From Agrobacterium cavarae (GTDB taxonomy: Bacteria > Pseudomonadota > Alphaproteobacteria > Rhizobiales > Rhizobiaceae): 64,000 nt of DNA. The stretch is taken from positions 263,890-327,889 of the forward strand of contig NZ_SISF01000034.1 of assembly GCF_004310285.1 (NCBI RefSeq). The letters run 5' to 3'. The position numbers and the translations under genes are program-made. The notes beneath the pieces were generated by a model. It was not told the DNA's origin. It saw only the letters and a list, made by a program, of their open reading frames with translations, and did no database searches. Position 1 is the first letter of the stretch. The number at the start of each line of letters is the position of its first letter. This document shows, in pieces, positions 1 through 64,000 of the stretch.

Positions 1-1
1 C

Positions 2-718
2 GATTCGGATATCCAGATGCAGCTCGATGAATGCGTGGGGCTTCCTGCCGAGCGCAAGGAGATCGAACGCGCGATGGAAATGTCTTTGCGCTGGGCGGAA
101 CGCTGCCGGGTCGCATTTGGCGAGCAGCCGGGTAAGGCGATGTTCGGCATCGTTCAAGGTGGCGACCAGCCGGACCTGCGTATTCGCTCCGCCGAAGGGC
201 TGAAAGAGCTCGATCTCAAGGGCTATGCCGTGGGTGGTCTTGCGGTGGGCGAGCCACAGGACGTCATGCTTGCCATGCTCGATACGACGCTGCCGGTTCT
301 GCCGACGGAAAAGCCGCGCTACCTGATGGGCGTCGGCACGCCGGACGATATCTTGAAATCCGTGGCACGCGGCATCGACATGTTCGACTGCGTGATGCCG
401 ACCCGCTCCGGTCGTCATGGCCTTGCCTTTACCCGCAGAGGCAGGGTGAATATCCGCAACGCCCGCCACGCGGAAGACATGCGTCCGTTGGACGAGCAGT
501 CTAACTGCCCGGCATCGCGTGATTATTCGCGCGCCTATCTCCATCACCTGGTTCGGTCCAACGAAGCGCTGGGCGGCATGCTTCTGTCCTGGCACAATCT
601 CGCCTATTATCAGGAGTTGATGCAGGGGATTCGCAAATCGATCGAAGAAGGTCGCTTTCCGGATTTCTACGCGGAGACCATTGAAATGTGGGCGAAAGGC
701 GATATCGATCCGGTGTGA
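2..718 (+). CDS. tgt: Queuine tRNA-ribosyltransferase (3' part; start lies before the window)
   Basis: The last 238 codons of tRNA-guanine transglycosylase, which swaps G34 of GUN-anticodon tRNAs for the queuosine precursor preQ1 in the cytoplasm. The reading frame is already open at base 2. Visible family motifs are GIVQGG, GLAVGE, RYLMGVGTP, and MFDCVMPTRSGRHG, whose Asp is the catalytic nucleophile. Oddity: the C-terminal zinc site, normally C-x-C-x2-C plus a later His, reads S-N-C-P-A-S here (about 508-525), so only one of the three Cys and the His (in LLSWHN) remain. pabB follows 21 bases later on the same strand. The identity is secure; whether the enzyme binds zinc is open. Confidence 0.97.
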   Translation, partial: DSDIQMQLDECVGLPAERKEIERAMEMSLRWAERCRVAFGEQPGKAMFGIVQGGDQPDLRIRSAEGLKELDLKGYAVGGLAVGEPQDVMLAMLDTTLPVLPTEKPRYLMGVGTPDDILKSVARGIDMFDCVMPTRSGRHGLAFTRRGRVNIRNARHAEDMRPLDEQSNCPASRDYSRAYLHHLVRSNEALGGMLLSWHNLAYYQELMQGIRKSIEEGRFPDFYAETIEMWAKGDIDPV

Positions 719-739
719 CAACCATCATCGGATAGCTGA

Positions 740-1894
740 ATGCTAGATGCGCCTTACGTTCTTTTTCGTGACGATACGACCGGCACAGTGACGCTGTTTA
801 CGGAGCCGGAGGAGATTATCGTTGCGCATGAGGCCAGCGACGTCTTTCCAGCGCTTGAAAGAATGCAGGCCGCCAGAGCAAGCAGAAAATATTTAGCCGG
901 CTATATGTCCTATGAGGCAGGATACCTTTTCGAGCCCAAGCTAAGGCCTCTCGCAGAGCAAGATCGGGCTTGCCCGCTATTGTGCTTCGGTGTGTTTTCG
1001 TCACTATCCAGTGATACGCGTGCGGCATCCAAGCCATTGAAACTTATGGCGCCTGACGATTTTTTGAGCGACCTCACGGCGTCATGGGCCTTTGCCGACT
1101 ACGAGAAACGGTTCAATCGACTGCATCAGCATCTCCGCCAAGGAGATTGTTACCAGGCTAACCTTACCATGCCTGTCACTGGTCGGTGGCATGGCGATCC
1201 GCTTCTCGCCTTCTGGTCTCTGATCGAGCGACAGCCAGTCAAATACGGGGCGCTGGTTCATCTGGACGGCCCTATCATCCTGTCACGCTCGCCGGAACTC
1301 TTCTTCTCCGTCAATGCAGATGGCTGGATCGAGACCCATCCGATGAAGGGTACGGTCAAGCGCGGATCGTCGGCTGATGAGGACGCAGCGATCATTTCGG
1401 ATATGGGCAAGGACGAGAAGACGCTCGCTGAAAACCGCATGATCGTCGATCTGCTGCGCAACGACATTTCGCGGATCACAGAAGTCGGCAGTCTGAATGT
1501 GCCAAAGCTCTTCGAAATCGAGACCTATCCGACCGTGCACCAGATGGTCAGCCATGTGCGCGCAAAGCTCCTGCCGGACATGACTATCGCCGATATTTTT
1601 GCGGCACTCTTTCCGTGCGGCTCGGTGACGGGAGCACCAAAGATGCGGGCGATGGAGATATTGCATGACCTGGAGGTCGGGCCGCGCGACGTCTATTGCG
1701 GCGCGATTGGCATGATTTCACCAAAGGGTGACATGCGGTTTTCGGTCGCGATCCGCACTATCACCCTTTTCGACGATGGGCGCGCGACCTTCAATGTCGG
1801 CGGCGGGATTGTCTTCGATTCCACCGCGCAGTCCGAATATGACGAATGCCTTCTCAAGGCAAAGTTTGCGGCCGGCGACCGAAAGCTCGTCTAA
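740..1894 (+). CDS. pabB: Aminodeoxychorismate synthase component I
   Basis: 384 residues of the chorismate-binding enzyme family (PabB/TrpE/MenF). It should aminate chorismate to 4-amino-4-deoxychorismate, the first step toward p-aminobenzoate and folate. Visible hallmarks are a short N-terminal domain with GYMSYEAGYLFEP, then ETHPMKGTVKRG, LAENRMIVDLLRND, the catalytic-region GSVTGAPKMRAMEI, YCGAIGM and a C-terminal GGGIVFDS. The length matches the compact PabB type rather than the roughly 450-residue E. coli type. It starts 21 bases after tgt and is probably co-transcribed. No pabA or pabC partner is seen in the window. Anthranilate synthase is a less likely alternative. Confidence 0.9.
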   Translation: MLDAPYVLFRDDTTGTVTLFTEPEEIIVAHEASDVFPALERMQAARASRKYLAGYMSYEAGYLFEPKLRPLAEQDRACPLLCFGVFSSLSSDTRAASKPLKLMAPDDFLSDLTASWAFADYEKRFNRLHQHLRQGDCYQANLTMPVTGRWHGDPLLAFWSLIERQPVKYGALVHLDGPIILSRSPELFFSVNADGWIETHPMKGTVKRGSSADEDAAIISDMGKDEKTLAENRMIVDLLRNDISRITEVGSLNVPKLFEIETYPTVHQMVSHVRAKLLPDMTIADIFAALFPCGSVTGAPKMRAMEILHDLEVGPRDVYCGAIGMISPKGDMRFSVAIRTITLFDDGRATFNVGGGIVFDSTAQSEYDECLLKAKFAAGDRKLV

Positions 1895-1918
1895 GCCTGC
1901 CAACGGCATAAATCTCAG

Positions 1919-1936
1919 CCGTCATGCAAGTGTCAT
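1919..1936 (+). promoter_or_regulatory. Candidate PHO box (PhoB-binding site)
   Basis: Two 7-base direct repeats, CCGTCAT and GTGTCAT, are separated by the 4 bases GCAA, giving the 11-base periodicity of the PhoB consensus CTGTCAT-N4-CTGTCAT (12 of 14 positions match). The site lies about 120 bases before the start of the phytase-like gene, so phosphate-starvation control of that gene is a reasonable inference. Confidence 0.6.
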
Positions 1937-2058
1937 GGATCGATCTTAGAGACAGATGCCAGGGAGCAGGCTTCTTCACGAACCGGAACACGGTGCGCCC
2001 GCGCTACATGCTGTGTCGAAGACTTCGTCTTTCTTTGTTTTCTCAAGGATACCGTTCC

Positions 2059-3546
2059 ATGACATCACTCCGTTTCTCTGCCTCTCGCCGGCTTGCTGCC
2101 GCCCTGGCGGCATCGATCTTCATGTTTCCTGCTGCCGTGATGGCTGAAACCACCGCTGCTGCAAACGGCGTCAGCTACGCGAGCAAGGGCTTGGTCGCCG
2201 TTGGTCGTATTCCCGCCAGCCAGCGCGACAAGTTCGGCGAAACCTTTGGCTCCGGCTCGGGCATGGCGATCGATGTCACCAGCTGGAAGAAGGAAGGCGA
2301 TGGCTATCGCGGTTCTCTCTGGCTGCTGCCGGACCGTGGCTACAATGTCGAAGGAACGGCGGATTACAATGCCCGCATCAACAAGATCGACGTGACGCTG
2401 ATGCCCGCAACGGGCGGCGACGTGGCTGCGGACAAGCAGCAGACGGGTGTTCAGGCAACGCTTGCCGATACGCTGCTTTTGACCGATGAGCAGGGCAAGA
2501 ACATGACAGGCCTCGATCCTGAGGCCGGTACCCGTCCGGCGAGTGGCACGACGCCAGTGCTGCCTTTCGCGTCTACAGGCAAAGTCTCTCTCGATGCCGA
2601 GGCGGCGGTGCGTCTTGCGGACGGCTCGTTCCTCATCAGCGACGAGTACGGCCCCTATATCTATCACTTCTCTGCCGACGGTAAGATGATCTCGGCCACG
2701 CAGCCGCCAAAGGCGCTGCTGCCGATGCGCAAGGGTGAGATCAACTTCTCGTCCAACAATGTTGGCGAAGGTGGCAAGAAGCCCGATCCGAAGGACCCCG
2801 AAACCGGGCGCCAGAACAATCAGGGTCTGGAAGGCATGTCGCTGACCCCGGATGGCAAATACCTCATCGCCGTTCTGCAATCGGCAACCCGTCAGGATGG
2901 CGGCGATTCCTCGTCGACCCGCGATCACACCCGCGCACTGGTCTATGATGCGAGCGATGTCGATCACCTGAAGCTCGTGCATGAATATGTCGTGCCGCTG
3001 CCGAAGTTCGAGGGCAAGGACAAGAAGCTTGTCGCAGCACAGAGCGAGATCCTGGCTTTGTCGGACAAGGCATTCCTGATGCTGGCGCGCGACAGCAACA
3101 ATGGTCAGGGTATGAAGGGCGATACGTCGGTCTACCGCAGAATAGAACTCGTGGATCTCTCCGGCGCGACAGACATTGCCGGTGGCGAATTCGACGATGT
3201 GAAGCCGGTTGCGCCCAAGGGTGTTCTGGACAGCACCATCAAGCCAGCCGCTCTGCATGACTTCATCGATCTCAACGACGCCAAGGACCTTGCTCGCTTC
3301 GGCCTGCACAATGGCGCCCCGAACGACAAGAACAACCTGTCGGAAAAGTGGGAGGCTATGTCGATTGCAAGTGTCCTCGATGCTTCCGCACCGGATGACT
3401 ATTTCCTCTTCGTCGCCAATGACAACGACTTCCTGACACAGGACGGTTTCCAGGTTGGGAAGTCTTACAAGGCGGAAGGTGATGCGGATGTGGACACCAT
3501 GTTCCAGGTGTTCCGCGTGACGCTGCCAGGCGTTGCCAAGCGTTAA
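2059..3546 (+). CDS. Exported phytase-like esterase family protein
   Basis: 495 residues, with a signal peptide of about 29 residues (Arg-containing start, hydrophobic core, cleavage near VMA/ET). The body resembles the 'esterase-like activity of phytase' family (Pfam Phytase-like): a beta-propeller-type protein with segments such as GSGMAID, LLPDRGYN, ISDEYGPYIYHF, GLEGMSLTPDGKYL and FLFVANDNDF. The start at 2059 is chosen because AAGGA lies about 10 bases upstream and the signal peptide begins there; the frame is open further upstream but would run through the PHO box. It should act in the periplasm or outside the cell. Substrate is unknown; with the PHO box, a phosphoester is plausible. 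Confidence 0.8.
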   Translation: MTSLRFSASRRLAAALAASIFMFPAAVMAETTAAANGVSYASKGLVAVGRIPASQRDKFGETFGSGSGMAIDVTSWKKEGDGYRGSLWLLPDRGYNVEGTADYNARINKIDVTLMPATGGDVAADKQQTGVQATLADTLLLTDEQGKNMTGLDPEAGTRPASGTTPVLPFASTGKVSLDAEAAVRLADGSFLISDEYGPYIYHFSADGKMISATQPPKALLPMRKGEINFSSNNVGEGGKKPDPKDPETGRQNNQGLEGMSLTPDGKYLIAVLQSATRQDGGDSSSTRDHTRALVYDASDVDHLKLVHEYVVPLPKFEGKDKKLVAAQSEILALSDKAFLMLARDSNNGQGMKGDTSVYRRIELVDLSGATDIAGGEFDDVKPVAPKGVLDSTIKPAALHDFIDLNDAKDLARFGLHNGAPNDKNNLSEKWEAMSIASVLDASAPDDYFLFVANDNDFLTQDGFQVGKSYKAEGDADVDTMFQVFRVTLPGVAKR

Positions 3547-3600
3547 AGCGCCTTGCGTCCTAATGGACGCACAAAGAACGCTTTTCCTTTTTGAATCTAC
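3545..3600. repeat. Copy of a palindromic intergenic repeat (also at 48267)
   Basis: Starts one base after the TAA of the phytase-like gene. Inner stem TGCGTCC / TAAT / GGACGCA (3554-3571) sits inside outer arms AAAGCG and CGCTTT (3545-3550, 3579-3584), followed by AATCTACGCA. The same framework (AAAGCGCC.TGCGTC ... GGACGCAC ... CTTTT ... AATCTACGC) recurs at 48267-48325, so this is an interspersed repeat rather than a gene-specific structure. Confidence 0.6.
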
Positions 3601-3610
3601 GCATAAAAAG

Positions 3611-3643
3611 AGCCGCGCCGAAAACATTCGGCGCGGCTTTTTT
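3611..3643 (+). terminator. Rho-independent terminator between convergent genes
   Basis: Perfect 11-base stem AGCCGCGCCGA / loop AAACAT / TCGGCGCGGCT followed by a run of T. It closes the phytase-like gene. The left flank is A-rich (AAAAAG), so it may also work for the opposing gene that ends at 3651. Confidence 0.85.
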
Positions 3644-3650
3644 ACGCATA

Positions 3651-3917
3651 TCAATCGTCGTCGATCTCTTCGAAGTCCTGCGTGCCGGACGTCGTGGAAT
3701 GAAACACGGGCACGAAGAGGCGCATATAGACGAGCCTGACGCTCCAGCCCTGTTCCAGAGCGTCTGCCCAGGCTTGCTTGCGACCGGGCTTTTTGAAGCC
3801 TTTTGCGATCGCCTTCTTCTCGCTCTTGGCGAAGGTCTTCGGTTGAAGAATGTTTTCAGGCGAACACAGGGCAAAGCCCTTCTGGAAGGCCGGTGGCGGG
3901 TTGGGTGTGATTGTCAT
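3651..3917 (-). CDS. Conserved-looking small hypothetical protein downstream of recG
   Basis: 88 residues, not recognised as a named family. The sequence is basic in its first two thirds (KTFAKSEKKAIAKGFKKPGRK), with a WADALEQGW segment, and ends in an acidic tail (EEIDDD). No signal peptide or membrane span is seen. It begins 7 bases after the recG stop on the same strand, so it is probably the last gene of a recG transcript ending at the terminator at 3611. The ribosome-binding site is weak, which suggests translational coupling. Overlapping frames on the other strand look less protein-like. Confidence 0.6.
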   Translation of the reverse strand: MTITPNPPPAFQKGFALCSPENILQPKTFAKSEKKAIAKGFKKPGRKQAWADALEQGWSVRLVYMRLFVPVFHSTTSGTQDFEEIDDD

Positions 3918-3924
3918 GAGTGTA

Positions 3925-6030
3925 TCAGCCTGCGTGGAGGAAGCGGATGGCTTCGTCCCTGCGATGGAGATAAAGCAGGGTTCTGAGGTTCTTGCCGCGC
4001 TCGCTCACAAGCTCGGCGTCTTTTTCTATCATATAGGCTGCATCCTTGCGGGCGATCTCCAGCAGATCGGCGTGCGCCTCGAGGCTCGCTATGCGAAAGC
4101 CCGGCGTGCCGGATTGGCGGGTGCCGAGGAGTTCTCCTTCGCCGCGCAGCTTCAGATCCTCTTCGGCAATCAGGAAGCCGTCCTCGCTATCGCGCAGGAT
4201 GGAAAGCCGGGCCTTGCCGTTCTCGCTGAGTGGACCCTTATACAGCAATATGCAGGTAGAGGCCTCGTCGCCACGGCCGACGCGACCGCGCAGCTGATGA
4301 AGCTGGGCAAGGCCGAAGCGTTCGGCGTGCTCGATGACCATGATCGTGGCATCCGGCACATCCACGCCCACTTCGACGACAGTGGTTGCCACAAGCAAGC
4401 GTGTTTCGCCGCTTTTGAAGGCGAGCATCGCCGCATCCTTTTCAGGCCCGCTCATCCGCCCGTGGATGAGGCCGATATTGGCGCGCAAGGATTGTGACAG
4501 CACCGCATGTCGTTCCTCTGCCGACATGAGATCCGATTCCTCCGATTCCTCGACCAGAGGGCAAATCCAGTAGGCCTTCTTGCCCTCCGCCAAAGCGCTG
4601 CGCAGCCGGTCGACGATGTCACCGATCCGCTCATTGGGAATGGTCACCGTCTGGATCGGCTTTCGGCCTGCGGGCTTTTCCGTCAGCTTGGAGACATCCA
4701 TGTCGCCGAAGGCGGCAAGAACCAGCGTGCGGGGAATGGGCGTTGCCGTCATCACCAGCATATGCGGTGTGATGCCCTTGGCGGTGAGACGAAGGCGTTG
4801 ATGCACGCCGAAGCGATGTTGTTCATCCACGACGGCGAGGACGAGGTTCTTATAGGACACGCTGTCCTGAAACAGGGCGTGGGTGCCGATGACGATCTGC
4901 GCCTCTCCCGAGGCAATCCGCTCTTCGATCTCGCGGCGCTCCTTGCCTTTGGTTCTGCCCGTCAGAACCTCGCAGGAGATGCCAGCGGCGGCGGCGTACT
5001 TCGTCATCGTCGCAAAATGCTGGCGCGCCAGAATTTCAGTCGGCGCCATCAACACCGCTTGTCCGCCGGCTTCCACAGCGGTTGCCATCGCCATCAGGGC
5101 CACCAGCGTCTTGCCCGCACCGACATCGCCCTGGAGAAGGCGGAGCATGCGGTCTTCGCCTGCCATGTCGGTCAGAATATCCTTCACCGCAGCGCTCTGG
5201 CTTGCAGTGAGCGAAAAGGGCAGGCCCGCGAGAATGCGCGCTGCATAATCTCCCTTGGCGCGGATCGGCTGACCAGCGACCTTCCGCAGCCTCTGGCGGA
5301 CCAGCGACAGCGAAAGCTGTCCCGCCAGGAACTCGTCATAGGCAAGCCTGCGGCGGGCAGGGGCCTGCGGATCGATGTCGACAGCGTCGCGTGGGTCGTG
5401 CAATTCGCGGAAGGCATCGGCCACATGCGGGAAGCTCTGGCGTGTGGCAAGCGTCTCGTCGATCCATTCGCAAAAGACCGGCAGGCGCTGCAACGCGGTA
5501 TCGATGGAACGCTTCAATATCTTGGGCGAAAGACCGGCCGTCATCGGATAGACGGCTTCGACCAGCGGCAGATTATCGGCCTCCGAGACCTTCACCATGA
5601 AATCCGGATGAACCATGGAGGCGCGACCGTTGAACCAGTCGATCTTGCCGCTGACCATCACCTCTTCATCGACAGGAAGCGCTTTTGACAGCCAGTCGCC
5701 GCGCGCGCGGAAGAAGGTCAGCGCCAGTTCGCCTGTCTCGTCATGCAGGAAGACACGATAGGGTGCCGAGCGATTGCCGGGCGGCGCAGGCTGGTGCCGG
5801 TCGATACGTCCCTGAATGGTGACAATGGCGCCCTGCGGCGCAAGCGCAATACCCGGGCGGTTACGCCGGTCGATGATATTGGACGGCGCATGAAACAGCA
5901 GATCGATGACGCGCGTGTCTTCGGCATTCTCCCGGCCCAAAAGTTTCGCCAACAGATCGGCAAGCTTCGGCCCGACGCCGGCAAGCGAAGAGACTGTGGC
6001 AAAGAGGGGATCGAGTATGGCGGGACGCAT
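3925..6030 (-). CDS. recG: ATP-dependent DNA helicase RecG
   Basis: 701 residues from the start chosen at 6030 (MRPAILDPLFA); an in-frame ATG 12 codons earlier is possible but the shorter start matches the family. RecG remodels stalled replication forks and Holliday junctions. Seen in order: N-terminal wedge/OB region with SSLAGVGPKLADLL, Walker A GDVGAGKT near residue 300, DEQH box near 401, TATPIPRTL, and motif VI region QLRGRVGRG, then the C-terminal TRG-type segment GEGELLGTRQSG. It is divergent from sdhE-mfd across about 190 bases and is followed by the small gene at 3651. Confidence 0.97.
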   Translation of the reverse strand: MRPAILDPLFATVSSLAGVGPKLADLLAKLLGRENAEDTRVIDLLFHAPSNIIDRRNRPGIALAPQGAIVTIQGRIDRHQPAPPGNRSAPYRVFLHDETGELALTFFRARGDWLSKALPVDEEVMVSGKIDWFNGRASMVHPDFMVKVSEADNLPLVEAVYPMTAGLSPKILKRSIDTALQRLPVFCEWIDETLATRQSFPHVADAFRELHDPRDAVDIDPQAPARRRLAYDEFLAGQLSLSLVRQRLRKVAGQPIRAKGDYAARILAGLPFSLTASQSAAVKDILTDMAGEDRMLRLLQGDVGAGKTLVALMAMATAVEAGGQAVLMAPTEILARQHFATMTKYAAAAGISCEVLTGRTKGKERREIEERIASGEAQIVIGTHALFQDSVSYKNLVLAVVDEQHRFGVHQRLRLTAKGITPHMLVMTATPIPRTLVLAAFGDMDVSKLTEKPAGRKPIQTVTIPNERIGDIVDRLRSALAEGKKAYWICPLVEESEESDLMSAEERHAVLSQSLRANIGLIHGRMSGPEKDAAMLAFKSGETRLLVATTVVEVGVDVPDATIMVIEHAERFGLAQLHQLRGRVGRGDEASTCILLYKGPLSENGKARLSILRDSEDGFLIAEEDLKLRGEGELLGTRQSGTPGFRIASLEAHADLLEIARKDAAYMIEKDAELVSERGKNLRTLLYLHRRDEAIRFLHAG

Positions 6031-6181
6031 GGGCTGCAAAATCGGGGAAGGCTGTCCCCATTGCAATAGCGCGACACCGATAAAGCGCGTTTATCACCGG
6101 CAGTTTTTATGCCCTGTGCCGCATATTTGCACAAATAGCGGTTCCCAAGCGTTCCTGTCCTGTTCTATAGGAGAACGAAAA

Positions 6182-6196
6182 TCAACAATTTGTTGA
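6182..6196. promoter_or_regulatory. Palindrome in the recG / sdhE-mfd divergent control region
   Basis: TCAACAA-T-TTGTTGA is a perfect 7+1+7 palindrome in an AT-rich patch, followed by a third half-like CCAACAA at 6201-6207. It sits 25 bases before the sdhE start, a position suited to an operator. No regulator is identified. Confidence 0.35.
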
Positions 6197-6220
6197 ATTT
6201 CCAACAAACAGGTGACTGCG

Positions 6221-6532
6221 ATGACTGGACTGGTGCGCACGAGTGCCGACCTCGAACCGAGACGCCGGCGGATTCTCTATCGCTGTTGGCACCGCGGCAT
6301 TCGCGAAATGGATCTGGTTCTGGGCCAGTTCGCCGAAGACAATATCGCCGATCTTTCCGATGCGGAACTCGACGAGCTCGAAGTGATCATGGCTGAGGAG
6401 GATAACGACCTCGTCAAGATGGTGACGGGCGCTCTGCCGATCCCTGAAAAATTCCAGACGCCTCTCTTCATGAAAATCGCCTCTTATCGCCCGGACTTCG
6501 ATCCGGTCACATCCGAGACAACGAAAGCCTGA
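6221..6532 (+). CDS. sdhE: Succinate dehydrogenase assembly factor SdhE (FAD assembly)
   Basis: 103 residues of the SdhE/DUF339 (Sdh5) family, small cytoplasmic proteins that help attach FAD covalently to the SdhA flavoprotein. The family RGxxE motif is visible as HRGIREMD near the N-terminus, followed by the helical core FAEDNIADLSDAELDELE. The ATG at 6221 has AGGTG 6 bases upstream; a GTG three codons earlier is an alternative. The stop is 3 bases before the mfd ATG, so the two genes are very likely translationally coupled. Confidence 0.88.
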   Translation: MTGLVRTSADLEPRRRRILYRCWHRGIREMDLVLGQFAEDNIADLSDAELDELEVIMAEEDNDLVKMVTGALPIPEKFQTPLFMKIASYRPDFDPVTSETTKA

Positions 6533-6535
6533 TTT

Positions 6536-9500
6536 ATGATCGCCGGGATTGATGTGAAGCTGGTGGCATCGGCCGATACGCCGCTGACCATTGGAAATGT
6601 GCCTTCCGGAGTGGAGGCGCTTCTCCTGGCAGATATGGCGCGCGGCGGAACATCCGTTGCCTATGTCGTATCGGACGGACACCGCGTTGCAGATCTCGAG
6701 CAGATTCTTGGGTTCGTGGCCCCGGACATTCCGGTTCTGACACTGCCCGCGTGGGACTGCCTTCCCTATGACCGCGTGTCCCCGAGTGCGGATACTTCCG
6801 CCCGCCGGCTGGCGGCGCTTTCCGGCCTCATCCAGCATCAAAAGAAGCCGCATCCGGCCATCGTGCTCGTCACCGTCAATGCGATGTTGCAAAAGATGGC
6901 GCCGCGCGATGTCATCGAAAGCCTCGCCTTTTCCGCCAAGCCGGGCAACCAGATCCGCATGGAAGAGATCGCCGCGCGTCTGGAGCGTAACGGTTTCGAC
7001 CGTGTCGCGACGGTCCGCGAGGTCGGCGAATTTGCCGTGCGCGGCGGTATTCTCGATGTCTTCGTTCCCGGTACCGAAGAGCCAGTGCGTCTCGATTTCT
7101 TCGGCGATACGCTGGAGAGCATTCGCACTTTCGATCCCGCCAGCCAGCGCACCATAGGACAGGCCCGCTCGCTCGATCTCAGTCCGATGAGCGAAGTGAC
7201 GCTGACGCCGGATACGATCAGCCGCTTCCGCAAGAATTACCTTTCACTCTTCGGTGCCGCCACCAGGGACGATTCACTCTATCAGGCTGTCTCGGAAGGC
7301 CGGCGTTATGCCGGCATGGAGCATTGGCTGCCGCTCTTCTACGACAAGCTGGAAACCGCATTCGACTATCTGCAAGGCTTCCGCATCGTCACCGATCACA
7401 ACGCGCGCGAGGCGGCTGTCGAGCGCTCCAAGCTCGTGCATGATTACTTCGAGGCGCGACGCAATTCCGGCCAGACAAAGGGTGCCACGCAGGGCGCGCC
7501 TTACAAGCCGGTGTCACCCAGCCAACTCTATCTCGGCGGCAAGAGCTTCGATGAGGCGCTGAACGCCGTCAATGCCGTGCGCCTGACGCCCTTCAATGAG
7601 CAGGACTCCAACGACAGGCCAGTGGCCACTCTCGATGCGCATGTGGGTCCCCGCTGGGCAAAGCCTCCGGCGGAGGGTGGCAGCGAAGACCGCGTCAATG
7701 TCTTTGATCTGGCAGTCAAACACATTGCCGAGCGTCGGTCCAAGGGCTGGAAGGTTCTGATCACCGGTTGGTCGGAAGGTTCACTGGACCGCCTCTTACA
7801 GGTTCTGAACGAGCACGGGCTTGAAAAAATCAAGCCGATCTCGTCATTGAAGGAGATCGAAAAGCTCGGCAAGGGCGAGGCGGCATCGGCGGTTCTCAGC
7901 CTCGAAGCCGGTTTTGAGACGACCCTCGGCACTAGCAATCTCGCCATTATCGGCGAACAGGATATTCTCGGCGACCGAATGGTGCGCCGCTCCAAGCGCC
8001 GCAAGCGCGGTGCCGACTTCATCTCCGAAGTCGCGGGACTCGATGAAGGGTCACTCGTCGTTCATGCCGAGCATGGTATCGGTCGCTTCGTCGGGCTCCG
8101 CACCATCGAGGCAGCCGGTGCTCCGCGTGACTGCCTTGAACTGCATTACGCCGACGATGCCAAGCTGTTCCTGCCGGTCGAAAACATCGATCTTCTGTCC
8201 CGCTATGGCTCGGATGCGGCGGAAGCCCAGCTTGACAAGCTTGGCGGCGGCGCATGGCAGATGCGCAAGGCGAAGCTCAAGAAACGCCTCCTCGATATGG
8301 CAGGCGATCTCATTCGGATTGCTGCCGCTCGTCTCGTGCGCCACGCGCCGGTTTTGACAGCACCCGATGGCCTCTACGACGAGTTTGCCGCGCGCTTCCC
8401 CTATGAGGAAACCGAAGACCAGATGAATGCCATCGACTCGATCCGAGACGATCTTGGCGCCTGCCGGCCCATGGATCGCCTGATCTGCGGTGATGTGGGC
8501 TTCGGCAAGACGGAAGTGGCGCTTCGCGCGGCCTTCCTTGCGGCCATGAATGGTGTTCAGGTGGCCGTCGTCGTGCCGACAACGCTTCTGGCACGTCAGC
8601 ATTTCCGCACCTTCTCAGAGCGTTTCCGCGGGCTTCCGATCCGCGTGCAGCAGGCGTCACGCCTCGTCGGCGCCAAGGAGCTCAATCTCGTCAAGAAGGA
8701 GGTGGCGGAAGGCAAGACCGATATCGTCGTCGGCACGCATGCGCTTCTGGGGCAGGGGATCACCTTTGCCAATCTCGGCCTTCTGATCATCGATGAAGAG
8801 CAGCATTTCGGCGTCAAGCACAAGGAGCGGCTGAAGGAGTTGAAGAGCGATGTTCACGTTCTGACACTATCCGCAACGCCTATCCCACGCACCTTGCAAT
8901 TGGCGATGACCGGTGTGCGCGAACTGTCGCTGATCACCACGCCGCCGGTCGATCGCATGGCGGTGCGCACCTTCATTTCGCCTTTCGATCCACTTGTCAT
9001 CCGCGAAACTTTGATGCGCGAGCATTATCGCGGCGGGCAGAGCTTCTATGTCTGCCCGCGTCTGGCCGATCTGGCGGACATTCAAGCCTTCCTGCAGTCC
9101 GACGTGCCGGAACTGAAGGTTGCGGTTGCCCATGGGCAGATGCCGGCGGGGGAATTGGAAGACATCATGAACGCCTTCTATGACGGCAAATATGATGTTC
9201 TTCTCTCCACCACCATCGTCGAATCCGGCCTCGATGTACCGACCGCCAATACGCTGATCGTGCACCGCGCGGACATGTTCGGTCTTGCACAGCTCTATCA
9301 GCTGCGTGGTCGTGTCGGGCGTTCCAAGGTTCGCGCCTTTGCGCTCTTCACGCTGCCGGTCAACAAGGTGCTGACGACGATGGCCGAGCGGCGGTTGAAG
9401 GTGCTGCAGTCTCTCGACACGCTCGGTGCCGGCTTCCAGCTTGCCAGCCACGATCTCGATATTCGCGGTGCCGGCAATCTGCTTGGCGAAGAGCAATCCG

Positions 9501-10045
9501 GCCATATCAAGGAAGTCGGTTTCGAGCTTTACCAGCAAATGCTGGAAGAAGCGGTTGCCGAGGTGAAGGGCGAGGACGACGTTATCGACACCGGCTGGTC
9601 GCCGCAGATCTCCGTCGGTACCTCCGTGATGATTCCGGAAAGCTATGTGCCTGATCTCCACCTGCGCATGGGTCTCTACCGTCGCCTTGGCGAGTTGACG
9701 GACCTCAATGAGATCGACGGCTTCGGCGCGGAAATGATCGACCGCTTCGGGCCGCTGCCGAAGGAAGTGCAGCATCTGTTGAAGATCGTTTACGTCAAGT
9801 CGCTCTGCCGTACCGCCAATGTCGAGAAACTGGATGCCGGCCCGAAGGGTGTCGTCGTGCAGTTCCGCAACAAGGAGTTTCCGAACCCGGCGGCACTCGT
9901 TGGCTACATCGCCAAGCAGGGCTCGATGGCAAAGATCAGGCCGGACCACAGCGTGTTCCTTACCCGCGATCTGCCGACGCCCGAAAAGCGCCTGGCAGGC
10001 GCGGCGATGATCATGACACAGCTTGCGGAACTGGCAAAATCCTGA
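6536..10045 (+). CDS. mfd: Transcription-repair coupling factor Mfd
   Basis: 1169 residues, the usual length. Mfd displaces RNA polymerase stalled at DNA lesions and recruits UvrA. Seen in order: UvrB-like N-terminal module, the RNA-polymerase-interaction region (VVHAEHGIGRFVGL, about residue 505), Walker A GDVGFGKT near 650, the DEEQ box near 752, SATPIPRTLQLAMTG, QLRGRVGRS, and the C-terminal TRCF domain. The start lies 3 bases after sdhE. uvrA, its repair partner, is at 34358. Confidence 0.97.
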   Translation: MIAGIDVKLVASADTPLTIGNVPSGVEALLLADMARGGTSVAYVVSDGHRVADLEQILGFVAPDIPVLTLPAWDCLPYDRVSPSADTSARRLAALSGLIQHQKKPHPAIVLVTVNAMLQKMAPRDVIESLAFSAKPGNQIRMEEIAARLERNGFDRVATVREVGEFAVRGGILDVFVPGTEEPVRLDFFGDTLESIRTFDPASQRTIGQARSLDLSPMSEVTLTPDTISRFRKNYLSLFGAATRDDSLYQAVSEGRRYAGMEHWLPLFYDKLETAFDYLQGFRIVTDHNAREAAVERSKLVHDYFEARRNSGQTKGATQGAPYKPVSPSQLYLGGKSFDEALNAVNAVRLTPFNEQDSNDRPVATLDAHVGPRWAKPPAEGGSEDRVNVFDLAVKHIAERRSKGWKVLITGWSEGSLDRLLQVLNEHGLEKIKPISSLKEIEKLGKGEAASAVLSLEAGFETTLGTSNLAIIGEQDILGDRMVRRSKRRKRGADFISEVAGLDEGSLVVHAEHGIGRFVGLRTIEAAGAPRDCLELHYADDAKLFLPVENIDLLSRYGSDAAEAQLDKLGGGAWQMRKAKLKKRLLDMAGDLIRIAAARLVRHAPVLTAPDGLYDEFAARFPYEETEDQMNAIDSIRDDLGACRPMDRLICGDVGFGKTEVALRAAFLAAMNGVQVAVVVPTTLLARQHFRTFSERFRGLPIRVQQASRLVGAKELNLVKKEVAEGKTDIVVGTHALLGQGITFANLGLLIIDEEQHFGVKHKERLKELKSDVHVLTLSATPIPRTLQLAMTGVRELSLITTPPVDRMAVRTFISPFDPLVIRETLMREHYRGGQSFYVCPRLADLADIQAFLQSDVPELKVAVAHGQMPAGELEDIMNAFYDGKYDVLLSTTIVESGLDVPTANTLIVHRADMFGLAQLYQLRGRVGRSKVRAFALFTLPVNKVLTTMAERRLKVLQSLDTLGAGFQLASHDLDIRGAGNLLGEEQSGHIKEVGFELYQQMLEEAVAEVKGEDDVIDTGWSPQISVGTSVMIPESYVPDLHLRMGLYRRLGELTDLNEIDGFGAEMIDRFGPLPKEVQHLLKIVYVKSLCRTANVEKLDAGPKGVVVQFRNKEFPNPAALVGYIAKQGSMAKIRPDHSVFLTRDLPTPEKRLAGAAMIMTQLAELAKS

Positions 10046-10140
10046 CGCAAGTAAGAAAAATCGCGTCCTTGGGATTCCTTACAAGGAATTAATCAAACGG
10101 ACATGTATCGGTAGTCTTCCGGGGCGTAGTCTCATCCTCA

Positions 10141-10162
10141 TCAGCACAGGACGATGTGCTGA
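10141..10162 (+). other. Hairpin in the 5' leader of the next gene
   Basis: TCAGCACA / GGACGA / TGTGCTGA is a perfect 8-base stem, 21 bases before the ATG at 10184, directly ahead of the AAGGAG ribosome-binding site. It could influence translation or message stability; there is no T-run, so it is not a typical terminator. Confidence 0.4.
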
Positions 10163-10183
10163 CAGATTTTAAGGAGCAGGACT

Positions 10184-10504
10184 ATGTGGACATTGAAGAA
10201 CAGATTTGTCACCGCTGGTCTGGTTGCTTTGACAATTGCGGGCACCACAATTGCCACCACCAGCCAAGCTGAAGCACGCAACAATTTCGGCCGCGGCCTT
10301 GCCGCCGGTATTGCTGGTACACTTGTAGGCGGCGCACTGCTGTCTGCTGCACATGACAGGCCGGTTTACGGCACGCCTGTCTATGCAGAACCCACCTATT
10401 ACGGCCCGCCCCCTGTCGTCTACGAGCCCGTTTACCCCCGCTGCCATGTTGCATGGCGTCAGGACGGATTTGGCGACATGTATCGCGTCCGTGTCTGCGA
10501 TTGA
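10184..10504 (+). CDS. Small exported protein of unknown function
   Basis: 106 residues with a signal peptide of about 31 residues (cleavage near AEA/RNN). The mature part has a glycine-rich hydrophobic segment (GRGLAAGIAGTLVGGALL), resembling glycine-zipper proteins of the envelope, then a Tyr/Pro-rich stretch (PVYGTPVYAEPTYYGPPP) and two Cys near the end (CHVAW ... RVCD) that could form a disulfide. A clear AAGGAG precedes the ATG. It stands alone between mfd and a convergent transporter. Function is not known; a periplasmic or outer-membrane location is inferred. Confidence 0.75.
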   Translation: MWTLKNRFVTAGLVALTIAGTTIATTSQAEARNNFGRGLAAGIAGTLVGGALLSAAHDRPVYGTPVYAEPTYYGPPPVVYEPVYPRCHVAWRQDGFGDMYRVRVCD

Positions 10505-10580
10505 TGTGAAATGATATTGCTATTGATGTGAGCTGATATTGTAAGACGAAAACAATAAAATTTTTCAATGAAGTGTTTTT

Positions 10581-10618
10581 AAACGGGGCGGGCCGACTAT
10601 CGGCCCGCCTCCGTTTTT
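10581..10618 (+). terminator. Terminator shared by convergent genes
   Basis: GGCGGGCCG / ACTAT / CGGCCCGCC, extended by AAACGG and CCGTTT, then T6. The TAG stop of the opposing transporter gene (10597-10599) lies in the hairpin loop itself, so terminator and coding region overlap. Confidence 0.85.
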
Positions 10619-11541
10619 TCATCCGGCAACATAACGGCCGTCACGTTCTGATCCGATGCAGCAACAGAGTTTGGCAGTGGCACGTTCCGCTGCTTTTCGC
10701 GCATCAGCGTCAGCAGGCCAGACCCCACGATCAGTGCGATGCCGACAAGCATCCAGCCGTCTATCCTGTCGCCGAAGATCAGGTACCCGAAGAGGATGGC
10801 CCAGAGCATCTGGCTGTATTGCGTCGGGCCAATCACCGCTGCGGGTGCATATTGCGCGGCATACATGATGAGGACATTAGCGAGCGCCGCCAGCAGGCCG
10901 TAACCAGCCAGCATCAGCCACTGTTCGGCGTTCGGAAGCGTGAAGGAGGGGATCATCAACACGCCACAGACCGTAAGGCAGCCAAGCAGGCCCGCGCCAT
11001 AAAGCGAGATGTTCTTTTCCCGTGGTCCGATCGCGCGGAAGATGACGATGGAGATCGCCCCGCCCATGCCCCCAATGATCGCCCCGAGATGACCTATGGA
11101 GAGTTCGCGGAAACCCGGTCTCAAGATGATGAGAACGCCGGCGAAGCCGATGATGACCGCCGACCACCGCTTGATGCCGACCTGCTCCTTCAGAAAGATG
11201 ACCGACATGATGGTGACGAAGGAGGGCAGGAGGAAGATCAGGGCAAAGGCTTCCGCCATGGCAAGATGCGTGAACGCGACGACGCTGCCGATGGTGCTGG
11301 CACCAGTGGCAAAGAACCGCAACAGCCAGAGAGACCGGTTCGTCGTGCGGACGATATCTGTCCAGGCATCATTACGCTTGCGGATGAAGGGGAGCGCGAG
11401 CAGCCCAAAGAACGCTCCGAAGAAGCCCGATTCGACGGGTGGGAGTTGCCCGTCGATAAGTTTTACGCTCGCATCGCTGAAAGCATAGGCCGCGAAGGCG
11501 GCAAAGGCGAGCAATATGCCCTTCAACCTGCTGTCTGGCAC
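10597..11541 (-). CDS. DMT-superfamily transporter (EamA family)
   Basis: 314 residues with about ten hydrophobic segments arranged as two EamA repeats, typical of inner-membrane exporters of amino acids or other metabolites. The N-terminus LLAFAAFAAYAFSDASVK and internal pieces such as IGFAGVLIILRPGF and GPTQYSQMLWAILFGYLIFGDR fit the family. It begins with GTG, with only a weak ribosome-binding site. The substrate cannot be told from sequence. It lies downstream of the broken FrnE-like gene on the same strand and ends within a terminator. Confidence 0.88.
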   Translation of the reverse strand: MPDSRLKGILLAFAAFAAYAFSDASVKLIDGQLPPVESGFFGAFFGLLALPFIRKRNDAWTDIVRTTNRSLWLLRFFATGASTIGSVVAFTHLAMAEAFALIFLLPSFVTIMSVIFLKEQVGIKRWSAVIIGFAGVLIILRPGFRELSIGHLGAIIGGMGGAISIVIFRAIGPREKNISLYGAGLLGCLTVCGVLMIPSFTLPNAEQWLMLAGYGLLAALANVLIMYAAQYAPAAVIGPTQYSQMLWAILFGYLIFGDRIDGWMLVGIALIVGSGLLTLMREKQRNVPLPNSVAASDQNVTAVMLPDEKTEAGR

Positions 11542-11617
11542 GAAATCACCGCTGGATTACTGTGTCGAAAATCGCAGCGGCGACGAGGCGTTACTCACGC
11601 CATTTCGGGCGCTGCGA

Positions 11618-12289
11618 TCAGTTCATTGCCCTATGCTCTTCCGCTTTCATTTTGGCAATATCCCGCAGTGCATTAATAAGCACGTCCGGCGTTTGTGCGC
11701 CGCTGACGGCATATTTCTGATCCAGGATAAAGAACGGGACGCCGGAAACGCCCATTTGCTGCGCCGCATCAATCTCGGCCTTGATCGTATCCTTATCTGC
11801 ATCCGATGCCAGTAGGCGGGATACGAGTTCACGGTCCATACCGCATTCACCTGCGACGTCGATCAGCACGGCATGATCGCCGATATTGCGGCCTTCCTCG
11901 AAGTTGGCCTTGAACAGTGCCGTGACGATTCTGTCCTGAAGCGCACGGTCCTCGGCATGCGCCCAGAGCGAAAGCCGGTGCGCATCAAGCGTGTTCGGAC
12001 CGATTTTGATCGCGTCGAAATCATAGGCAATACCCACTTCACGACCGAGTTCGGTGAGCATCTTGTGGGCCTGTTCGACGCGATCCTTGCCGCCGAGTTT
12101 CTTTTCCAACTCGACCTTCTGATCGACGCCTTCCGGCGGGTAATCCGGGTTCAACTGATATGGACGCCAGTTGATGTCGACGCTGACTTTGTCCTGAACT
12201 TCAGCCAAGGCGAGATCAAGACGCGCTTTTCCGAGATAGCACTAGGGACACGCCATGTCCGAGACGATGTCGATGACAATGCGTTGCAT
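11618..12289 (-). pseudogene. FrnE/DsbA-like thioredoxin-fold oxidoreductase interrupted by TAG in its CXXC motif
   Basis: Read from ATG at 12289 (good AGGAAGGA ribosome-binding site), the frame gives MQRIVIDIVSDMACP, then TAG at 12242-12244, then CYLGKARLDLALAEVQ and an intact remainder to 11618: 223 codon positions, the normal length of DsbA-family FrnE proteins. The family active site is CPWC; here it reads C-P-stop-C, a single TGG to TAG change. The rest of the frame is undamaged (INWRPYQLNPDYPPEG, SGVPFFILDQKYAVSGAQ), including the cis-Pro GVPFF element. Translation could restart at TTG 12206-12208 but would lack the active site. It is either a very recent pseudogene, a sequencing error or, less likely, a read-through product. 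Confidence 0.85.
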
Positions 12290-12397
12290 GGTGCTGTTCC
12301 TTCCTGTGTTTGAATAACGCCTCATCTAGATAGTCTGTGCTTGCGGCACAAGGCGTTACCAAAAGGGAACCGTCACTGGTGGGGAAGCGCAAGCTTT

Positions 12398-14224
12398 CTA
12401 CTGCGCGCGCGTGTCCCACCATGTCTGCTTCTGGTTTCCGGTGAGCGGGGTCTTCTCCGGCCGGTCGATATATTTCCAGCGGGCGACCCATTGTGCACCG
12501 ATATAGTAGAGCGGGATCACATAGTGGCCAGCCGTCAGAAGGCGATCGTAGGCGCGCACGGCAACCTCGAAATCTTCCGTCTCACGGGCCTGCAGCAAGG
12601 CCTCGATCATCCGGTCGACATCCGGGTCCGCAACGCCTGCATAATTGAAACTGCCATTGGCATTTTTTGAGACCGAGCCCCAGCGATTGATCTGTTCTGC
12701 ACCCGGTGACAAGGACGACGGGAAGGAGCGGATGATCATGTCATAATCGAAGCTGTTGGAGCGGGATTGATATTGCCCGTCATCCACGGAGCGTATCGCC
12801 ATATCGACGCCGATCAGCTTCAGCGAACGCTGATAGGCGAGCGCAATACGCTCCTGCGCCGGGTTTTGCGTCATGAGCTCAAAGCTCAGCGGCTTGCCGT
12901 CCTTATCCACCATCTTGCCGTTCTTGATGGTCAAGCCAGCCTCGCCGAGCTTGGAGACGGCTTTCTTCAGGACGGTGCGATCCGCGCCCGTTCCGTCGGT
13001 CGTCGGCATTTCGTAGGTGCCTGCCAGAATCTCCGGCGGCAGACGCTTTGCGGCGTCGCCGAGCAGCGCCAATTCCTTTTCGTTGGCCGGGTTGCCATAG
13101 GCACCGAGCTTGGAGTTCTGCCAGTAGCTTTGGGTTCGCTTGAAGGCACCACCGAGAATGTTTCGGTTCATCCACTCGAAATCGAGAACGTAGGACAGTC
13201 CCTCACGCACCTTCTCGTCGGCAAACATCGGTCGACGGGTGTTGAAGACCAGACCGAACATGCCAGACGGTAGGCCCGGTTCGAAAACATCCTTGGAGAT
13301 GTCGCCCCGCTGAACAGCCGGGAAGTTATAAGCCTGGCCCCAGTGGGAGGTGTCGGAGGTGCCGTTGATCGCATCGCCTTCCGGATAGATGTCGATATCG
13401 CCCTTCTTGAAGGCTTCGAACATCGTCGTCACCTGCAGGAAGTAGGTCACGCTGATCTCGTCGTAATTGTCGAAACCGATCTTGGAGGGAATATCCTTGC
13501 CCCAGTAATTCTTGTCCCGTTCCCAGACGATCTGTTCGCCAGGTCGCAAGGTTTTGATTCGATAGGGACCGGAGCCGATCACCGGTCCAAGCCCTGCTTG
13601 CTCGAAGGTTTTGGCATCGATGGCGTGGGCGGGCAGGATCGGGGTGGAGGACGCCAGGATAAGAGGCGTCTCGCGATTGGCTTTTTCATTGAAGGTGAAG
13701 CGGACGCTGCGCTCGCCCACCTTTTCCATCTTGGCGACACCATTCAGCCGGCTGTCGAAAGGCGGGCGACCCTTTTCCTTCAAAAGATTGAAGCTGAAGA
13801 TCACATCTTCCGGAGTGACGGGCTTGCCATCCTGCCAGTGGGCTTTCGGATTGAGGTTGAACTGGATGTAGGTTCGCTCATCATCCCATTCGGCGCTTTC
13901 CGCCAGCAGGCCATATAGGGTGAAGGGCTCGTCATGGGAGCGCTGCATCAGCGGTTCATAAAGAAGATTGCCGAATTCCGGGTCCCAAACGCCACGCGCG
14001 GTGGTGCGCATACCCTTCAGAACGAAAGGATTGAGCGCATCGAATGTGCCGACGACGCCATAGGACACCCGGCCGCCTTTCTTGACGCCCGGATTGACAT
14101 AGGGAAGGTTCTTGAAGTCCGCCGGCAGGGCGGGTTTGCCATGCATCGAAATGCCGTGAAGCGGTTCAGCCATCGCCATGCCGGAGATAAGAAGGGCTGG
14201 AATGAGCGCCAAAAGGCTTCGCAT
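12398..14224 (-). CDS. Peptide-type ABC transporter substrate-binding protein
   Basis: 608 residues, periplasmic solute-binding protein family 5 (peptide/nickel/oligopeptide type, similar in style to YejA). A 19-residue signal peptide (MRSLLALIPALLISGMAMA) fixes the start at 14224, with AGGA about 9 bases upstream. Family segments include VNPGVKKGGRVSYG, EPLMQRSHDEP, HWQDGKPVTPEDVIFSFN and GPYRIKTLRPGEQIVWERDKNYWGK (given in parts). No permease or ATPase genes lie beside it, so it is an orphan component or works with a transporter encoded elsewhere. Confidence 0.9.
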   Translation of the reverse strand: MRSLLALIPALLISGMAMAEPLHGISMHGKPALPADFKNLPYVNPGVKKGGRVSYGVVGTFDALNPFVLKGMRTTARGVWDPEFGNLLYEPLMQRSHDEPFTLYGLLAESAEWDDERTYIQFNLNPKAHWQDGKPVTPEDVIFSFNLLKEKGRPPFDSRLNGVAKMEKVGERSVRFTFNEKANRETPLILASSTPILPAHAIDAKTFEQAGLGPVIGSGPYRIKTLRPGEQIVWERDKNYWGKDIPSKIGFDNYDEISVTYFLQVTTMFEAFKKGDIDIYPEGDAINGTSDTSHWGQAYNFPAVQRGDISKDVFEPGLPSGMFGLVFNTRRPMFADEKVREGLSYVLDFEWMNRNILGGAFKRTQSYWQNSKLGAYGNPANEKELALLGDAAKRLPPEILAGTYEMPTTDGTGADRTVLKKAVSKLGEAGLTIKNGKMVDKDGKPLSFELMTQNPAQERIALAYQRSLKLIGVDMAIRSVDDGQYQSRSNSFDYDMIIRSFPSSLSPGAEQINRWGSVSKNANGSFNYAGVADPDVDRMIEALLQARETEDFEVAVRAYDRLLTAGHYVIPLYYIGAQWVARWKYIDRPEKTPLTGNQKQTWWDTRAQ

Positions 14225-14542
14225 GTCACTATCCTGTCGCATTCGGACTGTTGATTCCAAGGTCGTGGGACCTGAACTCAAATCGCCTGTCTTGTTTGAT
14301 TCCCGCGCAAATCTATCACAGCGGACAGGGGCATCCGATCACGGAAATCTTGTCGGATACAAGGAAAAAGTAAAAGAAATGCTGGATATCAGGTCGATCG
14401 GGATGTAACAGGAGTCCCGAAACACTCGGGTCACGCATTTGCCTCATTTAAACGACAGTGGAACGGGCAGACGGATACCGGCGATGTTGAGCGGTGCTCA
14501 CATGAAGCGCTGCTTCGCATAAATTCAGGAGACGGAACTCTT
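14225..14542. other. Divergent intergenic region without a recognised gene
   Basis: About 320 bases between the divergent substrate-binding protein gene and the IalB-family gene. It must hold both promoters. A small CCCGA / AACAC / TCGGG hairpin lies near 14417-14431. A GGAAC near 14460 resembles one half of an ECF-sigma promoter but has no matching second half. No coding frame looks convincing. Confidence 0.5.
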
Positions 14543-15190
14543 ATGATGCAAACTGCAAACACATTCACCCGGGCGGCCCTGTCTGCTCTCGTTCTTTCTC
14601 TGGGCGCCGTGTCTGCACCGGCTGTTTCTCAGGCTCAGCAGACTGCCGCTCCGGCAGGCGCTCCGCCGCTGGGCTGGTTCAAGACCTGCAGCAAGCAGGA
14701 AGACAATGATGTTTGCGTCGTGCAGAATATCGTTCTTGCCCAGAACGGCCAGATGATCACCGCCGTTGGCCTGATCAGCGTCGAAGGTAAGGTCAACCGT
14801 AAGATCCTCCAGGTGTCCGTCCCGACAGCACGTCTTCTGCCCCCAGGCGTCGTCATGCAGATCGATGGCGGCAAGGGCCAGAAGCTCGATTACGCCGTCT
14901 GCCTTCCAGACAAGTGCACTGCTGAAGTTCAGCTGACGGATGCGATGATTGCAAGCCTGAAGAAGGGCAACGAAGTCGTCTTCACATCGATCAACTTCCG
15001 TCGCGCGCCGAACCCGATCAAGATCGCGCTGAACGGCTTCACCGGTGCTTATGACGGCCAGCCGATCAGCCAGTCCCAGCTTGCCGAAAGCCAGCGTTCG
15101 CTGCAGGAAGGCATGCAGAAGAAGGCTGAGGAAGCCCGCAAGAAGCTGGAAGCAGCACAGGACGCTGCCAAGGCCAAGCCTGCAAACTAA
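14543..15190 (+). CDS. Invasion-associated locus B (IalB) family exported protein
   Basis: 215 residues with a signal peptide of about 31 residues (SQA/QQ). The IalB family is recognised by the N-terminal GWFKTCSKQEDNDVCVVQN and the later YAVCLPDKCTAEV; the four Cys probably form two disulfides. The C-terminus is a charged Ala/Lys/Glu helix (KKAEEARKKLEAAQDAAKAK), likely coiled. It acts in the periplasm; in Bartonella the family namesake is linked to erythrocyte invasion, but environmental rhizobia also carry several copies of unknown role. AGGAG lies upstream and a terminator follows. Confidence 0.9.
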   Translation: MMQTANTFTRAALSALVLSLGAVSAPAVSQAQQTAAPAGAPPLGWFKTCSKQEDNDVCVVQNIVLAQNGQMITAVGLISVEGKVNRKILQVSVPTARLLPPGVVMQIDGGKGQKLDYAVCLPDKCTAEVQLTDAMIASLKKGNEVVFTSINFRRAPNPIKIALNGFTGAYDGQPISQSQLAESQRSLQEGMQKKAEEARKKLEAAQDAAKAKPAN

Positions 15191-15213
15191 TCTAATCTGC
15201 AGAGATCAAAAAA

Positions 15214-15246
15214 AAGAACCGGCTTCGTTTGAGGCCGGTTTTTTCG
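15214..15246 (+). terminator. Terminator after the IalB-family gene
   Basis: AACCGGC (15217-15223) pairs with GCCGGTT (15234-15240), followed by a T-run, 25 bases after the stop codon. Confidence 0.8.
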
Positions 15247-15271
15247 TGTCTGGGTTTTGGGGCTTGCTGGC

Positions 15272-15601
15272 TCAATGCGTCATGGCCGACTTTGGCCTGA
15301 GTTCACCATTGGGAGTGGTGTCGAATATCCGGGTGATATTCGGATTGCGCAATGGCTGCTCGCTCTCGTCATGCACAAGGTTCTGCTCAGAGACGTATGC
15401 GACGTATTCCGTCTCATCGTTTTCCGCCAGCAGGTGGTAGAACGGCTGGTCGCGGTCGGGGCGGATCTCAGCCGGGATCGCGTTCCACCATTCCTCGGTA
15501 TTTGCGTATTCGGGATCAACGTCGAATATCACACCGCGGAACGGAAACACCTTGTGGCGAACGACCTCGCCGATGGTAAATTTTGCGTTTCGTTGTTTCA
15601 T
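15272..15601 (-). CDS. hspQ: Heat shock protein HspQ
   Basis: 109 residues of the HspQ (hemimethylated-DNA-binding, YccV-like) family. In E. coli this small cytoplasmic protein is heat-induced and acts as a specificity factor for the Lon protease. Visible family signature: FTIGEVVRHKVFPFRGVIFDVDP, ..WWNAIP, and PFYHLLAEN followed by YVAYVSEQNL. AAAGGA lies upstream of the ATG at 15601. It is convergent with the IalB-family gene; the next EamA transporter on the same strand ends 74 bases upstream. Confidence 0.9.
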   Translation of the reverse strand: MKQRNAKFTIGEVVRHKVFPFRGVIFDVDPEYANTEEWWNAIPAEIRPDRDQPFYHLLAENDETEYVAYVSEQNLVHDESEQPLRNPNITRIFDTTPNGELRPKSAMTH

Positions 15602-15675
15602 GGCATGTCATCCTTTCCCCGTATAATTTGGGGTATGATGCGGAAATATCAAGATGTAGCGGTCTCAAGCGCCTG

Positions 15676-16608
15676 TCAGCGGATTTTTCCCAAGGGTGCC
15701 GTTGCGAGAACCACGCCTCCTGTCACAAGTATAATGCCCACCGCATGATATGGTTCGAATGTCTCGCCAAGAAACAACACGGCCATGACGATGGATACTG
15801 GCGGCATCATGTAAAGCGTAATGCCGGCTGTAACCGGTCCGAAGACGCGGACCGTATGCGTGAAGCAGTAGAAGGCCGCGATCGACGCAAAGAGAATGAT
15901 ACCACCAATTTTTGCCCAGGCCGTCGGCGTCGAGGGTAAAAGGCCGCCGTTGAAAAGTTCCATGCCAGCGAGTGGCGCAAGAACAAGAGCGCCGGAAAAG
16001 GCGATCGTGCCAAAGAGGCTGAGCGATGCGAGGTCGCGCGCGGCGGGATCACGCAGCAGCAGGGAGTAGATTGCGAAGGCGATGGCGCCGCTCAGGATTG
16101 CGAGATCGCCAATGTTGAAATTCAATGCCCATAGTTGCGAGATATCTCCCTTCAGAACAATCTCCGCCACGCCGGCAAAGGCAATGAGCATGCCGATGAG
16201 TTCGAGCCGTCTGATCGGTCGCGCCTGGAAGATGCGCTGAAAGATGATGATGAAGAGCGACGATGTCGTATAAATCAGCGTGCCGTTGGCGGCCGAGGTT
16301 TTTGTCAGCCCCCAATAGACCACGCCACCACACACCGCCATGCCAAGCGCGCCGAGCACAAACCAGAGCAGTGTCTTCTTGCGGATGAGGGTGACGCAGG
16401 CGCGCCAGTCGCTCAGAATGAAGGGAAGCACGAAAAGGGTGGATAGCGACCAACGCAGAAATGCCGTGGTGAAGGGTGAGACTTCGCCGCTGATGCCGCG
16501 CCCGAATATCACATTGCTGGAGAAGAAGAAGGGAACGGCCAGAAAGATCAGCCAGTCACGCAGGCGAGGGGACGGGGCGGGGCTCATCGGCATTTCCAGT
16601 TTTCGCAT
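15676..16608 (-). CDS. DMT-superfamily transporter (EamA family), second copy
   Basis: 310 residues with about ten hydrophobic spans in two EamA repeats (LIFLAVPFFFSSNVIFGRGISG ... VLFLGETFEPYHAVGIILVTGG, given in parts). It is an inner-membrane drug/metabolite exporter type; substrate unknown. It is not a close duplicate of the transporter at 10597. The start could be one of three Met within the first eight codons (MRKLEMPMSP). It lies downstream of glnA but is separated from it by two hairpins, so it is probably transcribed separately. Confidence 0.87.
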   Translation of the reverse strand: MRKLEMPMSPAPSPRLRDWLIFLAVPFFFSSNVIFGRGISGEVSPFTTAFLRWSLSTLFVLPFILSDWRACVTLIRKKTLLWFVLGALGMAVCGGVVYWGLTKTSAANGTLIYTTSSLFIIIFQRIFQARPIRRLELIGMLIAFAGVAEIVLKGDISQLWALNFNIGDLAILSGAIAFAIYSLLLRDPAARDLASLSLFGTIAFSGALVLAPLAGMELFNGGLLPSTPTAWAKIGGIILFASIAAFYCFTHTVRVFGPVTAGITLYMMPPVSIVMAVLFLGETFEPYHAVGIILVTGGVVLATAPLGKIR

Positions 16609-16651
16609 GTGAGCAGACTACTCATCGGCGACCTGTTCGTTGGAAAGAGAA

Positions 16652-16671
16652 AGGCGCCCCGCAGGGCGCCT
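16652..16671 (-). terminator. Second of two tandem hairpins after glnA
   Basis: Perfect 8-base stem AGGCGCCC / CGCA / GGGCGCCT. On the minus strand it is followed by TTTCTC. It is closely related in sequence and layout to the hairpin at 16722-16741. Confidence 0.55.
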
Positions 16672-16721
16672 CAAGTCGTTCGATGGGCATATATCCCGCC
16701 AGGATGGCACAGGTTTGAGAA

Positions 16722-16741
16722 AGGCGCTCCGAAGAGCGCCT
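16722..16741 (-). terminator. First of two tandem hairpins after glnA
   Basis: Perfect 8-base stem; on the minus strand it reads AGGCGCTC-TTCG-GAGCGCCT, i.e. a C(UUCG)G tetraloop, which is unusually stable in RNA, followed by TTCTC. It starts 12 bases after the glnA stop. The T-run is short, so it may serve as terminator and as 3'-end protection. Confidence 0.65.
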
Positions 16742-16752
16742 CACGCGAACCT

Positions 16753-18162
16753 TTACGCCGAATAGTACATGTCGAATTCGACCGGGTGCGGGGTCATTTC
16801 GAAACGCATGACTTCCTGCATCTTCAGTTCGATGAAGGCATCGATCTGGTCGTCGTCGAACACGCCACCAGCGGTCAGGAACTTGCGGTCCCTGTCTAGG
16901 CTTTCGAGCGCTTCACGCAGGCTGCCGCAGACCGTTGGGATCTTCTTCAGTTCCTTTGGCGGCAGGTCGTAAAGATCCTTGTCCATCGGCTTGCCGGGAT
17001 GGATCTTGTTCTTGATGCCGTCGAGCCCTGCCATCAGCATGGCAGCGAAGCCGAGATAGGGGTTCTGGGTCGGGTCCGGGAAGCGGACTTCGACGCGCTT
17101 TGCCTTCGGGTTGGAGCCGAACGGAATGCGGCACGATGCCGAGCGGTTGCGTGCCGAGTAGGCGAGCAGAACCGGCGCTTCATAGCCCGGGACCAGACGC
17201 TTGTAGGAGTTGGTCGTCGGGTTGGTGAAAGCGTTGATCGCCTTGGCGTGCTTGATGATGCCGCCGATGTAATAGAGGCAGGTCTCGGAGAGGCCGGCAT
17301 ATTCATCGCCTGCGAAGGTTGGCTTGCCACCCTTCCAGATGGACTGGTGAACGTGCATGCCCGAACCGTTGTCGCCATAGATCGGCTTCGGCATGAAGGT
17401 TGCCGTTTTGCCGTAGGCGTTTGCGACCTGGTGGACCACATACTTGTAGATCTGCATCTTGTCGGCGCTGGAGACCAGCGTGTCGAACTTGACGCCGAGT
17501 TCGTGCTGCGCAGAGGCGACTTCGTGGTGGTGCTTTTCAACGACCACGCCCATTTCGCCAAGAACCGTCAGCATCTCGGAACGCATGTCCTGGAGGCTGT
17601 CGACTGGCGGTACTGGGAAGTAGCCACCCTTGACGCGCGGACGGTGACCAAGGTTGCCGGTCTCGTAATCCGTATCGTCGTTAGACGGCAGTTCGGACGA
17701 GTCGAGCTTGAAGCCGGTGTTGTAGGGATCGGCCTTGTACTTCACGTCGTCGAAGACGAAGAATTCAGGCTCGGGACCAACGAAAACCGTGTCACCGATA
17801 CCCGACGCCTTGAGGTAGGCTTCAGCCTTCTTGGCCGTGCCGCGCGGGTCGCGGTTGTAGGATTCGCCGGAGATCGGATCGAGAATATCGCAGATGATGA
17901 CCATGGTGGACTGCGCGAAGAACGGGTCCATATGAACAGTGGCCGGATCCGGCATCAGCACCATGTCGGACTCGTTGATGGCTTTCCATCCTCCGATGGA
18001 AGAGCCGTCGAACATGACGCCGTCGGCAAACATGTCCTCGTCCACACAGGCCACGTCCATGGTGACGTGCTGCAGCTTGCCCTTTGGGTCTGTAAAGCGC
18101 AGGTCGACGAATTTTACATCGTTGTCCTTGATCTGCTTCAAGATATCATTGGCGGTGGTCAT
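16753..18162 (-). CDS. glnA: Glutamine synthetase, type I
   Basis: 469 residues, the dodecameric bacterial GSI that condenses glutamate and ammonia with ATP. The start at 18162 ([11 protein letters not shown]) has AAGGA upstream. Visible are the N-terminal beta-grasp, [11 protein letters not shown] and [10 protein letters not shown] with metal-binding Glu/His, NRSASCRIP, and the adenylylation loop [10 protein letters not shown] with Tyr398 as the expected AMP-acceptor. It lies 66 bases downstream of glnB, which through PII signalling controls its adenylylation; the pair forms the classical rhizobial glnBA operon under the sigma-54 promoter at 18625. Confidence 0.98.
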
Positions 18163-18204
18163 AGCAATTTTCCTTGAGTGGTAATGTTCAACCCGGTGAA
18201 GCAT

Positions 18205-18220
18205 GAGCCTTTTTCGGCTC
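18205..18220 (+). other. Hairpin between glnB and glnA
   Basis: GAGCC / TTTTTC / GGCTC lies in the short glnB-glnA gap. Read on the plus strand it is followed by GTC and seven T, i.e. it looks like a terminator pointing against the operon; read on the operon strand it is a stem without a T-run. It could block antisense transcription or modulate glnA expression relative to glnB. Confidence 0.35.
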
Positions 18221-18228
18221 GTCTTTTT

Positions 18229-18789
<561 letters not shown>

Positions 18790-18916
18790 TTAGCCTACAC
18801 GCCCCAACGTCGTCTGTTTGCTAAAAAAATGATCATTTGACTTATTTTTAGTCTTTCCTGCTTGCCTTAAAAAGCGCCGGTTGCGTTTCGCCGCATTTTC
18901 CGATGAGGTGCGAATT

Positions 18917-20431
18917 ATGACTCATTCCGTTCAATATCGTCTCGTCGATCCGGTTGCTATGAGCCGCATTGATGCCGCCGCTGAAGCCAGCGGACTTTCC
19001 ATCATCTCGCTGATGGAGCGTGCAGGACAAGCGGTCGCTGCTTGCGCATTGCGGCACTATCCTGAAGCGCGCCGATACGCTGTGCTTTGTGGAGCCGGCA
19101 ACAATGGCGGCGACGGTTTTGTTGCCGCCCGCGCGCTTCGCGACGCGGGGGCGGATGTCGCGGTTTTCGTGTTTGGCGATATGGTCAAGCTCAAAGGTGC
19201 CGCCCAGCAGGCTCATGAGGCGTGGATCGAAGTTTCGGGCGATATCGGCAATCAATCGCTCGCTGCATTCACGCCGCGTGATGGCGATGTGATCATCGAC
19301 GGCATTTTCGGCGCTGGTCTTTCGCGCGATGTTCCGCCGGAAGTTGCTGCGGTTATTCGCGCTGTGGGGCACGCAGGAACACCAGTCGTTGCGATTGATC
19401 TTCCCTCGGGGCTCTGCGGCCGCCGGGGTGTTGCCCTCGGCTCTGCATTCAAGGCTGCCCGGACAGTCACCTTCGTGGCAAAGAAGCCGGGACATGTGCT
19501 GATGCCGGGACGAGAGTTTTGCGGTGCGCTGGAGGTGTTCGATATCGGTATTCCTCGACGCATCGTCGAAGCGAATGTCGGAGCTCTATGGGAAAACTCC
19601 CCCGACCTCTGGAAGAGTTATCTTGTCCATGATGATGTGGAGACGCACAAGTTCAAACGCGGTCATCTGACGGTCTTCGCAGGTCCTTCACATTCGACCG
19701 GTGCTGCTCGAATGACGGCGATGTCCGGCTTGCGGGCGGGCGCCGGGATCGTAACGATCGCGGCTCCAGAAGAGGCGATCCCCGTTCTTTCGGCGACACT
19801 CACGGCGGTGATGGTGACACCGATCGACGATCGAGACGCTCTCGGGGATTGGGCTGAAGACGAACGCCATGGGACTTATGTTCTGGGGCCTGGTTTTGGC
19901 GATCTGGAAAAAGCCAGAGCGTTCGTGGCGCTCCTCAAGGATCGCGCGCTCGTGCTCGATGCCGATGGCATCACGGCCTTCAAGGACGACACTCTCAAGC
20001 TCTTCTCGCTCTTCACCGAAGACGCGCCTAGGATCATGACGCCGCACGAGGGCGAGTTTGCACGACTGTTCCCGGATGTTCATGCGGATGACACACTAAG
20101 CAAAATCGAAAAGGCGCAAGCCGCTGCCAAATGCAGCAATGCCGTCATCATCTACAAGGGAGCAGATACGGTGATTGCAGCTCCCGATGGTCGGGCAGGC
20201 GTTAACACCAACGCACCCTCATCGCTGGCAACGGCAGGATCTGGCGATGTGCTGGCCGGTATCTGCGGTGCGCTTTTGGCGCAGCAGGTGCCGGCATTCG
20301 AAGCGGCGGCCGCTGCGGTGTGGTTGCATGGGGAGATGGGGCGGAGCCTCGGGCCGGGCTTGATCGCCGAAGATCTGGCATCGGCGGTACGGCCATTCGA
20401 GGCTTTCGAGGCGAGGGCCAGGACAGGCTGA
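18917..20431 (+). CDS. nnrD: Bifunctional NAD(P)HX epimerase / ADP-dependent dehydratase
   Basis: 504 residues with two domains: an N-terminal YjeF_N epimerase (GAGNNGGDGFVAARAL near residue 57, DGIFGAGLSRD) and a C-terminal ribokinase-like dehydratase (FKRGHLTVFAGPSHSTGAAR, VLGPGFG, LVLDADGITAF, MTPHEGEFARLF, NAPSSLATAGSGDVLAG). Together they repair hydrated NADH/NADPH, which forms by heat or enzyme side-reaction. The ATG at 18917 has GAGGTG upstream; an earlier in-frame Met at 18881 is less likely. It is divergent from glnB. A fused form (also called nnrE/nnrD) is common in bacteria. Confidence 0.95.
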   Translation: MTHSVQYRLVDPVAMSRIDAAAEASGLSIISLMERAGQAVAACALRHYPEARRYAVLCGAGNNGGDGFVAARALRDAGADVAVFVFGDMVKLKGAAQQAHEAWIEVSGDIGNQSLAAFTPRDGDVIIDGIFGAGLSRDVPPEVAAVIRAVGHAGTPVVAIDLPSGLCGRRGVALGSAFKAARTVTFVAKKPGHVLMPGREFCGALEVFDIGIPRRIVEANVGALWENSPDLWKSYLVHDDVETHKFKRGHLTVFAGPSHSTGAARMTAMSGLRAGAGIVTIAAPEEAIPVLSATLTAVMVTPIDDRDALGDWAEDERHGTYVLGPGFGDLEKARAFVALLKDRALVLDADGITAFKDDTLKLFSLFTEDAPRIMTPHEGEFARLFPDVHADDTLSKIEKAQAAAKCSNAVIIYKGADTVIAAPDGRAGVNTNAPSSLATAGSGDVLAGICGALLAQQVPAFEAAAAAVWLHGEMGRSLGPGLIAEDLASAVRPFEAFEARARTG

Positions 20432-20439
20432 CGAGTGTG

Positions 20440-21492
20440 TTACAGCTTGGGCGTATGGCTGGACCAGACGGGCTTGCTGATCGTCTGAAGTTCCGAGGTT
20501 GGCCTGCCTTCGATGCGTGCCAGGACGGCACGGGCAAGTTCGCGACCCGCCAGCTTGATATCCTCGTTCATCGTGTGGATTTCTGGTCGGAGCCAGTTGA
20601 GGAAGTCGGCGGACTGTTTCGACACGATATCCACATCCGTTCCGATCTTCTTGCCACTCGCTTCGATCCCGGCCACGATCGCAATCGTCGAACTGCCGCT
20701 GATCGACACGATGCCATCCGGCACATCGCTGCCGCTCATCAACCGTGCGGTTTCCTCCTTCAGCTCTTCCAACGGGGTGTCGTTGTTGATGTTGGGCAAA
20801 GCGAATTCGGTGATTCCAAAGTCTTTCAATCCACGCTCAAATCCGCGACGGGCAAAGTCGTGATAGGAGAACTGGCTTTGCGGCAGCAGCACGGCCACGC
20901 GTTTCCTGCCGCACTGGGCTAAGCGCTTCATCGCCTCGTAGACATAGGCTTCGTTATCGAAGTCATGAAAGGGGTGATCGATGCCCATGCTGCTTCTGCC
21001 ATGGGTGGCAAAGGGCATGTTGCGCTCGGTCATCAGGCGCACGCGTGGATCTTCCGGGCGGACCTTGGAAATGATGACGCCATCTGCCGATCCCGTCTCC
21101 AGAATGTAGCGGATCGGGGTCATCGTGTCCTTGGCATGCGTGTGGGGTGTGACGACGAGATGGTAGGGCGTGTTGGTCAAAACCTCGGTGATGCCGAAGA
21201 CCATCTGCGAGGTAAAACCCATCAACTCTTCGTCGACGCTGAGCACCAGCGCAATGACATTAGTCTTGCCGGTGCGAAGGCGAACGCCGGCGCGGTTTGG
21301 CTGATAGCCGATCTGGCGGGCGACACGCCGCACGCGCTCCTTGGTATCCGCCCCGATATCGGGTGCGTCTTTCAAGGCGCGCGAGACTGTGGTGATGCCG
21401 AGACCCGTCATATAGGCAATGGTCTTGAGCGTCGGGCGTTCATTGGACGAAAGCGCTTGGCCGCCTGCTTCTATGTCCGTGCTATCGTTCAT
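20440..21492 (-). CDS. LacI-family transcriptional regulator
   Basis: 350 residues. The N-terminal helix-turn-helix ([20 protein letters not shown], about residues 22-41) and the hinge region (IGYQPNRAG) are typical, followed by a periplasmic-binding-protein-like sensor domain. A 20-residue extension precedes the HTH. The start at 21492 is preferred over an earlier in-frame ATG at 21549. It is divergent from the beta-mannosidase gene across 476 bases, so it probably represses the mannosidase / aldo-keto reductase genes in response to a sugar; the effector is not known. Confidence 0.92.
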
Positions 21493-21968
21493 TTGCCGCC
21501 GCCTCCCATAACCGGACGGGCATCGTAGTGCGGTTTTATTCCATTGCAAAGCTCAAGGTGTCGTAACCGGTACGGCTTGTGACTTGGAGTGTCTGAAACG
21601 ATGCAGGTCGGACGGCGTGAGAGAGGTTGAAACGTGGGTATAGGGAAACGCAATAGCTGGACATAGGGACGCGAGCGTCGGCTTGATTGGTTCCTAAAAG
21701 ACCTTAAAAAATGCTTCTAATGATATGATATGTATAATATATGTTGATATATCCTATCTGATATCGACTGACATAAATCCCGATGTGTGTTGATAGAACT
21801 TTTCGGGCGTGACGGTCATAGTTTTTTACGATAACGTTTCTGCCCGGAGGAGTTCTCGATCTGATTTTTCATGGCTGCGGAAGGAGCGACGACTCGTTTT
21901 TACCGCAATGCTGACAGTGGATGGAGTCGCAACGCCATGGCCGTTGCGTAATAAGCAGGGCAGTGAAA
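21493..21968. other. Control region between the LacI-type gene and beta-mannosidase
   Basis: 476 bases with no convincing gene. The part 21715-21785 is strongly AT-rich (many TGATAT/ATATAT stretches), unlike the surroundings. A LacI-family-type operator candidate with a central CG pair, ACGATAACGTTTCTG, lies at 21828-21842, about 130 bases before the mannosidase start. Confidence 0.5.
21828..21842. promoter_or_regulatory. Candidate LacI-family operator
   Basis: ACGATAACGTTTCTG contains the AACGTT core with the central CG typical of LacI-family operators and lies upstream of beta-mannosidase, opposite a lacI-family gene. The symmetry beyond the core is imperfect. Confidence 0.35.
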
Positions 21969-24425
21969 ATGGCATCAACTTACGCAAGCGATCTCGTTAT
22001 CGATCTTTCAGGCCAGTGGCGTCTGGCATCGGCCGAGGGTGATCATGCAACCACCATGACGATCCCGGGTGACGTCCATACGGCGCTCCATGAGGCGTCG
22101 ATCATTCCCGATCCCTACTTTGGCCGCAACGAGAACGACGTGCAGTGGGTGGCGCATCGCGACTGGATCATCGAACGCCGTTTCACGGTCGATGAGGTCG
22201 ATGCCGACTGGTATCTTGATATCGACAATCTCGACACGGTGGCCGTCGTCTTCGTCAATGATGTGCCGGTGCTTGCAGCCGACAATTGTTTCCGTCGCTA
22301 CCGACCGGACGTGTCCTCGGCTCTCCAGCCGGGTGAAAACGTCATCCGTATCCATTTCCATTCCAGCATCAAGGCAGGCGCCGATCGTCAGGCGGCTCAG
22401 CCTTTTTATGTGCCGTATCACCCGGGCAACTCACCCATCCCCAACGGCAATCTTCTGCGTAAACCGCAGTGCCATTTCGGCTGGGATTGGAACATTGCGA
22501 TCGCGCCGCTCGGCCTTTATGGAAACATCATGCTGCGCCGGCTTGAGACAGCGCGTATCGAGCATGTCACGACCACACAGCATCACAAGGATGGCGGCGT
22601 TGAACTGCATGTCGAGGTCACACTTCATGCAGCCCAGCCTGCCAGCCTGCCGGTGCATCTGTCGCTCGGCGATGAACGGCTACGCCTCGATTGTGGCGTC
22701 TCCGCAGGTAAAACGGTCATCCGCCACGTGTTCTTCGTCGAGAATCCCAAGCTCTGGTGGCCGGCAGGCAGTGGCGAGCAGGCGCTCTATACGCTCAGCG
22801 TCGAGTTGCCAGACGAGACGATGAGCCGTCAGATCGGCTTGCGCACAGTCGAGCTTCTGACCGACAAGGATGAGGCCGGCAGCCGTTTCGCACTTCGCGT
22901 CAATGGCCGCGAGATCTTCTGCCGCGGTGCCAACTGGATCCCGTCGGATGCGCTGTTTTCACTCTCAAGTGCAGAAAAGACGGAAGACCTGCTTCTGTCC
23001 GCGGTCGAAGCCAATATGAATATGATCCGCGTCTGGGGCGGTGGCTTCTACGAGCCGGACTGGTTCTATGATCTCTGCGACCGGCTGGGCCTGATGGTCT
23101 GGCAGGATTTCATGTTTGCCTGCAATCTTTACCCTTGCACCGAAGACTTCCTCGACAACGTCGAGCTCGAGGTCGATTACCAGGTGAAGCGGTTGGCCTC
23201 GCATCCATCGATCGCGCTCTGGTGCGGCGACAATGAACTCGTTGGCGCGCTGAACTGGTTCGAAGAGTCCCGCAACAATCGCGACCGCTATCTTGTCGCC
23301 TATGATCGCCTCAACCGCACCATCGAGCGCGCGCTGAGGAAGGCGGCGCCGTCGGCCATCTGGTGGCCGTCAAGCCCGGCCTCCGGTTATCTGGACTATG
23401 GCGATGCATGGCACGCGGATGGTTCGGGCGACATGCATTACTGGTCCGTCTGGCACGAGAACAAATCCTTCGATGATTACCGGACGGTGCGTCCGCGGTT
23501 CTGCTCGGAGTTCGGTTTCCAGTCTTATACGTCCATGCCGATTATCCGCACCTATGCGGACAACAAGGACATGAACATCGCGTCGCCTGTGATCGAGCTC
23601 CATCAGAAGAATGCGGGCGGCAATGAGCGCATTGCCGGAACGATGTTCCGCTATTTCCGCTTCCCGAAGGACTTCGAGAACTTCGTCTATGTCAGCCAGG
23701 TGCAACAGGCGCTCGCGATCAAGACGGCCGTCGAATATTGGCGTTCGCTCAAACCCCATTGCATGGGCACGCTATATTGGCAGCTGAACGACACCTGGCC
23801 CGTCGCCTCGTGGTCGAGTCTCGACTATGGCGGTAGCTGGAAAGCCCTGCATTATGCGGCAAGGCGCTTCTTCCAGCCGGTTGCCGTGTCAGCCGTTCCG
23901 TCTGAAGACGGTCAGTCGGTTTGCTTCTCCATGGTCAACGATACGTTGGATGACGTCGAAATCGACATGAACATCTTTGCGCTGGCGCTCGATGGCGTTC
24001 GGATTCCGCTGAAATCTGCCAGCGGTACCTGCGGACCGGATGCCGCATCGCTCTTCACCGAGATCGACCTGGACCAAATTCCAGCCGGCGCGATGCTGTC
24101 CTGGAATTTCATCGCCTCCAACGGCATGTTGGGCGAGGGGCATCACGTGCGTGACACCTACAAGGCGCTCGATCTGCGGCCCTCGGGTCTCAGCCATCAG
24201 GTGACGGCGCTGGACAATGGGGACTTCGAGGTGGAGGTTGAGGCGCAAGGCCTTGCGCTCTTCGTGATGGTGGAAGCCGATATCGCCGGGCGCTATTCTG
24301 ACAACCTCTTCGATTTGGCTGCGGGAGAAAGCCGTCGCATCGTCTTCTCGCCAAGCGACAAGTCGCAGACGGCCAAGCCGTCGTTTAAGCTCTTCGATCT
24401 GTACACGTCGCAGTCACAGGCTTGA
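21969..24425 (+). CDS. Beta-mannosidase, glycoside hydrolase family 2
   Basis: 818 residues without a signal peptide, so cytoplasmic. GH2 beta-mannosidases remove terminal beta-mannose from short oligosaccharides. Seen are the N-terminal sugar-binding fold (IDLSGQWRLAS, TIPGDVHTAL), the TIM-barrel motif GANWIPSD and VWGGGFYEPDWFYDLCDRLG, the acid/base region WCGDNELVGA (Glu423) and the nucleophile region RFCSEFGFQS (Glu514), and YWQLNDTWPVASWSS. The start at 21969 begins the conserved domain; an in-frame ATG 16 codons earlier is possible. It is probably co-transcribed with the aldo/keto reductase and controlled by the divergent LacI-type regulator. Confidence 0.93.
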   Translation: MASTYASDLVIDLSGQWRLASAEGDHATTMTIPGDVHTALHEASIIPDPYFGRNENDVQWVAHRDWIIERRFTVDEVDADWYLDIDNLDTVAVVFVNDVPVLAADNCFRRYRPDVSSALQPGENVIRIHFHSSIKAGADRQAAQPFYVPYHPGNSPIPNGNLLRKPQCHFGWDWNIAIAPLGLYGNIMLRRLETARIEHVTTTQHHKDGGVELHVEVTLHAAQPASLPVHLSLGDERLRLDCGVSAGKTVIRHVFFVENPKLWWPAGSGEQALYTLSVELPDETMSRQIGLRTVELLTDKDEAGSRFALRVNGREIFCRGANWIPSDALFSLSSAEKTEDLLLSAVEANMNMIRVWGGGFYEPDWFYDLCDRLGLMVWQDFMFACNLYPCTEDFLDNVELEVDYQVKRLASHPSIALWCGDNELVGALNWFEESRNNRDRYLVAYDRLNRTIERALRKAAPSAIWWPSSPASGYLDYGDAWHADGSGDMHYWSVWHENKSFDDYRTVRPRFCSEFGFQSYTSMPIIRTYADNKDMNIASPVIELHQKNAGGNERIAGTMFRYFRFPKDFENFVYVSQVQQALAIKTAVEYWRSLKPHCMGTLYWQLNDTWPVASWSSLDYGGSWKALHYAARRFFQPVAVSAVPSEDGQSVCFSMVNDTLDDVEIDMNIFALALDGVRIPLKSASGTCGPDAASLFTEIDLDQIPAGAMLSWNFIASNGMLGEGHHVRDTYKALDLRPSGLSHQVTALDNGDFEVEVEAQGLALFVMVEADIAGRYSDNLFDLAAGESRRIVFSPSDKSQTAKPSFKLFDLYTSQSQA

Positions 24426-24460
24426 AAGCCGACTATGATCTTCTAATCTGACTGCACCAC

Positions 24461-24484
24461 GATCCGCCGCCTTCGCGGCGGATC
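24461..24484 (+). other. Perfect hairpin between beta-mannosidase and aldo/keto reductase
   Basis: GATCCGCCGC / CTTC / GCGGCGGATC, 10 paired bases without a T-run. It lies 36 bases after one stop and 27 bases before the next start, so an mRNA-processing or stabilising role is more likely than termination. Confidence 0.5.
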
Positions 24485-24511
24485 AGCGATTCCACACAAG
24501 GGAGGAAAACC

Positions 24512-25546
24512 ATGGCCTGGCAACCGGCTGAAAACCGCTACGCATCCATGAAGTACAATCATTGCGGCCGCACCGGCCTCAAGCTTCCGGCCATATCGCT
24601 TGGTCTCTGGCACAATTTCGGCAACGATTTTTCCCATAAGACGAAGCAGGAGATTTGCCGCAAAGCCTTCGATCTCGGCATCACCCATTTCGATCTTGCG
24701 AACAATTACGGTCCGCCTCCAGGCAGCGCCGAGAGCGCCTTCGGCGAAATCCTCAAAACCGATTTTGCCGGTTATCGCGACGAGCTGATCATCTCCTCCA
24801 AGGCGGGATACAATATGTGGCCCGGTCCTTATGGCGAATGGGGTAGCCGCAAATATCTGATCTCATCCTGCGACCAGAGCCTCAAGCGCATGGGTCTCGA
24901 CTATGTCGATATCTTCTATTCCCACCGTTTCGATCCGGACACGCCGCTGGAGGAGACGTGCGGTGCGCTCGATCACATCGTGCGGTCGGGCAGGGCGCTC
25001 TATGTCGGCATATCGTCGTATAATTCTCAGCGCACCCGTGAGGCTGCGGCGATCCTGAAAGATCTCGGTACGCCCTGCATCATCCATCAGCCGAGCTATT
25101 CGATGATCAACCGCTGGATCGAGGAGGACGGCCTTGTCGATACGCTGGAAGAACTCGGCATCGGCTCCATCGTCTTTTCTCCGCTGGCACAGGGCATGCT
25201 GACGACGAAGTATCTGAACGGCGTGCCGGATGCGAGCCGCGCCAGCCAGAACAAGTCGCTCAACCCTGCCTTCCTCAATGATCGCAATATCGAGAATATA
25301 CGCGGGCTGAATGCCATCGCCGAACGGCGTGGACAGACGCTGGCGCAGATGGCGATTGCCTGGGTTCTGCGCGGCGGTCACATCACCTCTGCACTGATCG
25401 GTGCAAGCCGACCTGAACAGGTGGAAGATTGCGTGAAGGCTCTCGATAAGCCGGACTTCACCGCGGACGAACTGGCCGAAATCGATCGCTATGCACGTGA
25501 TGCGGATATCAACCTTTGGGCCAAATCCGCCGAACTGAAAAAGTAA
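24512..25546 (+). CDS. Aldo/keto reductase (YghZ / L-glyceraldehyde 3-phosphate reductase-like)
   Basis: 344 residues, TIM-barrel NADPH-dependent oxidoreductase. The catalytic tetrad is visible: Asp and Tyr in FDLANNYGPPPGSAE, Lys in IISSKAGYNMWPG, His in FYSHRFDPDTPLEE. The long NNYGPPPGSAE and KAGYNMWPGPYGEWGS segments match the AKR14/YghZ group. GGAGG lies upstream of the ATG. It follows beta-mannosidase and may reduce a sugar or sugar aldehyde in the same pathway; this is inferred from position only. Confidence 0.9.
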   Translation: MAWQPAENRYASMKYNHCGRTGLKLPAISLGLWHNFGNDFSHKTKQEICRKAFDLGITHFDLANNYGPPPGSAESAFGEILKTDFAGYRDELIISSKAGYNMWPGPYGEWGSRKYLISSCDQSLKRMGLDYVDIFYSHRFDPDTPLEETCGALDHIVRSGRALYVGISSYNSQRTREAAAILKDLGTPCIIHQPSYSMINRWIEEDGLVDTLEELGIGSIVFSPLAQGMLTTKYLNGVPDASRASQNKSLNPAFLNDRNIENIRGLNAIAERRGQTLAQMAIAWVLRGGHITSALIGASRPEQVEDCVKALDKPDFTADELAEIDRYARDADINLWAKSAELKK

Positions 25547-25556
25547 GGCAAGAGGA

Positions 25557-25582
25557 CCGCTCGGGCATTTTAGCCCGAGCGG
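25557..25582 (+). terminator. Hairpin after the aldo/keto reductase gene
   Basis: CCGCTCGGGC / ATTTTA / GCCCGAGCGG, a perfect 10-base stem 10 bases after the stop. There is no T-run after it, so termination efficiency is uncertain. Confidence 0.6.
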
Positions 25583-25737
25583 CCAACCGTCGACTTGTTG
25601 GTCACATTAGAGATTGTGAACTTTAATTTCTTCCTCTAAGTCTTAGTCAACATTACGATATTGTAATTTCGTGCTTCAGTTTCCGTTCATCCTCGGCGCG
25701 GTAGGGTCATCCCATCAGAACAGGAAAGGAAACATCC

Positions 25738-26067
25738 ATGAAAAAGCTCGTCACCGTATTTCTGGCTGCGACAATTCTCGCGGCGCCGATGGCCCAGGCG
25801 CAGGGTCGCCATGACTACGGGCATGACCGCCGTGGGGTTCACGAACGGACTGTCACGACCAAGAAGGTGATCATCAAGAAGCACCGCTGGGACCGCGGTC
25901 AGCGTTTGACGCCTGCTCAGCGACGTCACTTCGTCGACCGTCGTGAATATCGCCGCTATCACCTCAGAGAACCGCGCCGCAATGAGCGCTGGGTGCGCGT
26001 CGACAACCAGTTCCTGTTGATCAATGCCGTCAGCGGCCTGATCATCGGCCTCGCCGCAGCGCGGTAA
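25738..26067 (+). CDS. RcnB-family periplasmic protein
   Basis: 109 residues, signal peptide of about 20 residues (MAQA/QG), then a basic, His/Arg-rich region (RHDYGHDRRG, KKHRWDRGQRL) and the family C-terminal part RYHLREPRRNERWVRVDNQFLLIN followed by a hydrophobic end (SGLIIGLAAA). RcnB proteins affect nickel/cobalt homeostasis in E. coli; many rhizobial members are uncharacterised. A good AGGAAAGGA lies upstream, and a terminator follows. It adjoins the zinc gene block but is on the opposite strand to the CobW gene. Confidence 0.85.
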   Translation: MKKLVTVFLAATILAAPMAQAQGRHDYGHDRRGVHERTVTTKKVIIKKHRWDRGQRLTPAQRRHFVDRREYRRYHLREPRRNERWVRVDNQFLLINAVSGLIIGLAAAR

Positions 26068-26081
26068 GCAATGAACAGAAG

Positions 26082-26111
26082 AGCGGGCGTTTTGAGCGCC
26101 CGCTTTCTTTT
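26082..26111 (+). terminator. Terminator between convergent RcnB and CobW genes
   Basis: AGCGGGCG / TTTTGAG / CGCCCGCT followed by TTCTTTT, 14 bases after the RcnB-family stop. Confidence 0.8.
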
Positions 26112-26117
26112 GCAGTG

Positions 26118-27323
26118 TCAGGCTGCCTGTCTGTTCCAATCGGGGAATGGATCGTTCAGGGTCTGCCAGGCATCCGGCGTAAAGCTTTTGGCATCGACGA
26201 GGCAGGCATCGAGTTCGTGGCGAAGTGCTGCCTCGCTCATGGGGTCGGCGCCGATGAAGACGATCTCTTGTCGCCTGTCTCCCCAGATATTGTCCATGTA
26301 AGGTGCCAGCATCTTCTCGAAGCTCGGATCATCCGGCCAACGTGTTTTTGGCACGGAGGACCACCAGAGCCCCATCTTGCCGGTTTTCACCAAGGCGCCC
26401 GCCTGGCTGATTTCGCCGACATGGTTGGGCCGCGTAGCCAGCCAGAAGAAGCCCTTGGCGCGGATGACACCCGGCCAGTCGCGGTTGATGAAGGCATGGA
26501 AGCGAGCGGGGTCGAAGGGCCTCTTTGCCCGATAAACGAAGGAGCGGATACCGTATTCTTCCGTTTCCGGTATGTGGCCCTTGAAGCCATGCAACTCCTT
26601 GAACCAGAGCGGATGCGTTTCGGCCTTGGCAAAATCGAAAAGGCCAGTGCCGAGTATCACCGCTGAATCGACTTGTCCGAAATCGGCCTCAACAAGACGG
26701 GCGTCGGGATTGAGACCGACGACGATCTTGCGGGCAGCATCAAGCTCTGCGGGGCTCGCGGCCGAGACCTTGTTCAGCACCACGACATTGGCAAATTCGA
26801 TTTGTTCGACCAGGAGATCGACGAGCGTCCGATTGTCACCTTCGCCCGCCGTTTCGCCGCGATCCGCCAGAAAGTCCGCCGAGCCATAGTCCTTGAGCAG
26901 ATTGGCGCAATCGACAACTGTGACCATGGTATCAAGCTGCGCGACATCCGATAGGCTGTCACCCTTGTCGTCACGGAAGTCGAATGTGGCCGCAACCGGC
27001 AGCGGTTCGGCAATGCCGGTGGACTCGATCAGCAGGTAATCGAAACGATCCTGCTCAGCCAATTGCCTGACTTCGTTCAACAGGTCGTCTCTCAGCGTGC
27101 AACAGATGCAGCCATTTGTCATCTCGACCAGCTGCTCCTGCGTTCGTGACAGGTTCGCTCCGCCATCGCGAATAAGAGCCGCATCGATGTTGACTTCGCT
27201 CATATCGTTGACGATCACCGCGACCCGCAGTCCCTCGCGATTACCGAGAATATGATTGAGAAGAGTGGTTTTGCCGGCTCCGAGAAAGCCTGACAGGACT
27301 GTAACAGGCAGCTTCTTTTTCAT
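26118..27323 (-). CDS. CobW/ZigA-type GTPase (putative zinc metallochaperone)
   Basis: 401 residues of the COG0523 G3E GTPase family. Seen: Walker [11 protein letters not shown] (about residues 11-20), the metal-binding CxCC motif in [23 protein letters not shown], the base-specificity NKV, and a C-terminal CobW_C domain ([10 protein letters not shown]). Because a Zur-type palindrome lies directly upstream and znuA follows on the same strand, it most likely belongs to the zinc-starvation response, delivering zinc to client enzymes, rather than to cobalamin synthesis. The start [12 protein letters not shown] is fixed by the P-loop position. Confidence 0.92.
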
Positions 27324-27333
27324 ATCACAACCT

Positions 27334-27352
27334 CATTTGTTATAACATTACA
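27334..27352 (-). promoter_or_regulatory. Zur box upstream of the CobW-type GTPase gene
   Basis: Contains TGTTATAACA (27338-27347), a perfect 10-base palindrome flanked by AAT-like bases, matching the core of rhizobial Zur sites. It ends about 15 bases upstream of the ATG at 27323, so binding would block transcription. Confidence 0.75.
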
Positions 27353-27403
27353 TAGACGGTCCGAAAGAAGGGCGGTCCGTGCCGCCCTTTGTCTCTCGTC
27401 AGA

Positions 27404-28480
27404 TTAGGACAGGCAGTTCTTCAGCGAATTGGCGATGCCGCGCATCAGCTTGAAATAGAGATCGGGTCCCGCTTCCAGCGTGCCGGCCTCCGGATCAAGC
27501 GTACCGGATTTGGCGTTGGTGCCTTCGATCACGACGTTGACCAGTTTCGGCTCGAATTGCGGTTCGGCGAATACGCAGGTCGCGTTGAGTTCCTTGACCT
27601 TGGCCTGGATCTGCTTGATGCGGTCGGCACCCGGCATGTTTTCAGGGCTCACGGTGATGGAGCCTGCCGTCTTCACACCATAACGGTGTTCGAAATACTG
27701 GTAGGCATCATGGAAAACGATGAAGGGCTTGTCCTTGATCGGCGCGACGGTTGCCGCAAGTTCCTTGTCGAGCGCGTCGAGATTGTCGACCAGCTTCTTG
27801 GTGTTTTCCTGGTAGGTCTTGGCATTGGCGGGATCGGCGGTCATTAGCGTCTTTTCGATTTCCGTCGCCATGGCCCTTGCATTGGCAGGATCCAGCCAAA
27901 GATGCATGTCGTATTCGCCGTGGTCGTGTCCGTCCTCATGGGCATGGGCGTGTTCACCTTCATGCGCGTGGTCGTGACCCTTTTCGCCTTCATGCGCATG
28001 ATCATGCCCCTCATGATCGTGCCCATCATGGTCGTGCTTATCGTCGCCCTCATGGGCATGGTCGTGACCTTCCGCTTCCGCATGGTCATGACCTTCGTGT
28101 TCGCCATGGTCATGGGCTTCGAATGGGCCGCCTTCACGGAAACTCAGCTTTTCGATGCCGGGCGCGTCGTCCAGTTCGATAACTGTTGCCTTTCCGGCCA
28201 GCGATTCCAGCGGCTTTTCCAGAAACTTTTCCAGTCCGTCACCGACCCAAAACACAACATCTGCATTTTCGAGCGCCTTGGCATTGGACGGCTTGAGGCT
28301 ATAGGTGTGGGGTGACGCACCGCCATCGACGATGACCTGGGGCACTGCGACGCCTTCCATGATGGCTGCCACCAGCGAGTGGATCGGCTTGATCGACACA
28401 ACGACATTCGGCGCGGCCATGGCGTTGGATGCGCCGATCGTGGCGGCAGAGGCGAGGAGGAGGGCGGCGAGTGACTTCAT
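27404..28480 (-). CDS. znuA: Zinc ABC transporter, periplasmic zinc-binding protein
   Basis: 358 residues, cluster A-I metal-binding protein. Signal peptide of about 22 residues (NAMA). Zinc ligands include His58 (SPHTYS), His193 (DMHLWLDP) and a later His in VFHDAYQYFEHRYG. Between them, residues about 123-188 form a very long flexible loop of repeated HDH/GHDHAHEG units, the type that collects zinc in ZnuA proteins. It delivers zinc to ZnuBC, encoded divergently at 28584-30336. The 77-base gap to znuC contains Zur-type sites. Confidence 0.96.
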   Translation of the reverse strand: MKSLAALLLASAATIGASNAMAAPNVVVSIKPIHSLVAAIMEGVAVPQVIVDGGASPHTYSLKPSNAKALENADVVFWVGDGLEKFLEKPLESLAGKATVIELDDAPGIEKLSFREGGPFEAHDHGEHEGHDHAEAEGHDHAHEGDDKHDHDGHDHEGHDHAHEGEKGHDHAHEGEHAHAHEDGHDHGEYDMHLWLDPANARAMATEIEKTLMTADPANAKTYQENTKKLVDNLDALDKELAATVAPIKDKPFIVFHDAYQYFEHRYGVKTAGSITVSPENMPGADRIKQIQAKVKELNATCVFAEPQFEPKLVNVVIEGTNAKSGTLDPEAGTLEAGPDLYFKLMRGIANSLKNCLS

Positions 28481-28504
28481 AGGGTATGCTCCACTTGTAT
28501 CGAA

Positions 28505-28521
28505 ATGTAATGTTATTACAT
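28505..28521. promoter_or_regulatory. Zur box in the znuA / znuC divergent promoter
   Basis: ATGTAAT-GTT-ATTACAT is a perfect 7+3+7 palindrome; the same stretch contains TGTTATTACA, one base from the palindrome upstream of the CobW gene. A second, weaker candidate containing CTATAACGTA lies at about 28534-28543, nearer znuC. Confidence 0.7.
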
Positions 28522-28583
28522 AAGTTGCGTAACGCTATAACGTATGCCATAGCCATGTGCAACAGCCGCAATCGGAAAATCCC

Positions 28584-29528
28584 ATGCTTCATTCTCCGGC
28601 CAAAAACGACGGAAATCTCGTCTCCCTGTCCAGTGCAGGCGTGAGACGCAGCGGGCGTTGGCTGGTGCGCGGCGTCGACTTTTCCGTCCGTCGCGGTGAG
28701 ATCGTGACGCTGATTGGACCGAATGGCTCTGGCAAGTCCACGAGTGCCAAGATGGCGATTGGCGTGATGAAGCCGGATGAAGGAAAGGTCGAGCGTTTGG
28801 CTGGCCTGAAGGTTGGCTACGTGCCGCAAAAGCTCTCCGTCGACTGGACGATGCCCTTGACCGTCTGGCGGCTGATGACGCTGACCGGAGCCTTGCCGCC
28901 AAGGGAAATCGACGCCGCCTTGAATGCCACCGGCATTGCGCATCTCGCCAAGGCCGAGGTCCAGCATCTGTCAGGTGGAGAGTTCCAGCGTGCGCTTCTG
29001 GCGCGTGCGATTGCCCGCAAGCCCGATCTGCTCGTTCTGGATGAGCCGGTTCAGGGTGTGGATTTTTCCGGCGAGATTGCGCTTTATGATCTTATCAAGA
29101 CCATCCGCAATTCCACCGGCTGCGGCATTCTCCTGATCTCTCACGATCTGCACGTGGTGATGGCGGAGACCGATACGGTCATTTGCCTGAATGGCCATGT
29201 CTGCTGCCGCGGCACGCCGCAGGCCGTGAGCCAGAGCCCGGAATATATGCGCCTCTTCGGCGGTGCGGCTGCCAAGGGGCTGGCAGTCTATAGCCACCAC
29301 CATGATCACACCCATCTGCCGGATGGGCGCGTCATGCATTCCGACGGCTCGGTGACGGACCATTGCCATCCCGATGACGGGCACCATCATGAGCATGATC
29401 ACACCCATGATCACGTCCACGCTCATAATCATTCCCATGACGAACATGAGGATGCCTGCGGCTGCGGTCATCATCATGGTCATCGCTCTGATGACACGAC
29501 CCATGCGCCCGGGGTGAAACATGTTTGA
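28584..29528 (+). CDS. znuC: Zinc ABC transporter, ATP-binding protein
   Basis: 314 residues. Walker A GPNGSGKST, signature LSGGEFQRALLARA, Walker B LLVLDEP and the switch His (LISHDLHVV) are all visible. The C-terminal quarter (from about residue 237) is a His-rich tail with many HHH and HDH units and a CGCG motif, beyond the ATPase fold, which may bind zinc in the cytoplasm. The start at 28584 is preferred over a GTG nine codons earlier that has no ribosome-binding site. It overlaps znuB by 8 bases. Confidence 0.95.
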   Translation: MLHSPAKNDGNLVSLSSAGVRRSGRWLVRGVDFSVRRGEIVTLIGPNGSGKSTSAKMAIGVMKPDEGKVERLAGLKVGYVPQKLSVDWTMPLTVWRLMTLTGALPPREIDAALNATGIAHLAKAEVQHLSGGEFQRALLARAIARKPDLLVLDEPVQGVDFSGEIALYDLIKTIRNSTGCGILLISHDLHVVMAETDTVICLNGHVCCRGTPQAVSQSPEYMRLFGGAAAKGLAVYSHHHDHTHLPDGRVMHSDGSVTDHCHPDDGHHHEHDHTHDHVHAHNHSHDEHEDACGCGHHHGHRSDDTTHAPGVKHV

Positions 29529-30336
29529 CGACTTCTTCATCCGCGCCATCTTTGCAGGCGTCGGCGTTGCGCTGACCGCCGGGCCGCTTGGCTGCTTCGT
29601 GGTCTGGCGGCGCATGGCCTATTTCGGCGATACCATGGCCCATTCCGCGCTTTTGGGTGTGGCTCTCTCGCTGCTGTTTCAATTGAACCTGATCGTCAGC
29701 GTTTTTCTTGTTGCCGCCGCGGTGTCTCTACTGTTGCTCTTGCTGCAACGGCGTCAGGCTCTGTCAGCAGATGCGCTGCTGGGTATCCTGTCGCATTCCG
29801 CACTTGCCTTTGGTCTCGTTATCGTTGCCTTCATGACATGGGTCCGGATCGATCTCGTCGCCTTTCTGTTCGGCGATATTCTTGCGGTCTCGGTCACCGA
29901 TATTCAGATGGTCTGGGGCGGCGGAATCCTTGTGCTCCTGGCGATCGTCTATCTCTGGAAGCCGCTTCTGGCCTCGACGGTCAATGCCGAGTTGGCAGAG
30001 GCGGAAGGACTGCGGCCGGAACGTTCGAAGCTTCTCTTTATGCTGCTGATGGCGCTCGTCATTGCCATCGCCATGAAGATCGTCGGCATCATGCTGATCA
30101 CATCGTTGCTGATCATTCCAGCAGCAACGGCCAGACGCTTCTCGTCGACACCGGAAATCATGGCGGTGCTGGCGTCGCTCATCGGTGCCGTCGCCGTCAT
30201 CGGCGGACTGATGGGATCGTTGCAATATGACACGCCGTCCGGCCCGTCGATTGTCGTTGCCGCCGTCTTGCTTTTCGTCTTGAGTCTTTTGCCTGTGCCG
30301 GGACGGTCGCGCAGTGCCGAGCAGGGAGTGAACTGA
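29521..30336 (+). CDS. znuB: Zinc ABC transporter, permease
   Basis: 271 residues, ABC-3 family inner-membrane permease with about eight hydrophobic spans. The conserved opening FIRAIFAGVGVALTAGPLGCFVVWRRMAYFGDTMAHSALLG (given here only as family signature from about residue 6) and the later GIMLITSLLIIPAATAR, which contacts the ATPase, are seen. It overlaps znuC by 8 bases and zur by 1 base, indicating a tightly coupled operon. Confidence 0.96.
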   Translation: MFDDFFIRAIFAGVGVALTAGPLGCFVVWRRMAYFGDTMAHSALLGVALSLLFQLNLIVSVFLVAAAVSLLLLLLQRRQALSADALLGILSHSALAFGLVIVAFMTWVRIDLVAFLFGDILAVSVTDIQMVWGGGILVLLAIVYLWKPLLASTVNAELAEAEGLRPERSKLLFMLLMALVIAIAMKIVGIMLITSLLIIPAATARRFSSTPEIMAVLASLIGAVAVIGGLMGSLQYDTPSGPSIVVAAVLLFVLSLLPVPGRSRSAEQGVN

Positions 30337-30752
30337 TGAACATGAATACGAATGCGAAGAACCTCACCCGCAACCAGTCGCTGGTCTACGACGCGCTCTC
30401 CCGCTCGCAGGCGCCCCTCAGTGCCTATGTGATCCTAGACAAGCTGAGGGACAGCGGCTTTCGCGCACCCCTGCAGGTTTATCGTGCGTTGGAAAAGCTG
30501 ATCGAGTTCGGTCTGGTCCACCGGTTGGAGAGCCTGAACGCTTTCGTAGCCTGCTCCCACACAAGCGCGGATTGCTGCACCCATCACCATGGCACGGTGG
30601 CCTTCGCCATCTGCAACGCCTGCGGCCAGGTGACGGAGTTCCACGATCACGAGATCGATCATCGCCTTGGCGATTGGGTCAAGGGACAGAAGTTCAAGGC
30701 GGAAAAGACGACGATCGAGATCCGTGGTCTTTGCGAGGCCTGTGCGGCCTAG
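30336..30752 (+). CDS. zur: Zinc uptake regulator (Fur family)
   Basis: 138 residues of the Fur superfamily. The winged-helix part (RNQSLVYDALSRSQAPLSAYVILDKL) is followed by a C-terminal metal domain with the structural zinc pairs CNAC and CEAC and a His/Cys-rich stretch (SADCCTHHHG) expected in the regulatory zinc site. The position, with TGATG overlap at the end of znuB, and the Zur-type palindromes nearby, identify it as Zur rather than Fur. It should repress znuA, znuCB-zur and the CobW-type gene when zinc is sufficient. Confidence 0.94.
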   Translation: MNMNTNAKNLTRNQSLVYDALSRSQAPLSAYVILDKLRDSGFRAPLQVYRALEKLIEFGLVHRLESLNAFVACSHTSADCCTHHHGTVAFAICNACGQVTEFHDHEIDHRLGDWVKGQKFKAEKTTIEIRGLCEACAA

Positions 30753-30788
30753 TCTCAAAAGTACGAGGCTGGAAGGTATGCGGGCAGC

Positions 30789-31316
30789 CTAGACAGGCTT
30801 CAGTTCTTCGGCAAAGCGCTTCCAGTTGGCCACATATTTTTCTGCCGATTTTTTGATGCCCTCGGCGGCCTTTTCATCCAGTGTGCGGACGACGCGGGCA
30901 GGTGAACCGACGATCAGGGAATTGTCGGGGAACTCCTTGCCCTCGGTGACGAGCGCATTGGCGCCGACGAGGCAGTTTTTGCCGATCTTCGCACCGTTCA
31001 GGATGGTTGCGCCCATGCCGATCAGGGTGTTGTCGCCGATCGTGCAGCCGTGGATGATGGCGTGGTGGCCGATGGTGCAGTCCTCGCCGATCGTTGCGGG
31101 AAAACCCGGATCGCTGTGCACCATGACGCCTTCTTGAATGTTCGTGCCGCGGCCAACCGTCATTGGCTCGTTATCGCCGCGCAACGTCGCGCCGAACCAG
31201 ATACCGACATCGTCACCCAGGGTGACGGAGCCGATGACATTGGCATCCGGCGCGATCCAGTATCGATCCGCCGCTGGCAGGTTGGGCACTCTCGTTCCGA
31301 GGCGATAGACTGGCAT
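30789..31316 (-). CDS. Gamma-carbonic anhydrase family protein
   Basis: 175 residues of left-handed beta-helix hexapeptide repeats (IGSVTLGDDVGIWFGATLRGD, TIGDNTLIGMGATILNGAKIG, each in parts), trimer-forming. The three metal-binding His of gamma carbonic anhydrases are present (VMVHSD, IGHHAIIHG). It may hydrate CO2, though many family members have not shown activity. A C-terminal helix follows. It ends 36 bases from zur in convergent orientation. Upstream on the same strand lies the FAH-family gene, 28 bases away, so the two may form an operon. Confidence 0.9.
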   Translation of the reverse strand: MPVYRLGTRVPNLPAADRYWIAPDANVIGSVTLGDDVGIWFGATLRGDNEPMTVGRGTNIQEGVMVHSDPGFPATIGEDCTIGHHAIIHGCTIGDNTLIGMGATILNGAKIGKNCLVGANALVTEGKEFPDNSLIVGSPARVVRTLDEKAAEGIKKSAEKYVANWKRFAEELKPV

Positions 31317-31344
31317 AGGCGGATCTCCGATTTCTGTTCGGGTG

Positions 31345-32034
31345 TCAGACGACCCTGACCGTCAATCTGCCGACGCCATCCACGCCGCACTCCATGATGT
31401 CGCCCTTGACAACTGGGCCGACGCCAGCCGGCGTGCCGGTCATGATCACATCGCCAGCGGCCAGCGTGAAGACCTTCGACAGTTCGGCGATGATTTCCGC
31501 AGTCTTCCAGATCATCTGGTCGAGATCGCCGGATTGCTTGCGCGCGCCGTTCACATCGAGCCACACCGCACCCTTGTCCGGATGTCCGATCTTCGAGGCC
31601 GGAACGAGTGGCGAGATCGGTGCGGAGAATTCAAAGGCCTTTGCGCCTTCCCAGGATCTGCCCATCTTTTTCAGTCCGTCCTGCATGTCGCGGCGGGTCA
31701 TGTCGATACCGACACCATAGCCCCAGACGTGATCGAGCGCGTTCTCCACCGAGATGGTCGAGCCGCCGCTTTTCAGTGCGACAACACATTCGACTTCGTA
31801 ATGAACGTTGGAAGAGAGGGGCGGGTAGGGAAAGTCTTGGCCGGCGGGCAGCAGGTTGTCCGCGTTCTTCTGGAAGAAGAAGGGAGGCTCGCGGGATGGA
31901 TCATGGCCCATCTCGATGGCGTGGTCCGCGTAGTTACGCCCAACGCAATAGACCCGCCGCACGGGGAAGGTTTCGTTCGTGCCTTCGACGGGCAGAAGAA
32001 CGGGTTGGGGGGCGGGGATTACTGTTGCGGACAT
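31345..32034 (-). CDS. Fumarylacetoacetate hydrolase family protein
   Basis: 229 residues of the FAH fold, a metal-dependent C-C hydrolase/isomerase/decarboxylase superfamily. Visible are YCVGRNYADHAIEMG, FFFQKNADNLL, the metal-binding HYEVECVVAL (Glu pair), WGYGVGIDMTRRDMQ and the C-terminal DVIMTGTPAGVGPV. The closest named relatives by style are fumarylpyruvate hydrolase and acylpyruvases (FAHD1-type), but the substrate is not decided by sequence. It probably shares a transcript with the gamma carbonic anhydrase gene. Confidence 0.92.
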   Translation of the reverse strand: MSATVIPAPQPVLLPVEGTNETFPVRRVYCVGRNYADHAIEMGHDPSREPPFFFQKNADNLLPAGQDFPYPPLSSNVHYEVECVVALKSGGSTISVENALDHVWGYGVGIDMTRRDMQDGLKKMGRSWEGAKAFEFSAPISPLVPASKIGHPDKGAVWLDVNGARKQSGDLDQMIWKTAEIIAELSKVFTLAAGDVIMTGTPAGVGPVVKGDIMECGVDGVGRLTVRVV

Positions 32035-32114
32035 AATGGCACTCCTTCTTGGGAGTGGTGTTGTCCCGCAATTTTAAGGTGATTTCCAGTCCAAACTTTT
32101 TGGGTTGTTCGTCT

Positions 32115-32261
32115 TCAGGACAAGAGCCACACGACACAGCCGCCTACGACAATGAAGGCGACGATGACCGCTAGCGACCGGCCAACACCCGCATTGGTGT
32201 TGCTATCGGCGCCAACGATGCTCTAGTAGAGAGACTTCTCGTCGCTCTTCTCACTCATCAT
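32115..32261 (-). pseudogene. Possible small membrane protein gene interrupted by in-frame TAG
   Basis: From ATG at 32261, with GGGGAG placed correctly upstream, the frame gives MMSEKSDEKSLY, then TAG (32223-32225), then SIVGADSNTNAGVGRSLAV and a hydrophobic stretch of about 20 residues ending before TGA at 32115-32117. The part after the stop has protein character (one membrane span) and no start codon of its own, which suggests a 48-codon gene broken by one base change. It is too short to be certain. It lies between the FAH-family gene and dusA. Confidence 0.4.
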
Positions 32262-32466
32262 GATCTCCCCAGAATCTTGTGACACCGTGTTTCACAAACC
32301 CTCTCGATCATTGAGGGTTCCGCTTCGTGCATCGCGGATTTGAAAAGACGCGGCTAGATCGCTCAGCCATTCCGCCTTATATGGACCGAAACACCGTTCT
32401 TCTGAGCCTTCGACGTCGATGTCACGCGAAGGAGACGAGGCGGCAATCAAGGATTGGCCGACGATT

Positions 32467-33501
32467 ATGACGATGACTTCTCAACGCAAGGATGGCGCGT
32501 CGCATTACGCGCGTGGAAAGGTTTTCGCCGTCGCGCCGATGATCGACTGGACCGATACGCGTTGCCGCTTCCTGCATCGCCAGCTTTCGCAGCATGCGCT
32601 TCTCTACACGGAGATGATCGTGGCCGATGCCATCATCCACGGCAAGCGCGACAAGTTGCTGGACTATCACCCTCAAGAACATCCCGTGGCATTGCAACTT
32701 GGCGGCTCCGATCCCGGAAAGCTTGCAGAGGCCGTGAGGATTGCCGCTGATTATGGGTATGACGAGATCAATCTCAATGTCGGCTGTCCCTCCGACCGCG
32801 TTCAGTCCGGCACTTTCGGCGCTTGCCTGATGCGCGAGCCTGAGACCGTTGCGGCTTGCGTCGAGGCGATGAAGGCCGTGGCGACCGTGCCTGTCACTGT
32901 AAAGTGCCGCATTGGCGTGGATGACCAGGAGCCGGACGCTGTTCTTCCAGACTTCATCGTACGTATGGTTGCCGCAGGTGCGGACGCCGTCTGGATCCAC
33001 GCCCGCAAGGCATGGCTTCAGGGACTTTCACCCAAGGAGAACCGCGAAGTGCCGCCGCTGGACTATCAGTTGGCCTATCGCATGAAGCAGGAATTTCCCG
33101 ATCTCTTCATCGGCATCAATGGTGGGATCACCGATCTGGATCAGGCAGACGAGCATTTGAAGCATATGGATGGCGTCATGCTGGGGCGTGCTGCCTATCA
33201 TAACAGCTCGATCCTTGCGGAGGTGGATCACCGCATCTATGGCGCGCCGTCCCGCGATTTTGATCAACGCGCCTTGCGCGACGCGATGATGGCCTATGCG
33301 GAAGATTATATTGCCAAGGGCGGCCGGCTGAACCACGTCACCCGCCATATGGTCGGTCTGTTTCAGGGGTTGCCCGGCGCACGTCGCTTCCGGCAAATCC
33401 TCTCCAGCGATGCGACAAAGCCCGGCGCCGGATGCGAAGTCATTGCCGCTGCCTTCGACGCCATCGACTTCGAGCGAGCGCCGGCGGCAATCGACGCATA
33501 A
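32467..33501 (+). CDS. dusA: tRNA-dihydrouridine synthase DusA
   Basis: 344 residues from the chosen ATG at 32467; an earlier ATG at 32419 and one two codons later are alternatives. This FMN enzyme reduces U20/U20a in tRNA. Visible are the N-terminal FMN-barrel FAVAPMIDWTDTRCRFLHR, LQLGGSDP, NLNVGCPSDRVQSGTFGACLM with the catalytic Cys, VKCRIGVDD, and NGGI plus MLGRAAYHN for phosphate binding. The C-terminal helical domain (RHMVGLFQGLPGARRFRQ) fits the DusA subgroup. Convergent with the DUF72 gene. Confidence 0.95.
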   Translation: MTMTSQRKDGASHYARGKVFAVAPMIDWTDTRCRFLHRQLSQHALLYTEMIVADAIIHGKRDKLLDYHPQEHPVALQLGGSDPGKLAEAVRIAADYGYDEINLNVGCPSDRVQSGTFGACLMREPETVAACVEAMKAVATVPVTVKCRIGVDDQEPDAVLPDFIVRMVAAGADAVWIHARKAWLQGLSPKENREVPPLDYQLAYRMKQEFPDLFIGINGGITDLDQADEHLKHMDGVMLGRAAYHNSSILAEVDHRIYGAPSRDFDQRALRDAMMAYAEDYIAKGGRLNHVTRHMVGLFQGLPGARRFRQILSSDATKPGAGCEVIAAAFDAIDFERAPAAIDA

Positions 33502-33512
33502 TCAAGGCAGGT

Positions 33513-34313
33513 TCAGACGAGGGTCTGCAGCAGCTGCGCGCCGTTCGGCGCGTTGACCTTGCCGCCGGTGATGAAGAAGGCGAAAACATCGCGCGGCGTC
33601 TTCTCGGCTTTTCTGTCCGGCGCGATCATCGAAAGATCGTCGGGCGCGCCGCCAGCTGCATAGGTCTTCAGGCGCTCGCTCCACGCCTTCACATCCTTCT
33701 CCGGATAGCAGGTCTCTATATCGTCCTCACCCTTTTGCAGGCGGCAATAGACGAAATCCGCCGTCACATCCGGCAGCATCGGATAGTCGTGATGATCGGC
33801 GCAGACCACAGCGACATTGTGCTTGGTCAGCAACTCGATGAATTCCGGTACCTGGAAGCTGTCGTTGCGCACCTCAACGACATGCTGCAATTGCAACCCG
33901 TCCTGCTTTTCCGGCAACAAGGCCAGGAAGGCGGCAAAGTCCTCTGGCTCGAATTTCTTCGTCGGCGCGAACTGCCAGAGGATCGGGCCGAGATGCTCGC
34001 CAAGTTCGGTCAGCCCCTGCGTCAGGAACTTCGTCATCGATTCCTCTGCTTCGGCCAGAACCTTGCGGTTGGTGACGAAACGACTGGCCTTCAGCGAGAA
34101 AATGAAACCATCCGGCACTTCGGACGCCCACTTGGCAAAGGTCGCGGGTTTCTGGCTGCCATAATAGGTGCCGTTAACCTCAATCGCCTTCAGCTTGGAG
34201 CTCGCATATTCCAGCTGGCGCTTCTTTGTGAGCTTCTCAGGATAGAACGTGCCTTCCCAAGGCTCGAAGGTCCAGCCGCCGATACCGGCGCGGATCGTTC
34301 CCGACTTGCTCAT
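33513..34313 (-). CDS. DUF72 (YecE-like) domain protein
   Basis: 266 residues, TIM-barrel-like DUF72 family of unknown function. Hallmarks: IRAGIGGWTFEPWEGTFYP at the start, LKAIEVNGTYYG, FSLKASRFVTN, GPILWQFAP, HVVEVRNDSF and a C-terminal FITGGKVNAPNGAQLL. No signal peptide or membrane span. It lies 44 bases downstream of uvrA on the same strand and could be co-transcribed with it. No function is assigned. Confidence 0.9.
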   Translation of the reverse strand: MSKSGTIRAGIGGWTFEPWEGTFYPEKLTKKRQLEYASSKLKAIEVNGTYYGSQKPATFAKWASEVPDGFIFSLKASRFVTNRKVLAEAEESMTKFLTQGLTELGEHLGPILWQFAPTKKFEPEDFAAFLALLPEKQDGLQLQHVVEVRNDSFQVPEFIELLTKHNVAVVCADHHDYPMLPDVTADFVYCRLQKGEDDIETCYPEKDVKAWSERLKTYAAGGAPDDLSMIAPDRKAEKTPRDVFAFFITGGKVNAPNGAQLLQTLV

Positions 34314-34357
34314 CCGTCTCTCCCATCAACGCGAAATTGCCATGTGAAGGGGGCGGA

Positions 34358-37279
34358 TCACTCCGCCGCCTGAATATTCTTTTCCGGATGGCGCTCCAGC
34401 AGCTCCTTGAGGAACTGGCCGGTATATGAGCGCTTCTCCTTGACGATCTGCTCGGGCGTGCCGGCTGCCACTACCTCACCACCGCCGGTGCCGCCCTCCG
34501 GGCCGATATCGATGATGTAGTCGGCCGTCTTGATGACCTCGAGATTGTGCTCTATGACCACGACGGAGTTGCCCTGATTGACCAGTTCATGCAGCATTTC
34601 CAGAAGCTTCTTCACGTCGTGGAAATGCAGGCCGGTCGTCGGTTCATCAAGGATGTAAAGTGTTCGGCCAGTCGAGCGTTTGGACAGCTCCTTGGCAAGC
34701 TTGACGCGTTGCGCCTCACCGCCAGACAGCGTGTTTGCCTGTTGGCCGACCTTGATATAGCCAAGCCCGACATCGAAAAGCGATTGCAGCTTGTCCCGCA
34801 CGGCAGGCACGGCGGCAAAGAACTCAACGCCTTCTTCCACTGTCATATCCAGCACGTCGGCAATCGACTTGCTCTTGAAGGTCACGTCCAGCGTTTCGCG
34901 GTTGTAGCGCTTGCCGTGGCAGACATCGCAGGTGACATAGACATCCGGCAGGAAGTGCATCTCGATCTTGATCACGCCATCGCCCTGGCAGGCTTCGCAG
35001 CGCCCACCCTTGACGTTGAAGGAGAAACGGCCCGGCGCATAGCCACGGGCCTTCGCCTCCGGCAGACCGGCGAACCAGTCACGAATTGGTGTGAAGGCGC
35101 CGGTATAGGTGGCCGGGTTGGAGCGTGGTGTACGACCGATCGGCGACTGGTCGATGTCGATGACCTTGTCGATAAACTCGAAGCCATCGATACGATCGTG
35201 TTCCGCCGGAATCTCGCGCGCGCCCATGACGCGGCGTGCGGCAGACTTGTAGAGCGTTTCGATCAGGAAGGTGGACTTGCCGCCACCCGATACACCGGTA
35301 ACCGCTGTGAAGACGCCGAGCGGCACCGAGGCCGTGACATTCTTCAGATTGTTGCCACGTGCGCCAACGACCTTGATCTCCTTGCCCTTCTTTGGCTTGC
35401 GCCGTTCGGCTGGTACAGGAACGCCCATTTCGCCGGAAAGGTACTTGCCCGTCAGCGAGTTCGGGTTGGCCATCACTTCCTGCGGCGTGCCTTCGGCAAT
35501 GACCTGGCCGCCATGGATGCCGGCAGCCGGGCCAATATCGACCACGTAGTCGGCCGTGAGAATGGCGTCCTCGTCGTGCTCGACGACGATGACGGTATTG
35601 CCGATGTCGCGAAGATGCTTCAGCGTTTCTAGCAGGCGAGCATTATCGCGCTGGTGCAGGCCGATGGACGGTTCGTCCAATACGTAAAGAACGCCGGTCA
35701 GGCCGGAGCCGATCTGCGATGCCAGACGGATACGCTGGCTCTCACCGCCCGACAGCGTGCCGGAATTGCGCGACAGGCTGAGGTAATCGAGACCGACGTC
35801 ATTGAGGAAGCGTAGACGTTCGCGAATTTCTTTCAGAATGCGAACGGCGATTTCATTCTGCTTGGCGTTCAGCTTTTCCGGCAGGCCTTCGAACCAGTCG
35901 CGAGCGACCTTGATCGACATCTGCGTGACTTCGCCGATATGAAGCGTGTTGATTTTGACGGCGAGCGCTTCGGGCTTCAGGCGATAACCGGCGCAGGCCG
36001 GGCAGGGGGCTGCCGACATGTAACGCTCGATCTCTTCCCGCGCCCAGGCGCTGTCCGTTTCCTTCCAGCGGCGTTCGAGGTTGGGCACGATGCCTTCGAA
36101 ATTCTTCACTGTCTTGTAGGAGCGGGCACCGTCCTGATACTGGAACTCGATCTTCTCGTCGGTGCCTTTCAGGATCGCTTTCTTGGCGGCATCCGTCAGG
36201 TCGCTCCAGCGGCTGGAGAGCTTGAAGCCGAAGGCTTTGCCGAGCGCTTCCAGCGTTTGGTTGTAATAAGGCGAGGAGGACTTGGCCCACGGCGCAATAG
36301 CGCCATCCTTCAGCGTGCGCGCAGGCTCCGGCACGATCAGTGCCTCATCCACCTTCTGCTGCGAGCCCAGACCATCGCAGGTCGGGCAGGCACCGAAAGG
36401 GTTGTTGAAGGAGAAGAGCCGCGGCTCGATTTCCGGAATGGTGAAGCCGGAAACGGGGCAAGCGAATTTTTCCGAAAACAGCACCCGCTCATGCGTTTCG
36501 TTGAGCGACTTGTTGGCGGAACCGCCGGCGGACGTTTCTTCCGCAGGCAGCGGCTTGTCGGCAAATTCGGCAACGGCCAGACCGTCTGCCAGCTTTAGGC
36601 AGGTCTCCAGGCTGTCGGCCAGGCGCGCGGCCATGTCCGGACGCACTACGGCGCGATCCACCACCACATCGATATCGTGCTTGTACTTCTTGTCGAGTGC
36701 AGGAACGTCGGCAATCTCGTAGAACTGACCATCCACCTTGACGCGCTGGAAGCCCTTCTTCATCAGTTCGGCGAGTTCCTTTTTGTACTCGCCCTTCCGG
36801 CCACGCACGATGGGCGCAAGAATGTAGAGACGCGTACCCTCCTCGAAGGCGAGGATGCGGTCGACCATCTGGCTCACGGTCTGGCTCTCGATCGGCAGGC
36901 CGGTCACCGGCGAATAGGGAACGCCGACGCGCGCGAAGAGAAGGCGCATATAGTCGTAGATTTCCGTCACCGTACCGACGGTCGAACGCGGGTTGCGCGA
37001 AGTCGTTTTCTGCTCGATGGAGATCGCAGGGGATAGACCTTCGATCTGATCGACATCCGGCTTCTGCATCATCTCCAAAAACTGGCGCGCATAGGCAGAA
37101 AGGCTCTCCACATAGCGGCGCTGCCCCTCGGCGTAGATGGTATCGAAAGCCAGCGACGACTTGCCGGAACCGGACAGGCCCGTCATGACGATCAGCTTAT
37201 TGCGCGGCAAATCAAGGTCGATCCCCTTGAGATTGTGCTCACGCGCGCCGCGGATGGAAATCGTCTTCAATTCACTCAT
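34358..37279 (-). CDS. uvrA: Excinuclease ABC subunit A
   Basis: 973 residues, the damage-recognition ATPase of nucleotide excision repair. Two ABC modules are visible: the first with [10 protein letters not shown] near residue 35 and [16 protein letters not shown], the second with [15 protein letters not shown] and [16 protein letters not shown]. Zinc-finger cysteine pairs are seen in [12 protein letters not shown] and [11 protein letters not shown] (about residues 281-308) and in [29 protein letters not shown] (cited by its CxxC pairs). A perfect SOS box at 37439 lies upstream, so LexA control is expected. It works with Mfd at 6536. Confidence 0.98.
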
Positions 37280-37438
37280 GACAAGGCTCTGGATTTCAGC
37301 TGTTTGGACGGATCGGTTCTTATGTCATCATCTGGAACGGCGTGTCGAGACGATTGACGTTCCGGTATGGTCTTGCCCGGCGCGCTCTCGCCTGGGAATG
37401 CTTCTGGATCTGCTTGACTCACTCACCACGCCTTAATA

Positions 37439-37453
37439 GAACAAAAAAGGAAC
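37439..37453. promoter_or_regulatory. SOS box (LexA site) between uvrA and ssb
   Basis: GAAC-AAAAAAG-GAAC matches the alphaproteobacterial LexA direct-repeat consensus GTTC-N7-GTTC read on the other strand. It is 160 bases from the uvrA start and 149 from the ssb start, so it could serve either or both divergent promoters. The rest of this 322-base gap (37280-37601) shows no gene. Confidence 0.8.
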
Positions 37454-37601
37454 ATATTGCAACTATGCCCGTTGGCAAGAACATTCCTTGTGGATTGTCG
37501 TTCCACTCGCTGCCCATCGCGACGAGGGATGGTCTATGGTGCGCGGGACTTTTGAACAGGAAAAATGCCGTTCATGACGTTCGGCAGACAGGAAGATAAA
37601 T

Positions 37602-38144
37602 ATGGCTGGCAGCGTAAACAAGGTTATTCTGGTCGGAAATGTCGGCGCTGATCCGGAAATTCGCCGCACGCAGGATGGCCGACCAATCGCCAACCTGCGC
37701 ATCGCGACGTCGGAAAGCTGGCGTGACCGTAATTCGGGCGAGCGCAAGGAGAAGACCGAATGGCACACGGTCGTCGTCTTCAATGAAGGCCTCTGCAAAG
37801 TCGTTGAGCAATACGTCAAGAAGGGCGCCAAGCTCTACATCGAAGGCGCGCTGCAGACCCGCAAATGGCAGGACCAGAACGGCAATGATCGTTATTCGAC
37901 GGAAATCGTTCTCCAGGGCTTCAACTCGACGCTGACCATGCTTGACGGTCGCGGCGAAGGCGGCGGCGGTGGCCGTGGCGGAGACTTTGGTGGCGGTGGC
38001 GATTATGCCGGCGGCGGCTCCTACGGGGGGGGTAGCGGTGGCGGTTACGACCAGCAGCCCGCGCGTGGCGGCGGTGCGTCGCGCGGTGGCCAGCCCTCCG
38101 GCGGCAACTTCTCCAACGATCTGGACGACGATATCCCGTTTTGA
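37602..38144 (+). CDS. ssb: Single-stranded DNA-binding protein
   Basis: 180 residues. The N-terminal OB fold is clear ([45 protein letters not shown]), followed by a long Gly-rich disordered linker (many GGG units, about residues 118-165) and the conserved acidic tip DLDDDIPF that recruits partner proteins such as RecG and primase. Tetramer in the cytoplasm. Divergent from uvrA with a shared SOS box, an arrangement common in alphaproteobacteria. Confidence 0.98.
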
Positions 38145-38203
38145 TGACGGCGGTTGAGGCACGCGTTGTTTTGCGCGCTCATGCCAATTGATAAGACAAT
38201 ATG

Positions 38204-38237
38204 AAGGGGTGGCGGTTACGCTGCCCCTTATTTCTTT
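38204..38237 (+). terminator. Terminator after ssb
   Basis: AAGGGGTGGCG / GTTA / CGCTGCCCCTT, an imperfect stem of 11 with inner mismatches, followed by ATTTCTTT. It lies 60 bases after the ssb stop and just before the next small gene. Confidence 0.55.
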
Positions 38238-38257
38238 AGTCATTGAAGGATACGCAT

Positions 38258-38515
38258 ATGCCAGACCAGACATCACCTTCCCCGCAACCCGCCACATGGC
38301 GGATCGTCCTGGCCTTCATCCTCGATTTCTTCACGGCATTCTGGGTGCTGGGCTTCCTCGTCGCCTCGATCCTTGGCGGCCGCACGGAAAACGGCTTCGA
38401 GTTGAACGGCCTATCGGCCATCGTCTTCTTCGCCTCCATTGTCGCCTATTTTGTTGTGTTCAACAAATATCTCGGTGGCACGATCTGGAAGCGTTTGCTG
38501 AAGGCGAAGCGGTGA
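38258..38515 (+). CDS. Small membrane protein (RDD-like)
   Basis: 85 residues with two hydrophobic spans (IVLAFILDFFTAFWVLGFLVAS and LSAIVFFASIVAYFVVF in parts). The segment ILDFFTAFWVLG ... ILGGRTENGFELNG ... NKYLGGTIWKRLLKAKR resembles a shortened RDD-family domain, whose normal length is about 130 residues or more. AAGGA lies upstream of the ATG at 38258. Function unknown; inner-membrane location is inferred. Confidence 0.75.
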   Translation: MPDQTSPSPQPATWRIVLAFILDFFTAFWVLGFLVASILGGRTENGFELNGLSAIVFFASIVAYFVVFNKYLGGTIWKRLLKAKR

Positions 38516-38589
38516 GCGCATTTTCTCCTGTAAATCCTGTGCGCGCTTGATCATCGCATATCACCGAGCGGCGACTTTCACGGGAGGTA

Positions 38590-38997
38590 TCAGGGGTGCA
38601 TCTTTGCACCCTTGCAAATCTTGTCGACGGTCTTCTTATCGGACCGCAACGCGAGACCAACGAGCTTGGCATTGTCCGGAGTGAACCTGGCAAAGACCTC
38701 TCGATTGGCCGCATCGTGACCCGTTGCGAACATCTCTTCGATGTAGGCTGATGCCGTGACATTTCGCTCCAGCGTCCGCCGGTGGATGGTTCGCAGTGTC
38801 TCTTGGTCAGCGGTCAGAACCACGATTGGCTGGATGGACATCGGATTGTAGACATTATCAGCGGCATCCCGATATGCTTCGCCGATGATCGCGGGCGATT
38901 GAGCGATGATACCGCTTGTCAGAAAAGCGGTGACGTTTAGCTTTTGCCACGTGGCAAGGTCATCGCGAATGATGATCGCGATTTTGGTGTCGAACAT
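38590..38997 (-). CDS. DUF2000 family protein
   Basis: 135 residues, starting with the family-typical TKIAIIIRDDLATWQKLNVTAFL and containing YNPMSIQPIVVL. DUF2000 proteins have an alpha/beta fold related to peptidyl-tRNA hydrolase 2 and no known function. A strong AAAGGAG precedes the ATG at 38997, so this start is secure. Its ATG overlaps by two bases the ATG assigned to the divergent AraC-type gene, so its promoter must lie inside that gene. Confidence 0.85.
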   Translation of the reverse strand: MFDTKIAIIIRDDLATWQKLNVTAFLTSGIIAQSPAIIGEAYRDAADNVYNPMSIQPIVVLTADQETLRTIHRRTLERNVTASAYIEEMFATGHDAANREVFARFTPDNAKLVGLALRSDKKTVDKICKGAKMHP

Positions 38998-39883
38998 GTC
39001 TTACTCCTTTGAAGGTATCGAGGACATCGAGCAACTAGCGGTGCAGCGGGCGCTGGGTCTTGAACGTTCGTGCGTGGAATTTCAGCCTGGCGTGCGCGTG
39101 GTTGCGGAAAGTAGAGGGATTGAGCGGACCGAGGTGCGGTTCCACGGCAATGGGTTTACACCGCATCGGCACGACACCTACGCGTTGGGGCTGACCCTGC
39201 ATGGCGTGCAAACCTTTCGCTATCGCGGCGTCGAGCGGTTCAGCATGCCCGGAAACGTCATCGTGCTGCATCCGGACGAGGTTCACGATGGGGCTGCTGG
39301 AACGGATGCAGGGCTGATCTATCGCATGGTCTACATGCCGCCCGAGTTGATCGGTGCCATCGACGGTTACTCTTGTTCCTTGCCATTCGTGCCGGATCCG
39401 GTTGTCGCCAATGCCGAGTTGTCTCGTACGCTTGCCTACATTCTGTCGGACCTTGATCACGAACCCGATGATCTCGCCAAGGATGATGCAATCCAGCGGA
39501 TCGGGACGATTCTCTCTCGTGAAGCAGGAGCGCCTCGCAAACAGGTTACCAAGGTCGCGCAATCGGCCGTGTTGCAGGCGCGGGATTTTCTTCTCAGCCA
39601 TAGTGATGAGCCGGTGCGATCCGCGACGCTCGAGAACATCACAGGGCTGGACCGGTATGCCCTTTCAAGGCATTTCAGGCAGTTGCTTGGCACCAGCCCG
39701 CACCGCTATCTCGTGATGCGTCGACTCAGCCAAGCAAAACGATTGCTGTTGGCGGGCAGCAGTCTGGCAGGCGCGGCAGTCGAAGCAGGCTTTGCGGATC
39801 AAGCTCATCTCACGCGACACTTTCGCGATGCCTTCGGCATTACGCCGGGACGGTGGTTGGCATTGCAGGATCGCAAAGAATGA
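38996..39883 (+). CDS. AraC-family transcriptional regulator
   Basis: About 295 residues: an N-terminal cupin-type sensor (FHGNGFTPHRHDTYALGLTLHG, FSMPGNVIVLHPDEVHDG in parts) and a C-terminal double helix-turn-helix (TLENITGLDRYALSRHFRQ; AVEAGFADQAHLTRHFRDAFGITPGRW, in parts). The ATG at 38996 has no ribosome-binding site and overlaps the start of the opposite gene; the true start may be a few codons downstream (for example GTG near 39042). It probably regulates the neighbouring DUF2000 gene. The ligand is unknown. Confidence 0.88.
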   Translation: MSYSFEGIEDIEQLAVQRALGLERSCVEFQPGVRVVAESRGIERTEVRFHGNGFTPHRHDTYALGLTLHGVQTFRYRGVERFSMPGNVIVLHPDEVHDGAAGTDAGLIYRMVYMPPELIGAIDGYSCSLPFVPDPVVANAELSRTLAYILSDLDHEPDDLAKDDAIQRIGTILSREAGAPRKQVTKVAQSAVLQARDFLLSHSDEPVRSATLENITGLDRYALSRHFRQLLGTSPHRYLVMRRLSQAKRLLLAGSSLAGAAVEAGFADQAHLTRHFRDAFGITPGRWLALQDRKE

Positions 39884-39995
39884 AAAGCGTTAACTTGCTT
39901 GCCCTGATGCGAGTGTCGAAAACACGGTCAACGGATGGTTAAGCAAATGCGGTTATTGTGATTCCAGTAGCGCGTTTGAAGGCTGTTTTCAGAGT

Positions 39996-40313
39996 ATGTG
40001 GACGAAACATCATAAGAAAAGACGGTTTGGCCGTCTTGTTGTTCCAGCGATCACGGTCGCCTTTCTTTCCTATTTCGGCTATCATTCCATTCATGGCGAT
40101 TTCGGGCTGGAAGCCATGGAGCGCCTGGAGCGCCAGCGTATTGCCAGAACGGCTGAGCGGGACAAGATCGTCAAGACCCGCGTGGCGCTGGAGCGTCAAG
40201 TGGAGTTGATGAGCGATGGGTCGCTCGAGCGGGATATGATCGACGAGATTTCGCGTTATCAGTTGAACATGTCGAAACCGGACGAAATCGTCATCATGAA
40301 CGGATATATGTGA
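39996..40313 (+). CDS. ftsB: FtsB/DivIC-family septum formation protein
   Basis: 105 residues: a short basic cytoplasmic tail (MWTKHHKKRR), one membrane span (LVVPAITVAFLSYFGY), then a periplasmic coiled coil (LEAMERLERQRIARTAERDKI in parts). This is the FtsB/DivIC layout, a bitopic divisome protein that bridges FtsL and FtsQ. Its position before the pyruvate dehydrogenase operon is common in rhizobia. A palindrome overlaps its stop codon. The family assignment is good; the role in division is from homology. Confidence 0.85.
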   Translation: MWTKHHKKRRFGRLVVPAITVAFLSYFGYHSIHGDFGLEAMERLERQRIARTAERDKIVKTRVALERQVELMSDGSLERDMIDEISRYQLNMSKPDEIVIMNGYM

Positions 40314-40345
40314 TTAACCTAATTTCGGTTAATCATGGAATTTAT
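40311..40345 (+). terminator. Possible weak terminator overlapping the ftsB stop codon
   Basis: TGATTAACC / TAATTTC / GGTTAATCA, perfect 9-base stem that includes the TGA stop, followed by the T-rich TTTATTTTT. The AU-rich stem would be weak; it may instead be an operator upstream of pdhA. A second palindrome TGCCAT / GCGTTT / ATGGCA lies at 40376-40393 in the pdhA promoter region. Confidence 0.35.
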
Positions 40346-40464
40346 TTTTAAATACAGTCGTTTACTTAGAATATGTGCCATGCGTTTATGGCATTGCTGT
40401 GGCGACCTTTCTTGCATATGTTACGCGCCGATCCAACCATTCTAATTCAACTAGGGAGGGATGA

Positions 40465-41511
40465 ATGGCGCCGCGCAAAAACGCGTCTGTATCCGGCCGC
40501 AAGACAACGGCAAAGACGCCTGCCAAGGAATTCACCGGCAAGAACGCCCCGGATTTCGGCAAGGACGAAGAACTCCACGCGTATCGCGAGATGCTGCTCA
40601 TCCGCCGCTTCGAGGAAAAGGCCGGCCAGCTTTATGGCATGGGCTTTATCGGCGGTTTCTGTCACCTCTACATCGGCCAGGAAGCCGTTGTCGTTGGTAT
40701 GCAGATGTCGCAGAAGGAAGGCGATCAGGTCATCACCGCCTATCGTGACCACGGCCATATGCTGGCTGCCGGCATGAGCCCACGCGGTGTTATGGCGGAA
40801 CTGACCGGACGTCGCGGCGGCCTTTCCAAGGGTAAAGGCGGCTCGATGCATATGTTCTCCAAGGAGAAGCATTTTTACGGCGGCCATGGCATCGTCGGTG
40901 CGCAGGTTTCGCTCGGTACCGGTCTGGCCTTCGCAAACAAGTATCGCGGCAACGACAATGTGTCGGTGACCTATTTCGGTGACGGCGCGGCCAACCAGGG
41001 TCAGGTCTATGAGAGCTTTAACATGGCTGCTCTCTGGAAACTCCCCATCATCTACATCGTCGAGAACAACCGTTACGCCATGGGCACCTCGACCAGCCGT
41101 GCCACGGCGCAGTCGAACTATTCGCTTCGCGGTTCCGGCTTCGGCATCCCCGGCGTTCAGGTGGACGGCATGGACGTTCGCGCCGTCAAGGCTGCTGCGG
41201 ACGAAGCTCTTGAGCATTGCCGCTCCGGCAAGGGTCCGATCATTCTGGAAATGCTGACCTATCGCTATCGCGGTCACTCCATGTCCGACCCGGCCAAGTA
41301 TCGTTCCAAGGACGAAGTGCAGAAGATGCGCTCCGAGCATGACCCGATCGAGCAGGTCAAGGCGCGGCTCATGGAGCAGGGCTGGGCAAGCGAAGACGAG
41401 TTGAAGGCGATCGACAAGGATGTCCGTGACATCGTGGCCGACAGCGCCGACTTTGCCCAGAACGATCCAGAGCCGGATGTATCCGAGCTTTACACCGACA
41501 TTCTGCTCTGA
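40465..41511 (+). CDS. pdhA: Pyruvate dehydrogenase E1 component, alpha subunit
   Basis: 348 residues. With PdhB it decarboxylates pyruvate using thiamine diphosphate and loads the acetyl group on lipoyl domains. The ThDP-binding motif begins with [15 protein letters not shown] and ends in [25 protein letters not shown] is the phosphorylation-loop-like segment of the family. A basic, Lys/Ala-rich leader of about 30 residues precedes the fold. GGGAGG lies upstream. First gene of pdhA-pdhB-pdhC-esterase-lpd. Confidence 0.98.
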
Positions 41512-41528
41512 TCGGGAAAGGGAAAACA

Positions 41529-42956
41529 ATGCCAGTAGAAATTCTTATGCCCGCCCTTTCCCCCACCATGGAGGAAGGCACGCTTTCCAAGTGGTTGAAG
41601 AAAGAGGGTGACAAGGTCACCTCCGGCGACGTGATCGCGGAAATCGAAACCGACAAGGCGACGATGGAAGTCGAAGCCGTGGACGAGGGCGTCATCGGCA
41701 AGATCCTGATCGATGCCGGTACCGAAAACGTCAAGGTGAATACGGCAATTGCCGTTCTCCTTCAGGAAGGCGAAAGCGCAGACGACCTGTCGTCTTCCGC
41801 CGCAACGAAGAAGGAAGAGCCGAAGGCCGAAGCCGCAGGCTCCGGTTCTGACGCCGCCGGCGGCAAGGCCCGCGAAGCCAGCGAAGAACCATCCGCTTCG
41901 AAAGAGACGGCGAAGGCTCCGGCTGCACCGAAGATCGAAGTTGCTGCCGATCCGGATATTCCGGAAGGCACCGAGTTCGTCAGCCAGACCGTGCGCGAAG
42001 CGCTTCGCGATGCCATGGCTGAGGAAATGCGCTCCGACGAAAAAGTCTTTGTCATGGGCGAAGAGGTTGCCGAGTACCAGGGCGCCTACAAGATCACGCA
42101 GGGTCTCCTGCAGGAATTCGGCGCCAAGCGCGTCATCGATACGCCGATCACCGAACACGGCTTTGCCGGTATCGGTGTTGGCGCTGCCATGACCGGCCTG
42201 AAGCCGATCGTCGAATTCATGACCTTCAACTTCGCCATGCAGGCGATCGACCAGATCGTCAACTCTGCCGCGAAGACGCTCTATATGTCTGGCGGTCAGA
42301 TGGGCGCACCGATGGTGTTCCGTGGTCCGTCGGGCGCTGCTGCCCGCGTGGCTGCTCAGCACTCGCAGTGCTATGCCGCATGGTACAGTCACATCCCCGG
42401 CCTCAAGGTCGTCATGCCCTACACGGCAGCCGACGCGAAGGGCCTTTTGAAGGCGGCGATCCGTGATCCGAACCCGGTCATCTTCCTCGAAAACGAAATC
42501 CTTTACGGTCAGAGCTTCGACGTGCCGAAGCTGGATGATTTCGTCCTGCCGATCGGCAAGGCGCGCATTCACCGCAAGGGCAAGGATGCAACCATCGTTT
42601 CCTTCGGTATCGGCATGACCTATGCGGTCAAGGCTGTCGCCGAGTTGGAAAAGGAAGGCATCGATGTCGAGCTGATCGACCTTCGTACCATCCGCCCGAT
42701 GGATCTTCCGACGGTGATCGAATCCGTCAAGAAGACCGGCCGCCTGGTCACTGTCGAAGAAGGCTTCCCGCAGTCATCGGTCGGTGACTTCATCTCCAAC
42801 CAGGTTCAGCGCGCTGCATTCGATTATCTCGATGCACCGATCCTGACCATTGCCGGTAAAGACGTTCCAATGCCTTACGCCGCAAACCTGGAGAAGCTGG
42901 CTCTGCCAAACGTTGACGAAGTCATCCAGGCTGTCAAAGCCGTCTGCTACAAGTAA
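41529..42956 (+). CDS. pdhB: Pyruvate dehydrogenase E1 component, beta subunit, with N-terminal lipoyl domain
   Basis: 475 residues, about 140 longer than a plain E1 beta. Residues 1-80 are a lipoyl domain ([33 protein letters not shown] with the lipoylated Lys), then an Ala/Pro/Glu-rich linker to about residue 140, then the E1 beta transketolase fold ([55 protein letters not shown] in parts). The fusion is known in rhizobia. Start 17 bases after pdhA. Confidence 0.97.
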
Positions 42957-42971
42957 GGGGAGGGCGTTTCG

Positions 42972-44366
42972 ATGCCTATCAACATCACCATGCCTGCCCT
43001 TTCTCCGACGATGGAAGAGGGCAATCTGGCCAAGTGGCTGGTCAAGGAAGGCGACAAGGTTGCTCCCGGCGACGTGATTGCCGAAATCGAGACCGACAAG
43101 GCGACCATGGAAGTGGAAGCTGTGGACGAGGGCACGGTCGCCAAGATCGTGGTTCCGGCCGGCACCGACGCGGTCAAGGTGAATGCCTTGATCGCCATCC
43201 TCGCAGGCGAAGGCGAAGACGTGGCTGAAGCGGCAAAGGGTGGCGATGCTGCTCCTGCCAAGTCAGAGGCGAAAGCTGAAGCTCCCAAGCAGGAAGCCAA
43301 GGCCGAGGCCCCGAAGGACGAGAAGTCTGAAGCTGCTCCCAAGGCTGACAAGCCGGTTGCAGATCAGGCTGCTGCGCCTTCCACGCCAGCACCTGTATCC
43401 AAGTCCGGCGAGCGCCTTTTTGCCTCGCCATTGGCACGCCGCATGGCCAAGGATGCCGGTCTTGATCTTTCCGCTGTGTCCGGCTCCGGCCCGCATGGCC
43501 GTATCGTCAAGTCTGACGTCGAAAAGGCAGTCGCTTCCGGTGGCGCAAAGGCGGCACCGGCTGCTGCACAGGCATCTGCATCGTCGGCTGCTCCGGCTCC
43601 GGCCGCTGCCAAGGGTCCGTCTGATGAAAGCGTTCTCAAGCTGTTTGCCGAAGGCTCTTACGAGCTGCTGCCGCACGACGGCATGCGCAAGACGATTGCT
43701 TCGCGCCTGACCGAGTCGACCCAGACGGTTCCGTCCTACACGGTGTCGATGGAATGCGAACTCGATGCGATGCTGAAGCTTCGTGCGGAGATCAATGCAT
43801 CCGCACCGGTGAAGAAGACCGAGAAGGGCGAGGTTCCGGCCTTCAAGCTCTCCGTCAACGACTTCATCATCAAGGCTATGGCGCTTGCACTGCGCGATGT
43901 TCCGATGGCGAATGCTTCCTGGACATCGACAGCCCGTGTTCTTCACAAGCACGCCGATGTCGGCGTTGCCGTGTCGATCCCGGATGGCCTGATCACGCCG
44001 ATTGTTCGCAAGGCCGAGGAGAAGTCGCTTTCGGCCATCTCCAACGAGGTCAAGGATCTCGCCAAGCGTGCCCGCGACAAGAAGCTCAAGCCCGAAGAAT
44101 ACCAAGGTGGGACGACATCCGTCTCGAACCTCGGCATGTTCGGCGTTTCGTCCTTCACGTCGATCGTCAACCTGCCGCAGGCTTCGATCGTCTCCATCGG
44201 CGCTGGCGTCGAGAAGCCCGTCGTTCGTGGCGGCAAGATCGAAGTCGGGACGGTGATGACGGCGACCTTTGCCTTCGACCACCGCGTTATCGATGGTGCG
44301 CTGGGCGCAGAGCTTGCTTCCGCCTTCAAGCGCTACATCGAAAGCCCGATGTCGATGCTGGTCTGA
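42972..44366 (+). CDS. pdhC: Dihydrolipoamide acetyltransferase (E2) of pyruvate dehydrogenase
   Basis: 464 residues: one N-terminal lipoyl domain almost identical to that of PdhB ([16 protein letters not shown]), an Ala/Lys/Glu/Pro-rich linker, a peripheral-subunit-binding domain (ASPLARRMAKDAGLDLSAV, GPHGRIVKSDVE), a second Ala-rich linker and the catalytic acetyltransferase core ending with the active-site FDHRVIDGALGAE. It forms the core of the complex and transfers acetyl to CoA. Start 15 bases after pdhB. The near-identical lipoyl segments at 41540-41690 and 42980-43130 point to domain duplication within the operon. Confidence 0.97.
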   Translation: MPINITMPALSPTMEEGNLAKWLVKEGDKVAPGDVIAEIETDKATMEVEAVDEGTVAKIVVPAGTDAVKVNALIAILAGEGEDVAEAAKGGDAAPAKSEAKAEAPKQEAKAEAPKDEKSEAAPKADKPVADQAAAPSTPAPVSKSGERLFASPLARRMAKDAGLDLSAVSGSGPHGRIVKSDVEKAVASGGAKAAPAAAQASASSAAPAPAAAKGPSDESVLKLFAEGSYELLPHDGMRKTIASRLTESTQTVPSYTVSMECELDAMLKLRAEINASAPVKKTEKGEVPAFKLSVNDFIIKAMALALRDVPMANASWTSTARVLHKHADVGVAVSIPDGLITPIVRKAEEKSLSAISNEVKDLAKRARDKKLKPEEYQGGTTSVSNLGMFGVSSFTSIVNLPQASIVSIGAGVEKPVVRGGKIEVGTVMTATFAFDHRVIDGALGAELASAFKRYIESPMSMLV

Positions 44367-44426
44367 TAAAATGGTTGAGCCGGATGCTGGTGTCAGCCTT
44401 CGGCTCTTCTCCTTCTGGAGGCGGAT

Positions 44427-45074
44427 GTGACGAAGACCGTTCTTTGCTATGGCGACAGCCTGACATGGGGATATGACGCCGAGAATCTCGGGCGTCACGC
44501 CTTTGACGATCGCTGGCCGAGCGTGCTGCAGAAGGCCCTGGGCAGTGAGGTCAATGTCATTGCCGAGGGATTGAACGGACGCACCACCGCCTATGATGAT
44601 CATCTGGCGGATTGCGACCGCAATGGTGCGACGCTGCTTCCGACGATCCTCCACAGCCATGCGCCGCTTGATCTCGTCATCATCATGCTCGGCACCAACG
44701 ACCTGAAGCGCGGTATCGGTGCAGGCTCTGCGGTTGGTGCGGTCAAGGGCGTTGAGCGGTTGGTCAGTCTCATCCGTCATCATGCGTGGTCTTTCGAGGA
44801 TCATGACGAGCCGGAGATCCTGATCGTTTCGCCACCGCATATTTGCGAAACGGCAAACGATATGTTTGCGGCCATGTATGCGGGCGCGATCGAGCAGTCG
44901 AAGATGATGGGTTCGCTCTATCGCGATCTGGCAGACGACAAGGGCTGCGCCTTCTTCGATGCGGCCTCCGTTGCGGTGACGACACCGCTCGATGGCGTTC
45001 ACCTGGACGCTGAAAACACGCGTGCGCTGGGACGTGGGCTTGAGCCCGTGGTGCGCATGCTGCTTGGAATTTGA
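44427..45074 (+). CDS. SGNH/GDSL-family esterase (arylesterase type)
   Basis: 215 residues, cytoplasmic (no signal peptide). SGNH blocks: CYGDSLTWGYD (nucleophile Ser), GLNGRTTAYDD, IIMLGTNDLKRG, and DGVHLD with the catalytic Asp/His. It resembles the octameric arylesterase/acyltransferase group known from Sinorhizobium meliloti and Mycobacterium smegmatis. It begins with GTG, with GGAG upstream, and sits inside the pdh operon between E2 and lpd, so it is expressed with pyruvate dehydrogenase, although no metabolic link is known. Confidence 0.92.
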   Translation: MTKTVLCYGDSLTWGYDAENLGRHAFDDRWPSVLQKALGSEVNVIAEGLNGRTTAYDDHLADCDRNGATLLPTILHSHAPLDLVIIMLGTNDLKRGIGAGSAVGAVKGVERLVSLIRHHAWSFEDHDEPEILIVSPPHICETANDMFAAMYAGAIEQSKMMGSLYRDLADDKGCAFFDAASVAVTTPLDGVHLDAENTRALGRGLEPVVRMLLGI

Positions 45075-45137
45075 TGTGAATTCGATTGACGCAGCGGCGC
45101 ATAAGTCGCCGTCAAAAAGATAAAGGCAGGATATAGA

Positions 45138-46583
45138 ATGGCTCAATCCTACGACGTTATCGTCATTGGCTCCGGTCCAGGTGGTTATATTGCCGCCATT
45201 CGTGCAGCTCAGCTGGGCATGAAGGTTGCTGTCGTCGAGCGTGAACATCTCGCGGGCATCTGCTCCAACTGGGGCTGCATTCCCACCAAGGCATTGCTGC
45301 GTACGGCCGATGTGATGCACACGGCCACCCATGCGAAGGATTACGGCCTGACGCTGGAAGGCTCGATCAAGCCGGACGTCAAGGCGATCGTCGCGCGCTC
45401 TCGCGGCATCGCTGCCCGCATGAATAATGGCGTCGGCTTCCTGTTCAAGAAGAACAAGGTCGATATCATCTGGGGCGAAGCCAAGATCACCAAGCCGGGT
45501 GAGATCGTCGTCGGCAAGTCGACCAAGCCTGTGGTTCAGCCGCAGGGCCCCGTGCCGAAGAACACGCTGGGCGAGGGAACCTACACCGCCAAGCATATCA
45601 TCGTGGCCACCGGTGCCCGTCCGCGCGCGCTGCCCGGCATCGAGCCGGATGGCAAGCTTATCTGGACCTATTTCGAAGCAATGAAGCCGGAAGAACTGCC
45701 GAAGTCGCTGCTGGTCATGGGTTCGGGCGCGATCGGTATTGAGTTCGCCAGCTTCTATCGCACCATGGGCGTTGAGGTTACCGTTGTTGAAATCATGAGC
45801 CAGGTGATGCCGGTCGAGGATGCGGAAATTTCTGCCTTCGCGAAAAAGCAGCTGGAAAAGCAGGGCATCAAGATCCACCTCGAGGCAAAGGTGGCGAAGG
45901 TCGAAAAGGGTGCAAACTCGATTACGGCGACCGTCGAGATGAAGGACGGCTCGTCTCAGAAGATCACAGCGGATCGGATGATTTCCGCCGTTGGCGTCCA
46001 GGCCAATATCGAAAATATCGGCCTTGAGGCTGCCGGCGTTAAGACCGAGCGCGGCTTCATCGTCATCGATGGCTATGGCAAGACCAATGTTCCTGGCATC
46101 TACGCCATTGGTGATGTTGCCGGAGGTCCGCTGCTCGCACACAAGGCCGAGCACGAAGCCGTCATCTGCGTTGAGAAGATTGCCGGGGTTCCGAATGTTC
46201 ACCCCATGGATAAAAGCAAGATCCCGGGCTGCACCTACTGCAATCCGCAGGTCGCGTCCGTCGGTCTGACGGAAGCCAAGGCGAAAGAGCAGGGCCGCGA
46301 GATCCGCGTGGGTCGCTTCTCGTTTGCTGCCAATGGCAAGGCCGTGGCGCTCGGTGAAGATCAGGGCATGGTCAAGACCATCTTCGACAAGAAGACGGGC
46401 GAACTGATCGGTGCGCATATGGTAGGCGCGGAAGTGACCGAGCTCATTCAGGGCTTCGTTGTCGCCATGAACCTTGAAACGACCGAAGAAGAACTGATGC
46501 ACACCATCTTCCCGCATCCGACCCTGTCGGAGTCGATGAAGGAGAGCGTGCTGGACGCTTATGGACGTGTCCTGAACGCTTGA
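45138..46583 (+). CDS. lpd: Dihydrolipoamide dehydrogenase (E3)
   Basis: 481 residues, FAD-dependent pyridine nucleotide-disulfide oxidoreductase that reoxidises dihydrolipoyl groups with NAD+. FAD site GSGPGGYIAAIRAAQ, redox CSNWGC (CX4C) followed by IPTKALL, NAD site MGSGAIGIEFASFY, second FAD contact AIGDVAGGPLLAHKAEHE, and C-terminal HTIFPHPTLSE with the catalytic His-Glu pair. The redox motif is preceded by AGI rather than the usual GGT, as in the PDH-linked alphaproteobacterial type. Last enzymatic gene of the pdh operon; a hairpin (46596-46620) follows. Confidence 0.97.
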   Translation: MAQSYDVIVIGSGPGGYIAAIRAAQLGMKVAVVEREHLAGICSNWGCIPTKALLRTADVMHTATHAKDYGLTLEGSIKPDVKAIVARSRGIAARMNNGVGFLFKKNKVDIIWGEAKITKPGEIVVGKSTKPVVQPQGPVPKNTLGEGTYTAKHIIVATGARPRALPGIEPDGKLIWTYFEAMKPEELPKSLLVMGSGAIGIEFASFYRTMGVEVTVVEIMSQVMPVEDAEISAFAKKQLEKQGIKIHLEAKVAKVEKGANSITATVEMKDGSSQKITADRMISAVGVQANIENIGLEAAGVKTERGFIVIDGYGKTNVPGIYAIGDVAGGPLLAHKAEHEAVICVEKIAGVPNVHPMDKSKIPGCTYCNPQVASVGLTEAKAKEQGREIRVGRFSFAANGKAVALGEDQGMVKTIFDKKTGELIGAHMVGAEVTELIQGFVVAMNLETTEEELMHTIFPHPTLSESMKESVLDAYGRVLNA

Positions 46584-46595
46584 TAATTGGCTTGA

Positions 46596-46620
46596 TCGCT
46601 CCCACTCTTGAAGGGAGCGA
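46596..46620 (+). other. Hairpin after lpd
   Basis: TCGCTCCC / loop of 9 / GGGAGCGA, a perfect 8-base stem without a T-run, 12 bases after the lpd stop and just upstream of the AAAGGAG of the next small gene. It could be a 3'-end stabiliser or affect translation of the next gene. Confidence 0.45.
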
Positions 46621-46638
46621 CGTCAAAGGAGAGCGGTC

Positions 46639-46893
46639 ATGTCTATTGCAACAGAAGCCTGGATTGTTTTTCTGCTGATCGGTCTGGTGGCCGGTTTCCT
46701 CGCCAGCCTCATCGTTGGTGGCGGCGGGTTGATCGGATGCCTTCTGAGCGGTGTGATCGGCGCATTTGTCGGTGGCTATCTGTTCGATGCTCTCGGCATT
46801 TCGCTTGGTATTGAAAATGCGCTGGTGGTGCAGATCATCCATGCAACGGTGGGTGCGATCATCGTGACGCTGATTGCCAGGTTGATCGCTTAG
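46639..46893 (+). CDS. GlsB/YeaQ/YmgE family small membrane protein (first copy)
   Basis: 84 residues, three hydrophobic spans with many glycines (FLLIGLVAGFLASLIVGGGGL, LSGVIGAFVGGYLF in parts, then IIHATVGAIIVTLIARLI). This is the 'transglycosylase-associated' fold, a small stress-linked inner-membrane protein family of unknown biochemical role. AAAGGAG upstream. A related gene follows 42 bases later, so this is a tandem pair. Confidence 0.85.
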   Translation: MSIATEAWIVFLLIGLVAGFLASLIVGGGGLIGCLLSGVIGAFVGGYLFDALGISLGIENALVVQIIHATVGAIIVTLIARLIA

Positions 46894-46935
46894 CCGACAC
46901 CAGGTGAAGCGGCGGGTTAAAGAAAGGGATCACGG

Positions 46936-47184
46936 ATGGAAAGTGTAGGCTGGATTGCGGCCATCATCATCGGCGGCCTTGCGGGCTGGCTCGCGGGCAA
47001 GCTCATGGATATGCGCTTTGGCATCTTCATGAACATCGTCCTCGGCATTGTCGGCTCGGTGGTGGCAGTGGCCGTGTTGCGTACATTCGATGTCTTTGTT
47101 GAAGACAGCCGCCTCGGCTACTTCGTCACGTCTTTCCTGGGCGCAAGCCTTCTGTTATTCCTCGCCAAGCTCGTCAGGCGTTAG
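46936..47184 (+). CDS. GlsB/YeaQ/YmgE family small membrane protein (second copy)
   Basis: 82 residues. The opening [21 protein letters not shown] and [16 protein letters not shown] are classic for the family, more so than in the first copy. Three membrane spans are predicted by eye. It differs enough from its neighbour to be an old duplication. AAAGGG lies upstream. It is followed 32 bases later by lipA, so both may be part of the lpd-lipA transcript. Confidence 0.88.
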
Positions 47185-47216
47185 AGCCGCTTATATGCGG
47201 TAGAAGCAGGTTTCTT

Positions 47217-48191
47217 ATGGTCACTATTCTCGACAGGATGTCCCAGCCGGAAGAGAAGCGCATCCGCCATCCGGAGAAGGCACACAAGCCGGATACGGAA
47301 GTGGCGCGCAAGCCGGAATGGATCCGCGTCAAGGCGCCCACGTCCAAGGGCTACCACGAGACGCGCGAACTTGTACGCAGTCACAAGCTGGTCACGGTGT
47401 GCGAAGAGGCTGGCTGTCCAAATATCGGCGAATGCTGGGAAAAGAAGCACGCCACCTTCATGATCATGGGCGAGATCTGCACGCGCGCCTGCGCCTTCTG
47501 CAACGTCTCGACCGGCAAGCCCAATCCGCTCGATCTTAATGAGCCGGAAAACGTTGCCAAGGCCGTCAAGCAGATGGGCCTCAGCCACGTCGTCATTACC
47601 TCGGTGGACCGCGATGATCTCGCCGACGGTGGTGCCGAGCATTTTGAAAAGGTGATCTGGGCAATCCGTGCCGCTTCGCCCAACACGACCATCGAAATCC
47701 TGACGCCAGACTTTCTCAAGAAGCCTGGTGCTCTGGAGCGTGTCGTCGCTGCAAAGCCTGACGTGTTCAACCACAATATGGAAACCGTTCCCGGCAACTA
47801 TCTGACCGTTCGCCCCGGTGCGCGCTACTTCCACTCCGTCCGCCTGCTGCAGCGGGTGAAGGAACTGGACCCCACCATGTTCACCAAGTCCGGTATCATG
47901 GTCGGTCTCGGGGAAGAGCGTAACGAAGTGCTGCAGTTGATGGACGATCTTCGCAGCGCCGATGTCGACTTCCTGACCATCGGCCAGTATCTGCAGCCGA
48001 CGCGCAAGCACCACAAGGTGGAACGCTTCGTAACCCCGGAAGAGTTCAAGTCCTATGAGACGGTTGCCTATACAAAGGGCTTCCTCATGGTCTCTTCCAG
48101 CCCGCTGACGCGCTCGTCGCACCATGCCGGCGACGATTTCGAACGTCTTCGCGCCAATCGTGAGAAGAAGCTTCTGGCCGCTGCTGAGTGA
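47217..48191 (+). CDS. lipA: Lipoyl synthase
   Basis: 324 residues, radical-SAM enzyme that inserts two sulfurs into octanoyl-protein. The auxiliary cluster motif [12 protein letters not shown] (CX4CX5C) and the radical-SAM motif CTRACAFC (CX3CX2C) are both intact, as is the C-terminal [15 protein letters not shown] with the Ser that ligates the auxiliary cluster. It makes the lipoyl cofactor for PdhB, PdhC and other 2-oxoacid dehydrogenases, fitting its place after lpd. Confidence 0.98.
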
Positions 48192-48266
48192 TTGGTTGGA
48201 GCGCCAAAGCGCGCAGCCATGAGCTTCGTGAGGTGGATCCGAAGTTTCAAGTCGATTTTGACAGCA

Positions 48267-48375
48267 AAAGCGCCGTGCGTCTTACTGGACGCACGGCGCT
48301 TTAGCTTTTAAATCTACGCGTCGTGCTTTCTGAAAATCGATTCCGATTTTTGGGCCTAAGCTGTAAAATTCGACC
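48267..48375. repeat. Palindromic intergenic repeat, full copy
   Basis: A perfect 15-base stem, AAAGCGCCGTGCGTC / TTACTG / GACGCACGGCGCTTT (48267-48302), is followed by AATCTACGCG and a second palindrome, AAAATCG / ATTC / CGATTTT, near 48332-48350. The first part matches the copy at 3545-3600. The large stem probably also terminates lipA transcription. Confidence 0.65.
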
Positions 48376-48390
48376 ACGCTCTTATCCGTT

Positions 48391-48485
48391 CTGTCATCCT
48401 CGGGCGTGACCCAAGGATCCATGCTTTCAATGGCTTATGAATGACCCGGTCTCCTCGGACTTAATCCGAGGGGTGACCATGACGA
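48391..48485. repeat. RPE-like palindromic repeat
   Basis: Begins CTGTCATCCTCGGGCGTGAC and CCAAGGATCCATG, and ends CCGAGGGGTGACCATGACGA: opposed halves of the 'TCATCCTCGGG.TGACCC.AGGATCCA' type common between genes in alphaproteobacteria. An inner palindrome CCTCGGA / CTTAA / TCCGAGG lies at 48453-48471. Confidence 0.6.
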
Positions 48486-48567
48486 CGCAGCGGTTTGGCC
48501 TTTTGCCGTGAGTACCTTTGATCGCACAGGCACGTCAGGCTTTTCGGAAGTCTAGTCCCGATATCAA

Positions 48568-50643
48568 TCAGATATCGAGGTTTTCCGCAAAGGCGGCTCT
48601 GTCCTGGATGAAGCGGAAGCGGGCGTCTGCCTTTGTTCCCATCAGATTATCGACCGCCTCGCGCGTGCCTTCGAAATCCACGTCGTCGATTTCCACGCGC
48701 AGCAGCGTGCGCTTGGAGGGATCCATCGTGGTTTCCTTCAGCTGAGCTGGAAGCATTTCGCCAAGACCTTTGAAGCGGCTGATTTCGATCTTGCCGCGGC
48801 CCTTGAACTCGGTCTCCATCAACTCAGCGCGGTGGACGTCGTCACGCGCATAGGCAGACTTCGACCCTTGCGTGATCTTGTAGAGTGGCGGTACGGCAAG
48901 ATAGAGGTGGCTGCCGCGGATCAGTTCAGGCATTTCCTGATAGAAGAAGGTGATCAGCAGCGAGGCGATATGGGCGCCGTCGACGTCGGCATCGGTCATG
49001 ATGATGATGCGTTCGTAACGGAGATCCTCGTCGCGGTACTTCGTGCGTGTGCCGCAGCCAAGCGCCTGAATGAGATCGGCGATCTGCTGGTTGGCAGAGA
49101 GCTTTTCGCGGCTGGCGCTGCCGACGTTCAGGATCTTACCGCGTAGTGGCAGGATGGCCTGGTTGGCGCGATTGCGTGCCTGCTTGGCAGAACCACCAGC
49201 CGAGTCACCCTCGACGATGAAGAGTTCCGCGCCTTCGGCGGTGTTCTGAGAACAATCGGCGAGCTTGCCCGGCAGGCGCAACTTGCGGACCGCAGTCTTG
49301 CGGTTGACCTCTTTTTCCTTGCGACGGCGCAGACGCTCCTCACAGCGCTCGATCACCCATTCCAGAAGCTTTGCCGCTTCTGCGGGATTGCCGGTGAGAT
49401 AATGATCGAACGGATCGCGCAGCGCGTTTTCGACGATGCGTTGAGCTTCGACGGTCGCGAGTTTGTCCTTGGTCTGGCCGACAAATTCCGGCTCGCGAAT
49501 GAAGACGGAGAGCATGCCGACAGCCGAGATCATCACGTCGTCGGTGGTAATCTCGCGTGCGCGCTTGTTCTGCGTCAGCTCGGCGTAGTTCTTCAAGCCC
49601 TTTGTCAAGGCGATACGAAGACCAGCTTCGTGTGTGCCGCCTTCGGGCGTCGGGATGGTGTTACAATAGGAATGGACCTGGCTGTCGCCGCCATACCAGG
49701 TGACCGCCCATTCCAGCGCACCGTGGCCGCCGGTCTTTTCCGTTCTGCCTGAGAAGATTTCGCGGGTGACGGTAAAGTCCTTGCCAAGCGTGGCCGAGAG
49801 GTAATCCTTCAAGCCGCCAGGAAAATGGAAGACGGCCTTTTCAGGGATTTCGTCGCCCACGGGCACGAGGCCCGGATCGCAGCTCCAGCGGATTTCAACG
49901 CCGCCAAAGAGATAGGCCTTGGAGCGCGCCATGCGGAAAATGCGGGCGGCGTCGAATTTGGCATGGTCGCCGAAAATCTGCGCATCCGGATGGAAGCGCA
50001 CTCGGGTTCCGCGGCGGTTATGAACATCGCCCAACTCTTCCAGCGGACCTTGCGGAATACCCCGCGAGAAGCGCTGGCGGTAGAGCTTGCGATTACGTGC
50101 GACTTCCACTTCCAGCACGTCGGACAGCGCGTTGACGACGGACACGCCCACACCATGCAGACCGCCTGAGGTCTCGTAAGCCTTGCCGTCGAACTTTCCG
50201 CCCGCATGCAGCTTGGTCATGATGACTTCAAGCGTGGACTTGCCCGGTACCTGTGGATGGTTTTCGACAGGGATACCACGACCGTTATCGCTCACCGTCA
50301 GGAAACCTTCGGTATCGAGATGCACTTCGATGAAGTTGGCATGGCCTGCGACGGCTTCGTCCATCGAGTTATCGATGACTTCGGCGAAGAGGTGGTGCAG
50401 GGCTTTCTCGTCGGTACCGCCGATATACATGCCGGGACGCATGCGCACCGGCTCCAGACCTTCCAGAACACGGATAGACGAGGCGCCATACTCATCGCCC
50501 GACGACGTGACGGGTGCGGAAGGGGCTTTCGGCTGCGCGGTAGCCTTGGCAACTGGTTCTACAACAGGTGCGGTTTCTCGCGGTTCTGCTTCAGCGCGAG
50601 TGGCTGCGGGAAGGCCGGAAAAAAGATCGTTGCTATCGTCCAT
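48568..50643 (-). CDS. parE: DNA topoisomerase IV subunit B
   Basis: 691 residues, GyrB/ParE family ATPase that with ParC separates linked daughter chromosomes. GHKL ATPase motifs: EVIDNSMDEAVAGHA, SDNGRGIPV, ETSGGLHGVGVSVVNALS; TOPRIM: FIVEGDSAGGSAKQARNR and DADVDGAHIASLL. The length and the lack of the long GyrB insertion favour ParE. A poorly conserved Ala/Pro-rich leader of about 45 residues precedes the fold. It ends at the repeat-filled gap; upstream it is divergent from an exported hydrolase. Confidence 0.96.
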   Translation of the reverse strand: MDDSNDLFSGLPAATRAEAEPRETAPVVEPVAKATAQPKAPSAPVTSSGDEYGASSIRVLEGLEPVRMRPGMYIGGTDEKALHHLFAEVIDNSMDEAVAGHANFIEVHLDTEGFLTVSDNGRGIPVENHPQVPGKSTLEVIMTKLHAGGKFDGKAYETSGGLHGVGVSVVNALSDVLEVEVARNRKLYRQRFSRGIPQGPLEELGDVHNRRGTRVRFHPDAQIFGDHAKFDAARIFRMARSKAYLFGGVEIRWSCDPGLVPVGDEIPEKAVFHFPGGLKDYLSATLGKDFTVTREIFSGRTEKTGGHGALEWAVTWYGGDSQVHSYCNTIPTPEGGTHEAGLRIALTKGLKNYAELTQNKRAREITTDDVMISAVGMLSVFIREPEFVGQTKDKLATVEAQRIVENALRDPFDHYLTGNPAEAAKLLEWVIERCEERLRRRKEKEVNRKTAVRKLRLPGKLADCSQNTAEGAELFIVEGDSAGGSAKQARNRANQAILPLRGKILNVGSASREKLSANQQIADLIQALGCGTRTKYRDEDLRYERIIIMTDADVDGAHIASLLITFFYQEMPELIRGSHLYLAVPPLYKITQGSKSAYARDDVHRAELMETEFKGRGKIEISRFKGLGEMLPAQLKETTMDPSKRTLLRVEIDDVDFEGTREAVDNLMGTKADARFRFIQDRAAFAENLDI

Positions 50644-50826
50644 AGGTCCAGTTCAATCAGATTTTGCCCGGATTTTGTCCATGCGAGCAGACAGGATTCA
50701 GACATCGATACCGGTGTCAGGCTACTCTAGCAGGGTACAAAGGGCTTGATGCTTTACCGCGAAGGATTGCGTTGCAGCAGCCCGGATGGCAAGACTTGTG
50801 GCGCAAATCAAACGGTTCCTCAAGGC

Positions 50827-51708
50827 ATGTCCACAGCTCTTTTCACCTTTTGTACTCTTTTCTGCCTGTCTGTTGCAGCGATGCCCGCTAACGCTCAGAC
50901 CAGCGGCGGACCACTGAAGCCCTTCAAGGATGATCTGTTCTCAAGTCAGACAGTACTTTCCACGGGGGATGGGGGTGCCTCGCAGGTGATCGACTACCAG
51001 GAATTGCGTGACATCAACGGGCGCGATGAGATTCCTGAGCAGCGGGTAAAACGGCAATATGTCGATCTCGCGCCGAAACGTGTGCAGGAGATGGAGACCA
51101 TCTCCGTCGGCGGACGGTCTATCGATGTGGGGCGCGTTGGTCCAGCGAACGGGCAGGCCTTTACCGTGATCTTCATCCATGGACGAGGTGGGGACCGCCG
51201 GCTTGCAATGAAAGATTATACATTCGGCGGCAACTTCAACCGGCTGAAAAACCTCGCTGCCGAAAACGGCGGGACGTATTACGCACCGAGCGTGAAGAGT
51301 TTCGATCAAAACGGCGTTGCGGATATTGCCGCGCTGATCGCGGACGCCAAGGTGAAATCCGGTGGCAAGCCTGTCATTCTAACCTGTGCGTCCATGGGCA
51401 GCTTCATCTGTTACGGCATAAGCCGCGATGCCGCTGCGGTCGCCAATCTCAAGGGAATGGCCATCCTCGGTGGTGCGGTCGATCCCGATTTTCCAAAGAG
51501 TGCATTTATCAGGGCGAAGAAGCCCGTCTATTTTACCCATGGAAGTGCGGATAAGGTCTACTCGGCCGATCAGCAGGCCGCGACATTCCGAGGGCTTTTG
51601 AAGGCCGGTGTTCCCACCCGCTTCACGCTCTTTGAAACCGGCACGCACGGGACGCCGGTTCGCATGACCGACTGGCGCGCGGTTCTTAATTGGATTTTGA
51701 CCCGCTAG
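50827..51708 (+). CDS. Exported alpha/beta hydrolase
   Basis: 293 residues with a signal peptide of about 24 residues (MPANA/QT), which fixes the start at 50827; the frame is open to 50746 but that part is not protein-like. The alpha/beta-hydrolase core shows the oxyanion region [12 protein letters not shown], the nucleophile elbow [11 protein letters not shown] (Ser in S-M-G-S) and a final [15 protein letters not shown] with the likely catalytic His. It acts in the periplasm or outside. Substrate unknown (esterase or thioesterase-like). Stands alone, divergent from parE. Confidence 0.82.
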
Positions 51709-51847
51709 CTCGGAAAACCATGTCATTCACGAGAGGTTTTGTACGAAATTCACCAAATTTCGAACCAAAACCTTGCTTTTTCGTCCGAATTCCTGTCGCT
51801 GTCTCTTTGAGAAGACACTGCCAACAATAAAGAGGAATGATCGCTCA

Positions 51848-52618
51848 ATGACCCCTGATATTCGCCCGCTCGTCGCTGGAAACTGGAAGATGAACGGAAC
51901 GCGCGCCTCGCTCGATCAGATCAAGGCGATGGCTGAGGGGGTCAAGGGACCGCTTGCAGAAAAGGTCGAGTCGCTGATCTGCCCGCCTTCGACGCTTCTC
52001 TATGTCGCGACCGCGCTTTGCGAGGACAGCCCGCTCAAGATCGGCGCGCAGGATTGCCACCAGAATGCATCGGGCGCGCATACGGGCGATATTTCCGCCG
52101 AGATGATTGCCGACTGCTTCGGCACGCATGTGATTGTCGGACACTCCGAGCGCCGCACCGATCATGCGGAAACGGATCATCTCGTGCGGGCGAAGGCGAA
52201 TGCTGCCTATGCGGCCGATCTCATCGCCATCATCTGCATCGGCGAGACGGCGGAGCAGCGCAAGTCCGGCCAGACGCTTGACGTGCTCAAGCGCCAGCTC
52301 GATGGATCCTTGCCAGACGAAGCGATCGCCGCCAACACGGTTATCGCCTATGAGCCCGTATGGGCGATCGGCACAGGCTTGACACCGACCGTCGAGGATG
52401 TCCGTGAAGCCCATGCCTTCATGCGCGAAGAGCTGGTCAAGCGCTTTGGCGGCGAGGGCAGGGGCATGCGCATTCTCTATGGTGGCTCGGTCAAGCCGTC
52501 CAACGCCTCAGAGCTCATGGCGATCGAGAATGTCGATGGTGCGCTCATCGGCGGCGCGAGCTTGAAAGCCTCCGACTTCCTGTCCATCTATGCAGCTTAC
52601 GAGAAATTGACGGCCTGA
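51848..52618 (+). CDS. tpiA: Triosephosphate isomerase
   Basis: 256 residues, TIM barrel, interconverts dihydroxyacetone phosphate and glyceraldehyde 3-phosphate. Catalytic residues are in place: Lys in AGNWKMNG, His in VIVGHSERR, Glu in [11 protein letters not shown]; phosphate-binding [15 protein letters not shown] and [10 protein letters not shown]. The start at 51848 has GAGGAA upstream; the frame is open to 51773 but not protein-like there. AT-rich promoter region precedes it. secG follows after about 120 bases. Confidence 0.97.
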
Positions 52619-52736
52619 TTTTTTAGGAAAAGCAGCCAGGCTTTCGATCTTCGGGGGCTTGGAATACGCTTTCTCCTCATGTAAAGAGCCGCAAACTTCT
52701 TCATTGTGCTCCTGATGGGGCATGGAATGGATTGTC

Positions 52737-53240
52737 ATGCAGAACGTACTGATTGTTATTCACCTCATGATCGTGCTGGCGCTTGTCGGCGTGGTCCTGA
52801 TCCAGCGTTCCGAAGGCGGCGGCCTCGGTATTGGCGGCGGCTCTGGCTTCATGTCCGCACGCGGCACCGCAAATGCTCTGACCCGCACGACGGCGATCCT
52901 CGCGGCTCTGTTCTTTGCGACGTCCCTTGGCCTTGGTCTCCTGACCCGCTACGAATCGCGTCCAACGGACATCCTGGACCGCATTCCGGCACAACAGGGG
53001 CAGGGTAACGGCATCCTCGATACGCTCGGCCCGTCGTCGACGACGCCTTCGCAGGCTCCTGCGACCAATGGTGTTCCGTCCACCACGAATGGTGCGTCCA
53101 ACCAGGCGCCTGCACAACAGCCGGCCCCTGCCGCGACGACGACGCCAGCGGCACCGGCTGAAGGTGGCGCTGCCGCTCCGGCCGCACCTGCTCCGCAGCA
53201 GGCTCCCGCCAACACCAATGGTGTTCCCACCGGCCAATAA
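52737..53240 (+). CDS. secG: Protein translocase subunit SecG
   Basis: 167 residues. The N-terminal 75 residues are standard SecG: first span VLIVIHLMIVLALVGVVLIQ, the conserved loop RSEGGGLGIGGGSGFMSARG, second span TTAILAALFFATSLGLGLL. The remaining half is an unusually long Ala/Pro/Thr/Gln-rich tail (PAQQPAPAATTTPAAPAE style), expected to be disordered. SecG completes SecYEG and aids protein export. The ATG at 52722, five codons earlier, is an alternative. Gene order tpiA-secG-pyrG is typical of rhizobia. Confidence 0.94.
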   Translation: MQNVLIVIHLMIVLALVGVVLIQRSEGGGLGIGGGSGFMSARGTANALTRTTAILAALFFATSLGLGLLTRYESRPTDILDRIPAQQGQGNGILDTLGPSSTTPSQAPATNGVPSTTNGASNQAPAQQPAPAATTTPAAPAEGGAAAPAAPAPQQAPANTNGVPTGQ

Positions 53241-53262
53241 GGCGCAGGTGACGATTAACACT

Positions 53263-53293
53263 CCGGCAGGCCAAAAGCCTGCCGGTTTTCTTT
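53263..53293 (+). terminator. Terminator after secG
   Basis: CCGGCAGGC / CAAAA / GCCTGCCGG, perfect 9-base stem, followed by TTTTCTTTT. Confidence 0.85.
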
Positions 53294-53386
53294 TGTTTAC
53301 ATTCCGGCTGAGCTTCCACGCGTCATCAACAGATGATTTCGCGATCATTGAATTTGGGGCTGGCGGAATCATCTATTAAAAGGTAA

Positions 53387-55027
<1,641 letters not shown>

Positions 55028-55056
55028 TCGGCTGGCTACCACAGGAATAGAGATTG

Positions 55057-55087
55057 AAAGGCCGCAGCAATGCGGCCTTTTGCTTTT
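55057..55087 (+). terminator. Terminator after pyrG
   Basis: AAAGGCCGCA / GCAA / TGCGGCCTTT, perfect 10-base stem with a GCAA (GNRA) loop, followed by TGCTTTT. Confidence 0.85.
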
Positions 55088-55105
55088 CAAGCGATGGAGT
55101 GCGTG

Positions 55106-55744
55106 ATGTTGAAACTGGATCACCTGGCGATTATCGCGCCGTCGCTTGAGGTTGGCGCCGACTATGTGCGCGACGCGCTCGGCATCGACATGCCGAGAGG
55201 CGGTAAGCATCCACAGATGGGCACCCACAATCTGCTGCTGCGGCTCGGTGCGGATGTCTTTCTGGAAGTGATCGCCATCGATCCAGAGGCAGAGCGGCCT
55301 ACGAGACGACGCTGGTTCGGGCTCGATGATCTTGAGGCGGTTCAGGCGGCGTGGGACGAGGGGCGACGGCTGCGCGCCTGGGTAGCCCGGACCGGCGACT
55401 TTGCCAGCGTGCTCGTGCGGCATGGCGATCTGCTGGGACGTCAAGAGAAGGTGTCACGTGGAGATCGTGAGTGGCTGTTCGCGGTCGCCGACGATGGATC
55501 TCTGCCGTGCGGCGGCGTTGCACCTTCGGTGATGGACTGGGGAGCGCGGGGCACTCCCGCGCCATCCATGCCGGATTTTGGCTTTCGGCTAAAGAGCTTC
55601 CAGATCGAACATCCCGAGGCGGATCGGGTTCGAGAACTCTATGCTGATCTTGAGATTATCGACCCGCCGACGGTGATCAAAGCCAAGAGTTTCCGTTACA
55701 TCGCGGAGATAGAAACGCCCCGTGGCGTCGCGCTCATCAGTTAG
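55106..55744 (+). CDS. VOC-superfamily (glyoxalase-like) protein
   Basis: 212 residues. The opening LKLDHLAIIAPSLEVGADYVRDALG and GTHNLLLRLGADVFLEVIAID are characteristic of glyoxalase-like domain proteins (Glyoxalase_3 type): metal-site His and Glu are visible in the DHLAI, GTHN and FLEVIAI segments. Cytoplasmic; reaction unknown. The ATG at 55106 has GGAG at the right distance; an earlier in-frame Met at 55070 lies inside the pyrG terminator and is unlikely. Confidence 0.82.
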   Translation: MLKLDHLAIIAPSLEVGADYVRDALGIDMPRGGKHPQMGTHNLLLRLGADVFLEVIAIDPEAERPTRRRWFGLDDLEAVQAAWDEGRRLRAWVARTGDFASVLVRHGDLLGRQEKVSRGDREWLFAVADDGSLPCGGVAPSVMDWGARGTPAPSMPDFGFRLKSFQIEHPEADRVRELYADLEIIDPPTVIKAKSFRYIAEIETPRGVALIS

Positions 55745-55885
55745 GGTGAGACTTCTCTGTGATCTTGGCGCTCAACAATGCGCAACGTCGAAAAAGTAGT
55801 TCCTAATATTAGTATCACATCAGAACAAAAATTCGTGATCCGAGTTTACTGCTGAATTTGAACTCCAGCGCGCGAGATCAGCAGC

Positions 55886-57028
55886 ATGTTCGTCAAAGCC
55901 TTCCCTTTTTATGTGCTCCCTGCGATTTGTCTGGGGGGAGTAGCGCTGGCGTTGCAGCCTGACATCGTCCGCGCGCAAGACGCGCCTGCCGTTCCTGTCA
56001 CGGTCTATAAGGCAAAGGTCGAGGAGATCGACAAGGTGATCAACGGTATCGGTACCGTGGACCCGTTACAGAGCGTCACGGTCAGACCGCGGATTGACGG
56101 GCAGGTGACCGGTATCCGCTTCACTGAAGGCCAGATGATTGAAAAAGGAAGCGTCTTGCTGACGCTGGATGACCGTGAGCTTTCGTCCGCGCTCACCTCC
56201 GCCAAGGCGAAGAGGGCTCAGGATGAAGCCCAATGGAACAGTGCCAAAACTGAAGCGCAGCGCTATGCCTCGCTCGCCGAAAAGGGAGTGGCGTCCGCCT
56301 CCACGCTTGAACAGAAGAGCGCGCTGAGCGAGCAATATGCTGCAGCCGTCCAGTATGATGATGCCATGATCAAGAGTGCGGAAACGCAGCTCGGCTTCGC
56401 CACCGTGATTGCCCCGATCTCCGGACGCACGGGTTTCAAGCAAGTCGATGTGGGTAGCGTGGTCAGCGCAAGCTCCACGGATGGCATCGTGACAATCACC
56501 CAGATGGATCCAATTGCCGTGTCCTTTGTCGCGCCTGGCGACAGGTTCGGCGAGATCCGCCAAGCGCTCAGCGAGAAGATTGCGGCGGTGACCCTGATCA
56601 CGACCGATGGAAGCCGCGTCCTGGCGAAGGGCCAGTTGACGACAATGGATAACTCGGTCGACGCCTCCAACGGCTCCATTCATCTCAAGGCGCTCTTCGA
56701 CAATGGCAACGGCGCTCTTTGGCCCGGGCTTCCGGTGGCAACCACACTGACAGTCGAGCACAAGAGCGGGGTGGTCGTTCCCGATAAGGCTTTGGCGAGA
56801 GGGCGTAACGGGCTTTATGCCTATGTGGTCTCAAAAGACAACAAGGTGGAAGAGCGGAACGTGAAGACCGCCTTCGTGACCGGCGCAAGAGCGCTGGTGA
56901 CGGAGGGGATAAAAGAGGGCGAAGCCGTCGTCATGGACGGCCAATCGCGGATCGGCAATGGCGCAACTGTCACCGCTACCCCTTGGACAGGGTCGCCAAC
57001 GGGCGAACTCGCCGAGAAGGCGAACTGA
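55886..57028 (+). CDS. RND efflux pump periplasmic adaptor subunit
   Basis: 380 residues, HlyD/AcrA-type membrane-fusion protein. After an N-terminal export signal (LPAICLGGVALALQP) come the barrel-sandwich halves (VRPRIDGQVTGIRFTEGQMIEKG; ATVIAPISGRTGFKQVDVGSVV in parts) separated by a coiled-coil hairpin rich in Ala/Glu/Gln, then beta-barrel and membrane-proximal domains. It has no lipobox Cys at the expected place. It links the inner-membrane pump encoded next to an outer-membrane channel that is not in this window. Stop is 2 bases before the pump ATG. Confidence 0.93.
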   Translation: MFVKAFPFYVLPAICLGGVALALQPDIVRAQDAPAVPVTVYKAKVEEIDKVINGIGTVDPLQSVTVRPRIDGQVTGIRFTEGQMIEKGSVLLTLDDRELSSALTSAKAKRAQDEAQWNSAKTEAQRYASLAEKGVASASTLEQKSALSEQYAAAVQYDDAMIKSAETQLGFATVIAPISGRTGFKQVDVGSVVSASSTDGIVTITQMDPIAVSFVAPGDRFGEIRQALSEKIAAVTLITTDGSRVLAKGQLTTMDNSVDASNGSIHLKALFDNGNGALWPGLPVATTLTVEHKSGVVVPDKALARGRNGLYAYVVSKDNKVEERNVKTAFVTGARALVTEGIKEGEAVVMDGQSRIGNGATVTATPWTGSPTGELAEKAN

Positions 57029-57030
57029 CC

Positions 57031-60000
57031 ATGAGAAACGATCAGGACCAAAACCGTACGTCCAGTTTCTTCGATTTCTTTATTCTGCATCCGGTGGCGA
57101 CAGGGCTGCTGATGACCGGCATCTTTCTGGTCGGCGTCATCTGCTATCCATTCATGCCGGTTTCGGCCCTTCCGCGGATCGATTTTCCGACGATCCAGAT
57201 TGCGGCCAATCTCCCCGGTGCTTCGCCGGAGACGATGGCCTCCAGCGTGGCGCAACCCATTGAACAGGCGCTGTCACGCGTCAGCGGCATCACCGAAATG
57301 ACGTCGAACAGTTCGCTCGGCACCACCTCGATCACGGTGCAGTTCGATCTCGACAAAAATATCGAGACTGCTGCAAGCGATGTACAGACGGCAATCAGCG
57401 AAGCGGCGGGTGAACTTCCGAAGGATATGACCTCGCTTCCTACGGTGCATAAGGCAAACCCTGCCGATGCGCCGATCATGCAGCTTTCGGCGACGTCCGA
57501 TACGCTGACACTGCCGCAGCTCGATGAGTATATCGAACGCAACGTCGCTTCGAAAATCGGTCAGGTCTCAGGCGTGGCCTTCGTCAATATCGGCGGGAAG
57601 CAGAAGCCGGCCATACGCATCGCCGTCGATCCTGGTCGCCTGGCCCAGGCCGACGTGACGATGGAGGACGTGCGCACCGCCATCGGCAATCTCAGTCTCA
57701 GCGCGCCGAAGGGGAACATCGATGACCCGACACGCACCTTTCCGATCTATACGAACGACCAGATTTCCAGCAGCGCGGAATGGAACGACGCCGTCATCGC
57801 CTATCGAAACGGCGGGCCGGTGCGCATTCGTGATATAGGGCAGGCGACGGATGGTGCGGAAGATAGAAAGATGGCGCACTGGACCAATGGAGAGCGAGGC
57901 ATCGCGCTCGACGTTTTCCGTCAGCCCGGCGCCAATGTGATAGCAGTCGTCAACGCGGTGAAAGAGCAATTGCCCGCACTCCAGGCCTCGTTGCCGCGTT
58001 CGGTCAAGCTGGAACTCGTCACTGACCGGACGACGACGATCAGAGCGTCCGTGACGGATATTCAGTTTACCCTGATGCTGACCATCGGCCTCGTCGTTGT
58101 CGTGATCTTCCTTTTCCTGCGAAACCTGCGCGCGACACTCATCCCCGTCGTGACGCTTCCGATTGCTCTGGCCGGATCGCTGGCACCCATGTGGCTTTTG
58201 GGCTTTAGTCTGGACAATCTGTCGCTCATGGCGCTGGTCGTCGCCGTCGGCTTCGTCGTCGACGATGCCATCGTCATGCTGGAGAACATCACCCGCCATA
58301 TCGAAGACGGGGTCGAGCCGAGGCAGGCGGCGCTTCAAGGCACGCGGGAGATCGGTTTCACGATCGTTTCCATCAGTCTCTCGCTGATTGCAGTCCTCAT
58401 TCCGATCCTGTTGATGGGTGGCATCATCGGACGCCTGTTTCGGGAATTTGCCGTGACGCTGACTGTCGCGATCGTCATTTCCGCCATCGTGTCGCTGACG
58501 TTGACGCCGATGCTGGCATCGAAATTCATCCGCCCCATCGAGAAGGATCAGCGCAGCCGTTTCTATCTGGCGGGAGAGGCATTCTTCGACGGATTGACGG
58601 CACTCTATATCCGCAGCCTCGAGCCAGTCATACGGCACCGCTTTTTGACGCTCGTCGTTTTTCTCGCGACCATTGCAGCAACCGGCTATCTGTTCGTCGT
58701 CGCGCCCAAGGGCTTTTTTCCGGAGCAGGATACCGGGTTCATTGCTGGCCTTTCCCAGGCTTCTCCAGACATTTCCTTTACCGAGATGGCGAAGCTTCAG
58801 GAACGCGTCAGCGAGATCATCATGAAAGATCCCGCCGTCTATAGCGTCTTCATGGATATCGGCGGCGGTAACGGCGGCAATGCGCTCAATCAGGGCCATG
58901 TCAACATCACGCTGAAACCTCTGGAGGAACGCGATGTCAGTGCCAAGCAGGTGATCGACCGGTTGGGCACGGCGCTCAATGCGCAGCAGGGCATCAAGCT
59001 CTTCATGCAGTCAGCACAGGATATCAATATCGGTGCGCGGCCGGCGAAAACGCAATATCAGTTCACACTTCAAGATGCCGATATTGCGGAACTTAGCGAA
59101 TGGTCGGACAAGATCACCAGCAAGCTTTCCGGGTTGCCGGAACTGCGCGACGTCGGGAGCGATCAGCAAGCTGAAGCGCCCAATCTGACGATCAAGATCG
59201 ACCGCGCGGCAGCGACGCTCTATGGCGTCCTTCCTTCCACCATCGACGAGACGCTTTACGACGCATTTGGTCAGCGCCAGGTAGCCTCCTTCTCCAGTCA
59301 GACCGACACCTTCCGTGTCATTCTTGAGGTGTTGCCGGATCTGCAGCGAGACATCGCCACACTTGACCGTCTGTCGGTCAGAGCAAGCAATGGAACGCTT
59401 GTCCCGCTTTCGGTGGTGGCAAAATGGACGACGGATGGCACCTCGCCGGTATCGATTGCGCATCAGGGCCAATCGCCGGCTGTGACCATCTCGTTCAACC
59501 TGGCGCCCGATGTCGCTCTGGGAAACGCCACTGCCGTCATCGAAAATGCCGTGTCCAACATGCATCCTCCGGGGTCGCTGCAGACATCGTTTTCCGGCAG
59601 CGCGAAGGCGTTCAAGGATTCGCTTGGAACCATCCCGCTGCTCATCCTGGCGTCGCTTGTCGTCGTCTACATCATTCTCGGCGTGCTCTACGAAAGCCTT
59701 ATCCATCCGCTGACGATCCTGTCGACCTTGCCTTCCGCGGGCCTTGGCGCGCTTCTGGCTCTGCAGGTTGCCGGCCTCGACTTCGGGCTCGTGGCAATGA
59801 TCGGGGTCATTCTGTTGATCGGTATCGTCAAGAAGAATGGCATCATGCTCGTCGATTTCGCCATCCAGGCGGAGCGGGAGGAGGGATTGTCGAGCGAGGA
59901 GGCGATCGTCAAAGCCGCTCAGATGCGTTTCAGACCGATCCTGATGACGACGATGGCCGCTCTTTTGGGTGGAATACCACTGGCGCTTGGTCACGGGTCC

Positions 60001-60159
60001 GGTGCTGAACTGCGTCAACCTTTGGGCTATGCGATCGTCGGCGGACTTATGGTCAGCCAGGTCCTGACACTTTATACGACCCCCGTAATCTACCTTTTGC
60101 TCGACAGGCTTCGGCGCGCAAAGGATATGCCCGCTCGGGTGCAGGTGGCGGCTGCATGA
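57031..60159 (+). CDS. RND multidrug efflux transporter, inner-membrane pump
   Basis: 1042 residues of the HAE-1 family, closest in style to MdtB/MdtC. Twelve membrane spans and two large periplasmic loops. The proton-relay residues are present: the Asp pair in VAVGFVVDDAIVMLENI and the Lys in LIGIVKKNGIMLVDFAI. The start at 57031 follows the adaptor stop by 2 bases; the frame is open upstream within the adaptor gene. It should expel drugs or other amphiphiles using the proton gradient. No regulator or outer-membrane factor gene adjoins, so control and partner are unknown. Confidence 0.95.
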   Translation: MRNDQDQNRTSSFFDFFILHPVATGLLMTGIFLVGVICYPFMPVSALPRIDFPTIQIAANLPGASPETMASSVAQPIEQALSRVSGITEMTSNSSLGTTSITVQFDLDKNIETAASDVQTAISEAAGELPKDMTSLPTVHKANPADAPIMQLSATSDTLTLPQLDEYIERNVASKIGQVSGVAFVNIGGKQKPAIRIAVDPGRLAQADVTMEDVRTAIGNLSLSAPKGNIDDPTRTFPIYTNDQISSSAEWNDAVIAYRNGGPVRIRDIGQATDGAEDRKMAHWTNGERGIALDVFRQPGANVIAVVNAVKEQLPALQASLPRSVKLELVTDRTTTIRASVTDIQFTLMLTIGLVVVVIFLFLRNLRATLIPVVTLPIALAGSLAPMWLLGFSLDNLSLMALVVAVGFVVDDAIVMLENITRHIEDGVEPRQAALQGTREIGFTIVSISLSLIAVLIPILLMGGIIGRLFREFAVTLTVAIVISAIVSLTLTPMLASKFIRPIEKDQRSRFYLAGEAFFDGLTALYIRSLEPVIRHRFLTLVVFLATIAATGYLFVVAPKGFFPEQDTGFIAGLSQASPDISFTEMAKLQERVSEIIMKDPAVYSVFMDIGGGNGGNALNQGHVNITLKPLEERDVSAKQVIDRLGTALNAQQGIKLFMQSAQDINIGARPAKTQYQFTLQDADIAELSEWSDKITSKLSGLPELRDVGSDQQAEAPNLTIKIDRAAATLYGVLPSTIDETLYDAFGQRQVASFSSQTDTFRVILEVLPDLQRDIATLDRLSVRASNGTLVPLSVVAKWTTDGTSPVSIAHQGQSPAVTISFNLAPDVALGNATAVIENAVSNMHPPGSLQTSFSGSAKAFKDSLGTIPLLILASLVVVYIILGVLYESLIHPLTILSTLPSAGLGALLALQVAGLDFGLVAMIGVILLIGIVKKNGIMLVDFAIQAEREEGLSSEEAIVKAAQMRFRPILMTTMAALLGGIPLALGHGSGAELRQPLGYAIVGGLMVSQVLTLYTTPVIYLLLDRLRRAKDMPARVQVAAA

Positions 60160-60168
60160 TGATCAAGA

Positions 60169-60324
60169 TTAGGCGCAGGGCAAACCGTAATACATCTTGT
60201 GCTGGTCGAAGAATGAGGCGCAGTCAGGAGTCAGAAGGTCGTCAGGACCGGCGATGAAGATGGCTGCGCCCGCCGCGACACGATAGCTTTGAGGCTTTCT
60301 GTGTCGCGCGGGCGTTGCTTTCAA
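60169..60324 (-). CDS. Possible small protein gene downstream of the FliO-like gene
   Basis: A 51-codon frame beginning TTG at 60324, 6 bases after the TAG of the upstream gene, and ending TAA at 60169-60171, just past the RND pump stop on the other strand. The predicted peptide has a basic start (KATPARHRKPQSYR), a short hydrophobic middle (VAAGAAIFIAG) and a distinctive end (PDCASFFDQHKMYYGLPCA) with two Cys. Codon use and composition look protein-like. There is no clear ribosome-binding site, so coupling to the upstream gene would be needed. Not recognised as a family. Confidence 0.4.
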   Translation of the reverse strand: MKATPARHRKPQSYRVAAGAAIFIAGPDDLLTPDCASFFDQHKMYYGLPCA

Positions 60325-60330
60325 TCGTCA

Positions 60331-61725
60331 CTATCGGTCGCGGGTGACCGACATCTCACCGAAGATGCGAGCCATTTCCTTTTGAACGTCTCGTTCAGCA
60401 TCCGCAGGGGCTTCCGAAAACTTTGGATCGGGTTGCGGGTCAGGTGTCGTTGTGTCGAGGTTCACCGGCGGCGCCACGGCAAGCGGGCGCGGCAGATCGG
60501 TGGTGGCATTAGCACTTTTGGCAATCTCGGCTTCAAGGAAGCTTTCGAAATCACTGGTCAACTGGTCGCCGAAGACGGGACCATTGTCACCTGGAGCAAG
60601 CGGTTCCGGTTTTGCGACAAGCGGCGCCACAGGCGTTGCGGATGCGGTGGTAACGGACGGTGTAGCGCTGTAGGCGGGAAGCACGCGGTCGCGGGCAGCG
60701 TCGAGAAAATCGACTGCATTTCGCTCCGCTATCGCTGCCTCACTTTGCCCAACCGGCTCTGACTTTTCTTCCAATGTAGGCCCTGCCGTGAGCTTAGGCT
60801 CTGCGAATCTTCGGTCATAGGTCGTGGATACGACCGGTGCGACAACCGGAGAAACGCTAGGGGCCTGTGAAGGAAGAGGCGATTGTGGAGCGACAGGCGC
60901 TTCGGAGACCACCGGAGCTTGAGAAGCCGGTGCAGCAGACCGGTTCATGTCCTCATCCTGCTGCATGATGGCGGCGGCAACCAACGGCGGTACGACTGGA
61001 ATGGAAGGAGCGACGGGCTCGCGGGCCAACGTTCTGGGTGCTGGTGGTACGACCGCTTCAGACGCCTCACGGCTTGGAGCCGACGCCGAGGGTGCGACAG
61101 TCGAAACGGGAGGTGTCGCAGGCGCAGGCTGTGGCTTTCGGACTGCGGGCTGCGGGGGAGCTGGTGGGGCCGCAGGAACGGGTCTGGACGCAACGGCGGG
61201 TGCTGGCGAAGGTGAGGCGGCTGGCTGAGGTTTCACCGGCGCGGTGCTCGCCACTGGCTTCCTAGGTTCCTGTGGCGCTTCGGCGTTCAGTTCGGGAGCG
61301 ACGAATGCGGCTGCAGGGCGAACATCCTCTTGTGGTACCTGGGCGAGCGTGCGCTGTCGGTCGGCGGATACGCTGCGGTCGGCATCACGTGCGATCAGGG
61401 CGTCTTCCTGCGGATCGCGCACATCCTTCATGAACGGGATGGCGCCAATACCGCTTTCGATCACGATGTCCGTTGGCCCGCCAATCATCACCAGATGCTC
61501 GACATTGTCACGGCGCACGAGAACGAGACGCCGCCTTGCGTCGACGGCTGTCGCGTCCAGAACCTGCAGGCGAGGCTGACGGTTTCGTCCGCCACGGATG
61601 AACGGGGCAGAGCCACTGCGTCTGCGAATGAACCACAGGACGATGGCAAGCAGCAGGAGTGCCGCACCCACGCCAACCACTGCAATGATCAGGCGATTGC
61701 CATATGTGCCAATGAAATCTTCCAT
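60331..61725 (-). CDS. Membrane protein with FliO-like N-terminal domain and long Pro/Ala-rich tail
   Basis: 464 residues from ATG 61725 (MEDFIGTYGNRLIIAVVGV). One membrane span at about residues 10-33, a basic stop-transfer patch (WFIRRRSG), then a FliO-like beta domain (RLQVLDATAVDARRRLVLVRRDNVEHLVMIGGPTDIVIE, cited in parts) ending near residue 110. The rest is low-complexity, rich in Pro, Ala, Val and Ser, with a more ordered end (FGDQLTSDFESFLEAEIAK). FliO helps assemble the flagellar export gate, but no flagellar genes are nearby, so this is a FliO-domain relative of unknown role. The frame is open further upstream without a good start. Confidence 0.8.
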   Translation of the reverse strand: MEDFIGTYGNRLIIAVVGVGAALLLLAIVLWFIRRRSGSAPFIRGGRNRQPRLQVLDATAVDARRRLVLVRRDNVEHLVMIGGPTDIVIESGIGAIPFMKDVRDPQEDALIARDADRSVSADRQRTLAQVPQEDVRPAAAFVAPELNAEAPQEPRKPVASTAPVKPQPAASPSPAPAVASRPVPAAPPAPPQPAVRKPQPAPATPPVSTVAPSASAPSREASEAVVPPAPRTLAREPVAPSIPVVPPLVAAAIMQQDEDMNRSAAPASQAPVVSEAPVAPQSPLPSQAPSVSPVVAPVVSTTYDRRFAEPKLTAGPTLEEKSEPVGQSEAAIAERNAVDFLDAARDRVLPAYSATPSVTTASATPVAPLVAKPEPLAPGDNGPVFGDQLTSDFESFLEAEIAKSANATTDLPRPLAVAPPVNLDTTTPDPQPDPKFSEAPADAERDVQKEMARIFGEMSVTRDR

Positions 61726-62044
61726 AACGGAGCCGGTCCCTTCAGCCATTTCGTGCAGCGGAAATGTACCCGCATTACATTTGTTCACACAACGTGACGG
61801 GAAAAGACGATTTTTTTTCGCCCCGCACAAGAATTTATCCTGTTCGTCCACGAATTTGCTGCAAGTTTGACGAAAGGGCCCGACTATAGAGCTTGTCTCA
61901 AAGCGCACAGGTGGCCGAAATCGTTATTGGTTGTGCATGGGTGGTGCTTATAGATGGACGGAGCTTTTTGATATTTATGCAAATTGCTACAAGGAAATAG
62001 AAGCGATTCCGTTCGACGCGGCTGTTGTTCGGCATGTCGCACAG
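61726..62044. other. Upstream region of the FliO-like gene, no gene recognised
   Basis: About 320 bases preceding the divergent FliO-like gene, before the inverted repeats of the cckA leader. An A/T-rich patch lies near 61808-61818 and 61965-61985. No coding frame on either strand looks convincing. Confidence 0.5.
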
Positions 62045-62121
62045 CTAGTGGTCTGATTTTGACATTTGCTACCGCTGGCAGAGGACTCGAGAGCAAATGT
62101 CAAAATCTTCAAGACCACTAG
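62045..62121. repeat. Long palindromic element 1 upstream of cckA
   Basis: Left arm 62045-62070 (CTAGTGGTCT + GATTTTGACATTTGCT) pairs perfectly with AGCAAATGTCAAAATC + AGACCACTAG on the right (62092-62121), giving 10+16 paired bases interrupted only by a 4-base bulge (TTCA, 62108-62111). The loop of 21 bases contains CTCGAG. Read on the opposite strand it aligns over its whole length with element 2, including bulge position and loop. Each arm carries a TTGACA hexamer. Confidence 0.85.
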
Positions 62122-62134
62122 TAAGTTTTTGTTT

Positions 62135-62213
62135 CTAGTGGAATTTACGAATTTGACATTTGATTCTCGAGATCTCCGCATGTGGGCATCAAATGTCAAA
62201 TTCATTCCACTAG
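62135..62213. repeat. Long palindromic element 2 upstream of cckA, inverted relative to element 1
   Basis: Left arm CTAGTGGAAT + bulge TTAC + GAATTTGACATTTGAT (62135-62164) pairs perfectly with ATCAAATGTCAAATTC + ATTCCACTAG (62188-62213): again 10+16 paired bases with a 4-base bulge, and a 23-base loop containing CTCGAG. Where its arm differs from element 1 (AAT for TCT, AAT for TTT, GAT for GCT), the opposite arm carries the matching change. It ends 24 bases before the cckA start. Confidence 0.85.
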
Positions 62214-62237
62214 CAGAACTGCAAGGGTAAAACCTCG

Positions 62238-64000
62238 ATGACCAAGGTGCGTCAATCCACTGATAACGACTTCCCCTTGGTGGACAGGCGTGGGCGCTCC
62301 GCCACCGTGCTTCGTATTCTATTGCTGGCGCTTGTGCTCGTCGCCGCTGCCATTGCTTTCGTTTACTTCAAGGACTCGCTCGAAAACGAGATTGTGCTTG
62401 GGATCCTCGGCGTTCTTGCCATGCTCGGGATTTTCTTCCTCGTCTCGTCCGTGATCGGTTTCATCGAGGTGATGCCGCAGTCTCAATCCGACGGGATGGC
62501 GCGGCGGTTTCTCTCGTCCCATCCTGAAGGCACGTTGATCACCGACACCAAGGGGCGGCTGGTTTATGCCAACGCTACCTATTGCCAGATGACCGGCGCG
62601 ACCCGTGCGACGGACATACAAAGCCTCGAACAGCTACTGTCGCGAGACCGGGAATCGACCGAGGCACTCTATCGGCTGATCAACGGACTGCGCGAAGGAC
62701 GGGACGGTTACGAAGAGTTTCGTCTTCTCAAACCTCTCAGCCAGTCGGCCGTCAGTCAGCCCGGTCCACGCTGGTTCCGGCTCAAGGCGCGTTTGCTGAA
62801 GGAGGTGAACGGGCAGGACCTGCACGTTTTCCAGATCGCCGACATTACCGCCGAGCGCGAGGACCAGGAGCGTTTCTTCCGCGAATTGCAGAATGCCATC
62901 GATTATCTGGACCACGCCCCTGCCGGCTTCTTCGCCGCAGGACGCAAGGGCGATATCGTTTATCTCAACGCGACGCTGTCCGAATGGCTTGGCATCGATC
63001 TCGCGCAGTTTTCGCCGGGCTCTCTGAATGTTTCCGATATCGTCGCAGGCGAGGGGATGGCACTGATTGAATCGGTTCAGCCGCACGCGGGCAGCAACCG
63101 AACGGAAATGCTCGATCTCGACATGCGCCGCGTCAACGGCCAGAGCATGCCGGCTCGTCTCGTTCATCAGGTAACAGCGGCGCGTGACGGTGCGCCTGGT
63201 GAAACCCGGACACTCGTTCTGATGCGTCCCAAGGGGCAGGAGAACGCAGAATCCTCGTCTGCTATGCGGTTCACCCGCTTCTTCAACAATACGCCGATGG
63301 CGATCGCATCGCTGGATGGTGAGGGACGCATCCTGCGCACCAATGCGCCGTTCCTGAAGCTGTTTTCTGGTGTCGTCAGCCGCGATGATATCGACAGCGC
63401 CGTCGCGTTCGAAACCGTGCTGCATGACAATGAGAAAGCCAAGCTTGCGCAGGCGATGAGCGCTGCGAAAGATCGCCAGGGCGATATTCCGCCTTTCGAT
63501 TCCCGCCATCCGAAGGATGAGACGCGCCACTTCCGTTTCTACGTCAATGCCGTCATCGACCAGAACGACGAGGCACCTGAAGAGGTGGCGATCGTCTATG
63601 CGATCGAGGTGACCGAGCAGAAGGCGCTTGAAACCCAGATGGCGCAAACGCAGAAGATGAACGCTGTCGGTACGCTTGCAGGCGGCATCGCGCATGACTT
63701 CAACAATGTACTCACCGCCATTCTGCTGTCGTCAGACCATTTGTTGCTGCAGGCGCGGCCGGCTGACGCAAGCTTTGCAGACCTGATGGAAATCAAGCGC
63801 AATGCGAACCGTGCCGCTGTTCTTGTGCGACAGTTGCTGGCGTTCTCGCGCAAGCAGACGATGCGTCCTGCTGTTCTCAATCTGACCGACGTGATCGGCG
63901 ATCTGCGCATGTTGGTCGACCGGCTGATTTCCGGCACCAACGTCAAGTTGGAAGTGGACTATGGCCGCGATCTCTGGCCGGTGAAAACCGACCTGTCCCA
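62238..64000 (+). CDS. cckA: Hybrid sensor histidine kinase CckA (5' part; runs off the window)
   Basis: 587 codons are visible from ATG 62238, open to the end of the window. Two membrane spans at about residues 24-44 and 51-74, then PAS-like domains (SSHPEGTLITDTKGRLVYANATY; HAPAGFFAAGRKGDIVYLNATL; NTPMAIASLDGEGRILRTNAPF, in parts), then the HisKA box MNAVGTLAGGIAHDFNNVL with the phospho-accepting His486. In alphaproteobacteria CckA passes phosphate through ChpT to CtrA and controls the cell cycle. The ATPase and receiver domains lie beyond the window. The two palindromic elements occupy its leader. Confidence 0.95.
   Translation, partial: MTKVRQSTDNDFPLVDRRGRSATVLRILLLALVLVAAAIAFVYFKDSLENEIVLGILGVLAMLGIFFLVSSVIGFIEVMPQSQSDGMARRFLSSHPEGTLITDTKGRLVYANATYCQMTGATRATDIQSLEQLLSRDRESTEALYRLINGLREGRDGYEEFRLLKPLSQSAVSQPGPRWFRLKARLLKEVNGQDLHVFQIADITAEREDQERFFRELQNAIDYLDHAPAGFFAAGRKGDIVYLNATLSEWLGIDLAQFSPGSLNVSDIVAGEGMALIESVQPHAGSNRTEMLDLDMRRVNGQSMPARLVHQVTAARDGAPGETRTLVLMRPKGQENAESSSAMRFTRFFNNTPMAIASLDGEGRILRTNAPFLKLFSGVVSRDDIDSAVAFETVLHDNEKAKLAQAMSAAKDRQGDIPPFDSRHPKDETRHFRFYVNAVIDQNDEAPEEVAIVYAIEVTEQKALETQMAQTQKMNAVGTLAGGIAHDFNNVLTAILLSSDHLLLQARPADASFADLMEIKRNANRAAVLVRQLLAFSRKQTMRPAVLNLTDVIGDLRMLVDRLISGTNVKLEVDYGRDLWPVKTDLS

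What the first reader, a model, noticed from the sequence alone, without database searches (positions are those of the whole stretch)
62045..62213. Twin palindromic elements in inverted orientation with compensating changes, just before cckA
Each element has a 10+16 bp stem with one 4-base bulge and a 21-23 base loop containing CTCGAG. Element 1 read backwards aligns with element 2 throughout, yet the arms differ at several positions and each difference is matched in the opposite arm. Copies that diverge but keep perfect self-pairing suggest that the fold itself (RNA hairpin or DNA cruciform) is maintained, or that each copy was rebuilt by palindrome-correcting events. The shared CTAGTGG / CCACTAG ends also let the two elements pair with each other, so alternative folds of the cckA leader are possible. 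TTGACA hexamers in both arms could also supply promoters. The pair lies in the leader of a master cell-cycle kinase. I do not know whether this repeat family is catalogued.
Basis: partly seen in the sequence, partly recalled or inferred. Interest (0 to 1): 0.62.

Follow-up and report, generated by a model that had tools for sequence, protein, structure and literature searches.

The report
Twin-hairpin jumping element before cckA
The two mirrored hairpins before the cell-cycle kinase gene are one 169-base, gene-less jumping element of a family scattered through alphaproteobacteria, with ends like those of the insertion sequence IS870, whose own ends carry a fixed cell-cycle DNA-methylation site.

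Summary
62045-62213 holds two perfectly paired hairpins (10+16 bp, one 4-base bulge each), inverted, 13 nt apart. They are one CTAG-bounded, 169-bp, non-coding mobile element (MITE). Twins with the same layout occur in many alphaproteobacteria; the end pattern is in 72 of 394 genomes of the family (some of these are IS ends). The cckA site is occupied in one sister species and empty in 24 of 26 leaders placed. The ends resemble those of IS870/ISAr1-type insertion sequences (IS630 family), which also sit in CTAG.

The compensating differences are real but old. Over 52 twins each half-hairpin covaries; cross-half pairing hardly does. Single copies decay: at cckA, 0 of 6 changed stem pairs are compensated and the element diverges like its flank. 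The fold belongs to the mobile lineage; it is no evidence for a cckA riboregulator.

A lead beyond the finding: in alphaproteobacterial IS of this kind, GANTC (the CcrM methylation site) sits at 11-15 of one end in 31 of 31 and at 24-28 of the other in 28 of 34; in five relatives from other classes, in none. Replication-coupled transposition is plausible, untested.

The parts
62045..62213 (.). whole 169-bp twin MITE, bounded by CTAG on both sides
   Evidence: same layout in 52 distinct twins
62045..62121 (+). half A hairpin (outer arm 62045-62070, loop 62071-62091, inner arm 62092-62121 with bulge 62108-62111); A-type outer ends resemble the stop-codon end (E1) of IS870-type IS
62122..62134 (.). 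13-nt linker between the halves (TAAGTTTTTGTTT)
62135..62213 (-). half B hairpin, inverted (inner arm 62135-62164 with bulge 62145-62148, loop 62165-62187, outer arm 62188-62213); B-type outer ends resemble the other end (E2) of an IS870-type IS of Bradyrhizobium elkanii
62045..62048 (.). left CTAG (target; TA 62046-62047 the presumed duplicated dinucleotide)
62210..62213 (.). right CTAG (target copy; TA 62211-62212)
62084..62088 (.). GACTC, a GANTC (CcrM) site in loop A
62162..62166 (.). GATTC, a GANTC (CcrM) site at the stem/loop border of half B
61960..62018 (+). conserved cckA leader block, with GATTC at 62005-62009; upstream of the element, moved away from the start codon by the insertion
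62238..63998 (+). cckA (continues beyond the window)

Best explanation
The pair is a single 169-bp miniature inverted-repeat transposable element: two CTAG-bounded hairpin units in inverted orientation joined by a 13-nt linker. It inserted at a CTAG in the cckA leader, in the common ancestor of this species and one sister species, between a conserved leader block and the ribosome-binding site. It has no gene. It was most likely moved in trans by a transposase of the IS870/ISAr1 branch of the IS630 (Tc1/mariner-like) family, whose ends and CTAG target it shares. Each half-hairpin is kept paired in the lineage of copies that still transpose; a copy once fixed drifts. SHOWN: the family, its dispersal, the CTAG boundaries, occupied and empty cckA leaders, tandem copies sharing one CTAG, end similarity to IS870-type IS, family-level covariation, decay in the sister copy. 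INFERRED: mobilisation by that transposase; that the hairpin is needed for transposition; no important role at cckA.
For: Of 28 contig stretches of named genomes that match a relaxed pattern, 24 hold a twin of the same layout. Nine of 72,556 plasmid records match (Ochrobactrum, Agrobacterium, Rhizobium, Martelella, Aminobacter, Sphingobium, Pararhizobium), 5 over at least 80% of the query. End pattern in 72 of 394 genomes of the family, 36 of 109 genera; the reversed control pattern matched once, in G201; at least two of the 72 (G281, G082) are matches to IS ends. In R. paknamense (G063) the 32 end matches make 12 twins of 165-170 bp, 3 singles of 75 bp and 2 unpaired ends, nothing longer. cckA leader: occupied in G000 and G010, unoccupied in the other 24 of 26 leaders placed (G001 aligned). 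For copy L112 the unoccupied site of G186 reads CTAG at the right flank. In G084 copies stand in tandem sharing one CTAG. IS870-type IS of 1.14-1.19 kb are CTAG-bounded. Of 9 E1 ends, 8 score above all of 200,000 random sequences on the MITE A-end matrix, the ninth above all but about 20; of the 5 found by transposase alone, 4. The B. elkanii IS E2 end matches a MITE B end at 26 of 29 bases and scores 27.1 against a random maximum of 2.8. Two carriers of twins, G347 and G098, also hold a (broken) IS of this branch. Covariation. Local decay.
Against: No transposase close to the query was found in 27 of 28 chosen carrier genomes (E<=1e-20), so no active partner is seen beside most elements; G000 has one partial IS630-type hit. 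No transposition was observed. The unoccupied cckA site of G001 reads CCAG. At the L112 site only the right flank aligns, and other relatives read TTAG (G255, G428), CTAT (G084) or TCAG (G397). Tandem copies could also come from recombination. The E2 ends of the other IS resemble MITE B ends only weakly: 0 of 9 above the random maximum. The comparison set of real CTAG sites was no clean null: it held scores up to 20.9 (A) and 29.9 (B), probably altered element ends. L117 and L118 were found by the end pattern itself. Covariation confined to half-hairpins is not what recognition of double-stranded end repeats alone would give, so part of the mechanism is missing.
Confidence: 0.85

Rival explanations
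1. A structured RNA leader that regulates cckA (riboregulator or RNase III substrate) and is kept by selection at this site.
For: Stable predicted folds with an alternative pairing; the element lies between the conserved leader block and the ribosome-binding site; this copy is perfectly paired.
Against: Not in the other 24 of 26 cckA leaders placed in the genus. Sister copy: 0 of 6 changed pairs compensated, 4 broken. Divergence equals the flank. No Rfam match in the window. G-T and A-C off-pairs about equal over 52 twins (44 against 40), though copies lie in either orientation, so that count is weak.
Confidence: 0.07
2. A member of the catalogued CIR family (CcrM-associated intergenic repeats) of Caulobacter and Brucella. 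This does not exclude the IS630-MITE reading.
For: By the description in PMC2229807 (passages read) CIR have two arms joined by a linker, TA at the termini and GANTC at a loop, in alphaproteobacteria. This copy has GANTC in loop A and at the loop border of B; 12 of 52 twins have one in or touching a loop, 44 of 52 have one somewhere.
Against: CIR are given as about 110 bp, these are 163-172 bp. The GANTC position varies here.
Confidence: 0.15
3. REP/BIME-type repeat moved by a RAYT (TnpA-REP) single-strand transposase.
For: Hairpins in inverted pairs, half-hairpin covariation, a terminal tetranucleotide.
Against: Y1_Tnp (PF01797) found in 1 of 8 carrier genomes, and there over 28 of 121 profile positions. 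The tetranucleotide is CTAG, not GTAG or CGTC. Ends match IS630-type IS.
Confidence: 0.03
4. The paired differences come from palindrome-correcting template switching, not from selection for pairing in the mobile lineage. This is compatible with the element being a MITE.
For: Some covarying pairs show no intermediates (pair 16-58: 27 TA, 25 CG, 0 others) and some are transversions (pair 15-59: 24 CG, 9 GC).
Against: Close copies (<6% apart) show 2 compensated against 29 broken among 38 changed pairs (34 element pairs, not independent), so correction is not frequent in resident copies.
Confidence: 0.25

Closest known systems
IS870 / ISAr1 (IS630 family insertion sequences)
   Same: CTAG target, CTAGTGG start, A-type ends like IS end E1; B-type ends like the E2 end of the B. 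elkanii IS; GANTC at the same offsets in part of the MITEs (A at 11-15 in 19 of 52, B at 24-28 in 9 of 52)
   Different: The IS is about 1.15 kb with a transposase; the MITE has no gene and two internal hairpins. The cckA copy carries GANTC at neither end offset
RUP of Streptococcus pneumoniae (MITE linked to IS630-Spn1)
   Same: Small gene-less repeat, TA target, ends resembling an IS630-family IS (PMC2229807, passages)
   Different: 107 bp, other host; not described as two arms with a linker
CIR (CcrM-associated intergenic repeats)
   Same: Alphaproteobacteria, two arms with a linker, TA termini, GANTC (PMC2229807, passages)
   Different: About 110 bp; GANTC at a loop there, at varying places here; sequences not compared
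Bru-RS1/Bru-RS2 of Brucella
   Same: Palindromic dispersed repeats in a related family; IS711 inserted at a YTAR site in a Bru-RS1 (PMC3163539, passages)
   Different: 103 and 106 bp (PMC10800456, passages); sequence not in hand, not compared
REP/BIME with RAYT
   Same: Inverted pairs of hairpins
   Different: No full-length Y1_Tnp match in 8 carriers; other terminal motif

Membership tests
MITE of the IS630 family (IS870 branch) | short, gene-less, repeated in many places | tested here: met
   169 bp
MITE of the IS630 family (IS870 branch) | terminal inverted repeats like those of an autonomous IS | tested here: met
   A end: (8 of 9 E1 ends above the random maximum). B end: one IS only (B. 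elkanii E2, 26/29); the other E2 ends are weak (0 of 9)
MITE of the IS630 family (IS870 branch) | TA/CTAG target, unoccupied sites known | tested here: met
   G186 site CTAG (right flank only) and tandem copies sharing CTAG; cckA site of G001 reads CCAG. TA and CTAG duplication cannot be told apart
MITE of the IS630 family (IS870 branch) | mobilised by the IS transposase | not testable with these tools
   needs an experiment; close transposase in 1 of 28 chosen carriers, broken copies in G347 and G098
CIR | two stem-loop arms joined by a linker, TA at termini | tested here: met
   description from PMC2229807 (passages)
CIR | about 110 bp | tested here: not met
   163-172 bp in 52 twins
CIR | GANTC conserved at a terminal loop | tested here: inconclusive
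   met in this copy; in or touching a loop in 12 of 52, any GANTC in 44 of 52
CIR | sequence homology to CIR1-4 | not testable with these tools
   paper not held
REP/BIME | RAYT transposase in the genome | tested here: not met
   1 of 8 genomes, 28 of 121 positions
Bru-RS | sequence homology | not tested
   no sequence in hand; sizes of 103 and 106 bp differ
Rfam RNA family | score above gathering cut-off | tested here: not met
   0 matches in the window

The most novel reading that the evidence does not exclude
In Alphaproteobacteria, transposition of the IS870-type branch of the IS630 family, and of its MITEs, is gated by the cell-cycle methylase CcrM. A GANTC site is built into both IS ends at fixed offsets (11-15 and 24-28), so that newly replicated, hemimethylated ends are the active form, as Dam sites do for IS10 and IS50 in enterics (recalled). 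The MITE at cckA descends from this system; it moved the conserved leader GANTC away from the start codon of the very kinase that drives the cycle.
Probability: 0.45. Interest if true: 0.72.

Novelty: new member of a known kind. Interest (0 to 1): 0.47.

Why it matters
It explains a striking structure in the leader of a master cell-cycle gene as a transposon footprint, and gives a test that separates fold selection at a site from fold selection in a mobile lineage: compare close copies with distant ones. It ties a widespread alphaproteobacterial MITE family to a named IS branch. It also exposes fixed GANTC sites in IS ends, which makes directly testable whether alphaproteobacterial transposons use CcrM as enteric ones use Dam.

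Tried and rejected
Rfam scan of the window: nothing. Promoter and terminator scan: nothing. Phage records: no match in 50,697. RAYT: rejected. Of the 19 DDE_3 (IS630-type) loci found in 8 carriers, none has a CTAGTGG end, so the parent was sought, and found, elsewhere. One long inverted-repeat hairpin (A paired with B) was tested as the constrained structure: 75.4% of cells paired, 31 cells changed on both sides against 22 in shuffles (1 of 500 as high; covariation score 20 of 500); much weaker than within halves. G-T against A-C off-pairs as an RNA test: 44 against 40, uninformative because copies lie in either orientation. GANTC in the MITEs themselves: 44 of 52 twins have one against about 25 in shuffles, but other words such as TGNCA (50) and AANTT (51) are as enriched because the arms are conserved; I do not count it as evidence alone. 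Coding confounder for the IS-end GANTC: at E1 it mostly lies in the last codons (Glu/Asp-Ser), with N at a third codon position. It is still there in the six IS with an open frame where it overlaps the stop codon (L146, L248, L158, L159) or lies beyond it (L250, L254), of 28 alphaproteobacterial IS examined; the E2 site lies before the earliest possible start codon in 22 of the 28. Papers: ten searches on Bru-RS, RIME, IS870, IS630 MITEs, an arm sequence, CIR and CcrM with IS. Nothing in the listings described this family or GANTC in IS870-type ends, but only open-licence papers are held, most were seen as listings, and passages of eight were looked for (the Agrobacterium CcrM paper has no match for the transposon words tried). 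The Ralstonia methylome paper (PMC5390034) proposes, for another organism and IS, that DNA modification regulates transposition.

Full report
OBSERVATION. Two hairpins of 26 bp each (10+16 with a 4-base bulge), with 21- and 23-nt loops containing CTCGAG, stand in inverted orientation with 13 nt between them. All four hairpin ends read CTAG. The pair ends 24 nt before the start codon of cckA (NF046020). The arm motif is found nowhere else in the window and in none of 100 shuffles.

THE WHOLE IS ONE ELEMENT. Searching 61 genomes, the window's own included, with the pair gave 5 with a match: G000 itself, a 93% copy of the whole pair at the same place in G010, a diverged pair elsewhere in G001, and two weak partial ones. 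In named contigs a relaxed, polar pattern matched 28 stretches: Rhizobium paknamense, Agrobacterium vitis, Rhizobium spp., Xaviernesmea, an Aurantimonas MAG, an Asticcacaulis MAG and a Pararhizobium MAG; 24 of the 28 hold a twin by the criterion, and at least two of the rest are single units. Nine plasmid records match, no phage record. In 394 genomes of the family the end pattern, with up to 3 mismatches, is found in 72, a few of them IS ends. With a covariance model of the half unit, 6 of 39 genus genomes match at E<=0.001 and 11 of 385 genomes drawn across the class at E<=1e-5, G000 included (stricter filters). G000 holds this twin and two single 75-bp units; by eye both single sites have the same flanks as singles of G010, so these are old insertions. 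The window's family is that of G281, whose IS-bearing contig has the length and position of Ensifer adhaerens NZ_CP015882.1, that is Rhizobiaceae; the genus is not told.

MOBILITY. Of 30 cckA loci fetched (from 39 genomes) the start codon could be placed in 26; G000 and G010 carry the element, the other 24 do not. The occupied site reads CACAG[CTAG...CTAG]CAGAAC, G001 reads GGCCAGCAGAAC. For another copy, L112, only the right flank is comparable: G186 reads CTAG there, G255 and G428 TTAG, G084 CTAT, G397 TCAG. In G084 copies stand head to tail sharing a single CTAG (CCACTAGTGG junctions), as expected when a copy inserts into the end of another, though recombination could do it too.

THE PARENT. 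Among end-pattern hits, L117 and L118 turned out to be full insertion sequences: about 1.15 kb, CTAG at both ends, an IS630-type transposase (DDE_3) whose stop codon lies in the target CTAG. Plasmid copies 94% and 82% identical to L117 are annotated as IS870 and ISAr1 family. Recalled, not from a call: IS870 is described as needing CTAG to make its stop codon. On matrices built from the MITE ends, 8 of 9 E1 ends exceed every one of 200,000 random sequences on the A matrix; of the 5 found by transposase homology alone (L139, L142, L144, L145, L151), 4 do. E2 ends are weaker: 0 of 9 exceed the random maximum on the B matrix, and 1 of 9 narrowly on the A matrix. The B. elkanii IS, found later by protein search, has an E2 end matching a MITE B end at 26 of 29 bases. 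The GANTC offsets also map A to E1 and B to E2: in 52 twins A carries it at 11-15 in 19 and at 24-28 in 0, B at 24-28 in 9 and at 11-15 in 0; the cckA copy has neither. A transposase close to the query was found in 1 of 28 chosen carriers; two others, G347 and G098, hold broken copies. RAYT is not the partner.

COMPENSATING CHANGES. 52 distinct twins (at most 6 mismatches at each end, 155-180 bp; partial and more diverged copies dropped) were aligned. Pairing within halves: 95.6% of 2698 cells, 24 of 52 pairs with changes on both sides, 150 such cells against 40 in shuffles, 0 of 500 as high; sliding the partner drops pairing to 29-42%. The structure came from one of these sequences and the shuffles ignore relatedness, so these controls lean in favour. 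Pairing between halves, the long inverted repeat that end recognition by a DDE transposase would predict: 75.4%, 31 cells. So the constrained units are the half-hairpins, although the long fold has the lower predicted energy in this copy. But pairing is not kept in resident copies: element pairs less than 6% apart show 38 changed base pairs, 2 compensated and 29 broken; pairs 12-20% apart show 49% compensated and 35% broken (comparisons share elements and are not independent). At cckA, G000 against G010: 6 changed stem pairs, 0 compensated, 2 wobble, 4 broken, and 157 of 169 identical in the element against 283 of 304 in the upstream flank. This copy is one of 17 of 52 that are fully Watson-Crick paired. 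I read this as pairing kept in the transposing lineage, with drift after insertion; arm-to-arm copying in the source is not excluded.

FUNCTION AT cckA. The insertion lies between a conserved leader block, which carries GATTC in all 26 leaders placed, and the ribosome-binding site. That site lies 57-69 nt before the start codon in the 24 relatives and 233 and 235 nt before it in G000 and G010. No promoter-like match is added. A mild effect on cckA mRNA is possible, not shown.

A FURTHER LEAD. At least one end could be placed for 37 alphaproteobacterial IS: 19 of the 30 loci and 18 from plasmids. Dropped: 11 loci that are partial or without recognisable ends (three of these, L163-L165, show one CTAGTGG- or TTAGTGG-type end each, not counted), and distant CTAGTGG sites near L143 and L149. 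Ends were placed by the CTAGTGG start or by inverted repeats, not by GANTC. E1 carries GANTC at 11-15 in 31 of 31, with N = T16, A9, C5, G1; columns 11, 12, 14 and 15 are invariant in 28 distinct ends. E2 carries it at 24-28 in 28 of 34. Cupriavidus, Rhodococcus, Pseudomonas, Streptomyces and Marinobacter relatives: 0 of 5 and 0 of 5. The transposase tree of 26 shows two alphaproteobacterial groups, each beside different non-alphaproteobacterial rows (long branches, supports 82/68 and 89/96), so shared descent alone does not explain the split simply. Coding constraint explains part of E1 but not the six cases at or beyond the stop codon, nor E2 where it precedes the gene. Two dedicated paper searches listed nothing on this. 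CcrM gating of transposition is a hypothesis; Dam control of IS10/IS50 is recalled knowledge; methylation of these sites was not tested.

VERDICT. Real, ordinary in kind (a MITE), new as a family as far as the searches reach, with an instructive pattern of covariation and one promising lead on CcrM.

Noticed in passing
L137-L159, L174, L175, L236-L250, L254 (IS ends): GANTC (CcrM site) fixed in both ends of alphaproteobacterial IS870-type IS: 31 of 31 at E1 11-15 and 28 of 34 at E2 24-28; 0 of 5 outside alphaproteobacteria.
   Followed up: partly
window 62005-62009 and cckA leaders of the genus: A GATTC (GANTC) in a conserved block before cckA in 26 of 26 leaders placed (of 30 loci); 57-69 nt before the start in relatives, 233 nt here because of the element.
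   Followed up: partly
G084 C5, C9, C11 (L191-L194): Tandem runs of two or three twin elements sharing single CTAGs.
   Followed up: partly
L018 (G000 C16), L168, L173: Copies whose terminal CTAG seems to form the TAG stop codon of a neighbouring gene, so that insertion would leave the stop intact (L018 by eye).
   Followed up: no
L082, L098 (other IS630 copies with CTAGAGC ends): These also show GAATC at 24-28 of one end; ends placed by script only.
   Followed up: no
G063 and G000/G010 singles (L016-L020, L041): 75-bp single units without the 4-base bulge, often with one A-type and one B-type arm; whether they arise by deletion between the short direct repeats or are a separate form is open.
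   Followed up: no
window 60331-61908 minus strand: Divergent gene upstream of cckA resembles FliO (TIGR03500, 32 bits, below the cut-off of 55) and has a long proline/alanine-rich stretch.
   Followed up: no
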